NCBI GenBank assembly: GCA_031269685.1
Contig: JAISYU010000103.1
Coordinates: forward strand, 1-40,637
DNA from: Dysgonamonadaceae bacterium
GTDB lineage: Bacteria; Bacteroidota; Bacteroidia; Bacteroidales; Azobacteroidaceae
Direction: 5' to 3'
Length of the DNA stretch: 40,637 nt
In this document: positions 1 to 40,637 of the stretch, piece after piece
Numbering within the stretch: position 1 is the stretch's first letter
How the letters are laid out: each line of letters starts with the position of its first letter
Made by a program: the position numbers and the translations under genes
Notes under the pieces: model-generated
What the model was told of the DNA's origin: nothing
What the model saw: only the letters and a program-made list of their open reading frames with translations
Database searches by the model: none

Positions 1-814
1 AAATAGCAGGCTTGTTTAATGCCTCTTTAATTGCGGGATCTAAAGAGGTTACTTTTTCTATATAAGGAATCAATAACGCTATGATATTATTAAAACTGCC
101 TGAAAAGAGAAAACATCGAGAGTAAAATGACAACAGATGTCCTTGCAGATAGAAGAAAACACTCATAAATAACAATCCGAACAATGAACCTGCTATCAAC
201 ATAAAAATAGCATTTTTCGTTCGTTTTTTATCGGGTTGAAGGAAGTATATACAAACCAAGATGCCAAATACGTATGGACAGGCTTGAATACCGGATATAA
301 CTATAAGGAATGCGAATAGAGCCAAAAACCATTTCCTGATATTATAATAATAACCCGTTATAAATGCGGTTGTACATAACATATTGAGAACATCCACCCT
401 CCCATTCCTGTATATCCAGGAAAACATACCGCCACACCAGAATAATAATAGAAAAAGGAGCAGGGTATAATGGTTTTTAATGATGGATTTATCCCTCATA
501 AATCTGTATATAAGCAAGCTGATAAAAAATACTATAACTATATTCAGGCTTCTTAGGGATGTTGGAGATACACCGAACAGGTATATCCATGGTACTAACA
601 GAAATTGGCACAACGGAGGATATGTAGAATAAACTTTACCATTTTCCCCCCACCACGCTGTTGTTCGCCACTGTCCATCCAATATAAAATTAACCGGACT
701 GTCGACAAACATGATTTCATCTATCCACGTCAATGGCGTCCATGCCAGCGTAAACAGGTTTAAAACGATGAAAAACAGGCTGACTGCATAAAATATTACA
801 TGATTCTTGCTCAT
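1..814 (-). CDS. GT-C (GT39/ArnT-like) membrane glycosyltransferase, N-terminal part
   Basis: Translating the reverse strand from the ATG at 814 gives an open frame of 271 codons to the window edge with no stop, so the gene is cut off on its 3' side. The protein starts MSKNHVIFYAVSLFF, a first membrane helix, followed by an outer loop with WIDEIMFVDSP and a STYPPL segment. An acidic DE pair in the first extracytoplasmic loop is the usual catalytic site of GT-C enzymes that move sugars from polyprenyl-phosphate carriers. Several more hydrophobic helices follow. The role (glycan or protein glycosylation at the outer face of the inner membrane) is inferred from this topology, and the acceptor is unknown. 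The start lies 22 bp after a tandem-repeat array and downstream of leader cassette A, which points the same way. Confidence 0.72.
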   Translation of the reverse strand, partial: MSKNHVIFYAVSLFFIVLNLFTLAWTPLTWIDEIMFVDSPVNFILDGQWRTTAWWGENGKVYSTYPPLCQFLLVPWIYLFGVSPTSLRSLNIVIVFFISLLIYRFMRDKSIIKNHYTLLLFLLLFWCGGMFSWIYRNGRVDVLNMLCTTAFITGYYYNIRKWFLALFAFLIVISGIQACPYVFGILVCIYFLQPDKKRTKNAIFMLIAGSLFGLLFMSVFFYLQGHLLSFYSRCFLFSGSFNNIIALLIPYIEKVTSLDPAIKEALNKPAI

Positions 815-835
815 ATTGTCTTGATTATATCTTTG

Positions 836-1100
836 CCGCAGTTGCGGGAAATGAGAATCTTGCTTCCGGGACGTTTCCCGCAGTTGCGGCAAATAAGAAA
901 ATTGCTTCGGGATGTTTTCCGCAGTTGCGGGAAATAAGAATCTTGCTTCCGGGGCGTTTCCCGCAGTTGCGGGAAATAATAAAATTTCTTCGGGACGTTT
1001 ACCCCAAGTTCGGGTAATGATAATATTGCTTCCGGGAAGTTTCCCGCAGTTGCGGGAAATTAGAATCTTGCTTCCGGGACGTTTCCCGCAGTTGCGGGAA
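836..1100. repeat. Tandem array 1: seven ~42-bp units with a palindromic core
   Basis: The core CCGCAGTTGCGG recurs at about 836, 878, 919, 961, 1044 and 1086, with a degenerate copy near 1004. Spacing is 41-42 bp. The best copies have TTCCCGCA and TGCGGGAA arms around a 2-base centre, so each unit can form a hairpin. The core is in codon phase so that both strands read FPQLRE. The array ends 22 bp before the start codon of the minus-strand glycosyltransferase gene. Confidence 0.92.
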
Positions 1101-1136
1101 TATATAATCGGCAAAAAATCTCAACATACCTCCTTT

Positions 1137-1333
<197 letters not shown>

Positions 1334-1353
1334 TAGTTATAAATTTACGGCGG

Positions 1354-1386
1354 CAAAGGTACGTATTTTTTTGAAACAACAACAAA
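1354..1386 (-). promoter_or_regulatory. Bacteroidota-type promoter of leader cassette A
   Basis: On the minus strand a TACCTTTG box lies at 1361-1354. Candidate upstream boxes are TTG at 1382-1380 (18-base spacer) or TTTG at 1386-1383 (21-base spacer). The segment TACGTACCTTTGCCGC nearly repeats the promoter of copy D (TACGTATCTTTGCCGC). Transcription would run through leader ORF A and array 1 into the glycosyltransferase. Confidence 0.6.
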
Positions 1387-1472
1387 TTTCGCGAAGAAAA
1401 GTGAGAAATATCAATTCGGAGAATATGTAGAACCTAATTTCAATTAATTTTCGTGCATTTATACTGAAATAT

Positions 1473-1503
1473 TTTGCAGTCTCATGTTTTGTCATTACCT
1501 TTG
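1473..1503 (+). promoter_or_regulatory. Promoter of nuoMN
   Basis: TTTG at 1473-1476, a 19-base spacer and TACCTTTG at 1496-1503 match the Bacteroides primary-sigma consensus. The predicted start near 1510 leaves a leader of about 47 nt before nuoM. This shows that nuoM and nuoN form their own transcription unit. Confidence 0.8.
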
Positions 1504-1556
1504 CAGCCCGTTTCTTATGAAAACGGATTACGTGCTATATATAAATAAGGTGTAAA

Positions 1557-3065
1557 ATGAATATCCTTTCTCTTTTTGTAGTAATACCGGCGCTAATGCT
1601 GCTGATGCTGTTCCTCTCTAAAGACCTGAAACAGATTCGCGCCATTATGGTAGCCGGTGCAACGGCGTTACTCGCCCTGTCGGCAACACTCGTAGCGCTC
1701 TTTATTCAGGAACGCGCAGCAAATCCCGAAGCCGTAATGCTCTTCACGCAGTCCGTAACCTGGTTCGAACCTCTCAAGATCTCCTATTCCGTAGGCGTCG
1801 ACGGTATATCGGTCGCAATGCTCGTCCTGTCGGCAATAATAGTCTTCACAGGCGTATTCTCCTCGTGGAATATGCCGATGGCAAAAGAGTTCTTCCTCTG
1901 GTACTGCCTGCTCTCGATCGGCGTATTCGGCTTCTTTATATCAACCGACCTGTTTACAATGTTCATGTTCTATGAAGTAGCCCTCATCCCAATGTACCTG
2001 CTGATCGGACTATGGGGAACTGGACGGAAAGAATACTCCGCAATGAAACTGACGCTTATGCTGATGGGCGGATCCGCATTTCTGCTCGTCGGAATCATCG
2101 GAATCTACTATACCTCCGGGCATACAACATTCAACCTTAACGAAATCGCACAAACACTCCATATTCCAATCGAACATCAACGCTGGATATTCCCCGCAAC
2201 ATTCCTCGGATTCGGAGTGCTCGGAGCGCTGTTCCCATTCCACACCTGGTCACCCGACGGACACGCCTCCGCACCAACCGCAGTCTCAATGCTCCACGCC
2301 GGCGTACTGATGAAACTCGGCGGATACGGATGCTTCCGAGTCGCAATATACCTGATGCCCGAAGCAACCCACGAATTAGGATGGATATTCCTTATATTAA
2401 CCGGAATCTCTGTCGTATATGGCGCCTTCGGTGCGGTAGTTCAAACAGACCTCAAATATATCAACGCATACTCCTCGGTAAGCCATTGCGGACTCGTACT
2501 GTTCGCAATCCTGATGCTAAACCGTACAGCAATGACAGGAGCCGTAATGCAAATGCTTTCCCACGGACTGATGACAGCCCTATTCTTTGCACTGATAGGC
2601 TTAATCTACGGACGGACACATACACGTGACATACGGGAAATGGGTGGGCTGATGAAGATCATGCCCTTTGCATCGCTTTGCTATGTGATAGCCGGTCTGG
2701 CATCACTCGGACTACCGGGATTGAGTGGATTCGTTGCCGAAATGACAATCTTTGTAGGCGCATTCGGTGCGAAAGACATATTCCCGTTTGCCGCAACGAA
2801 CACATTCACAACCACTCTGACCATAGTAGCATGTTGCTCGATAGTAATAACAGCCGTCTATATCCTCAGAACCATCGGCAAAATACTCTACGGACCCGTC
2901 CAGGACAAACATCACCTCTCCTTGACCGATGCCGCCTGGTTTGAACGTGTTTCAGCCGTCGGACTAATCCTTGCCATTGCCTTCATGGGCTTATATCCTT
3001 CCGGCGTATCTGGACTTATATACGACAGCGTGGCGCCGATAATCGAAAGGATGGCAATGCTTTGA
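1557..3065 (+). CDS. nuoM: NADH-quinone oxidoreductase subunit M (complex I antiporter-like subunit)
   Basis: This 502-aa polytopic inner-membrane protein is one of the three antiporter-like proton-translocating subunits of respiratory complex I. Recognisable parts are the helix with LFTMFMFYE (Glu140, matching the conserved TM5 glutamate), the FPFHTWSPDGH loop (around 227-236) followed by APTAVSMLHAGVLMKLGGYG with Lys253, and the TDLKYINAYSSVSH block. The length is normal for NuoM. The lysine normally found just before the PFHTW loop (Lys234 in E. coli) appears to be Leu222 here. nuoN follows after 42 bp. No nuoA-L genes are present upstream, so this two-gene unit is separated from the rest of the operon, at least within this window. 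Confidence 0.95.
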   Translation: MNILSLFVVIPALMLLMLFLSKDLKQIRAIMVAGATALLALSATLVALFIQERAANPEAVMLFTQSVTWFEPLKISYSVGVDGISVAMLVLSAIIVFTGVFSSWNMPMAKEFFLWYCLLSIGVFGFFISTDLFTMFMFYEVALIPMYLLIGLWGTGRKEYSAMKLTLMLMGGSAFLLVGIIGIYYTSGHTTFNLNEIAQTLHIPIEHQRWIFPATFLGFGVLGALFPFHTWSPDGHASAPTAVSMLHAGVLMKLGGYGCFRVAIYLMPEATHELGWIFLILTGISVVYGAFGAVVQTDLKYINAYSSVSHCGLVLFAILMLNRTAMTGAVMQMLSHGLMTALFFALIGLIYGRTHTRDIREMGGLMKIMPFASLCYVIAGLASLGLPGLSGFVAEMTIFVGAFGAKDIFPFAATNTFTTTLTIVACCSIVITAVYILRTIGKILYGPVQDKHHLSLTDAAWFERVSAVGLILAIAFMGLYPSGVSGLIYDSVAPIIERMAML

Positions 3066-3107
3066 ATTAATCATAATATTTGAAACGATACAATATCATA
3101 CAAATCT

Positions 3108-4538
3108 ATGGATTTTACAAACTTTCTAATGATGGGTCAGGAAATAGGGCTGGTAGCCGTCTTCCTTGTCTTATTCTTTTACGATATCATAGCCTCGGAA
3201 CGTGCTAAACAGTGGTTTCTGCCTGTTACATGTGTATTGTTTGCGGTCTTGACGCTTTGGGGATTCTGTCCCGATAAGCCCTCAGGAGAAGCATTCGGCG
3301 GAATGTTTATCCAGTCACCGATAACAGTATTGATGAAAAACGTGCTGAATATAGCAACGTTGATCGTTTTCCTGCAAACGGCAGGCTGGCTCGGAAAAGA
3401 CGAATTGCGCGGACGACGATTCGAGTTCTTCCTTATTACCTTAATAACTTTGCTCGGAATGTATATTATGATTTCCTCAGGGAACTTTATGATGCTATAT
3501 ATAGGTATGGAAACGGCTTCGCTACCGCTCGCCTGCCTTGCTGCGTACAACAAGCATAAAGAACGTTCTGCCGAAGCAGGAGTGAAATTTGTCCTAATCT
3601 CGGCGTTGTCGTCGGCTGTAATGCTCTTCGGATTGTCGTTCCTGTACGGGGCAACAGGTTCATTCTACTTCACAGATATGAGTACAGCCGTATCCGGTCA
3701 GCCTCTCGTCATTATCGGATTGGTGTTTTTCTTTGGCGGACTTGGTTTCAAACTTTCACTCGTGCCGTTCCACCTCTGGACAGCCGATGTGTATGAAGGT
3801 GCACCGACAAGCGTAACAGCGTATCTGTCCGTAGTCTCCAAAGGCGCTGCTGCATTTGCTTTGCTGTTTGCACTATATAAAGTATTCGGAAGTATCGAAC
3901 AGGTTTGGCAAAATATCATTTGGTGGCTGTCCGTCATAACAATTACGCTTGGAAACCTGTTTGCCATACGTCAAACGGACATCAAGCGGTTTTTTGCCTT
4001 CTCGTCTATTTCACAGGCAGGCTATATACTGCTTGGAATTATTGCCGGCAACGCTCAGGGTATGGCTTCTACGGTCTATTATGTGCTGGTTTACGTTTTT
4101 TCCAACCTTGCCGCGTTTGCAGTTATTTCGGCTGTTGAGAACGCTACAAAAGGACAGACGACTATTGCTGCCTTCAACGGATTATATAAGAATAATCCCA
4201 GGCTTTCTTTGGTAATGACTTTTGCTGTGTTTTCACTGGGCGGTATTCCTCCGTTTGCAGGCTTCTTCAGTAAATTTTTTATTTTTATGGCGGCAGCTTC
4301 GTCGGAACAATATCTGTTGGTTTTCATAGCGTTGCTGAACACAGTTGTGTCGCTCTATTACTATCTACTCATAGTTAAAGCGATGTTTATCAACGAGCCG
4401 GTTTCTGAACCTGTACGGATACGGAGTGATGTTTATAACAAAATAAGCATGTTGACTTGTGTTGTCGGCATACTCTTACTGGGTATTTTTGGTTTCTTCT
4501 TTTATAATATAGCAGATAAGTTCAGTTTCGGGATATAA
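3108..4538 (+). CDS. nuoN: NADH-quinone oxidoreductase subunit N
   Basis: This 476-aa membrane protein with many helices is another antiporter-like subunit of complex I. Visible family marks are LYIGMETASLPLACL with the TM5-type glutamate, GFKLSLVPFHLWTADVYEGAPTSV with the lysine that NuoM lacks, SVVSKGAAAF with a second lysine, and RQTDIKRFFAFSSISQAGYI. The length is normal. It is 42 bp downstream of nuoM and shares its promoter. A run of AT-rich sequence follows, with no clear terminator before the exbB promoter. Confidence 0.95.
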   Translation: MDFTNFLMMGQEIGLVAVFLVLFFYDIIASERAKQWFLPVTCVLFAVLTLWGFCPDKPSGEAFGGMFIQSPITVLMKNVLNIATLIVFLQTAGWLGKDELRGRRFEFFLITLITLLGMYIMISSGNFMMLYIGMETASLPLACLAAYNKHKERSAEAGVKFVLISALSSAVMLFGLSFLYGATGSFYFTDMSTAVSGQPLVIIGLVFFFGGLGFKLSLVPFHLWTADVYEGAPTSVTAYLSVVSKGAAAFALLFALYKVFGSIEQVWQNIIWWLSVITITLGNLFAIRQTDIKRFFAFSSISQAGYILLGIIAGNAQGMASTVYYVLVYVFSNLAAFAVISAVENATKGQTTIAAFNGLYKNNPRLSLVMTFAVFSLGGIPPFAGFFSKFFIFMAAASSEQYLLVFIALLNTVVSLYYYLLIVKAMFINEPVSEPVRIRSDVYNKISMLTCVVGILLLGIFGFFFYNIADKFSFGI

Positions 4539-4671
4539 TTGCCGAAATAAAGTTTATAAAAAAGCATCATTAAACGGATATAATTCAAAGAAAATATACT
4601 AAATAACAATCTGTTTTTATTAATATACTTTAAATCATGAGTTATTTGTTAGGTCTTTATGAATTATTTAC

Positions 4672-4679
4672 TACATTTG
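4672..4679 (+). promoter_or_regulatory. -7 box (TACATTTG) upstream of exbB
   Basis: TACATTTG fits TAnnTTTG. The nearest upstream TTTG (4645-4648) leaves a 23-base spacer, longer than the consensus 19-20, so the upstream element is weak. The box lies about 65 bp before the exbB start. Confidence 0.5.
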
Positions 4680-4744
4680 CAGACAAAAAATAACAGAAAA
4701 ATTTTAATAACTAATTATTTATAATTTAAACGAACGCAAATTTT

Positions 4745-5590
4745 ATGGAAACAAAAAGTCAAGTCGGCACAAAACGGGAAGGCAAAAGAACCCGTGGTGT
4801 CAACGCAGTGATTGTAATCATCGGAGCCTTTGTATTAGCGGTGGGTTTTTACCTGTTCATTCTGGGAGATCCCTCACATTTTGAAGGCGCAAAGTCTAAC
4901 TCGGAAGTATGGACATACAAATTCCATCCGAAAAATGGCGATATGCTCGGAACTATGTTCATGGGTGGCTTCGTCGTGCCTATTATCCTTACCCTCTTGC
5001 TTACGGTATTCATTTTGAGTTTTGAGCGTGCTTTCGCTCTTGCAAAAGCAAAAGGTCACGGTAATCTGATTAATTTTGTTTACGACGTTAAGAAGAATCT
5101 GAAAAAAGGTGACATCACAGCAGCCGAAAGCCTTTGTGCAAAACAGAAAGGTTCTGTTGCAGCAATAGTTGATGCAGGTCTGAAGAAGTACAAAGAGATG
5201 GAAACTCAAAACCTTCCGAAAGAGACAAAGATTGAGGAAATCAAAGCCGAACTCGAAGAGGCTACTGCTCTGGAACTGCCTTCAATGCAGCAAAACCTCC
5301 CTATTATTGCAACCATATCGACGCTCGGTACTCTTATGGGTCTGTTTGGAACGGTGCTTGGTATGATCAAGTCGTTCTCGGCTCTCGGTACCGCTGGTGC
5401 AGTTGACTCTGTAGCCCTTTCGGTCGGTATCTCTGAGGCGCTTGTGAACACTGCTACCGGTATCGCAACCGGTGCGTTGGCTATCATTGCTTACTCTTTC
5501 TTCAGCGGCAAGATAGATAATATGACGTATGCCATTGATGAGATGGGGTTTGCCTTGACTCAAACATACGCAGAAACACATAATTCCTAA
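4745..5590 (+). CDS. exbB: ExbB/TolQ-type proton channel subunit
   Basis: This 281-aa inner-membrane protein is the channel core of the TonB energy-transducing complex, which uses the proton motive force to power outer-membrane transporters. It has an N-terminal helix (about 20-40), a second membrane segment (about 78-100, VVPIILTLLLTVFILSFERA), a cytoplasmic helical stretch, and the conserved MotA/TolQ/ExbB block with IATISTLGTLMGLFGTVLGMI (about 187-210) followed by ALVNTATGIATGALAIIAY. It is first in an exbB-exbD-exbD-tonB operon; exbD begins 15 bp later. A non-TonB TolQ role is less likely because tonB is adjacent. Confidence 0.93.
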   Translation: METKSQVGTKREGKRTRGVNAVIVIIGAFVLAVGFYLFILGDPSHFEGAKSNSEVWTYKFHPKNGDMLGTMFMGGFVVPIILTLLLTVFILSFERAFALAKAKGHGNLINFVYDVKKNLKKGDITAAESLCAKQKGSVAAIVDAGLKKYKEMETQNLPKETKIEEIKAELEEATALELPSMQQNLPIIATISTLGTLMGLFGTVLGMIKSFSALGTAGAVDSVALSVGISEALVNTATGIATGALAIIAYSFFSGKIDNMTYAIDEMGFALTQTYAETHNS

Positions 5591-5605
5591 ATTATTAATT
5601 GAATT

Positions 5606-6253
5606 ATGGCTAAAGTTAAAGTAAAAAAACACAGTACGTTCATCGACATGACAGCGATGAGTGATGTTACTGTGCTTTTGCTTACTTTCTTCATGCTTAC
5701 TTCAACGTTCGTCAATAAGGAGCCGATTCAGGTAACAACGCCGTCGTCCATCTCGGAAACGAAGGTACCTGATACGAATATGCTTACAATCTTAGTTGAC
5801 CCTTCCGGTAAAATCTTTATGAGTATGACTAATCAGGATCAATTGCTCGCCACACTTGAAAAAGTGGGAGATGATTACGGAATTACGTTTAACGACAAGC
5901 AGAAAGCCACCTTTGCACGGCTCAAATCGTTCGGAGTTCCAATAGAGTCAATGCCTGCCTTTCTTAGTCTCACTATTGAGGAACAGGACAAAAAGATGAC
6001 TCACAAGGATGATCCGAATATCGGTATCCCAAACGAAGACACAAAAGGGGCAGACGGTACAATAACAAAATCAAGTGAATTCAAGCGTTGGATTACCTAT
6101 GCGACGGAAGAAAATAAAGAACTTCTGCTTGCCATTAAATCCGACAAGAATGTTCCGTATCCGATTGTGAAGAAAGTAATTGAAGATTTGCGAGATTTAC
6201 GGAAAAACCGCTATCTCTTGCTTACAAGTTTGAAGACAGCTTCCGCTGAATAG
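5606..6253 (+). CDS. exbD: ExbD-family biopolymer transport protein (first copy)
   Basis: This 215-aa protein has a short cytoplasmic N-terminus and one membrane helix (about 13-35). The helix carries the family aspartate in MTAMSDVTVLLLTFFML (Asp20), which takes part in proton coupling. The rest lies in the periplasm and is longer than the roughly 140 aa of enterobacterial ExbD. It lies between exbB and a second exbD. Two ExbD proteins in one TonB operon is the common arrangement in Bacteroidota and suggests a mixed ExbD dimer, which is an inference. Confidence 0.92.
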   Translation: MAKVKVKKHSTFIDMTAMSDVTVLLLTFFMLTSTFVNKEPIQVTTPSSISETKVPDTNMLTILVDPSGKIFMSMTNQDQLLATLEKVGDDYGITFNDKQKATFARLKSFGVPIESMPAFLSLTIEEQDKKMTHKDDPNIGIPNEDTKGADGTITKSSEFKRWITYATEENKELLLAIKSDKNVPYPIVKKVIEDLRDLRKNRYLLLTSLKTASAE

Positions 6254-6292
6254 TTGAAAGTAGAGTATTTATCCTATAAAAAGACAGAAAAA

Positions 6293-7003
6293 ATGGCTGA
6301 AGTACAAGCAAACGACCACGGCGGCGACGGCAAAAAGAATAAACAGAAGAAACAGACGTTGCGCGTTGATTTCACTCCTATGGTGGATATGAACATGTTG
6401 TTGATTACATTCTTTATGTTCTGTACCACTTTGTTGAAGCCGCAAACGATGAAAATCGTTTTCCCTGCGAAGGATCAGGTAAAGGAAGAGCAAGATAACA
6501 AGGTAGCAGAATCAACTGCTGTTACATTGTTATTGGGGGCGAACAACGAAATATATTATTACGAAGGTTATATTAAGGAAGCAGATTATGAAAAATATGA
6601 TGAATTTCTTAAGCAAACCGATTGGGAACCGATTGGTGAACCAACTGAAAGCATACGTCAATACCTTTATTCCAGAAATAAAGGCACATACGATCAAATT
6701 GAAGAACTGCGAAAGCAGATGAGGAATCAACAAATTACGGAAGACGCTTTCAATGAACAGGTAAAGCAAATTCAAGACGAAGCAAAAAAGGCAAAGAAAG
6801 CACCGACCGTAATGATTAAGCCTTCCGATTTATCGTCGTATATGAATATGGTGGATGCGCTTGACGAGATGTTGATTTGCAACATAGCGTCATACGCAGT
6901 AATGGACTTGGACAAGGGAGACCGAATCATTCTCGCCAGGAAAACCGACAATCAGGAATATCTGACAGAGGAAGAACGGAAAGATCCTAAGATTAACAAG
7001 TAA
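6293..7003 (+). CDS. exbD: ExbD-family biopolymer transport protein (second copy)
   Basis: I chose the ATG at 6293 (MAEVQANDHG) over an upstream TTG at 6254, because homologues start close to the basic stretch before the helix. The protein is then 236 aa. A lysine-rich cytoplasmic segment precedes the helix with VDFTPMVDMNMLLITFFMF, where Asp32 is the conserved aspartate. The periplasmic part carries an extra charged, probably coiled-coil insertion (about 135-180, rich in Glu, Gln and Lys) not found in small ExbDs. It starts 39 bp after the first exbD and 27 bp before tonB. Confidence 0.9.
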   Translation: MAEVQANDHGGDGKKNKQKKQTLRVDFTPMVDMNMLLITFFMFCTTLLKPQTMKIVFPAKDQVKEEQDNKVAESTAVTLLLGANNEIYYYEGYIKEADYEKYDEFLKQTDWEPIGEPTESIRQYLYSRNKGTYDQIEELRKQMRNQQITEDAFNEQVKQIQDEAKKAKKAPTVMIKPSDLSSYMNMVDALDEMLICNIASYAVMDLDKGDRIILARKTDNQEYLTEEERKDPKINK

Positions 7004-7030
7004 TTGTGTTACAATTTAAAGAAGTATAAC

Positions 7031-7858
7031 ATGGCACAAGGATTTGATTTAACATCCGACAAATGGTTAGCGCTTATTTTTGAAAACAGGAATAAGCAGT
7101 ACGGAGCGTACACTCTCCGCAACCAGTCATCTAACCGTCATTTGAAAGCATTACTTATTGTAACGCTCATAAGCCTACTTGCGATTTTTCTTCCGAAGAT
7201 CATCAAAGCAGTAGCACCCGATAGCAAGGTTGATTTGAGTCGTAACGAAGAATTTTCGTTGACAGAAGTTAATCAGGACATCCCTGAAGAGGAAACGGTG
7301 AAGGCTCTTGAGATCCCGCCTCCACCCGAATTGAAAACTACTATCCAGTTTACCACTCCAAAAGTAGTTGAGGATGACAAGATAACCGACGACAACCAGA
7401 TGCTTTCGCAGCAGGACTTGCTTGACAGTTCGGCGGACATTTCCATTGCATCAATAGAAGGCAGTGAGACCGGCGGCATTGATATTGCAGATCTTGTAGA
7501 CAAGCAAGTTGTGATTCAGGAGCCTCCTAAAGAACAGATTCACAGTTATGTGGAAAAGATGCCTATTTTCCCCGGAGGAATGGACGAAGTGACAAAGTGG
7601 TTGAGTAAGAACATTAATTACCCCCCAATTGCAGAGGAACAGGGTCTTCAAGGGAGAGTAACGATACGGTTTGTTGTCAGTGAAGACGGCTCTATTAGCG
7701 ATGTACAGGTACAGAAGAGTCTTTCAAAGGAATGTGACGAAGAGGCAGTGCGTGCTGTCAAGAAAATGCCGAAATGGATACCGGGCGAGCAGAATGGGAA
7801 GAAAGTAAAAGTTTATTTCTCTCTGCCTGTATCGTTCCGCTTGCAATCGAGGGATTGA
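7031..7858 (+). CDS. tonB: TonB energy transducer
   Basis: The start at MAQGFDLTSDKW is preferred over an upstream TTG, giving 275 aa. The N-terminal FENRNKQYGAYTLR block just before the single membrane helix (about 38-57) is typical of Bacteroidota TonB. A periplasmic linker with IPPPPELK follows. The C-terminal TonB domain (about 180-275) starts at MPIFPGGMDEVTKWL and includes GRVTIRFVVSEDGSI and AVKKMPKWIPGEQNGK. This domain contacts the TonB box of outer-membrane receptors. It ends 5 bp before the next small gene. Confidence 0.95.
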   Translation: MAQGFDLTSDKWLALIFENRNKQYGAYTLRNQSSNRHLKALLIVTLISLLAIFLPKIIKAVAPDSKVDLSRNEEFSLTEVNQDIPEEETVKALEIPPPPELKTTIQFTTPKVVEDDKITDDNQMLSQQDLLDSSADISIASIEGSETGGIDIADLVDKQVVIQEPPKEQIHSYVEKMPIFPGGMDEVTKWLSKNINYPPIAEEQGLQGRVTIRFVVSEDGSISDVQVQKSLSKECDEEAVRAVKKMPKWIPGEQNGKKVKVYFSLPVSFRLQSRD

Positions 7859-7863
7859 CGGAC

Positions 7864-8094
7864 ATGAGTGAAAATAATCAGGAAAAGAGTGGTAACCGCA
7901 TAGTATTCATCTTTGAAATTGTGATGTCGGTGTTTTACCTTGTTTTCGGCGGAATTCTGTTGTTTACGCATTGGTTTGACCGGGTACTCTATGGTAATCA
8001 CGCTCTGAAACTGACTGTTGGAATCTTGTTCACCATCTATGGAATTTTCAGGATATACAGGTCTTGGAGAAAAATCCTCGAAAGAAGAGGGTAA
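7864..8094 (+). CDS. Small two-helix membrane protein of the TonB operon
   Basis: Starting at ATG 7864 this encodes 76 aa. There is a polar N-terminus (MSENNQEKSG), a first helix (about 12-32, VFIFEIVMSVFYLVFGGILLF), a second helix (about 44-62) and a basic C-terminus. A longer frame opening at 7774 inside tonB is rejected because that part overlaps the conserved TonB domain. The gene begins 5 bp after the tonB stop and is very likely cotranscribed. I do not recognise a named family; a similar small membrane protein often follows Bacteroidota TonB operons, as far as I recall. Confidence 0.8.
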   Translation: MSENNQEKSGNRIVFIFEIVMSVFYLVFGGILLFTHWFDRVLYGNHALKLTVGILFTIYGIFRIYRSWRKILERRG

Positions 8095-8113
8095 ATTGGT
8101 ATAATAAATCTGT

Positions 8114-8156
8114 GAAAAAGGCTGTAATTCTAAGGAGTTGCGGCCTGTTTCTTTTT
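8114..8156. terminator. Possible bidirectional terminator between convergent genes
   Basis: GAAAAAGGC at 8114-8122 can pair with GCCTGTTTC at 8143-8151 with one mismatch. The 20-base loop is large. T-rich sequence flanks the stem on the plus strand and A-rich sequence on the other side. It lies between the plus-strand TonB operon and the minus-strand LRR gene. Confidence 0.45.
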
Positions 8157-8202
8157 GCATGGCAGATAAATAATATTATTACCGCTTCACGACCTTCAAT
8201 GT

Positions 8203-8952
8203 TTATATGGTCTTAATCTCTTTGAACTCTTTCCATATTTCTGCGGCTTTGTAATCTTCAACGGACTCGGCGGGAACGTAAAGCGTGACGTTACTTAAAT
8301 CAACGTAATCAAATACCCCGCTGTTTATTCTTTGCGGCACCGGGTTAAGATTGGTAACTGAAGTCAGTCCTCTGCAACAGGAAAAAGCCGCATTTCCAAT
8401 ACTTGTTACACTGTTTCCAATAGTAACGGAAGTCAGTCCGCTGCAATCTTCAAAAGCCCCATTTCCAATACTTGTTACACTGTTGGGAATATTATAACTT
8501 GCATCCTGTTTCCCTTCAGGATATTTAATCAATTTGCTTTTTGCCTTATTGAACAGTACACCATTTTCAGACGCATAAGCCGTGTTATTTTCAGAGACAT
8601 CAATAGCCGTCAAAGCGCTGCAACTTCCAAAAGCCCCATTTCCAATACTTGTTACACTGTTTGGAATAGTAACGGAAGTCAGTCCGCTGCAATCGTAAAA
8701 AGCCCAATCTCCAATACTTGTTACACTTTCTGAAATAGTAACGGAAGTCAGTCCGATGCAATCGTAAAAAGCATCACGTCCAATACTTGTCACGCCATCC
8801 CCAATTACGACCGTTGTAATTGAAGATTTGTAAGAAGACCATGGAACCGAGTCGTCATAATCCGGCATCTCCCCTTCTCCGCTAATAGTTAATGTACCAT
8901 TAGATAGATTCCAGGTTAGCGGACCGGTTGTTCCGCTTATAAACTTGTTCAT
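8203..8952 (-). CDS. BspA-type leucine-rich-repeat protein without a signal peptide
   Basis: The 249-aa protein opens with SGTTGPLTWNLSNGTLTISG, a module common at the mature N-terminus of BspA-like surface proteins, followed by about five LRR_5 units of the form TSIGNGAFxxCSGLTSVTIPNSV. A spacer with NGVLFNKAKSKLIKYPEGK and a final YVPAESVEDYKAAEIWKEF also match the family. The frame upstream of the ATG closes at a stop about 40 bp away, so no hidden signal peptide is available. No T9SS domain is present. It may be cytoplasmic, exported another way, or a fragment of a longer surface protein. It lies 64 bp downstream of the 220-aa gene and is probably cotranscribed from cassette B. Confidence 0.85.
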   Translation of the reverse strand: MNKFISGTTGPLTWNLSNGTLTISGEGEMPDYDDSVPWSSYKSSITTVVIGDGVTSIGRDAFYDCIGLTSVTISESVTSIGDWAFYDCSGLTSVTIPNSVTSIGNGAFGSCSALTAIDVSENNTAYASENGVLFNKAKSKLIKYPEGKQDASYNIPNSVTSIGNGAFEDCSGLTSVTIGNSVTSIGNAAFSCCRGLTSVTNLNPVPQRINSGVFDYVDLSNVTLYVPAESVEDYKAAEIWKEFKEIKTI

Positions 8953-8981
8953 TTTTGTAGGAATTATGAATTTGTAAATAG

Positions 8982-9003
8982 ATTTTCTTGGTTATTTGTC
9001 AAC
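8982..9003 (-). other. 22-bp 3' flank shared with the paralogous locus
   Basis: Read on the minus strand, GTTGACAAATAACCAAGAAAAT follows the 220-aa gene. The plus-strand segment 19040-19061, behind the paralogous 222-aa gene, differs at one base. The identity is higher than between the two coding regions, so this is either a conserved signal or the edge of a duplicated cassette. Confidence 0.7.
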
Positions 9004-9016
9004 CTGTTTATTTTTA

Positions 9017-9679
9017 TTACGGAATCACTGCGGAATAAATCGGTGACCATGGACCCTTTTCAGCGCGGGTATTTTTCCATCTCGCAGCAAACCAGAATTT
9101 AGTACCCCTCTGTTCTTCGGTAAATTCGAGATCCAAAGGTGGATCGGTATCGAATTCGTTGAGGTTAAGTTGTGAGATGTCCAACGGGGCATCATTCGAG
9201 ATAAGGTAAACAAGTTCAATGCCGTGTTGCCCTTCCGGTTTTGCCCGTGAAGTTTCAGAGCCGCCATATTCGATGATGATATGACGGATAAGATGTGTCA
9301 ATGCCTTCATCCACGGATAATCATTCGCAACAGGCGAAGGTGTGCGCGTCTTCTTGTAGACAGTAAGTCCGAGGTTTATCCTGTCAGTGTCGGTTACTAA
9401 GTGATTGTGTTGGATGTACTCCTCAACGTCATTCCTGATCCTCTTTTCGAGAGCTGCCCGCGCTTTGTTCTTCTCATCAACCGCACTTGCAGTCCGTGTC
9501 GCTTTGTCGCTTGAGATTCCAAATTTATCTTCAAAATCATTGTATAGCGACAAAAGCAACAGTTGTTCGGCGCTCGGAAAACCGATGCGCGTCATAATTA
9601 CAGCCAGTCTTGTTACGAAGGTCTTTGACCACGTCTTAAATTCGGCGTCTTTTCTTGGAATATAGTCTCTTCTACTCAT
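9017..9679 (-). CDS. Conserved hypothetical protein, 220 aa (paralogue of 18347-19015)
   Basis: No catalytic motif or signal peptide is visible. The N-terminal half is mostly helical, beginning SRRDYIPRKDAEFKTWSKTF, with a heptad-like basic segment and TDTDRINLGLTVYKKTRTP near the middle. The C-terminal half looks beta-rich: AKPEGQHGIELVYLIS, then DPPLDLEFTEEQRGTKFWF and a closing ARWKNTRAEKGPWSPIYSAVIP, which resembles the last strands of a fibronectin III or Ig-like fold. I recall similar proteins of unknown role across Bacteroidota. The 222-aa protein at 18347-19015 aligns along its whole length. The gene starts 66 bp downstream of tandem array 2 and is followed by the LRR gene. Confidence 0.82.
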   Translation of the reverse strand: MSRRDYIPRKDAEFKTWSKTFVTRLAVIMTRIGFPSAEQLLLLSLYNDFEDKFGISSDKATRTASAVDEKNKARAALEKRIRNDVEEYIQHNHLVTDTDRINLGLTVYKKTRTPSPVANDYPWMKALTHLIRHIIIEYGGSETSRAKPEGQHGIELVYLISNDAPLDISQLNLNEFDTDPPLDLEFTEEQRGTKFWFAARWKNTRAEKGPWSPIYSAVIP

Positions 9680-9691
9680 AAAAAATAATGA

Positions 9692-10171
9692 TTAGTGGTT
9701 TTTATATCTTTTAAAATTCTTTCTCGTGTAAGATACAGACGATTTGGGTGCGCACCCAAATGTTTCGGGTGCGCACCCGGAAGTCTCGGGGATGCACCCG
9801 GAAGTTTCGGGTGCGCACCCAGAAGTATCGGGGATGCACCCGGAAGTTTCGGGTGCGCACCCAGAAGTCTCGGGGATGCACCCGGAAGTTTCGGGGATGC
9901 ACCCGGAAGTTTCGGGTGCGCACCCAGAAGTCTCGGGGATGCACCCGAAGTGTTCGAGGATATACCCTAATGATGCGGGTAAGTACCTGAAAGACTTGTG
10001 GTTTATGCTATTTGAAACAGTAATCGTATTATTCCAATCAAAAAGAGTACCGTATATATAAGAATATACGCCAATATTTTTTGATTTGGATCTGACAATG
10101 CCCGATAGTGTTGAGTACTTTTTAGTATCAGGTATCATCCTTCTGTTAATATACACGATATTACTATTCAT
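9692..10171 (-). CDS. Leader ORF B, 159 aa with a 7-residue tandem repeat (hypothetical)
   Basis: The frame opens at ATG 10171, 8 nt after the TAATTTTG promoter box, and closes 12 bp before the 220-aa gene. The N-terminus MNSNIVYINRRMIPDTKKY, then SGIVRSK, resembles leader ORF D (RRMPNTEKY, SGIVGSK). A middle stretch has TVSNSINHKSF. The rest is about ten ETSGC(A/I)P repeats encoded by array 2, then a basic tail. No signal peptide or known domain is seen. It could be a translated leader, a real repeat protein or an accidental frame across a regulatory repeat. Its similarity to ORF D is the main support. Confidence 0.4.
   Translation of the reverse strand: MNSNIVYINRRMIPDTKKYSTLSGIVRSKSKNIGVYSYIYGTLFDWNNTITVSNSINHKSFRYLPASLGYILEHFGCIPETSGCAPETSGCIPETSGCIPETSGCAPETSGCIPDTSGCAPETSGCIPETSGCAPETFGCAPKSSVSYTRKNFKRYKNH
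9746..9991. repeat. Tandem array 2: ~21-bp units with a 12-bp palindrome
   Basis: About ten regular units plus two degenerate ones. Each has GGGTGCGCACCC (a perfect palindrome) or GGGGATGCACCC, followed by a 9-base linker such as GGAAGTTTC or AGAAGTCTC. The two core types largely alternate. On the plus strand it reads as SGAHPEV/SGMHPEV, and on the minus strand as ETSGCAP/ETSGCIP. The array ends 66 bp before the 220-aa start codon. Confidence 0.95.
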
Positions 10172-10179
10172 AGAGACTG

Positions 10180-10210
10180 CAAAATTACATAAAGTTTTTA
10201 ATCCACCAAA
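10180..10210 (-). promoter_or_regulatory. Promoter of leader cassette B
   Basis: On the minus strand TTTG (10210-10207), a 19-base spacer and TAATTTTG (10187-10180) match the Bacteroides consensus exactly. The predicted start near 10173 is almost at the ATG of leader ORF B and gives the 220-aa gene a 5' leader of about 490 nt. It is divergent from the murQ promoter. Confidence 0.72.
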
Positions 10211-10276
10211 TTCTTTGTGCACTTTTTTTAATAAAACAGTTATTTTATTAGATTTCTTTTATTAAAATTAATATTG

Positions 10277-10284
10277 TACTTTTG
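10277..10284 (+). promoter_or_regulatory. -7 box (TACTTTTG) of murQ
   Basis: TACTTTTG matches TAnnTTTG. No good TTTG is found 19-20 bases upstream. A start near 10291 would leave murQ with a very short leader, favouring the second of two in-frame TTG start codons. Confidence 0.5.
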
Positions 10285-10296
10285 CGCAAATATTAA

Positions 10297-11139
10297 TTGA
10301 AAAATAGTTTGAAAACAGGAAGTACGGAATCGGAATCACGCTTTAAGAACCTTAGCACAATGTCTGTAAGCGAAATACTCTACTCTATAAATGAGGAAGA
10401 TAAGACCGTGCCTGACACGGTAGAGAAAGCAATTCCACAGATAGAAAGATTCATTACGGTATGCTGTGAACGATTGCGGTATGGCGGAAGGCTGTTCTAT
10501 ATCGGCGCAGGAACAAGCGGACGGCTTGGAGTAGTTGACGCTTCGGAGTTGCCTCCTACTTATGGCGTTGATCAAGGGCTTGTTACAGGTTTAATTGCAG
10601 GTGGAGACTGCGCTATCCGTAAGGCTGTAGAACATGCCGAAGATGACCCGAATGGAGCGTGGAATGATCTGTTGAAGTTCGGAATAAGTAAAAAAGACGC
10701 CGTACTCGGTATCGCCGCTTCGGGAAAGACTCCGTATGTGGTCGGCGGCGTGAAATCGGCAAGGGAATACGGTTGCATGACCGGATGTATAACCTGTAAC
10801 AGTAACTCACCGCTTGGAGAAGTCGCAGAGTATCCGATTGAGGTAGTCACAGGTCCCGAATTTCTTACCGGAAGTACGAGAATGAAAGCGGGAACTGCAC
10901 AAAAACTTGTACTCAATATGATTTCTTCGACGCTGATGATTCAACTCGGCAGAGTAAAGGGAAATAAGATGGTAGATATGCAACTGACAAACAATAAATT
11001 GATAGATCGCGGAACTCGTATGCTGATGGACGAACTGAATATCAATGCAGACGATGCCAGACGACGTCTTATTGAAGCAGGATCGGTCAGAAAGGCTATT
11101 GAAGACTGTGTTTTGCAGAGAAAAACAGATGAGAAGTAG
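10297..11139 (+). CDS. murQ: N-acetylmuramic acid 6-phosphate etherase
   Basis: The enzyme cleaves the lactyl ether of MurNAc-6-phosphate to give GlcNAc-6-phosphate and D-lactate in peptidoglycan recycling. The 280-aa length and the SIS-fold motifs fit: MSVSEILYSINEEDKTV near the start, FYIGAGTSGRLGVVDASELPPTYG (about 68-91) with the catalytic-region glutamate, GIAASGKTPYVVGG, and GPEFLTGSTRMKAGTAQKL. The start is a TTG, either at 10297 or at 10309, because no in-frame ATG lies before the conserved region. It has its own promoter and is followed by the putA-like gene with a separate promoter. No MurNAc kinase or permease is adjacent. Confidence 0.93.
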   Translation: MKNSLKTGSTESESRFKNLSTMSVSEILYSINEEDKTVPDTVEKAIPQIERFITVCCERLRYGGRLFYIGAGTSGRLGVVDASELPPTYGVDQGLVTGLIAGGDCAIRKAVEHAEDDPNGAWNDLLKFGISKKDAVLGIAASGKTPYVVGGVKSAREYGCMTGCITCNSNSPLGEVAEYPIEVVTGPEFLTGSTRMKAGTAQKLVLNMISSTLMIQLGRVKGNKMVDMQLTNNKLIDRGTRMLMDELNINADDARRRLIEAGSVRKAIEDCVLQRKTDEK

Positions 11140-11191
11140 ATAAAAAGTAATAGTGTAACGCAAAAATAATAGCGCTTTTATGTGCTTTTTG

Positions 11192-11221
11192 TTGTTTATC
11201 TCCATTTTTTTCGTACTTTTG
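11192..11221 (+). promoter_or_regulatory. Promoter of the putA-like gene
   Basis: TTG at 11192-11194, a 19-base spacer and TACTTTTG at 11214-11221 form a complete Bacteroides-type promoter. The predicted start is near 11228, about 30 nt before the ATG. Confidence 0.78.
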
Positions 11222-11257
11222 CACGCTGTTTTGAAATTAATTAAAACAAATTAATAA

Positions 11258-14200
11258 ATGATCACAATCACATCTTCTTCCGTTATCGAATGGGCTAAAG
11301 GATTTCTTACACAAGCCGATTCGGAACTTACCCCAACCGAACAGAGAGAACAGAAAAAATTCGCATCTCTTGTCCAAACGCCTGAGTACAAAACATTCCT
11401 GACGACAATGCTTGACGAATCGTCGCAAATACGGGACAACGCAAAACTGAACAATCGAGTGCGGCAAATTATTAGGAAATACGGAATCCCTGACTTTTTT
11501 AGTCGTGGAGACAGGCTACTAATAAAGTTGTATATGCTGGGAGGATACCTTTTCCCGTCAATCGCAATGCCGATCTTCAAGTATAAACTCCGCAGAGAAA
11601 CAGATAAAATTATCATCTCCGAAGAACGTCCGAAACTTACCGAACACCTCGCAGGACGTTTGGACAGTAATATCGGGCAAAACGTGAACCTGCTGGGCGA
11701 GGTGGTACTCGGCGACGGCGAAGCCAAACATAGATACGAACATTACCTCGAAGCGCTCGAAATGCCCGACATCAACTACATTTCCATAAAATTGAGCGGT
11801 ATATATGCGCAAATTAAATCGCTGGCGTATGAACAGAACAAACGGGAACTTATCGCGATGGTCTCGTCTATCTATCGTAAGGCAATGCAAAATCCGTACA
11901 CCGATAAAGCCGGCAAACAGATATACAAGTTTGTAAACCTTGATATGGAGGAATACAAGGATATGGAACTTACTTACGATGTATTTACCGAAACCCTCTC
12001 TCAGCCGGAGTTCAAGAACTATACGGCGGGAATAGTCGTTCAGGCTTACCTGCCGGATGCAGAAAGCAATTTCCATCGCCTGATTGAATTTGCAAAGAAA
12101 CGCGTCGCAGAAGGAGGTGCACCTGTCAAGATGCGATTGGTGAAAGGTTGCAATCTGCAAATGGAATCAATAGTGTCTTCGCTTAAAGGTTGGATGTGTC
12201 CCGTACTCCATACCAAAACAGAGGTAGATGCCAACTATATGCATATCCTCGACCTGGCTTTGACGCCTGAAAATACAAAAGTGCTGAATGTCGGAGTTGC
12301 ATCACATAACTTCTTCACTATCGGCTATGCTACTCTGCTTTGCGAACAGAACGAAATTACGGATGGAGTCACTTTCGAGATGCTCGAAGGTATGGCAAAC
12401 CACCTACCCCGCGTAATGCGTAAACTCAAAAAGAATATTATCCTATATACGCCTGTCGTTAAATCGAAATATTTCCTCAATGCCGTGTCATATCTTGTAC
12501 GCCGCTTAGACGAAAATACAGGTAAGGAAAACTTCCTGACTCATTCATTTAACCTCAAACTCAACAGCCGTGAATGGGATTTCTTGAGAGATCAATTCAT
12601 TGAGGCTTACAAATTGAAAGATACGGTAAATACCGAGCCATACCGTACGCAAGACAGACGCAAAACAACTCCGGTAGCAAAGACGGACGTTTTTGTTAAC
12701 GAACCGGACACTGATTTAGACTTGCCGTGGAATCGCGAATGGGCGCTTCAGATACTGAAAAAGTGGGAAAATGATGTGAATGAACAGAACTTTGTTGTCC
12801 CCGTACAAATAGGAGATAAAGAGATTATCACTGAAAACAAGAGGCTTTACAAAGACCGCAGTCGCGGCGATCTCGTAACTGTATGCGAGGCTAATCTTTC
12901 GTCGCAGGCTCAGGTTGAGGAAATAATTGCGATCGCAGAAAAAGATGCATCTGGATGGAAAAAGAAGTCGGTTGATGAACGCAAAGCGATCCTCTTCAGA
13001 GTTGCGGAAAACTTGTCGGCAAAGCGCGGCGATCTTATTGGTTGCATGGCGGCTATTACCGGTAAGACCTTTACCGAAGGCGACGTAGAAGTTTCGGAAG
13101 CAACCGATTTCTGCCGTTTCTATCCTATTTCTATGAAGGAATTTGATGCACTTGAAACCGTCGAGCACTCTCCCAAAGGTGTTGTCCTCGTCATTCCGCC
13201 ATGGAACTTCCCGCTTGCCATTCCTGTCGGAGGCTGTGCATCGGCGCTGGCTGCGGGCAACACGGTTATCCTTAAACCAGCAACAGTAGCGCTTCCAGTT
13301 GCCTGGGAGTTTGCTAAATGCTTTTGGGATGCAGGAGTTCCGAAAGACACATTGCAGGTGGTTTGTCCCGCCGAACGTTCTTCTCTGAACTATCTTTCTG
13401 CTCATCCGGCGGTGAAACATATTATCCTTACTGGAGGTACAGATACGGCTTTCCGCTTGTTGGAAAACTCTCCACGCACCCCGCTTTCAGCAGAAACAGG
13501 AGGAAAGAATGTGATTATCCTCACCGCCACCGGCGACCAGGATCATGCAATACTTAACGTCGTTTCGTCGGCGTTCGGTAATGCAGGACAGAAATGTTCC
13601 GCCTGCTCGTTACTGCTCGTTGAACGTCGCACTTTTGAAGACGAAACATTCAAATCCAAACTGAAAGACGCAGTAGAAAGCCTTCGCACGGGAAGCGTAT
13701 GGGATCCGCTTAACTACGTCGGACCGATGATTGACAACCGCAACGACAAGTTACGGCATGCGATTGAGACGTTCGAAGAAGGCGAATCATGGCTCGTCAA
13801 GCCGGAGTTTGTCGATGAATTGAAGTACATTCTCAAGCCCTGCGTGAAATACGGAGTAAAGCCGGGCAGTTATACGTTTGTCAATGAACTGTTCGCACCG
13901 TTACTTGCCGTAGTTTGCATAGACTCGTTTAAGCAGGGAATAGAGTTCGCCAATTCGTCGGAATATGGACTTACTGCCGGGTTGCAAAGCCTTAACGAAG
14001 AAGAGCAGAAGGTCTGGAAGGACAGCATAGAGGCGGGTAACCTATATCTGAACAGAGGTATTACGGGAGCGATCGTGCGCCGTCAGCCGTTTGGAGGAAT
14101 GAAGCGCTCGTCATTCGGTGGCGGCATCAAAGCCGGCGGACCGAACTATGTCGCCTGTTTCACTCACTTTACCGAAAAAACATTAACCGACACGCCGCAA

Positions 14201-14761
14201 ACAACACCGTTGAGCAATCTTGCAGATAACGCCGAAGGTGCGAATCGTATTAATTTCGCGGTTACGAATTACAAAAAGGCTTGGGATGAGGTATTTTCCG
14301 TAGAGGAAGATGTGAGCCATATTTACGGGGAAAAGAATACTTTTCGCTATCTACCGTTGAAACGTATGGGATTACGTGTTGCAGACGGTGACAGCATAGC
14401 CGACACTGTTTTGGTTATGCTTGCCTCTCACACAGCCAAAACACCCCTGACTGTAAGTATTTCGGAAGCCAATCCCAATCTTGCGGCAATCCGCGAGGCA
14501 GCATCGCATATAACCGGTAGTGCGGTAATCGTGGAAGATGAAGGTGCTTTTGTTTCCTCGATGGGAAGTTATGAGCGAATCCGCACCTGCACGGAAAGTT
14601 TGTCCGACGCGATTTATGAGAAGGCGGCGCAACTCGGACTTTACATAGCCGATGCCCGCCCGCTTGTTGAGGGTCGTCTTGAGTTGTTGCACTATCTTAA
14701 AGAGCAAAGTTTCTCATTCGAGTATCACCGCTACGGCAGTGTTTTCGGGGAAGAGAAGTAA
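11258..14761 (+). CDS. putA: Bifunctional proline dehydrogenase / L-glutamate gamma-semialdehyde dehydrogenase
   Basis: This 1167-aa protein oxidises proline to glutamate in two steps. The N-terminal FAD-dependent proline dehydrogenase barrel (about 70-460) shows NLLGEVVLGD, YISIKLSGIYAQ, VKMRLVKGCNLQ, GVASHNFFTIGYA and VSYLVRRLDENTGKENFL. The aldehyde dehydrogenase domain (about 530-990) shows VIPPWNFPLAIPVGG, NTVILKPA, ETGGKNVIIL, the catalytic cysteine in NAGQKCSACS (about residue 780) and QPFGGMKRSSFGGGIKAGG. The last 170 residues are an additional C-terminal region seen in large PutA-type proteins. No DNA-binding domain is visible at the N-terminus, so it should lack the autoregulation of E. 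coli PutA. Its own promoter precedes it and a strong terminator follows. Confidence 0.94.
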   Translation: MITITSSSVIEWAKGFLTQADSELTPTEQREQKKFASLVQTPEYKTFLTTMLDESSQIRDNAKLNNRVRQIIRKYGIPDFFSRGDRLLIKLYMLGGYLFPSIAMPIFKYKLRRETDKIIISEERPKLTEHLAGRLDSNIGQNVNLLGEVVLGDGEAKHRYEHYLEALEMPDINYISIKLSGIYAQIKSLAYEQNKRELIAMVSSIYRKAMQNPYTDKAGKQIYKFVNLDMEEYKDMELTYDVFTETLSQPEFKNYTAGIVVQAYLPDAESNFHRLIEFAKKRVAEGGAPVKMRLVKGCNLQMESIVSSLKGWMCPVLHTKTEVDANYMHILDLALTPENTKVLNVGVASHNFFTIGYATLLCEQNEITDGVTFEMLEGMANHLPRVMRKLKKNIILYTPVVKSKYFLNAVSYLVRRLDENTGKENFLTHSFNLKLNSREWDFLRDQFIEAYKLKDTVNTEPYRTQDRRKTTPVAKTDVFVNEPDTDLDLPWNREWALQILKKWENDVNEQNFVVPVQIGDKEIITENKRLYKDRSRGDLVTVCEANLSSQAQVEEIIAIAEKDASGWKKKSVDERKAILFRVAENLSAKRGDLIGCMAAITGKTFTEGDVEVSEATDFCRFYPISMKEFDALETVEHSPKGVVLVIPPWNFPLAIPVGGCASALAAGNTVILKPATVALPVAWEFAKCFWDAGVPKDTLQVVCPAERSSLNYLSAHPAVKHIILTGGTDTAFRLLENSPRTPLSAETGGKNVIILTATGDQDHAILNVVSSAFGNAGQKCSACSLLLVERRTFEDETFKSKLKDAVESLRTGSVWDPLNYVGPMIDNRNDKLRHAIETFEEGESWLVKPEFVDELKYILKPCVKYGVKPGSYTFVNELFAPLLAVVCIDSFKQGIEFANSSEYGLTAGLQSLNEEEQKVWKDSIEAGNLYLNRGITGAIVRRQPFGGMKRSSFGGGIKAGGPNYVACFTHFTEKTLTDTPQTTPLSNLADNAEGANRINFAVTNYKKAWDEVFSVEEDVSHIYGEKNTFRYLPLKRMGLRVADGDSIADTVLVMLASHTAKTPLTVSISEANPNLAAIREAASHITGSAVIVEDEGAFVSSMGSYERIRTCTESLSDAIYEKAAQLGLYIADARPLVEGRLELLHYLKEQSFSFEYHRYGSVFGEEK

Positions 14762-14892
14762 GACCGTAACCCAACAGTATTTCCCATTAACTCATGTCAC
14801 GTGAATATATATCGGCTAACCGGCAATGTTATCCGCATCCTGTAAAGATTGTTTGCCGTAAAACACTTGTGTAACATTGACCGCTAAAATAA

Positions 14893-14946
14893 CCGCGCCC
14901 TTATTCTGCCGGAAGCATGAACAGGGGCGCGGAAGTTTTTATTCTT
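14893..14946. terminator. Strong terminator between putA and the alkaline phosphatase
   Basis: CCGCGCCC at 14893-14900 pairs perfectly with GGGCGCGG at 14925-14932, and TTTTTATTCTTTT follows from 14936. It terminates the plus-strand putA-like gene and may also act on the convergent minus-strand gene. The rest of 14762-14892 shows nothing recognisable. Confidence 0.8.
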
Positions 14947-14959
14947 TTAGGGTGAGGAA

Positions 14960-16645
14960 TCACTCCATCAACTTTGCCAGCGAACGCGGAAGATAGAACG
15001 TTTTGTTTTTATCTACGTAAACCGTTACGGTATTCATCTTAATGTCCTTGCCATTAAGATTTACGATGTTAGTGTTCGGTTTGACGATCAGTTTATTGCT
15101 CCCGTTTGCAACCGACAGCGTCACATCAAATCGCTCCTCTTTGTGCTTGGCTTTCACCTGAGTCGTATCCTCTATTTTCTTCTCTTCGAGGTCGAGTTTG
15201 TAGCCGGCGAATACATCAGTATGCTTGGCAAAGTGTTCGTCTGTCAATGTTTCGAGTGTTTGCGGCAGTTGAAGCGAGTGACGCAGATAGTGATTAAGTT
15301 CGATATTGGTATGATGTCCCGTCATGCGGTTAGGCGTTGGATCATAGACGGCGAGGAAAACCTCTTCGCCCGTATGACCGTGCGTAGTATAGCCAAAACA
15401 GGTGTTTTCGACCAGCATCTCACCTATCTTCTTTGACAGGGAAGTTCCTTTCATTCGCTGCTCGTCGGTCAGAGAGTTCATTTTGTAATCGCTGCAATTC
15501 AGCAGTTCTTTGTATTGCTCGTCTGTCAGGATGATACCGGTCAAGTCGAGCATAACGTCGCGGATACTGTCCGGCTTGGTGTTGTGCAGCACTTTGATAA
15601 GTCCGTTTATACTTGTTTTGTATTGCGAAACGCTTTTGAAAAGCGAGTCCTTAGATAGCGAGGCGTAGTTTGGGCAACGTTCGGCGCCGATGCTTATGCC
15701 GCTGTTACCGTGATCCGGCACGATGACTACGAGAGTATTACCGTCTTTTGCAGCGAAGTCCAGCGCAACACCGCACGCTCGGTCGAAGGCGAGCATATCC
15801 TCAATGATTGCGCGGGTATCGTTAGAGTGCGCCGCCCAGTCTATCTTAGAGCCTTCTACCATAAGGAAGAAGCCATTCTTGTTTTGCGAGAGTTTACTCA
15901 ATGCCACCTTCGTCATTTCGGCGAGTGAAGGTTCTTCTTCGGGGTTCCGGTCAATATCGAATGACATATCTCGGTCTTTGAACAGCGCCCACATACGGTT
16001 GCCTTCGTAGAGCCGGAAACTGTCTATCCGGTTGAGGAACACGCCACAACCTTCGCCCCTGAGATATTGTATATCTTCGTCGCGGATGATACCTGCGCCA
16101 CCTCCGATAACGACGTCAAGTCCGTTGTGTACCATCTGCGGGGCGATCCAGTCGTATCTGCCTCGACGGTAACTGTGTGCCGCGCAATCGGCAGGCGTAG
16201 CATGAGGGAACTCGCAGGTAAAGACAAGTCCTGTCGCTTTGTTTTGCGTTATCCGCGCCGCTTCGAGCACTGTCATCAACGGCTGGTACGCGCGGGTGGA
16301 GTCTATCGGAACTATATCGTTTTTCGGGTCGGCGGTAGGATATGTTGCAACCCAGTCCATTAGGCTTGGGTATCCGGTCATATAACATGACGTAGTCGGC
16401 GCGGAGTCACCTATCGGGGCGTTTGAGCAGTACGTAAGTATTGATCCGCATAGGTACGGGTCGATGTTGAGTCCTTGTTTGTCTGGGGTTTGGTATCGTT
16501 GAAACCACCTGGCAGTTGATACCGCCGCCCACGACGTTCCGTCCGGGATTAGCAGTATTACGTTCTTTATTTTCTGTTCCTGCCGGCAAGAAGAGAACAC
16601 AATTAAGACCACTAAAAGACTAATAAAACCTGTTAACTTTTTCAT
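14960..16645 (-). CDS. Alkaline phosphatase lipoprotein
   Basis: I place the start at 16645 (MKKLTGFISL), because the promoter box lies at 16679-16686 and this start gives a standard lipoprotein signal with lipobox FSSC and Cys20. A frame opening at 16729 would begin upstream of the promoter. The mature protein (561 aa before processing) has all alkaline phosphatase motifs: LLIPDGTS with metal-binding Asp34, GDSAPTTSCYMTG with nucleophile Ser81, CEFPHATPADCAAH, VEGSKIDWAAHSND, VPDHGNSG and THGHTGEEV. It should hydrolyse phosphate monoesters in the periplasm or at the outer membrane. A C-terminal beta-rich stretch of about 60 residues (VTLSVANGSNKLIV onward) may be an added domain. Confidence 0.93.
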   Translation of the reverse strand: MKKLTGFISLLVVLIVFSSCRQEQKIKNVILLIPDGTSWAAVSTARWFQRYQTPDKQGLNIDPYLCGSILTYCSNAPIGDSAPTTSCYMTGYPSLMDWVATYPTADPKNDIVPIDSTRAYQPLMTVLEAARITQNKATGLVFTCEFPHATPADCAAHSYRRGRYDWIAPQMVHNGLDVVIGGGAGIIRDEDIQYLRGEGCGVFLNRIDSFRLYEGNRMWALFKDRDMSFDIDRNPEEEPSLAEMTKVALSKLSQNKNGFFLMVEGSKIDWAAHSNDTRAIIEDMLAFDRACGVALDFAAKDGNTLVVIVPDHGNSGISIGAERCPNYASLSKDSLFKSVSQYKTSINGLIKVLHNTKPDSIRDVMLDLTGIILTDEQYKELLNCSDYKMNSLTDEQRMKGTSLSKKIGEMLVENTCFGYTTHGHTGEEVFLAVYDPTPNRMTGHHTNIELNHYLRHSLQLPQTLETLTDEHFAKHTDVFAGYKLDLEEKKIEDTTQVKAKHKEERFDVTLSVANGSNKLIVKPNTNIVNLNGKDIKMNTVTVYVDKNKTFYLPRSLAKLME

Positions 16646-16678
16646 AAAGATAAATATATTTTTCATTAAACTGAGATG

Positions 16679-16686
16679 CAAAGTTA
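16679..16686 (-). promoter_or_regulatory. -7 box (TAACTTTG) of the alkaline phosphatase gene
   Basis: On the minus strand TAACTTTGC fits the consensus. The predicted start near 16672 is what decides the translation start at 16645. No clear TTTG lies 19 bases upstream. Confidence 0.55.
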
Positions 16687-16778
16687 GCAAAAATAACGGA
16701 TAAATCGCATAAAGTGATAGCCGCTTCAATAAAATTCAGTACTTTTACCGCGCAGTATCATTCATTATCAATAACTAT

Positions 16779-17807
16779 ATGTATCGACTCATATTATTTA
16801 TCTCGGTTATTCTTTTACAGTCAGTCGGGTTTCCGGCGTACTCCCGTGAGCAGGATTTTCCACGCAAGGGGGAAGGTATATACGCTTTTCTGCGCAGGCA
16901 CAACCGCGAAGGCGAGGCATACTACGCGGAGTTTATGAGACTGAATAAAGGCATGTTAGGAGAAGATAAAACCTTGCGAAAAGATGTGAAATACACTATT
17001 CCGCCCGAAATGAACACGCCGGCGACAAAGGATCGTGAGAGAGTCTCCGCGGGCAATCGGTCAATAAATCGGAAAGTCATGCGAGAGCCGCTGTTTGGGA
17101 AAGACTACGAGTATTACAATATCCTTGACAATTCCCTTGCCGGCGCCGACTTTTACTTAGTCAGCGGGCATGGTGGACCGGACTGCGGCGCTATTGCAAA
17201 TGTCGACAGGCATCAACTCCACGAAGACGAGTATGCGTACGACATAATCCTGCGTCTCGCGCGGAATCTTTTGCAGCACGGCGCGACTGTCCACATCATC
17301 ATCCAGGACCGCAAGGACGGTATCCGTGACGGACTGTACCTGAACAACAGCAAGACGGAAACCTGCATGGGGAAAGAGATCCCTTTGAATCAGAAGAAAC
17401 GTTTGAAACAGCGTACCGACAGGATTAACAAACTGAGAGTCAGGTCGAGGTCTCATTACCAACGCGCAATCTTCGTTCACCTTGACAGCCGGAGCCACAA
17501 ACAGCAGTTGGACGTATTTTTCTACTACCAGAACGGGGTACGTGCAAGTTTGAACCTGGCGGAAAACATGAGGAAAACATTCAGTGCAAAGTACGAAGAA
17601 CATCAGCCAGGGCGCGGTTTTTCAGGCACTGTAACGACCCGTTCACTTGCGGTATTGAACAATACTGTTCCGGCTTCGATATTCGTCGAACTGGCTAACA
17701 TGCAAAACATTAATGACCAGAAGCGCTACATCCGCGCCGACAATCGTCAGGCTCTTGCTAACTGGCTTGCTCTTGGGTTCATGCGTGATTATAAGGACTC
17801 CAAGTAA
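16779..17807 (+). CDS. N-acetylmuramoyl-L-alanine amidase (Amidase_3 type) with an N-terminal LysM-like region
   Basis: The 342-aa protein has a signal peptide (about 1-22, ending PAYSREQ). The region EGIYAFLRRHNREGEAYYAEFMRLN, closing with LRKDVKYTIPP, looks like a LysM-type wall-binding motif. The catalytic part has a zinc histidine in SGHGGPDCGA (about 131), a glutamate in HEDEYAYD (about 148), a second histidine in FVHLDSRS (about 234) and a catalytic glutamate in FVELANMQN (about 303). It should cut the amide between MurNAc and the stem peptide in the periplasm. The gene is divergent from the alkaline phosphatase; a weak -7 box (TACTTTTA at 16740) is the only promoter candidate. Confidence 0.88.
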   Translation: MYRLILFISVILLQSVGFPAYSREQDFPRKGEGIYAFLRRHNREGEAYYAEFMRLNKGMLGEDKTLRKDVKYTIPPEMNTPATKDRERVSAGNRSINRKVMREPLFGKDYEYYNILDNSLAGADFYLVSGHGGPDCGAIANVDRHQLHEDEYAYDIILRLARNLLQHGATVHIIIQDRKDGIRDGLYLNNSKTETCMGKEIPLNQKKRLKQRTDRINKLRVRSRSHYQRAIFVHLDSRSHKQQLDVFFYYQNGVRASLNLAENMRKTFSAKYEEHQPGRGFSGTVTTRSLAVLNNTVPASIFVELANMQNINDQKRYIRADNRQALANWLALGFMRDYKDSK

Positions 17808-17866
17808 AAAAACCTCTTTTTCGACAAAATTATTGCAAAACACATCGCTGTTTTCGGAAAATGTAT

Positions 17867-17874
17867 TACCTTTG
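17867..17874 (+). promoter_or_regulatory. -7 box (TACCTTTG) of leader cassette C
   Basis: TACCTTTG matches the consensus; at the -33 position only TCG is found, so the upstream half is weak. The ATG of leader ORF C follows after 8 nt, the same distance as in cassette B. Transcription would give the 222-aa gene a leader of about 470 nt. Confidence 0.5.
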
Positions 17875-17882
17875 TGGCAGTG

Positions 17883-17978
17883 ATGATAAAAAAAGTAATA
17901 CATAGCGCCGTAAATATTTCGCTGAGTAACGCAGATTATTTCGCGGGGTCAAATAAATTGCTGATATGTATAGGATAA
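17883..17978 (+). CDS. Leader ORF C, 31 aa (hypothetical, possibly truncated)
   Basis: The frame begins MIKKVIHSAVNISL, contains AGSNKLLI and stops at TAA 17976-17978. Its DNA segment GGGGTCAAATAAATTGCTGA resembles GTGTCAAATATTTTGTTAA in leaders A and D. The same frame stays open beyond the stop, reading through array 3 as RIEKNHRRGGKVSR repeats, so the stop may have shortened a longer repeat ORF like that of cassette B. Translation is unproven. Confidence 0.3.
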   Translation: MIKKVIHSAVNISLSNADYFAGSNKLLICIG

Positions 17979-17986
17979 ATTCCCTT

Positions 17987-18296
17987 ACGTATAGAAAAAA
18001 ATCATAGACGTGGGGGAAAAGTTTCCAGACGTATAGAAAAAAATCATAGACGTGGGGGAAAAGTTTCCAGACGTATAGAAAAAAATCATAGACGTAAGGA
18101 AAAAGTTTCTAGACGTATAGAAAAAAATCATAGACGTAGAGGAAAAGTTTCTAAATGTATAGAAAAAAATCATAGACGTAAGGGAAAAGTTTCTAAACGT
18201 ATAGAAAAAAATCATAGATGTAAGGGAAAAGTTTCCAGACGTATAGAAAAAAATCATAGACATAAGGAAAAAATTTCCAGACGTATAGAAAAAAAT
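17987..18296. repeat. Tandem array 3: seven 42-bp units plus a partial eighth
   Basis: Each unit reads ACGTATAGAAAAAAATCATA, then GACGT, a purine-rich stretch (such as GGGGGAAAA or AAGGGAAAA) and GTTTCCAG or GTTTCTAA. Only scattered single-base changes separate the units and there are no unique spacers. The period is exactly 42 bp. The array lies on the 5' side of the 222-aa gene, ending about 50 bp before its ATG. Confidence 0.96.
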
Positions 18297-18346
18297 ACAA
18301 TAGATTCAAAATATAATAATTTCAATAACAAAAAAAACTTAGCACT

Positions 18347-19015
18347 ATGGCAAGTAAAAAACCTTACTATCTGCCCTACAAGCATACGCTGCTATTGGCG
18401 TGGGGCAGGAACTTTATCAACAAACTTGCGCCAAATATTGTAACATGGGGCGTGCCGGAAGACGAATTTGATGACCTCAAGGTCAAAGGTGATCTATTTG
18501 ACGCCGCGCAGATGAAGGCGGAACATCCGAATGCAGGTAAAACCGACAGGTTCGACAGAAACGTAAAAGCGAAAGCCTTCAAGAATGCCGCGCGAGATCT
18601 TGTCAATGCGTATCTTCGTAATAACAAGAAACTTACAGATCAGGATCGCATGGATCTCGGTATCCCAATACCGGACAAAACCAGGACGAAGATTGATGTT
18701 CCGAACAGTCATCCGGTGATTAAACTTAGATTAGTCGATTCCGGTGTTATCCGCGCCGATTTTAAGGATCAGTACAGCGAATCTAAGGCAAAACCTTACG
18801 GAACCAATGGCGCTATGTTCATCTTTGCAGTGCTTGATACATCTCCCGTTGACCACAGCGAACTGCAAGAGAACGTTTTCGTAACCCGTACCCCTTACAA
18901 GTTCGAGTTTGAAGATAAATTCCGCAATCATACGCTTTATGTTGCCGCCGCTTGGCAAAACGAAAAAGGTAAGCGAGGACGATGGTCGGATATTCAGTCG
19001 ATTATTATTCCGTAA
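18347..19015 (+). CDS. Conserved hypothetical protein, 222 aa (paralogue of 9017-9679)
   Basis: The protein matches the 220-aa protein in order: YLPYKHTLLLAWGRNFINKLA at the N-terminus, KLTDQDRMDLGIPIPDKTRT in the middle, SKAKPYGTNGAMFIF, TPYKFEFEDKFRNHTLYVAAAWQNEKGKRGRW and a final SIIIP. It has no signal peptide and no known catalytic motif; the second half looks like an Ig or fibronectin III fold. The first part has a family-specific insertion (about 45-75, rich in Lys and Asp). It stands alone behind tandem array 3 and is followed by a terminator, whereas its paralogue has an LRR gene behind it. The function is unknown. Confidence 0.82.
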   Translation: MASKKPYYLPYKHTLLLAWGRNFINKLAPNIVTWGVPEDEFDDLKVKGDLFDAAQMKAEHPNAGKTDRFDRNVKAKAFKNAARDLVNAYLRNNKKLTDQDRMDLGIPIPDKTRTKIDVPNSHPVIKLRLVDSGVIRADFKDQYSESKAKPYGTNGAMFIFAVLDTSPVDHSELQENVFVTRTPYKFEFEDKFRNHTLYVAAAWQNEKGKRGRWSDIQSIIIP

Positions 19016-19039
19016 TCCAAAGAGTAGGCAGGTTAACAA

Positions 19040-19061
19040 GTTGACAAATAATCAAGAAAAT
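19040..19061 (+). other. 22-bp 3' flank shared with 8982-9003
   Basis: GTTGACAAATAATCAAGAAAAT lies 24 bp behind the 222-aa stop codon and differs by one base from the segment behind the paralogous gene. No gene follows here. Confidence 0.7.
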
Positions 19062-19118
19062 AAATTAATAATTAAGCGAAGCAGTAAGAAAGAGAATTTC
19101 CTAAGTACTATATAGAGA

Positions 19119-19149
19119 GAGGGCAATCCAAAAAGATTACCCTCTTTTG
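19119..19149 (+). terminator. Terminator of the 222-aa gene
   Basis: GAGGGCAATC at 19119-19128 pairs with GATTACCCTC at 19135-19144 with one mismatch over a 6-base loop, followed by TTTTG. Confidence 0.75.
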
Positions 19150-19192
19150 TATCCAGAAAAGATAGTATTGATCGCTGCAATGACAATAAATT

Positions 19193-19214
19193 GAGCCCGG
19201 TAAAAACCGGACTC
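19193..19214 (-). terminator. Hairpin after the DUF2490-like gene
   Basis: GAGCCCGGT and ACCGGACTC form a 9-bp stem with one mismatch and a short A-rich loop. On the minus strand AATTTATT follows, a weak T tract, so it probably ends the minus-strand block that starts upstream. Confidence 0.55.
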
Positions 19215-19262
19215 ATCTATTGAATATCTTTATGCTAAGCCTTTCGACTTTTTAGAATGGCT

Positions 19263-19979
19263 TCAAAACTTCATGCTGTATGATGCACCGAGATAGATAA
19301 TGCGCGGATCATCTTTAGTACGGTATTCGTCCCAGCGGATAAAGACGTCGAAAGTATTGGTGAGGTTCAACCTGTACGTCGTTCCTGCCTGAAAGCGTAA
19401 ACGAGCTATGTCGTAGTGCGTTTCGTTGTCGTTGAGATAGGTCGAAAAGTCACAGGAAAGGTATGGCTGAAATGGTGTGCCTAACTTGTGGTATCTTACC
19501 TCAAATTTGTTTTTCATTACATAACGCGGATTGACGCGATACATGCCGGTGTTTTCGTCGCGAAGGGTAGACTGTACACGTCCGCGCCATAAGACTTGCC
19601 ACTGCCGGTCAAGCGGCTGCTTATACGACATGTTGAAGTAAAACCTGTGTCGCGGTTCGTAAAGATAATCACCATTCCAGAGATATATAAATGCGTAGTA
19701 AACACCGGTCTTAAGGCGATTGTTGAACAAACCGTAGTTAAATCCGATAGAAGTTACGCTACGATCGAACGAGGCAGGATTGTTGTTGCCGACAAGGCGT
19801 ATTTCTTCGTCGACACTTATGCTTAATATATTGCCATACCGGTTATCCAACAAATCCTTTTCCGCCTCATATTGCAGAGACAGGCCGCCCTGCGTTCCAC
19901 GTTCCTGCGCTATGGCAAGTACCGGGAAAAGCAGAAATAATAAACAGTAATTTATTCTTTTTCTCAAAACTACACCCAT
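19263..19979 (-). CDS. DUF2490-type outer-membrane beta-barrel protein
   Basis: The start at 19979 (MGVVLRKRINYC) puts a signal peptide (about 1-25, ending LAIAQ) at the N-terminus, giving 238 aa. A longer frame from 20060 is rejected because it would bury that signal. The mature part alternates polar and aromatic residues in strands (FNYGLFNNRLKTGVYYAF, RHRFYFNMSY, KNKFEVRYHKLG) and ends in FIRWDEYRTKD and LGASYSMKF with a terminal Phe, as outer-membrane barrels do. This matches my memory of DUF2490. It is 114 bp downstream of the DUF4956 gene and likely in the same unit; its role is unknown. Confidence 0.78.
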   Translation of the reverse strand: MGVVLRKRINYCLLFLLFPVLAIAQERGTQGGLSLQYEAEKDLLDNRYGNILSISVDEEIRLVGNNNPASFDRSVTSIGFNYGLFNNRLKTGVYYAFIYLWNGDYLYEPRHRFYFNMSYKQPLDRQWQVLWRGRVQSTLRDENTGMYRVNPRYVMKNKFEVRYHKLGTPFQPYLSCDFSTYLNDNETHYDIARLRFQAGTTYRLNLTNTFDVFIRWDEYRTKDDPRIIYLGASYSMKF

Positions 19980-20093
19980 ACCTACAACTGTCGCTGTAAA
20001 TTTACAGGGAGTTATTCGTATTGAGCGCCTGTTAACATTGGAAAGATCAAAAATCTGCATCGTTCTTTGTGTTGTTTTGTATTCTAAAAAACT

Positions 20094-20822
20094 TTACGAA
20101 AACTTCGTTACGTGATCAATTGTGTTGATTTCATCTGAATTTGCCTTGTAGTGAACTTTGAGAAAAGCAACATCACGCAGGAAGTCAATGTGTCCAACCT
20201 CTATCTTGATTACATCAAGACCTGTACGCTCTTTTACGTTGGCAAGCAAATCTTTGTATTTGTCGGGCTTAATAAGGTCGATTTTCTCGTAAAGAACGAT
20301 TTTAGTTGCGTTCTGGTGGAGAAACCTGTTACTTTCAAGGAGAAATACAAAGAAAAGAAACAGAAAGTTAGCCATAAGAATCGACGCAAACGGAACAGTA
20401 ATGGAAAGTCCATTTACGGCGGAAAGACCAATGATGATGAACAGGTAAGTCATATCCCTTATATGTAGCGATTCCGTTCGATAGCGGATCATTCCAAAAA
20501 CGGCGAAAAGACCGAGGGCGAAACCTACGTTCATCGAAAGTCCCTGAAGCATGTAGAGCAAGAGGAAAACGGTTACGCTGAAGAGCATAAATGTGAAGTA
20601 GTAGTCTTTCCGATGACTTCTTTTGTAATAAAAGAAGTGTATTATAGCCCATGCTACAACTACGTTCAGTAAAAACGAGATCAATAACATCCCAACGCTG
20701 GGAAGGTCAATATCGAACAGTCGCGATCCTAAATCCTTTATCGGGAGTTCCAATAAACTTTTACTTACCACTTCTTGCTGGTATTCTGCTCTAATAGCAG
20801 GGTCGAATACATCTTGAATCAT
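20094..20822 (-). CDS. DUF4956 membrane protein (VTC/CotH-associated)
   Basis: This 242-aa protein has about four membrane helices between residues 38 and 165 (LLISFLLNVVVAWAIIHFFY, FMLFSVTVFLLLYMLQGL, YLFIIIGLSAVNGLS, FLFLFFVFLLES). The loop FGMIRYRTESLHIRDMTYLF matches the hallmark of DUF4956. The C-terminal cytoplasmic part has ERTGLDVIKIEVGHIDFLRD. Its ATG overlaps the stop of the VTC gene by 4 bp, so the two are translationally coupled. Proteins of this family commonly sit next to VTC and CotH genes. A role as membrane partner of the polymerase is inferred. Confidence 0.9.
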   Translation of the reverse strand: MIQDVFDPAIRAEYQQEVVSKSLLELPIKDLGSRLFDIDLPSVGMLLISFLLNVVVAWAIIHFFYYKRSHRKDYYFTFMLFSVTVFLLLYMLQGLSMNVGFALGLFAVFGMIRYRTESLHIRDMTYLFIIIGLSAVNGLSITVPFASILMANFLFLFFVFLLESNRFLHQNATKIVLYEKIDLIKPDKYKDLLANVKERTGLDVIKIEVGHIDFLRDVAFLKVHYKANSDEINTIDHVTKFS

Positions 20823-21586
20823 ATTGATTGTTGAATTAAATTATTTTTATTGAAAATGTGAACTTTTCGTTTAAAACGATTGTATTTACAGTTTGGATCC
20901 GTAAAAAATATACCGTAACAGTATTTACTGAACCCGGAACGCTTGATGCCCAAATCCCGCAGAATTTCGGCAAAGTCGGAATGTTGCCAGCCATCCTGTT
21001 TCAACTCGAGAATCATTATATTGTCGAGAGAAGCATCAGCATTCATGTAATAATTGTGGAATGACAACCCAACGTCAATAGTAATGCGTTCGGTCGCTTT
21101 TTTGTTTACAAAGGTCATTCGCTGAAAATTGTTTCCCAGCACAGGCAAAAGAAATTTGGTAGCAAACATCGCGTTTTCGTTGAGAAACGTTAATCCTTTT
21201 GCAAGACCTTCCATAGTTTCGACGTGCGAAACCGGCGAAGGTATGCGCTTTTTGCTTGTACGTCCTTTGTTATTTTTGTTTTTGATTTCCAGAAACGACA
21301 GTTTGGAATCAAGATAGGAGCGGATACGTATCTTTTGCCGGTTGAGTTTACCGTTATGGTGCATATTGAAAAAATCAAGTGCAGCAGTGTCGAAATATTG
21401 GGTTGCATAGTTTGCAATCCGTTTTTCATCAATGATCTGCACCTTGAACCATGACTGCATTCTCGACAGAATTTCGGGCAACAGAGTAACATTCGCGATG
21501 TATTTCGTGTCAACGCGATCCATCAAACGTATATGCGACATCTCGTCCAACGTAATAACTTCCATGTCATTGATAGGTGTACTCAT
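20819..21586 (-). CDS. VTC-domain protein (polyphosphate polymerase type)
   Basis: The VTC tunnel fold makes polyphosphate from ATP in yeast. Here the basic and acidic residues expected in the tunnel are visible: DRVDTKYI, YFDTAALDFF, RQKIRIRSY, FLEIKNKNNKGRTSKKRI, ERITIDVGL and MILELK. The ATG at 21586 (MSTPINDMEV) gives 255 aa. An ATG at 21613 would extend it by 9 residues, and one at 21565, one base after the stop of the preceding gene, would shorten it by 7; all are plausible. It overlaps DUF4956 by 4 bp. Whether it makes polyphosphate or another phosphate polymer cannot be read from sequence. Confidence 0.88.
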   Translation of the reverse strand: MSTPINDMEVITLDEMSHIRLMDRVDTKYIANVTLLPEILSRMQSWFKVQIIDEKRIANYATQYFDTAALDFFNMHHNGKLNRQKIRIRSYLDSKLSFLEIKNKNNKGRTSKKRIPSPVSHVETMEGLAKGLTFLNENAMFATKFLLPVLGNNFQRMTFVNKKATERITIDVGLSFHNYYMNADASLDNIMILELKQDGWQHSDFAEILRDLGIKRSGFSKYCYGIFFTDPNCKYNRFKRKVHIFNKNNLIQQSI

Positions 21587-22088
21587 AGATTTTTGTCGAG
21601 TAGAGCTTTCCATTAGGCAAGAAGTTATACTGCTTGGTCTTCCTGAGAGTTACCGGATCATAGTCATACTTGCGGATTTTATCAAGTTTGTTTCTATCGT
21701 TATAGACTCTTTCTTCGAGTATTGTTCCTCTCTCCTTGTTATATTGATAAGTTCTTCTTTCTATCTTTATTCCGTATGAGTTATACTCTATTTCTTCAAG
21801 TTTATACCCATCATCGTCCCAGACCGCCCAATGATCAAGCCATTTGGTTTTCCCGTTGGCAAGAGTATTTTCCTCTTTAACAATCAAACCCTTACGTTGC
21901 GCTCGTTTTTCCTCGGGTGTGAGAAAATATGCATTAGCCCTTTGTTGCGCCGATGGTTGCTGTTCCGAAGGCTGTTGTTGCGCAGGCGGCTGCTGATTGC
22001 CTGCGCGGGCAGCGCCAATTCCAAAAATTGTTGCAAAAAAACCTGTGATGGATTTTTTGATAAATTCCTTTCTTGAGATAGAATTCAT
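21567..22088 (-). CDS. Exported hypothetical protein, 173 aa
   Basis: The N-terminus SRKEFIKKSITGFFATIFG, with cleavage likely after AARA, resembles a signal peptide, with a twin-arginine-like SRK start. A Gln/Pro-rich linker (about 32-48) follows. The body then has repeated Tyr-Asn-rich strands: EIEYNSYGIKIERRTYQYNKE, LEERVYNDRNKLDKIRKYDY, KLYSTKIYEYTYQ. Such toxin-like or MORN-like strands often form a beta structure. I do not recognise a named family. It is 10 bp downstream of the lipoprotein gene and overlaps the start of the VTC gene, so it belongs to the same operon. Confidence 0.8.
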   Translation of the reverse strand: MNSISRKEFIKKSITGFFATIFGIGAARAGNQQPPAQQQPSEQQPSAQQRANAYFLTPEEKRAQRKGLIVKEENTLANGKTKWLDHWAVWDDDGYKLEEIEYNSYGIKIERRTYQYNKERGTILEERVYNDRNKLDKIRKYDYDPVTLRKTKQYNFLPNGKLYSTKIYEYTYQ

Positions 22089-22098
22089 AATCGAATAA

Positions 22099-22890
22099 TT
22101 AAAGATTTACTATGATTGTAAATGAGAGTTCCGGCTCGCCTTCCAAGGGATAATATTTGTAAGGTTCACCCACTTGTACAGTCTGTACCGGAGTAGCTAC
22201 TGATATTTTCTTGAAGGAAAGATCGGGTCTATATTTGATGGTCTCACCCATATACACTTCATAAGTACTGTATGGACGCAGTTCCTTAAAAATAAATGTT
22301 CCATTATCAGTTGGTCGTTCCTGTGCCTTGTCCATATTTTCTCCAATGTTTCTGAGATAAACCCGCTCTTCGAATAATGGAATCGAATCCTGTCCTTTGA
22401 TTTTGACAAACTCGTCCTCTGCGGTGTCGTAGTATTTAGCCCAGACTCGACCTTTAATCATCGCTGTATTGTAGATATCACCCTTGTGGTAGTAAAGCGT
22501 GGGCGTCACAACAGTGCCGGACTTACCGACCTTGACGTTCTGAAATTCAGGAGTCTTATTTTTCCATTGATCTTCCGACACCACATAAACGCGGTAATCA
22601 CCTTTGCGAAGATAATCAAAACGGAAATAACCGTCCGGACCTGTGTCAATGTCGTCAAGCACCTGATTATCATCATTTGCTGTAATGTAAACTTTTGTGC
22701 CTATCGCTTTTACAGTATCGGCACGAAAGGAATAATTATCGTCGTGATGAAAAACTTCATAGACGTAACCTTCTACGGATGCTCTACCTCCGAATCCTTC
22801 TCCTTCGTTGCAGGCAACGAACAGCGCCATAATAGACAGCGCCAACACAAGATAACTAAAACGGGGTTTGATTTTACTTAAAACATTCAT
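22099..22890 (-). CDS. Lipoprotein with carboxypeptidase-regulatory-like domains
   Basis: The 263-aa protein carries a lipoprotein signal (ALFVAC, Cys27). Two beta-sandwich-like segments follow. The first has VEGYVYEVFHHDD, DIDTGPDGYFRFDYLRKGDYRVYV, the typical turn of carboxypeptidase regulatory or Cna-B-like domains. The second has AMIKGRVWAKYYD, NGTFIFKELRPYSTYEVYMGE. It is the first gene of the VTC/DUF4956 group and should sit at the outer membrane. A structural or scaffolding role is inferred. The 266 bp upstream hold no clear promoter; a TATTTTTG box on the minus strand near 23105 is the best candidate. Confidence 0.85.
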   Translation of the reverse strand: MNVLSKIKPRFSYLVLALSIMALFVACNEGEGFGGRASVEGYVYEVFHHDDNYSFRADTVKAIGTKVYITANDDNQVLDDIDTGPDGYFRFDYLRKGDYRVYVVSEDQWKNKTPEFQNVKVGKSGTVVTPTLYYHKGDIYNTAMIKGRVWAKYYDTAEDEFVKIKGQDSIPLFEERVYLRNIGENMDKAQERPTDNGTFIFKELRPYSTYEVYMGETIKYRPDLSFKKISVATPVQTVQVGEPYKYYPLEGEPELSFTIIVNL

Positions 22891-23156
22891 AATTCTTTTA
22901 ATTTTACTTCTTCAATTTTTATTATCTCTCTCTACTTAACATGTCATTATTTACATGGGGCATAAAAGAGAACTCTTTTCACTAAATGTATATAACGGCT
23001 CTTTTCTAATTTTATTGTTCTTTACTCAAATATTCTCACGAATTTTACGATTCTGTTATTAATTTTTATTTCTGTTGCCAAATAGATAAAATATCCACTT
23101 GACAACAAAAATAAAAATCTCATAGCAACATTTTAACAGTTAAAGATTTATCCAAA

Positions 23157-25718
23157 CTATTTAATAATCTTTTTAGCTGTCTTTCCTTTCTCTGTTTCAA
23201 CTACGACAAAATAAACACCATTGGCGAGTTTTGAAGCGTCGATTTCAGAAGAAACTCCTGCCGGACGTTCAACGATTACTGTTCGTCCACTTAAATCGTT
23301 TATTTTGATTTCCTTAATTGTAACATCAGATTCAACAAACAGAATATCGTGTACGGGATTCGGATAGACTCTCAATGCAAACTCTTCATTTACAGATTTT
23401 ATTGCCGTATTGATATTGCCACGGTGACCATTGTTCCATCCTACAATATCACCATAAGCCCTGCCGTCTTGCTGTTTGACATCATTGATTGAGGCAGCGA
23501 GAACTCTACCATAGTTGTTGAGGGCAAGTCCTTCACTTATAGTCAGCGTACCATTAGGAACACCAAGTATTGCACCTTGTGGAATATTCAGATCCGTATC
23601 TAAAATCTTTACATCAACTGAGTTTGACGTTACTTTAAGGGAAATACTGCCGCTCTCTTCAGTTTGCGTGCGAACTGTAGCGCCCGGATCTATTGTTCCG
23701 ACAAATGGTTGAGTGTCGCTGGTCATAAAGACAACAGCATTAGCGCCTATTGTTACACCTGTTCCGTTTGGGTCACTATTACCAATCGGGCGAGCGCCTG
23801 CTGCACTTGCATATACCGTACCGCCGTTTATTGTGACGGTGCTGACAGAACCTGATTCTCCATTTCCGATTGCAACTCCCGGTTTCTTGCTAACTGCCGC
23901 TACAACTCCGCCATTAATAGTTATATCGCCACCTTTACCGTAGCGTCCACCACCAATGGCAGCGCCATGCGACAACGCTTTATAGGTAACATCACTCGAA
24001 GCAAAAATCACACCTCCGTTGATTATTATTGTACCGCACCCTTTGTTGTATGGACCACCGATTCCTGCTGAAAATTTACCTCCTGTAGCATACAGTACAC
24101 CTTCTGTTTCTTCGGCATTGTCGATACGCAAGACACCGCTACCACCCTGTTCGATTGCCGCATGGTTGTACGAACCGCTTGCCGTCAAAGTATTTTGATT
24201 GCGAAGAAGCAGGGTCACATCTGCTCCGGTTACGGTCAGAGGTGCGTAGTTATTTTTCGAATTGGGAGTAATATCTGCCCCATCAAGAGTTACAGTTGCA
24301 GTTGCATCACTTTTGACAACAACCCGTCTGGTAGTGCTTGCGCCGGAAATCACTACATTTGCTTTGTCAAGAACAGTATAGACATTATTTGCATAAGTCC
24401 AACCATCACCGCTTGCAGGCGCTGCATCATCAGCAAGGTTAATGAAATTGCCGCCGGATAAAGGTATCCATCGGGCATGAAGCGTCAGATTACCGTCAGG
24501 AGTCAGATCACCATCATGAAATACTCCGTAATCAAATACCCATTTATTCCAAAAATCCTGGTCTGTAAACCATCCGCCGAAAGTGTGATCTGCTTTAACC
24601 AGTTTTGCCGGCTCGGTAAGTTTAGTATAACAATCAACAGTAAGAGGCTCTATATTATCTGAACTGTTAGTTTCATACGTTACTGTGTATTTTACCGGTT
24701 CGTTTTCGTAGGAAAAAGACAATGTTCCGGTATAATCTTTGATTCCGGTAAGAGTGATGGTTTTCGTTTCAGGATCTTTCGTCACCTGATAGTCATTATT
24801 CTCAAGCATAGGTATATCTTGATCATACATATTCACTTTACCCGAACATTCGAAAAATTCATAAGTAATGAAACTGTTTCTTAAATCCCAAGCAGGGTAG
24901 GAAGGTTTAGTCTGCGTTCCCTTGTGACTAAAATTGTACCGCCAAAGGCTTGGGTGTACGCCGAGGAATTTTTTCCCTGTGTTGTAATTTTTAAGCGTAC
25001 CTTCAAGAATATCGTGGTAAAAACCTATAAAGGGGTGTATTTGAAACCATGTATTATCCTGCTGGTTGTCCTCATTATATCCGTATTGGCTATACTCGTC
25101 CGCAAGAGTTCCGCTAACGGGAAGATGTTTTGAACCGACAACGCTCTTAGTTTGGTCGGAAAAACCGTGAGTAAATTCGTGCATGTATGCGTTCCATGAT
25201 GTCGCATCGTCCAACATGTCAATAATATTGATATATGGAGGTCCTCCATTTACCGGACCCCATGAAAGACCTGCCCACGACTGTTCGGTATGGCGCGCTG
25301 TTACGAATACTACATCATAAGATCCGTATCCGTACTTAACTCTGTCTTCGGTTGGCATGTACAGAGCATAATCCTTGTAGCCGGTATCCGAAAGGTCGCT
25401 AGATTTTATCTCCGTATAGGAAACCTCCACAGTAAGGTTTACTTCTATACGGTGATGAGTACTTTCTTCGATAGCCCATTTAAAGCCTGCAGCAGCGATT
25501 TTCTCATGATTTTCAATTTTCTGATTGTCAATTACCTGAGCACTATTATCAACAGTTCTAGCTGTTGCGTTGATATTCGCTTTAGGATAGAGAACAAAAA
25601 GAGCGTTCCATACCGGCTTTTCCTGCGTGAAAGGCTCTTCTGCAAAAGCAGTGAAACTCGTCCCAAAAATTAGAATCAGGACAAGGAGTTTTGTGAAAAA
25701 GTTGTTTAAAGTTTTCAT
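23157..25718 (-). CDS. Secreted HExxH metalloprotease-like protein with beta-helix module and T9SS sorting domain
   Basis: The 853-aa protein has a signal peptide (about 1-26). The catalytic region carries MHEFTHGF near residue 181, a HExxH zinc site, with LADEY about 24 residues on as a likely third ligand. A Listeria/Bacteroides-type repeat (about 345-420, ending LTLHARW) follows. A Gly-rich repeat region (about 480-720) reads as a beta-helix: IIINGGVIFASS, DITINGGVVAAVSK, VTINGGTVYAS. The last 75 residues are a T9SS C-terminal domain (VYPNPV, IKINDLSGRTV, ANGVYFVVVETEKGK, KKIIK). It should be exported to the cell surface. The repeat region is nearly the same as that of the next upstream gene. 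Confidence 0.9.
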   Translation of the reverse strand: MKTLNNFFTKLLVLILIFGTSFTAFAEEPFTQEKPVWNALFVLYPKANINATARTVDNSAQVIDNQKIENHEKIAAAGFKWAIEESTHHRIEVNLTVEVSYTEIKSSDLSDTGYKDYALYMPTEDRVKYGYGSYDVVFVTARHTEQSWAGLSWGPVNGGPPYINIIDMLDDATSWNAYMHEFTHGFSDQTKSVVGSKHLPVSGTLADEYSQYGYNEDNQQDNTWFQIHPFIGFYHDILEGTLKNYNTGKKFLGVHPSLWRYNFSHKGTQTKPSYPAWDLRNSFITYEFFECSGKVNMYDQDIPMLENNDYQVTKDPETKTITLTGIKDYTGTLSFSYENEPVKYTVTYETNSSDNIEPLTVDCYTKLTEPAKLVKADHTFGGWFTDQDFWNKWVFDYGVFHDGDLTPDGNLTLHARWIPLSGGNFINLADDAAPASGDGWTYANNVYTVLDKANVVISGASTTRRVVVKSDATATVTLDGADITPNSKNNYAPLTVTGADVTLLLRNQNTLTASGSYNHAAIEQGGSGVLRIDNAEETEGVLYATGGKFSAGIGGPYNKGCGTIIINGGVIFASSDVTYKALSHGAAIGGGRYGKGGDITINGGVVAAVSKKPGVAIGNGESGSVSTVTINGGTVYASAAGARPIGNSDPNGTGVTIGANAVVFMTSDTQPFVGTIDPGATVRTQTEESGSISLKVTSNSVDVKILDTDLNIPQGAILGVPNGTLTISEGLALNNYGRVLAASINDVKQQDGRAYGDIVGWNNGHRGNINTAIKSVNEEFALRVYPNPVHDILFVESDVTIKEIKINDLSGRTVIVERPAGVSSEIDASKLANGVYFVVVETEKGKTAKKIIK

Positions 25719-25770
25719 ATTGATACAATATAAATTAATATTAATTTTTTATGGCTATTTATTATCTTCG

Positions 25771-25802
25771 TTGGTTCGGACTTGCAACGGACTTGGTTCG
25801 GA
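25771..25802. repeat. Short direct repeat upstream of the metalloprotease gene
   Basis: TTGGTTCGGA occurs at 25771-25780 and 25793-25802, 22 bp apart, with CGGACTTG also doubled between them. A spacing of about two helical turns would suit a regulator binding one face, but this is only a guess. Confidence 0.4.
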
Positions 25803-25929
25803 GTTAAAACATAAATGATCACGGTCCGCATTTAATACAATCAATATAGAAGCCATCTATTTGCTTTTACTTTTAAATAACAACAAAATAAACCCTAAGT
25901 TGCAAATCTCGAAACGTCGATTCACTTTG

Positions 25930-25988
25930 AGGTGGCAAATCTGCTGCACGACATGAAGATAATATATCATACCGTGCAGCAGCCACCT
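25930..25988. other. Long inverted repeat between two protease genes
   Basis: AGGTGGC and TGCTGCACG on the left pair with CGTGCAGCA and GCCACCT on the right; a 5-base bulge (AAATC) interrupts the left arm and the loop is about 22 bases. No clear T tract follows on either strand. It lies 40 bp behind the 1145-aa gene, so it is either a factor-assisted terminator or an mRNA-stabilising hairpin. The rest of the 309-bp gap is AT-rich with no gene seen. Confidence 0.7.
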
Positions 25989-26027
25989 TAAATAAATCTA
26001 TTTATGCATTATTACACCTGTTTGATT

Positions 26028-29000
26028 TTATTTCACAATCTTTTTAGCAACAATCCCGTTTGTAGTAGCAACCCTGACGACATAAATGCCTTTCGCCGAA
26101 GGAGCAGGAAGACTTGTTACGGCGCCATTAGCGCTGCTTACAACCTGACCGCTGATGCTATACACGGTTACTCCTGTTATACCTTCCGCATTAATACGTA
26201 CAAGTTCGCCATCAAGATAAACATTAACAACAGGAGCAGTTTCAATTTGTCGGATTGCAGTATTGATATTACCTCGAGCGCCACTGTACCAGCCAAGAAT
26301 ATTGCCGTATGGTTTACCATCGGTTTGTTCAACATTATTGATTGAACCTGCTAAGATTCGACCGTAATTGTTGAGCGTAATTCCAACTCCTACCGAGAGC
26401 GTACTGCCGGTCGGAATACCGAGAATGGCATCTTGAGGAATATCCAGACCTGTATCTTCAATTTTAATGTCCACAGAATTTTGGATTATCGTCAGGAAAC
26501 TTTCGCTTTCGGTAATTTCTTGACGAACTACAGCACCAGGTTCGATTGTTCCAACAAAAGGCAGTGTATTATCGTTGCTTGTCATAAATACAATTGCTTT
26601 CCCGCCTATTGTTACACCTGTTCCGTTTGCGTCACCACCATTACCAATCGGGCGAGCATTTCCTGCGCTTGCATATACCGTACCGCCGTTGATTGTAATG
26701 GTGTTGATCGAACCTGTTTCTCCATTTCCGATTGCAACTCCCGGTTTCTTGCTAACTGCTGCTACAACTCCGCCATTAATCGTTATATCACCACCTTTAC
26801 CATAGCGCCCTCCACCGATTCCTGCGCCGTGCGATGAAGCTGATTCGGTAGGATCACTTGATGCAAAGACTACGCCTCCACTGATTAAAATCGAGCCACA
26901 ACCTTTGTTGTATTGTCCACCTATGCCGGCGGAAAATTTGCCGCCAGTAGCATACAATACTCCTGCTGTTGCATCGGCATTGTTAATTACAAGAGATCCG
27001 CTTCCGCCCTGTTCGATCGCCGCATGATTATACGTTGCTGATGCCGTAAGAGTGTTGGTTCCCTTCAACAACAGAGTAACATTTGCATTGGTAACAGTGA
27101 GAGGAGCAAAATTTTTCGACAGTACTATTGAGACATCTTCAAGAGTAATGGTTGCCGTTGCTCCACTTGCCACAACAATACTCCTTACATTATTTGTACC
27201 TTTAATCAATATATCTGCACCGTCAGTTATCGTATAGACATTTTTATCCAAACTCCAGCCTGTACCACTCACGGTTTCCGTAGGATCGTCAAGACTGATA
27301 TAATTACCGCTGGACTGAGTTACCCATTTGGCGTATATCGTTGTAGCATCAGTGACAAGTCTTTGGTTGAAATCCCAAGCAGTTTTGAAGCCTGCATCGG
27401 CATACCAGCCGATGAAAACATAACCTTCTTTGCTTGGATTGGCAGGAGCAGCTATTTTTGTTCCTACAATAGTAGTAACAGCGGGTATTGAATTTCCACC
27501 GTTTGAATCAAAATTAACGGTAGTTTCCCAAACTCCGTAAAGCACAGTATTTCCGTTTATTGTAACGGTTTTTGATCCGCTTTCGGTAAATTCCGGAATG
27601 GTTGCAGTAGCGCTTTTAGCATAACCGAGGAAAGTATTACCTTCCCATGTCGGTGCGGGATTAAACGGAATAGTTACCGTCTCTCCATCCGAGTAGAGTG
27701 AATTGTCCACCGGAAGATTACGAACTGCGCCGCCATTACCTGCGTAGATAAGTTCACTGCCCGTTTTGTTTTTATACTTCAGCGTACCGGAATACTTGCC
27801 GAGACCGCGAAACAAGGTGAAATTACCATTACCCAGGTCTTCTTTGGTATAGTCCGTTCCTTCCGTCAAAGTCTTGACCCCGTCTTTTAGAACAATTTTA
27901 CCTCCTGTTTGAGATATTGTACATTCGGCAATCCAGTCACGATACCCTTTTAGATTTCCGGCAAAAAGGCTGTTTGCAGTCCAATATGGAGCAGTCAGGA
28001 CATCCGGGATATCGTATTTACAAACACGTTTCCCATTTGCATTGTAGTTGTTAATGGTGTCGAAATGAATGAAGTTTTCCAATGAGCGCGGATGTGTGGG
28101 ATCGGGATTGGAGATAATGCGCGGGGAACCGACGCCGGAACGCTCAAGCACCTTGTTCCAGATCCAGAAACGGGAGCCTACATCGTGCCAGATATTTCCC
28201 TTACAGTCCAAACCACCCGAACCCCAGTTCTCGTTCATAACATTGTGGTCTTCGGGGCGTTTGTAATTGTCAACGCCACCAAGTCCTGTGTTACCGCCAT
28301 TAAAAACGCCTACATTGTCATAACCATTGCGTCCGATAAATGTTTTCCAAATTACTTTTTCAGGGTCTGATTCCCAGTCGGTATTCCACCAGTAACCATT
28401 ATCCCAGTCGCGTACAAGTACTTGAATTGCATTGATAACAGTGCCACATCCCGCTTTTTCATAACAATTGGGATATTCACCGGTACGCTCAAAAATTTTA
28501 CCAGTACCAAATTGGATTGAAGTATATTTAATCTTCTCTTTAGTCCAGTCAAGTCCATCACTATATGGTCCATAGTAATCAGGCATATTGCCAAAATCGT
28601 GTCCCATAAACTCGTGAGTCCACCAGTACTGCCCCCACTGTTCGCCCTGCGGATTTCCGAAAGCTGCATATTGTCCACTGCCTCCGGCTCTATTGCTGAA
28701 ATAAAAATTCCATCCACCGACAGAACCGTTAGTAATATCAACGTTTACTGCACTTTTTGCATTCGGGTGTCCTATTTTCAAAAGAGCGAATGTTGCATCC
28801 GAACCGAGTTTATCCATATCGCGGTTGCCGCCGATTGAATACTTATATGCCGAAAACGGTATATTTCCTCGTTGATTTGATTCGGATACGTACGCATAAA
28901 TATCGAAATAGTCTTGCATTTCTTTAAAGATATCTTGTTGCAAGAAGAGATCTGCCCAACCCTTGGCGAACTGTTCATAAAGTCCACCTTTTTTGTTGTC

Positions 29001-29465
29001 TTTCAAATCCCAGCCATTACCAAAGAGCAAGACACAAACTGGCCTGTAGTTGTCCGGCATTGTACCGCCGTCCGATACTTTTTTGTGTAGATGCGCCGGT
29101 ATCAGATCACCGTCATGCCAATATTCACTCGAAACATCTACTTGATCGAGAGGAATCTCGGCTGTTCTGCCGTTTGCCGAAAACGAAACTGTCGCCTTGC
29201 GGTTGGCACCTGTTGTATTTTGTTTGACGGTTAGAACGATAATCGAATCCGAACCGGCTTTTCCGGTGGACGGATATACCGATATCCAGTCGACGTCAGT
29301 CGTTACTGTCCAGATATTATCGCAGGAAACATAAAATTTTCTTTCGCCGCCTGCATTGGATATGGTAAGTTCGTTGCACGATACTTCGTACCGTTCAGCA
29401 TATACCGTAAATGAAACTAATAGCAGCATTGCTGCTGCTATTAGTGAAAAAATTGACCTTCGCAT
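26028..29465 (-). CDS. Secreted BACON/M64-like peptidase with beta-helix module and T9SS sorting domain
   Basis: The 1145-aa protein has a signal peptide (about 1-23), then a BACON domain (about 27-108, with NIWTVTTDVDWISVYPSTG and ATVSFSANGRTAEIPL). The peptidase-like region (about 115-500) holds WWTHEFMGHDFGNMPDYYG near residue 286, resembling peptidase family M64, although the two histidines are one residue further apart than in HExxH. Two Listeria/Bacteroides-type repeats (about 575-720) follow. Then comes a Gly-rich beta-helix module almost identical to that of the 853-aa protein, and a T9SS C-terminal domain (VTVYSISGQVV, KGIYVVRVATTNG, AKKIVK). Substrates are likely host or dietary glycoproteins, by analogy only. 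It starts 14 bp behind the 508-aa gene. Confidence 0.88.
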   Translation of the reverse strand: MRRSIFSLIAAAMLLLVSFTVYAERYEVSCNELTISNAGGERKFYVSCDNIWTVTTDVDWISVYPSTGKAGSDSIIVLTVKQNTTGANRKATVSFSANGRTAEIPLDQVDVSSEYWHDGDLIPAHLHKKVSDGGTMPDNYRPVCVLLFGNGWDLKDNKKGGLYEQFAKGWADLFLQQDIFKEMQDYFDIYAYVSESNQRGNIPFSAYKYSIGGNRDMDKLGSDATFALLKIGHPNAKSAVNVDITNGSVGGWNFYFSNRAGGSGQYAAFGNPQGEQWGQYWWTHEFMGHDFGNMPDYYGPYSDGLDWTKEKIKYTSIQFGTGKIFERTGEYPNCYEKAGCGTVINAIQVLVRDWDNGYWWNTDWESDPEKVIWKTFIGRNGYDNVGVFNGGNTGLGGVDNYKRPEDHNVMNENWGSGGLDCKGNIWHDVGSRFWIWNKVLERSGVGSPRIISNPDPTHPRSLENFIHFDTINNYNANGKRVCKYDIPDVLTAPYWTANSLFAGNLKGYRDWIAECTISQTGGKIVLKDGVKTLTEGTDYTKEDLGNGNFTLFRGLGKYSGTLKYKNKTGSELIYAGNGGAVRNLPVDNSLYSDGETVTIPFNPAPTWEGNTFLGYAKSATATIPEFTESGSKTVTINGNTVLYGVWETTVNFDSNGGNSIPAVTTIVGTKIAAPANPSKEGYVFIGWYADAGFKTAWDFNQRLVTDATTIYAKWVTQSSGNYISLDDPTETVSGTGWSLDKNVYTITDGADILIKGTNNVRSIVVASGATATITLEDVSIVLSKNFAPLTVTNANVTLLLKGTNTLTASATYNHAAIEQGGSGSLVINNADATAGVLYATGGKFSAGIGGQYNKGCGSILISGGVVFASSDPTESASSHGAGIGGGRYGKGGDITINGGVVAAVSKKPGVAIGNGETGSINTITINGGTVYASAGNARPIGNGGDANGTGVTIGGKAIVFMTSNDNTLPFVGTIEPGAVVRQEITESESFLTIIQNSVDIKIEDTGLDIPQDAILGIPTGSTLSVGVGITLNNYGRILAGSINNVEQTDGKPYGNILGWYSGARGNINTAIRQIETAPVVNVYLDGELVRINAEGITGVTVYSISGQVVSSANGAVTSLPAPSAKGIYVVRVATTNGIVAKKIVK

Positions 29466-29479
29466 TGTTTTGTTTTTTA

Positions 29480-31006
29480 TTACTTCACAAACTTTGCGGA
29501 TGTTTTACCGTTTGCGGTTGCAATCGAAACTACATAAGCGCCCTTCGGCAACGATGCTACGGAAACTTTGCTTCCAGCTTTGCTGATAAGTGTCTGTCCG
29601 CTGATGCTGTAGATTGTAAGACCTTCAACTGCATCGCCTTCTACGCTGATTTCATCGTTCTTGAGAGAAACATTCAAAGTAGATTCACCAATAGTTTTGA
29701 TAGAAACAGGTGGTACTCCATCCAAACTGATAAAAGCGTTATTAACGAAACCGTAATCTTCACCGGCATTCAAAGGATTTATGTCGTTGCCATATGTAAC
29801 TCCGCCTCCTTCTTGAGCTAAGATTTTGCCTTCACCCAGTAAAACAATCTTTACAGGTTCATTTATAATATCGTTAAGACCGTCAATAGTAAGATATTTA
29901 GGAACAATAAGGTCTCCTTCATAAAGCCAAACTTCTCCGTCGGGAACCCCGAGAGTCAAGTTTCCTCCATACAAAGTTAACAATGCATTTTCAAACTCAG
30001 TATTTGTTGGATCACGGTCCACGACGTTGTGACCAAAAAATGACGGGAAATCAGCCAAAGCACCATATTTTGCAAACACTTCACCTGTTCCGGAATCTTT
30101 TTCCTCACTATAGAGATAGTATTGGAAATTTTCTGTAATAGTAGCCATATCAATATAACCCTCGTCTGTACTAATGAACAATATTGCATCACCACTAAGA
30201 TTAAACTCAGGAGACTGATCCGCAAATGCGGGATCATCCACACTTCCTTTTACCTTTCCGCCAAACGCCCAATTACAATAAATTACACCGCCGGAAATGT
30301 TTATTGTACCTGCAAATCCGTGACTGCCGCCACCAAGACAAACAGTAAAGATAACACCGCCGGTAACGTTGATGGTACCATTGCTACCGCGATAACCGCC
30401 ACCAATTCCTGCTGCATTATAACCACCCTGAGCAAGGATAGTACCACTTTCGATATTGATAGTACCCGAAAGTTTCCAAATGCCGCTTGGTGCGGAATCC
30501 GAACCAATTCCGGCGCCACCACCATAAGCGCCCTCTGCGTTAACTCCCGCTCCGTAAGCCTTGAGTTGACCATCGCCTTTGATAGTAATCTCGGCAGCGC
30601 CTTCTACTCTTACTGCTGCCAATTGCGCTAACACAGTTGCAACAATAAGTTCATTTTCACCAACAAGGGTAAGTTCAAGAAAACCACCGGAGGTCTCGTC
30701 GTTCTCAACAACAAGAGGAGAAGCGTTTGGGTTCATGATAACTACATCTTCGAGAGTAATTTTCGCACTTGCGGTTTTAGGTACGAATAGTTGTACATCA
30801 GGGGAGGTACCGGTAACGGTAACTTCGCCTGTGATAGAGATAACCAGATAGAGACCGTTTGGACTTTCTGCAGCCGACCAACCGTCACCGGAGTTACCTG
30901 CTTCCACTGTAGCGAGATCAATTGTCTCTACTGCAAAAGTAGAACTGACTGATGCACCAATAAATAATGCAAGAGCCAAAATTGCATTTGTAAAAATCTT
31001 TTTCAT
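29480..31006 (-). CDS. Secreted beta-helix repeat protein with T9SS sorting domain
   Basis: The 508-aa protein has a signal peptide (about 1-25, ending TFAVE). Gly-rich repeats (about 110-260) of the form GTINIESGTILAQGGYNAAGIGGG, GTINVTGGVIFTV and GTINISGGVIYCN suggest a right-handed beta-helix. The end (LTIYSISGQTLI, PKGAYVVSIATANGKTSAKFVK) is a T9SS C-terminal domain. No catalytic residues were recognised. It is related to, but less repetitive than, the modules of the two peptidase-like neighbours. It lies 41 bp behind the CotH gene and 14 bp before the M64-like gene, so one transcript for all three is likely. Confidence 0.87.
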   Translation of the reverse strand: MKKIFTNAILALALFIGASVSSTFAVETIDLATVEAGNSGDGWSAAESPNGLYLVISITGEVTVTGTSPDVQLFVPKTASAKITLEDVVIMNPNASPLVVENDETSGGFLELTLVGENELIVATVLAQLAAVRVEGAAEITIKGDGQLKAYGAGVNAEGAYGGGAGIGSDSAPSGIWKLSGTINIESGTILAQGGYNAAGIGGGYRGSNGTINVTGGVIFTVCLGGGSHGFAGTINISGGVIYCNWAFGGKVKGSVDDPAFADQSPEFNLSGDAILFISTDEGYIDMATITENFQYYLYSEEKDSGTGEVFAKYGALADFPSFFGHNVVDRDPTNTEFENALLTLYGGNLTLGVPDGEVWLYEGDLIVPKYLTIDGLNDIINEPVKIVLLGEGKILAQEGGGVTYGNDINPLNAGEDYGFVNNAFISLDGVPPVSIKTIGESTLNVSLKNDEISVEGDAVEGLTIYSISGQTLISKAGSKVSVASLPKGAYVVSIATANGKTSAKFVK

Positions 31007-31047
31007 TTTTGTAAAAATTAATTTGTTAATAATATAATAGATAAAAA

Positions 31048-34000
31048 TTATTTTTTAATAATCTTTTTAACAGCTCTTCCCTGCTCCGTTTCTACGGTAA
31101 GCAGGTAAATTCCGCTCGTTAAACGTGCGGTAGATACTGATTGGTTTATGCCGTTTCCTGCAATGCTTATAACTGTACGACCCGAAATATCGCTTATCAC
31201 GATGCTCGTAATGGGCGACTCTGCCTCAACAGTAAGGGATTCAACAACAGGATTCGGATATACGCGCAACGATGTTTCACCTATAGATTTGATGGCGTTG
31301 GGTGTATTTTTTGTAGGTTTTCCAACTTTCAATTCGCCCGTACCGTCGGGATAATGCGCTACGGATTGTCCTGCAACCGTATAAAGGGCGGAAGTGACTT
31401 CTAATACATCAAGTGTAACACCATATTTATCAATAAGCGTTATCTTGAAATCTTCGTCGTGCGAGATTCCATATACGAAGTCTTCTACCTGATTAAACAC
31501 TATGTATCCACCGGACTGAATAGTTGTATTTTCCGGAATAATCCATTCTTTTGAGATATTTCCGTCGTTGGTTCTTACAATCTTATAACCACCCAAATCT
31601 ACTGTTGCGTTTTCTGCATTGTAAAGCTCAATCCAGTCACCCGATACCTCAGACGCACCTGCACTGAACACTTCGTTAACATAAACTTTTTTAGGCAAGC
31701 AGTCGGCACATACGTCATAAATAGCCTTGGTTTCGTAACCATCAGATACTACAGCCGAATATTTAGCGTCGGTATGTTCCAGCACAGCATTTGAAAGATC
31801 ATATCTCACACATTGGAGTGACATTTCAAAATAAAGGTCGGAACTTTCTGCATAATCTTTTTCTGCTGCCTTCTCGCTGTCAGACTGATGAATTTCAACA
31901 GCAATAATATTCTCTCCTTCCTTGAAATAGTTTTGCGGAATTGGGAACGAGAACTCATTTAAGGAATATCCAGCACCGACGGTGCGAGAAGTTATTTTAT
32001 AATTTGCAGGAATCTTTTCTCTGTAAACTTCCACGCCGTTTACATAGAACGCTCCGCAATCGTCAATATTTGCTTTAACCGTAAACCTGCCCAACTCTCC
32101 AACATTTGAAAGATTGATTGTCTTTATAAAATATGCGCCTATATATTTAACTTCTCCCGTACACGACGTTCCAGAACAAGCAGGGATTCGGGTTTTTACC
32201 ACACCTTTCCCGCTAACGTTGCTGGTTTTTCCGTGACCACTGTACCCAAGCGGCGCTTGTTTTTCTGCAACCCATCCTGTTCCTGTGCCTTCGGAGTTTT
32301 TCCAAGTATCACCTAAATCTATGGCATCTTTGCCGAAACAGTAATAGTTCCAAGTGTCACCTTCGGTTATCAAATTAACAGGAGTAGAGGGAGCAATAGG
32401 AGTATGCGTCCATTTTACGAACTGATAACCCGAAACAGGCTCAGCCTCAAAAACAACAACCAAATCTGAAGCGGAAGGCACTTTCGTTACTTTATCCGCT
32501 TCAACAGCAGGCAAAGAAATTCCGTTTGCTTTAATGTTGGCATTTGCAATGTTTGCGGAGACATCGACATTTAAGGCTTTTAGGTTGGGCGTTGATTGAG
32601 ATAATATGAAATTTCTTGTTTCCGTCAAGAATGCATTCGCTCTGCTATTTACAAAATTACGCACTGTAGTAACCGTATTTGACCAGTCGCTAACTGTGCC
32701 ACGATCACGGTAAGCGAGGAAATACGGAACTTCGTCTGTTATCTGCGCCTTGAAACTGTCAACCATAGCGGTAAGTCTCGAAGGCTTGAATGTCGTTGAT
32801 GCATGAAATTCCGCCCGCGTTAAGAAGCGCGACTTGAATTCGGGGCTTTTCAACAGACTGACGAAAAGATGTTTGAACTTATCTCCCAAACTTTTATCGT
32901 CACAGGTGGGCGCCAGTATTTTGTTATAAGAAGCTAAAGCACAAATTGCACCATTGTTAATTGCAAAATCGTTGTCGTATGCTATGAATCTCCACTTTCC
33001 ACCCTGTGCCGGACGCCAAAGTTTCTGATTATTTTGGGGCCAGTCCCAGTTTTGACCGTAAACTCCGAGTTGCAACAAGTCAATATAATTGTCAATATCA
33101 AGAAGTTCGCCGGCACGAGCATAATTCGCTGCATCGCTCATATCATTATTTTTGATGAACTCATACATCTCGTCGAAAGCCATTTTCTTTTCGTAAGGTA
33201 CATAAGGAATATTTTTTTTGCTTCCCGGAGGTGTCGGATAAAACATCTCACTGTTTTCGACAACATAGACATCATCTCCACCAATTCCGAAGTTTGAATA
33301 AACATTGGAATCATTAGTGCGTTCACGGATATTTACCATTCCCCAATATTCACCGTTAAGGAATATCACCGCAGGCTGATATGCCTGAACATCAACTTCC
33401 ATATAACCAATGGTCAATGTAGACATCAAAGCATCACGAAACCATGATGTACCGTTAACAGATCCGGCTCCCTCAGTACCGGCAAATCTTAACATCACGC
33501 TTTCATATTTATGCCCAGGTTTAGAGGCAAAAAAGTCATATTCTAACTTGTCATTACCAAATTTCTCTTTGGCTTTGACTTTTAAAGATTTCAGAAATGT
33601 ATTCTGACGGGTACACTGTCCGGCTACAGCAATATCAACTTCCTGTGAAAAATGTAATTTGCCTTCTTTGTCAAAAAATTCAAAGTTTGCAGGACGGTCC
33701 CACGGCTGGTTATAATTACCAATTCTGTTACAACCCTGAGTTATCCAACCGCCATCTGAATTAAGCGCTCCATCATGAACTCTTGCTACTGCATGTTTTC
33801 CAAAAGGCGATTTACCGTCGTCATACATACCAACCTCAACATCATACATAAACTTATCGTCAATAGTAAGAGAGATTACAGGCAATTTAGGTTTACGTAT
33901 ATCAACAAGATAAGTAGAAGTTACTACATTGCTCGGCAATTTGTTCTCAGCAACTGCGATTGCACGAATAACGGTTGCTCCGCTAACCGAAATCGGCGCT

Positions 34001-34752
34001 TCGTAGAGAGTTGAGTCAACAGTAGGTTCAGCTCCACCACCAAGAACCGTAGGCTTCTTGTCGGTACGGGCATTCGTTACAGTATAATATATGGCAGCGC
34101 CCTCTTCTGCGGTTAAAGATACCATTTGCGTCCCAGTATAAAAACCGGCAGGAATGCTAAATGTTGGAGCGGCAGTCTGAACAACACCGTTTTGCTTTTT
34201 AAAGGATGTACTCGTGGAGTTACTTGTACCTTTGGTCGGAGTTGCAAAATACGCCCAATCACAATCGTCACAACCGTCGATTGTCCGTCCGTACGATGCG
34301 TTGCGATACAACTCGGGGTATGTAAGCATCGCCACTCGCTCACCGTTCTTTAAGAGATTAATGGTTCCTCCATCCGGTTCAAGCTTGAAAGATGCGGTTC
34401 TGCCATTGTAGTCCGCTTTGCCTGTAACGTTGTGTACCGCATCACCTCTGTAATAAACAGAGTCTTGGCGCTCAAAATATACAACGGCAAAACCTCCTGC
34501 CGGCACACTGATATTGCCCGGAGTCCAAGTTTTGTTTACTCCTGACTTAGTAGGTCTACTAAAAACATAGTCTTTTAGATTCACGGCAACAGAGCCAGGA
34601 TTATAAACTTCAACCCAATTGTTGAAGTTAAAACCGTTCTCAGCATTGAGAACATCTCCTGATACGTTACGCGACGAAATCTCATTAAACACGAGATCTT
34701 GCGCGGATGCCAGTATCGGGAATAACAATAATAAGTAAAAAATTTTCTTCAT
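31048..34752 (-). CDS. CotH-kinase/lamin-tail-domain surface protein with T9SS sorting domain
   Basis: The 1234-aa protein has a signal peptide (about 1-17). A lamin-tail domain (about 19-150: NEISSRN, NNWVEVYNPGSVAVNLKDYVFS) is followed by a chitobiase-C-terminal-like domain (about 195-285: AIYYTVTNA, ISVSGATVIRAIAV). The CotH kinase-like region (about 290-640) has QNTFLKSLKVKAKEKFG, FRDALMSTLTIGYMEVDVQ, FLNGEYWGMVNIRER and WRFIAYDNDFAI, the last matching the metal-binding Asp motif. A second lamin-tail domain lies at about 1025-1120 and the T9SS domain at the end (VYPNPV, ISDISGRTV, SGIYLLTVETEQGR). CotH proteins phosphorylate proteins or peptides outside the cell. It is probably the first gene of the secreted block. 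Confidence 0.92.
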   Translation of the reverse strand: MKKIFYLLLLFPILASAQDLVFNEISSRNVSGDVLNAENGFNFNNWVEVYNPGSVAVNLKDYVFSRPTKSGVNKTWTPGNISVPAGGFAVVYFERQDSVYYRGDAVHNVTGKADYNGRTASFKLEPDGGTINLLKNGERVAMLTYPELYRNASYGRTIDGCDDCDWAYFATPTKGTSNSTSTSFKKQNGVVQTAAPTFSIPAGFYTGTQMVSLTAEEGAAIYYTVTNARTDKKPTVLGGGAEPTVDSTLYEAPISVSGATVIRAIAVAENKLPSNVVTSTYLVDIRKPKLPVISLTIDDKFMYDVEVGMYDDGKSPFGKHAVARVHDGALNSDGGWITQGCNRIGNYNQPWDRPANFEFFDKEGKLHFSQEVDIAVAGQCTRQNTFLKSLKVKAKEKFGNDKLEYDFFASKPGHKYESVMLRFAGTEGAGSVNGTSWFRDALMSTLTIGYMEVDVQAYQPAVIFLNGEYWGMVNIRERTNDSNVYSNFGIGGDDVYVVENSEMFYPTPPGSKKNIPYVPYEKKMAFDEMYEFIKNNDMSDAANYARAGELLDIDNYIDLLQLGVYGQNWDWPQNNQKLWRPAQGGKWRFIAYDNDFAINNGAICALASYNKILAPTCDDKSLGDKFKHLFVSLLKSPEFKSRFLTRAEFHASTTFKPSRLTAMVDSFKAQITDEVPYFLAYRDRGTVSDWSNTVTTVRNFVNSRANAFLTETRNFILSQSTPNLKALNVDVSANIANANIKANGISLPAVEADKVTKVPSASDLVVVFEAEPVSGYQFVKWTHTPIAPSTPVNLITEGDTWNYYCFGKDAIDLGDTWKNSEGTGTGWVAEKQAPLGYSGHGKTSNVSGKGVVKTRIPACSGTSCTGEVKYIGAYFIKTINLSNVGELGRFTVKANIDDCGAFYVNGVEVYREKIPANYKITSRTVGAGYSLNEFSFPIPQNYFKEGENIIAVEIHQSDSEKAAEKDYAESSDLYFEMSLQCVRYDLSNAVLEHTDAKYSAVVSDGYETKAIYDVCADCLPKKVYVNEVFSAGASEVSGDWIELYNAENATVDLGGYKIVRTNDGNISKEWIIPENTTIQSGGYIVFNQVEDFVYGISHDEDFKITLIDKYGVTLDVLEVTSALYTVAGQSVAHYPDGTGELKVGKPTKNTPNAIKSIGETSLRVYPNPVVESLTVEAESPITSIVISDISGRTVISIAGNGINQSVSTARLTSGIYLLTVETEQGRAVKKIIKK

Positions 34753-34792
34753 TCTAAAGCACTTTTTAAAAGTTTATAAAAAATATCGGGGG

Positions 34793-34800
34793 CAAATATA
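34793..34800 (-). promoter_or_regulatory. -7 box (TATATTTG) of the CotH operon
   Basis: TATATTTG on the minus strand fits TAnnTTTG and is followed by GC. It lies about 40 bp before the CotH start codon. No TTTG or TTG lies at the expected -33 position, so activation by a regulator is possible. Confidence 0.5.
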
Positions 34801-34891
34801 CGCACTTTAATTTTATATCCTGTTGACTTTAATCAAAAAAACTGCATTTTTATATAACTTTAACTTTTATGGGCGGTTTTTAATTATTTTT

Positions 34892-35467
34892 TCATTTCTT
34901 TTTGCCGTTGATTATATCTCGAAGATATGACGCACGTTCGTAGTCTTCCGTCTCAACCGCTTCTTCAAGAGCCTGCTGCAAATCGCCAATTTTCATCTGT
35001 TCAAGATCTTCTTCCTGTTTGTCTTCCAAATCTTCGAGTTCCTCGAAATAATCTGTATTTTCCAAAGTAACCGCAGTTTTCATCATTACCTTCTCATCAA
35101 TCGTGATCATGGCACCGGTACGCAGAGCCAATGCAATAGCATCTGAAATGCGCGAATCAAGATAAAATTCCTTGTCTTTTTCACTGAAAATCAGGTTGGA
35201 AAAGAAAACGCCGTCGTCATAACGATAAATATGAACTTCTTTCAAACGAACATTCATCATGTCCATAAATGAAACAAAAAGGTCGTGAGTAAGCGGACGC
35301 GGCGGCTTCAGCTTGTCAAGGTAAATGGCAATAGCCTGCGCTTCCGGTGTACCTATTATAATAGAAACTCTCCGCTGTCCACTTTTTTCAGCAAGTATAA
35401 CTGCATAAGCTCCGGCTTGTACCTGACTGAAAGTAAGCCCGATAAGTTTTAGTCGTATTTTTTTCAT
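34892..35467 (-). CDS. Bifunctional nuclease (DUF151) family protein with a UvrB/UvrC-type motif
   Basis: The start at 35467 (MKKIRLKLIG) is chosen; a frame opening at 35590 overlaps the preceding gene and is a shadow. The 191-aa protein has the DUF151 domain (about 1-130) with YAVILAEKSGQRRVSIIIGTPEAQAIAIYL and FYLDSRISDAIALALRTGA. An acidic linker (about 140-158) leads to a short UvrB/UvrC-like helical pair (about 158-190: LQQALEEAVETEDYERASYLRDIIN). Family members have nuclease activity in plants and archaea; the bacterial role is unclear. It starts 4 bp behind the peptidase gene. Confidence 0.88.
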   Translation of the reverse strand: MKKIRLKLIGLTFSQVQAGAYAVILAEKSGQRRVSIIIGTPEAQAIAIYLDKLKPPRPLTHDLFVSFMDMMNVRLKEVHIYRYDDGVFFSNLIFSEKDKEFYLDSRISDAIALALRTGAMITIDEKVMMKTAVTLENTDYFEELEDLEDKQEEDLEQMKIGDLQQALEEAVETEDYERASYLRDIINGKKK

Positions 35468-35471
35468 ACTT

Positions 35472-36167
35472 TCAATTTCTTCTTCCGAAGAACAACCATA
35501 CATAATAAAGGAGATTGGCAAGAGCGCCAAGTGCAGAAACAACATAAGTGTATGCAGCAGAGCGCAACGCATCGCGGGCTGCTCCGTCATTGTAGGAATT
35601 TGTGATTCCTGTGTTGCTCAACCACGCCAAAGCTCTCTGACTGGCATTAATTTCGACAGGCAGAGTAATGAAAGTAAACAGGGTTATCATTCCATAAAGC
35701 ACGATGCCAACAACGGCAACAATCTGTCCGAAAAAGACCTGACCTGCACCGAGCAGAATCATGCCGCCAAGTATTAGCCATGTAACCCATTGTCCCGAAA
35801 AACTTACCACAGGAACAAGCGCCGAACGCATTTTCAGCGGGGCGTAAGCACAAGCGTGCTGGATGGCGTGCCCTGTTTCGTGAGCGGCTACTGCCGCCGC
35901 AGCCACACTGTCGCTTGCATATACACTTTCACTCAAATTGATGGTTTTGTCCGACGGATTGTAATGGTCGGTCAGTGTGCCGCCGGTAGAACGGACGGTT
36001 ACTTCGGTAATGCCGTTCTCCCGCAACATACGCTCTGCCACGTCGCGTCCCGTCATTCCGTTAGTGAGCGGCATCTTGGAATATTTTTTGAACTTGTTGT
36101 TCAGATTCAACTGAACAATCCAACCAAGGATACCAATTCCGATAAGTAAAACTAAATAAACATTCAT
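35472..36167 (-). CDS. YugP-type membrane zinc metallopeptidase
   Basis: This 231-aa protein begins with a membrane helix (about 3-20). The catalytic motif AAHETGHAIQH (His96, Glu97, His100) lies in the first half, after HYNPSDKTINLSESVY, and further helices (about 127-170) follow, with LPVEINASQRALAWL after them. This is the pattern of the YugP/zinc-peptidase-2 family. The active site probably faces the membrane or cytoplasm side; the substrate is unknown. It lies 64 bp behind purA with no promoter box between, so it is likely cotranscribed with purA. Confidence 0.9.
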   Translation of the reverse strand: MNVYLVLLIGIGILGWIVQLNLNNKFKKYSKMPLTNGMTGRDVAERMLRENGITEVTVRSTGGTLTDHYNPSDKTINLSESVYASDSVAAAAVAAHETGHAIQHACAYAPLKMRSALVPVVSFSGQWVTWLILGGMILLGAGQVFFGQIVAVVGIVLYGMITLFTFITLPVEINASQRALAWLSNTGITNSYNDGAARDALRSAAYTYVVSALGALANLLYYVWLFFGRRN

Positions 36168-36231
36168 CTTTATTCTAAATTAATAAGTAACTATTTGTAA
36201 TCAGCAATTTCCGTGCCAATCCGTTATTATT

Positions 36232-37497
36232 CTATTCGTAACGGACAATAGTCTGTTCGCGGTCGGGACCAACGGAAACTATTTTTATACGTACTCCGAG
36301 CGTTTCTTCGAGGAATGTGAGGTATGCATTAAATTCTTCGGGAAATTCGTCTTCGGACTGAAATTTTGTCATATCTGTCTGCCAACCTGATAGGTCAACA
36401 TATAATGGTCGTACATTGTCACTTATCTCATACGGGAAATCTTCGGTTTCTTTGCCGTCAATCTCGTAAGCGACGCAGGCGCGAATGGTTTCAAATGTGT
36501 CAAGTACATCAGGCTTGGTCATGATCAAGTCCGTAACTCCATCTATCATTATTGCATAACGCAATGCGACCAAATCTATCCAGCCGCAACGGCGTGGACG
36601 ACCGGTTACGGAGCCGTATTCAAACCCACGGTCGCGGAAAGTTTGACCGGTTGCGTCAAAAAGTTCGGTAGGGAACGGACCACTACCTACTCGTGTACAG
36701 TAAGCCTTGAAAATACCATAAACTTTACCGATACGCGAGGGTGCTACTCCAAGACCTGTACAGGCTCCTGCAGTCGTCGTATTAGAAGATGTTACAAAAG
36801 GATACGATCCGAAGTCTATATCAAGCAAAGTACCTTGAGCGCCTTCTGCCAAAATTGTTTTGCCTGCACGGAGTTCATTGTTTATAAATTGATCGCTGTC
36901 AATAAGACGGAAACGTTTCAAGGCTTTTATACCCTCCAGCCATTCTTCTTCGAGCGGCGCAAGATTATAGTCAAAATTCATCTGCCGGAGCAGAGTTTCA
37001 TGGCGAGATACGGCATCTCGATATTTTTTCTCAAAATCGTATTCTATATCACCTACTCTTAAACCGTTGCGGCTGATTTTATCCGTATATGCAGGACCTA
37101 TGCCCTTACCGGTAGTTCCTATTTTTCCTGCGCCTTTTTGTGACTCATAAGCATGGTCAAGCAGACGGTGTGTAGGTAGAATCAGATGTGCCTTGCGCGA
37201 AATGTACAGGCGGGAAGCAAGGTTACTGCACGAGGTTTCGAGCGCTTCAACTTCCGCCTTGAAGAGTGCAGGGTCCAGCACTACGCCGTTACCTATTATA
37301 TTGATTTTCCCTCCCTGAAAAATACCCGAAGGTACTGAACGGAGTACAAACTTTTTCCCATCAAATTCCAGTGTATGACCGGCATTAGGTCCTCCCTGAA
37401 AGCGTGCGATAATATCATAGTGAGGTGTAAGCACATCAACTATTTTTCCTTTTCCTTCGTCTCCCCACTGGAGACCTAACAAAACATCAACGGACAT
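36232..37497 (-). CDS. purA: Adenylosuccinate synthetase
   Basis: It catalyses the GTP-dependent joining of IMP and aspartate, the first step from IMP to AMP. The start at 37497 (MSVDVLLGLQW) is used; the 9 bp upstream read from an ATT and are not convincing. The 421-aa length is normal. Motifs include QWGDEGKGKIVD (catalytic Asp), GGPNAGHT (catalytic His), GTTGKGIGPAYTDK, EGAQGTLLDIDFGSYPFVTSS, and TGRPRRCGW. A perfect promoter precedes it and two further genes follow on the same strand. Confidence 0.96.
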   Translation of the reverse strand: MSVDVLLGLQWGDEGKGKIVDVLTPHYDIIARFQGGPNAGHTLEFDGKKFVLRSVPSGIFQGGKINIIGNGVVLDPALFKAEVEALETSCSNLASRLYISRKAHLILPTHRLLDHAYESQKGAGKIGTTGKGIGPAYTDKISRNGLRVGDIEYDFEKKYRDAVSRHETLLRQMNFDYNLAPLEEEWLEGIKALKRFRLIDSDQFINNELRAGKTILAEGAQGTLLDIDFGSYPFVTSSNTTTAGACTGLGVAPSRIGKVYGIFKAYCTRVGSGPFPTELFDATGQTFRDRGFEYGSVTGRPRRCGWIDLVALRYAIMIDGVTDLIMTKPDVLDTFETIRACVAYEIDGKETEDFPYEISDNVRPLYVDLSGWQTDMTKFQSEDEFPEEFNAYLTFLEETLGVRIKIVSVGPDREQTIVRYE

Positions 37498-37557
37498 TTC
37501 AATCAATAATTAGTGATTAATAATCATAAGGAATAACTTACAATTATCTATGAGGCA

Positions 37558-37588
37558 CAAAGGTATTAATTTTTTTTGAACCGGCAAA
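37558..37588 (-). promoter_or_regulatory. Promoter of purA
   Basis: On the minus strand TTTG (37588-37585), 19 bases, TACCTTTG (37565-37558). The predicted start near 37551 gives a 54-nt leader. A second possible box (TATCTTTG at 37592-37585) overlaps the -33 element but lacks a partner. Confidence 0.8.
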
Positions 37589-37643
37589 GATAATCGCTTA
37601 TTATTTGTCTTTAACTTCTCTAACTTCATCTCTAATTGATTTA

Positions 37644-38549
37644 TTAAAACAGTTTTGCCGGATATTCTCCTTTATTGTGCAGTTCTTTTAGTTTATCCAC
37701 GACACCTTGTCGGTCTTCCTGATATGTTACTCCGAACCATTTCGACGGTGTATCAAGAACTTTCACGCGGGCTTTATCATTGTTGATAAGATTGTTTATT
37801 GCCAGCGGGATAAAGAACTCCGATTTGGGATTGTCTATGTTATTTTTCAGGAAATCGACGAATTGTTGTTCCGAATATTTGAAATATTCCGGTGTAAAAC
37901 CCCACATGTTCATCGAGACGGGAGTATTTTCGCCAACCGTTTGCATTTCTCCCTGTTCGTTTTTGAACTTGATTTTCCCGTCGGCGTCACGAATGATATA
38001 AGTACGTTCCACGATGTTAGTAAGGAATCCGTCTTTGTTTTTTTCGCAGACTCCGCGGGCAACCGAGCCGCTTTCCGAGAGGGTATTTCCGAGTCGGTAT
38101 CCGATCATGCAGTAGTCGTTCTGCTTGTTTTCGAGTGAGACGAGGTAATCGGCGAGTATTTTGAAACTTTCACGACCATAGTAATCGTCGGCATTGATTA
38201 CGGCAAACGGTTCGTTGATAACTTCCCGTCCCATCAACAGTGCGTGGTTGGTGCCCCATGGTTTGGAGCGGTCGGCGGGAACGGAAAATCCTGTAGGGAT
38301 TTGATCCAGTTCTTGGAAGACGAGGTCTATGGGGATATGGTTTTTGTATTTGCCGATAATTTTTTCGCGGAAATCATCCTCGAATATGTGCCGGATAACG
38401 AAAACGACTTTCCCGAATCCGCCGCGCAAGGCGTCGAAGATGGAATAATCCATTATTGTTTCGCCGTTTGGACCGAGTCCGTCAAGTTGTTTCAAGCCTC
38501 CGTAGCGGCTTCCCATTCCTGCTGCGAGGACAAATAAAGTAGGTTTCAT
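37644..38549 (-). CDS. Sugar-phosphate nucleotidyltransferase family protein
   Basis: The 301-aa protein starts with the nucleotide-binding loop VLAAGMGSRYGGLKQLD and carries FAVINADDYYG with the metal-binding aspartates (about 117-127). Other marks are KPWGTNHALLMGRE, VERTYIIRDADG, PVSMNMWGFTPEYF and SEFFIPLAINNLI. These fit the NTP-transferase family that makes NDP-sugars, but the sugar and nucleotide are not readable. No sugar kinase is adjacent. It lies 36 bp behind porX and is probably cotranscribed with it, and the purA promoter sits just beyond its 3' end. Confidence 0.88.
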   Translation of the reverse strand: MKPTLFVLAAGMGSRYGGLKQLDGLGPNGETIMDYSIFDALRGGFGKVVFVIRHIFEDDFREKIIGKYKNHIPIDLVFQELDQIPTGFSVPADRSKPWGTNHALLMGREVINEPFAVINADDYYGRESFKILADYLVSLENKQNDYCMIGYRLGNTLSESGSVARGVCEKNKDGFLTNIVERTYIIRDADGKIKFKNEQGEMQTVGENTPVSMNMWGFTPEYFKYSEQQFVDFLKNNIDNPKSEFFIPLAINNLINNDKARVKVLDTPSKWFGVTYQEDRQGVVDKLKELHNKGEYPAKLF

Positions 38550-38585
38550 TTGTTTTATGTTTAATTTTAATTTACAATAACTTAA

Positions 38586-40136
38586 TCAAATTTTAGGAGA
38601 GAGGGTTATCAGCGGGACGAGCATTTCTTCGAGGGAGATGCCTCCATGCTGGAATGTATCCATAAAGTACTGTACATAATAGTTATAATTGTTCGGGTAA
38701 GAGAAAAAGTCTCGGTTTTGGGCAAAGATATATTTTGAACTTATGTTAGGCGTCGGCAATCCCGCTTGTTCGGGGCGGGTAATTTCAAACACTTCTTTCC
38801 GGTTATATGACAGGTTTTTGCCGAGTTTATAACGCAGGTTGTTATTGGTATCTTTGTCTCCCGTAACTTTTATTGCGTTTGAGACACGAATAGTACCGTG
38901 GTCGGTAACGAGAACTATCTTGCAACCTTTTTCGGCTATACGTCGGAAGAGGTTGATTGTATTTGAATGTTCAAACCACGATCGTGTCAGTGAGCGATAA
39001 GCAGCCTCTGAGGAAGCGAGTTCGCGTATGATTTTGGATTCCGTACGGGCATGGGAAAGCATATCTACAAAGTTCAGCACGATGACATTCAGTTGATAAT
39101 TGTCGGTATTGTCGAAGTTATGCAGCAGTTTTTCTCCTTGCGCCGAGTTATTTATTTTATTGTAAGAGAATGTAAATTTCCTTCTGAATCGTTCTATTTG
39201 TGTACGTATAAGTGGTTCTTCGTTCAGGTTTTTGCCTTCTTCGGAATCTTCATCTACCCATAGTTCGGGAAACATTTTTTCTATCTGCACCGGCATTAGT
39301 CCTGAGAATATTGCGTTTCGGGCATATTGTGTAGCGGTTGGCAAGATTGAATAATATAGGTCTTCGTTTGATGTAAAATATTCCGAGAGCATTTCTTTTA
39401 CCGTACGCCACTGGTCGAATCGGAAATTGTCTATAAGCACGAAGAACAATCTTTCTCCGTTGTCGAGTGTTGGGAATACTGTACGTTTAAATATATCCGG
39501 ACTTATTATTGGGCGGGAATCGGGATTTGCTATCCATTCGAGGTAATTATTTTTAATAAATCGTGTAAAGAGGCGATTTGCCTCATCCTTTTGTGTATGG
39601 AGCATTTCGACATACATTTCGGTTTGTGATTCTTCGAGTTCCAGGTCCCAGTATGTAAGTTTTTTGTACACATCTTTCCAGTCTTCGGCGGAGAATGAGT
39701 CATTGATTTGCATATCAATTTTCATAAAATCCTGTTGGTATCCTGATGTTGTTGTTTCGGTAATGATTCGGTTTTTGTGCAAGTTTTTCTTTATTGAGAG
39801 TAGTATTTGGTTTGGGTTAACGGGTTTGATAAGGTAATCTGCTATTTTGCTTCCTATAGCCTGTTCCATAATTCCTTCGTCTTCGCTTTTGGTAATCATC
39901 ACGACGGGGGTATCGGGGGTAATTTCCTTTATTTTGACCAGAGTTTGCAGACCGCTCAGTCCGGGCATATTTTCATCGAGGAAGATTAGGTCGAATGTTT
40001 GCCTGTGGCACTTATCGAGGGCGTCCTGTCCGCTGCAAACGGTAACTACTTCATATCCCTTATCTTTTAGGAACAGCACATGCGGTATCAGGAGATCTAT
40101 TTCGTCGTCAGCCCACAGTATTTTGTCTATTTTCAT
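38586..40136 (-). CDS. porX: PorX, T9SS response regulator with PglZ domain
   Basis: The 516-aa protein has a receiver domain (about 1-120) with the acidic pocket WADDE (10-12), phospho-acceptor Asp54 in LDENMPG, Lys83 in ITKSEDE and Lys104 in IKPVNP. A helical linker leads to a PglZ domain of the alkaline phosphatase superfamily (about 205-510) with FVLIDNFRFDQW, LPTATQYARNAIFSG (catalytic threonine 267 or 269) and VTDHGTIRV. This is the architecture of PorX, which with the kinase PorY controls T9SS gene expression in Porphyromonas gingivalis; its PglZ domain acts as a phosphodiesterase. No kinase gene is in the window. It fits with the four T9SS-type cargos seen here. Confidence 0.95.
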   Translation of the reverse strand: MKIDKILWADDEIDLLIPHVLFLKDKGYEVVTVCSGQDALDKCHRQTFDLIFLDENMPGLSGLQTLVKIKEITPDTPVVMITKSEDEGIMEQAIGSKIADYLIKPVNPNQILLSIKKNLHKNRIITETTTSGYQQDFMKIDMQINDSFSAEDWKDVYKKLTYWDLELEESQTEMYVEMLHTQKDEANRLFTRFIKNNYLEWIANPDSRPIISPDIFKRTVFPTLDNGERLFFVLIDNFRFDQWRTVKEMLSEYFTSNEDLYYSILPTATQYARNAIFSGLMPVQIEKMFPELWVDEDSEEGKNLNEEPLIRTQIERFRRKFTFSYNKINNSAQGEKLLHNFDNTDNYQLNVIVLNFVDMLSHARTESKIIRELASSEAAYRSLTRSWFEHSNTINLFRRIAEKGCKIVLVTDHGTIRVSNAIKVTGDKDTNNNLRYKLGKNLSYNRKEVFEITRPEQAGLPTPNISSKYIFAQNRDFFSYPNNYNYYVQYFMDTFQHGGISLEEMLVPLITLSPKI

Positions 40137-40194
40137 TGAAGCAGGAATTTACGGTTTAATTTATTTGCCGGATAAGATTGTTCCGATAACGCCG

Positions 40195-40202
40195 CAAAGG
40201 TA
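40195..40202 (-). promoter_or_regulatory. -7 box (TACCTTTG) of porX
   Basis: TACCTTTGC on the minus strand; the nearest TTG is 22 bases upstream. It gives a leader of about 52 nt. It is divergent from, and about 90 bp away from, the promoter of leader cassette D. Confidence 0.6.
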
Positions 40203-40267
40203 CGGAAAAATAATTAATATTGGACAATGTATAATTAAAAATATTTTCACTTTTTTCGCAAAAGGTA

Positions 40268-40297
40268 TTGTTTGTTTAAAAAAAGTACGTATCTTTG
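40268..40297 (+). promoter_or_regulatory. Promoter of leader cassette D
   Basis: TTG at 40268-40270, 19 bases, TATCTTTG at 40290-40297. The ATG of leader ORF D follows 9 nt after the box. The segment TACGTATCTTTGCCGC nearly repeats the cassette A promoter. Confidence 0.72.
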
Positions 40298-40306
40298 CCG
40301 CGTCTT

Positions 40307-40569
<263 letters not shown>

Positions 40570-40637
40570 AAGTATTTACTAAGGGAGGGAGTATTTCCGA
40601 GACTTTTTCAAAATATTCTTATTTCTTCCCGAAGACT

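Follow-up and report, generated by a model that had tools for sequence, protein, structure and literature searches.

The question raised by this locus is why a single window, i.e., the whole analysed stretch of 40,637 nt of contig JAISYU010000103.1 (GenBank assembly GCA_031269685.1, a Dysgonamonadaceae bacterium of the Bacteroidales), should hold four places (copies A to D) at which a TAnnTTTG promoter box is followed by a start codon, a short open reading frame (ORF), and low-complexity tandem repeats, in A, B, and C in front of a gene. The initial annotation had described these places as four copies of one cassette sharing a motif close to TGTCAAATA, and what it observed is real: all four layouts are present in the sequence (Table 1), although the phenomenon is much bigger than was reported. 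However, several of its particulars require correction. The motif TGTCAAATA alone, whose frequency had been named beforehand as a test of the idea, is close to chance, also with one mismatch allowed, as TCAAATA occurs 15 times in the window against 10.6 expected; what is non-random is the whole motif TCAAATA-N6-TAACACACAC, which is found at 47 places in the genome against 0 for the reversed control. Moreover, the four copies are not one sequence family, and the supposed long 5' leader of B is almost wholly an ORF whose stop lies 12 nt before the gene.

Table 1. Features of the four leader cassettes and their neighbours within the 40,637-nt window.
Copy	Feature	Position	Strand	Description	Basis
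A	Promoter box	1354-1361	-	TACCTTTG	Read directly
A	Leader ORF	1181-1333	-	ATG at 1333; 50 codons plus stop (MTSIAISKVFSGNTSNNLAVSNILLTHTHTHTHTHTSHPFIPYYIRTGAR)	Translation; same family in loci L010, L048, L049, and L051
A	AC run	1226-1258	-	TGTCAAATATTTTGTTA(AC)16, coding (Thr-His)n	TRF
A	Possible hairpin	1177-1210	-	Tandem stop TAATAA at its 3' base	Single-sequence fold; no covariation support
A	Array	832-1100	-	42-bp units with palindrome TTTCCCGCAACTGCGGGAAA	TRF; inverted repeats
A	Inverted pair	828-842 and 1347-1361		15 nt, promoter box region and end of the array (TATCTTTGCCGCAGT / ACGGCGGCAAAGGTA); copy A only	Inverted repeats
A	Gene behind	1-814	-	ATG at 814; open at the window edge; likely a membrane glycosyltransferase	By eye only; no significant Pfam match
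B	Promoter box	10180-10187	-	TAATTTTG (sigma-ABfr -7 type)	Read directly; same box and upstream consensus in 10 genome copies
B	Leader ORF	9692-10171	-	ATG at 10171, 8 nt behind the box; 159 codons plus stop; open through the array	Translation; frame 0 open, frames +1/+2 closed
B	Motif			GTTTCAAATAGC	Read directly
B	Array	9751-9961	-	21/63-bp unit; 21-bp units (heptapeptide SGC(I/A)PET) with palindromes such as CGGGTGCGCACCCG	TRF; RNA fold of the leader z=-10.8; inverted repeats
B	Gene behind	9017-9679	-	ATG at 9679; 220-aa protein of the FnIII-like family	ORF list; alignment with gene C
B	Next gene	8203-8952		BspA-type leucine-rich-repeat gene with 69-bp internal repeats, right behind the B gene
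C	Promoter box	17867-17874	+	TACCTTTG	Read directly
C	Leader ORF	17883-17978	+	ATG at 17883; 31 codons plus stop; ends before the array	Translation
C	Motif			GGGTCAAATAAA	Read directly
C	Array	17987-18296	+	42-bp units	TRF
C	Gene behind	18347-19015	+	ATG at 18347; 222-aa FnIII-like family protein	Homology search; alignment with gene B; structure prediction
D	Promoter box	40290-40297	+	TATCTTTG	Read directly
D	Leader ORF	40307-40525	+	ATG at 40307; 72 codons plus stop	Frame tests; at least 45 relatives in the genome
D	AC run	40430-40477	+	TGTCAAATATTTTGTTA(AC)24; contig edge follows	TRF
D	Possible hairpin	40493-40528	+	With tandem stop	Single-sequence fold

A and D are members of one family that shares the promoter region, a start codon 8-20 nt behind the box, a peptide ending in VSNILLTHTHTH or MSNILLTHTHTH (SNILLTHTHTH..) coded by TGTCAAATATTTTGTTA(AC)n, and a short conserved tail that can fold as a hairpin, followed in A by an array. 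B shares part of its N-terminal peptide with D (M.PDTKKYSTLSGIVRSKS against MPNTEKYFITSGIVGSKL) but has no AC run, and its frame runs on through an array of 21-bp units; C, in turn, shares only the layout. A search of the genome (2.23 Mb, 125 contigs, 93% complete) with copy D gave 48 DNA matches at about 40 loci, many of them at contig ends, and peptide searches gave 45-48 matches, many at the same places; hence there are at least 45 copies of the A/D type, a lower bound because the assembly tends to break inside these repeats, and short-read genomes of this group will under-represent them. By contrast, a strict motif search across 393 genomes of the order returned, outside the own genome, only chance-level single hits with controls as frequent, so that the exact AC leader is restricted, and a weak leader hit in one further genome (G013) lies inside an ordinary gene and is attributable to chance. 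Sister species have the same plan only here and there, with unrelated N-termini, for example MNTLQKTKRTQNGAAVYLVISNILLTHTH.. and ..LAVWNNLLTHTH.. in G010, ..LCVSNILLNTHTH.. in G014, and ..LLFSNNYITHTH.. in front of a SusC-like gene in G016. A scan of named genomes with the leader peptide alignment found nothing, whereas a DNA pattern found three related loci. The named records holding the G010 and G016 stretches are MAGs labelled Dysgonamonadaceae, and an uncultured Bacteroidales MAG carries ..CISNNLITHTHTHTK in front of another SusC-like gene; the isolate names may point to termite guts.

Whether the reading frame of the A/D type is maintained was examined in 32 distinct copies of equal length, in which frame 0 is open in all 32 and frames +1 and +2 are closed in all 32. 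The amino-acid constraint is weak (pN/pS of 0.65 in frame against 0.76-0.77 in the other frames, which is not decisive), so that openness is kept more than a sequence. After the AC run, which varies from 2 to 44 copies among paralogs, 15 of 23 copies with the tail keep the one phase that meets the tandem stop AGA-TAA-TAA at the base of the hairpin (p=0.002), although this test treats related copies as independent, which they are only in part. These dipeptide runs may also suggest amino-acid-sensing attenuation, in which ribosomes would stall in the (Thr-His)n run, or in the (Glu-Arg)n run described below, when the charged tRNAs are short, thereby changing the hairpin behind and so the downstream gene. 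The conserved contexts SNILLTHTH and AVERERER and the favoured tandem stop speak for this reading; however, the run length is very variable, most array-type leaders have no such run, and no intrinsic terminator or alternative hairpin was shown. The hairpins are predicted from single sequences, with no covariation support and no consensus structure, because the GC part varies in length. Attenuation is considered very unlikely.

The copies of the A/D type also recombine. Two promoter classes (TATCTTTG with one upstream consensus and TAATTTTG with another) are joined to the same N-terminal peptide types, and 34 of 45 pairs of informative sites show all four gametes, while conservation begins about 40-50 bp upstream of the box. 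Such mosaic copies raise the alternative that these are selfish or hitch-hiking repeats, namely a mobile promoter or MITE-like element (the A/D type) plus slippage-made minisatellites, tolerated upstream of genes without a regulatory role. In its favour, 45 or more near-identical copies exist in one genome and few in sister species, and many short tandem arrays of other periods are also present. However, no terminal inverted repeats are common to A, B, and C (a 15-nt pair occurs in A only), the copies inspected have one orientation towards the gene behind, the frame is kept open, and the unit length is shared by unrelated arrays in many species, rendering this explanation doubtful.

The larger system became apparent from the gene behind C, which belongs to a paralog family of about 220 aa with 28 matches in this genome, and also present in several other families of the order. 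AlphaFold2 predicts a helical domain and a beta domain for the C protein (mean pLDDT 88, pTM 0.49), with Foldseek hits to FnIII domains over about 100 residues and, weakly, to FnIII-bearing phage tail and receptor-binding proteins, whereas no Pfam or NCBIfam model matched this undescribed family. Reading upstream of these paralogs showed that most have a box, an ATG, and an array, with a different unit at each locus. TRF on the upstream regions of this family in the own genome and nine sister species, plus other leader loci, gave 72 arrays of period 8-30, of which 62 have period 21, 5 have period 20, and 5 have others; the mean self-match is 0.82 at lag 21, at most 0.34 at lags 19, 20, 22, and 23, and 0.21 at lag 7. 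The unit length is locked, with 67 of 72 arrays at 20 or 21 bp, while the unit sequence differs at every locus.

A 417-kb sample of the genome (G000), chosen as long contigs plus the window, holds 51 arrays, 33 of them of the 21-bp family (7.9 per 100 kb), and by extrapolation this genome would hold about 175; the corresponding densities are 4.5 in G036, a second species of the genus, and 5.7 in G240, a more distant genome of another family with mostly 42-bp units, with none in 61 kb of G003. In G000 and G036 together, only 1 of 37 classed arrays lies between convergent genes against 30 of 193 intergenic gaps, whereas in G240 3 of 9 do; thus, length-locked arrays are wider than the genus, while strict upstream placement is shown only within it. 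Arrays of other kinds accompany them in G000. For instance, a 23-bp minisatellite with the same palindromic unit (GTCGTTGCATGCCTGCATACATT type), unlike the 21-bp arrays and closer in style to the BrickBuilt element discussed below, is found at three loci (C52:9218-9333, C52:56568-56685, and C53:7626-7825, in L224, L226, and L219), and paired 22-bp and 44-bp arrays at two loci (C122:25193-25784 and C53:39344-39793) are apparently another dispersed repeat. Arrays of 9-bp units close to TTAAAGTCC (C118:23796, C118:31883, C53:15062-15544, C14:11906, and C100:37105) are often next to 21-bp arrays.

The arrays can be further related to the leader ORF. At 29 loci with a box and an ATG ahead of an array, the frame of that ATG is open to the array's end in 24, whereas the other two frames are open in 7 of 58 (Fisher p=1e-10), and read-through is seen in 20/56 sense against 3/56 antisense cases. 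Most read-through leaders stop between -14 and +58 nt of the next gene's ATG, with two further away, as in coupled genes, although some closeness of stop and next start is expected in AT-rich DNA. On the other hand, copies C, D, and A stop before the array, and about half of the loci in the gene-anchored sets have no recognisable box plus ATG. Alternatively, the leaders could be small proteins with a job of their own, i.e., hypervariable heptad-repeat proteins encoded in an operon with the next gene, given that ORFs of 51-177 aa are kept open with 7-residue repeats. However, changes inside the arrays fall equally on the three codon positions and are mostly non-synonymous (81 synonymous, 197 not), no conserved residue pattern is present, and searches of Pfam and NCBIfam gave nothing convincing on the leaders; this alternative is regarded as very unlikely.

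The reason for a unit of 21 bp is less straightforward, since 21 bp is 7 codons and also two turns of B-DNA. Period-20 arrays without a leader ORF (L203, L206, and L218) argue that the frame alone does not set the length. Palindromic stems of 5 bp or more occur in 32 of 67 units against 8.3 expected in shuffles, and the whole B leader folds at z=-10.8; a structural constraint therefore acts too, in which RNA hairpins and DNA palindromes cannot be separated. The main rival explanation accordingly operates at the DNA level, where the arrays would be rows of palindromes placed two helical turns apart, acting by protein docking or cruciform formation near promoters, with the open frame as a by-product or a minor constraint. 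The period of 21 (and sometimes 20) rather than other multiples of 3, the palindrome excess, the lack of peptide selection, the arrays without ORFs, and the arrays between convergent genes in G240 are in line with it. However, the strong frame and strand asymmetries are not expected under this view, and the unit sequences differ everywhere, so that no sequence-specific protein could bind them all. This rival remains possible but unlikely, and it does not exclude a translated leader.

A replica of the plan is found outside this lineage. Several distant homologs of the FnIII-like family in other families of the order also have 21-bp arrays (20-bp in L243) in front, and short 7-bp arrays (AAATAAA, AATCTAA, and AATTGAC types) lie just behind the FnIII-like gene in distant homologs (L240, L250, and L252 at about 2216-2250, 2216-2252, and 1190-1228, respectively, and L242 at 2236-2266). 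In one of these genomes (G215), four leaders start about 75 nt before a conserved ..AVERERERE.. coded by GTAGAGAGAG.., all in frame: MPLIAINPQHLTPANYLLWQPVSHTAVERERER.., MPLILINQLYFSSSNYFLQLPVSHAAVERERE, MLKSNTVMSLLNTQQLYYRPASLSAVERERER.., and MPITEMFHQKVIASALLQQYSVALAAVERERER... Three precede FnIII-like genes and one a lipoprotein-like gene. A leader ORF with a dinucleotide-coded dipeptide run, then an array, then a gene is thus seen with two different dinucleotides, (AC)n coding (Thr-His)n and (AG)n coding (Glu-Arg)n.

Taken together, a cis-acting translated leader is the best, albeit tentative, explanation. In this view, transcription would start just behind the TAnnTTTG box, as inferred from the consensus, and ribosomes would start at an AUG near the 5' end and translate a leader ORF whose exact peptide hardly matters. 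The ORF would run through a mutable tract (a dinucleotide run, an array of about 21-bp units, or both) and end at a hairpin or shortly before the next gene's start codon, and the downstream gene would depend on this ribosome traffic by translational coupling, protection from termination, or melting of the hairpin array. Gain and loss of 21-bp units would change leader length and structure without shifting the frame, whereas changes in (AC)n would shift it, thereby making the leader a tuning knob or a switch. The anatomy, the open frame, the locked unit length with free sequence, the palindrome excess, the recombination between copies, and the position upstream of genes were established here from sequence, whereas transcription, translation with ribosome occupancy, coupling, and phase variation are inferences made without RNA, ribosome, or protein data. 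As published background, TAnnTTTG promoters and the rarity of 5' UTRs under 10 nt are documented in B. theta (PMC7366714), and CA repeats near the start are reported to raise translation, leaderless included (PMC9031893).

The interpretation offered by the initial annotation, a dispersed cis-regulatory cassette or leader-peptide system in front of surface or unknown genes, is therefore partly supported. A dispersed unit of promoter, short ORF, and repeat in front of genes, with many more copies in the genome and others in relatives, and leader ORFs that pass frame tests are upheld; not supported are one homologous cassette and the limitation of the genes behind to surface or unknown ones, since probable Met-tRNA synthetase, MiaB-like, and flippase genes (named from their N-termini only) are also found, and BspA-like genes follow leaders elsewhere (L034 and L083). 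Its suggested control of expression and phase variation remains inferential.

Several known systems resemble these leaders in part. The BrickBuilt MITE of Porphyromonas gingivalis (PMC4596501), also of the Bacteroidales, is dispersed in many intergenic copies with a leader, a minisatellite, a tail, predicted stem-loops, and promoter activity; however, it has a 23-nt unit with related sequence in all copies, small terminal inverted repeats, and either orientation, whereas here the unit is 21 bp with a different sequence at each locus, no terminal inverted repeats are shared, the frame is open from the promoter, and one orientation is seen. The TAACTGA heptamer repeats of Beggiatoaceae, Cyanobacteria, and some Bacteroidetes (PMC4679880) are likewise genome-wide direct repeats just upstream of start codons of unrelated genes and are proposed to act on translation, but consist of one fixed 7-nt word, in contrast to 21-bp units of free sequence and long leader ORFs. 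Leader peptides of attenuators and translational-coupling leaders also comprise a short translated ORF before the gene, a hairpin at its end, and runs of a few amino acids; here, tens of unrelated genes share the plan, the peptide is not conserved, and the runs are microsatellites of very variable length. In repeat-tuned mRNA leaders, such as the G-run in the Helicobacter pylori tlpB leader (PMC8295292), a variable repeat sets expression, yet it is a homopolymer acting through an sRNA at one operon, as opposed to many loci with putatively translated leaders, whose length variation is so far seen among paralogs and not within a population. Mobile promoters similarly place near-identical promoter regions in front of unrelated genes in one genome, but here the copied unit includes an ORF, a microsatellite, and often an array, and shows mosaic recombination. 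In addition, no match above the Rfam gathering score was found in the window. The parts (leader ORF, variable tandem repeat, and slippage) are of known kinds; however, literature searches, confined to openly licensed papers, found no matching arrays in Bacteroidales and no description of a population of leaders in which unit length is fixed and unit sequence is free.

A further-reaching possibility, held only tentatively, is that these leaders form a new class of gene-control element in Bacteroidales, whose repeat is free in sequence but locked in length. Selection would keep only the unit length (21 bp, the smallest that satisfies both the reading frame and whole turns of DNA), an open frame from the promoter, and often one palindrome per unit, while dinucleotide runs arisen at least twice would act as frame switches; together they would set the expression of perhaps 150 genes or more per genome. 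Many unrelated sequences obeying one length rule pose a clear question, namely whether the ribosome (7 codons) or the double helix (two turns) fixes the unit at 21 bp. If the translated-leader reading is true, a large share of the genes in this gut lineage would sit behind hypermutable translated leaders that gene annotation misses, and repeat gain and loss could tune their expression without breaking a frame.
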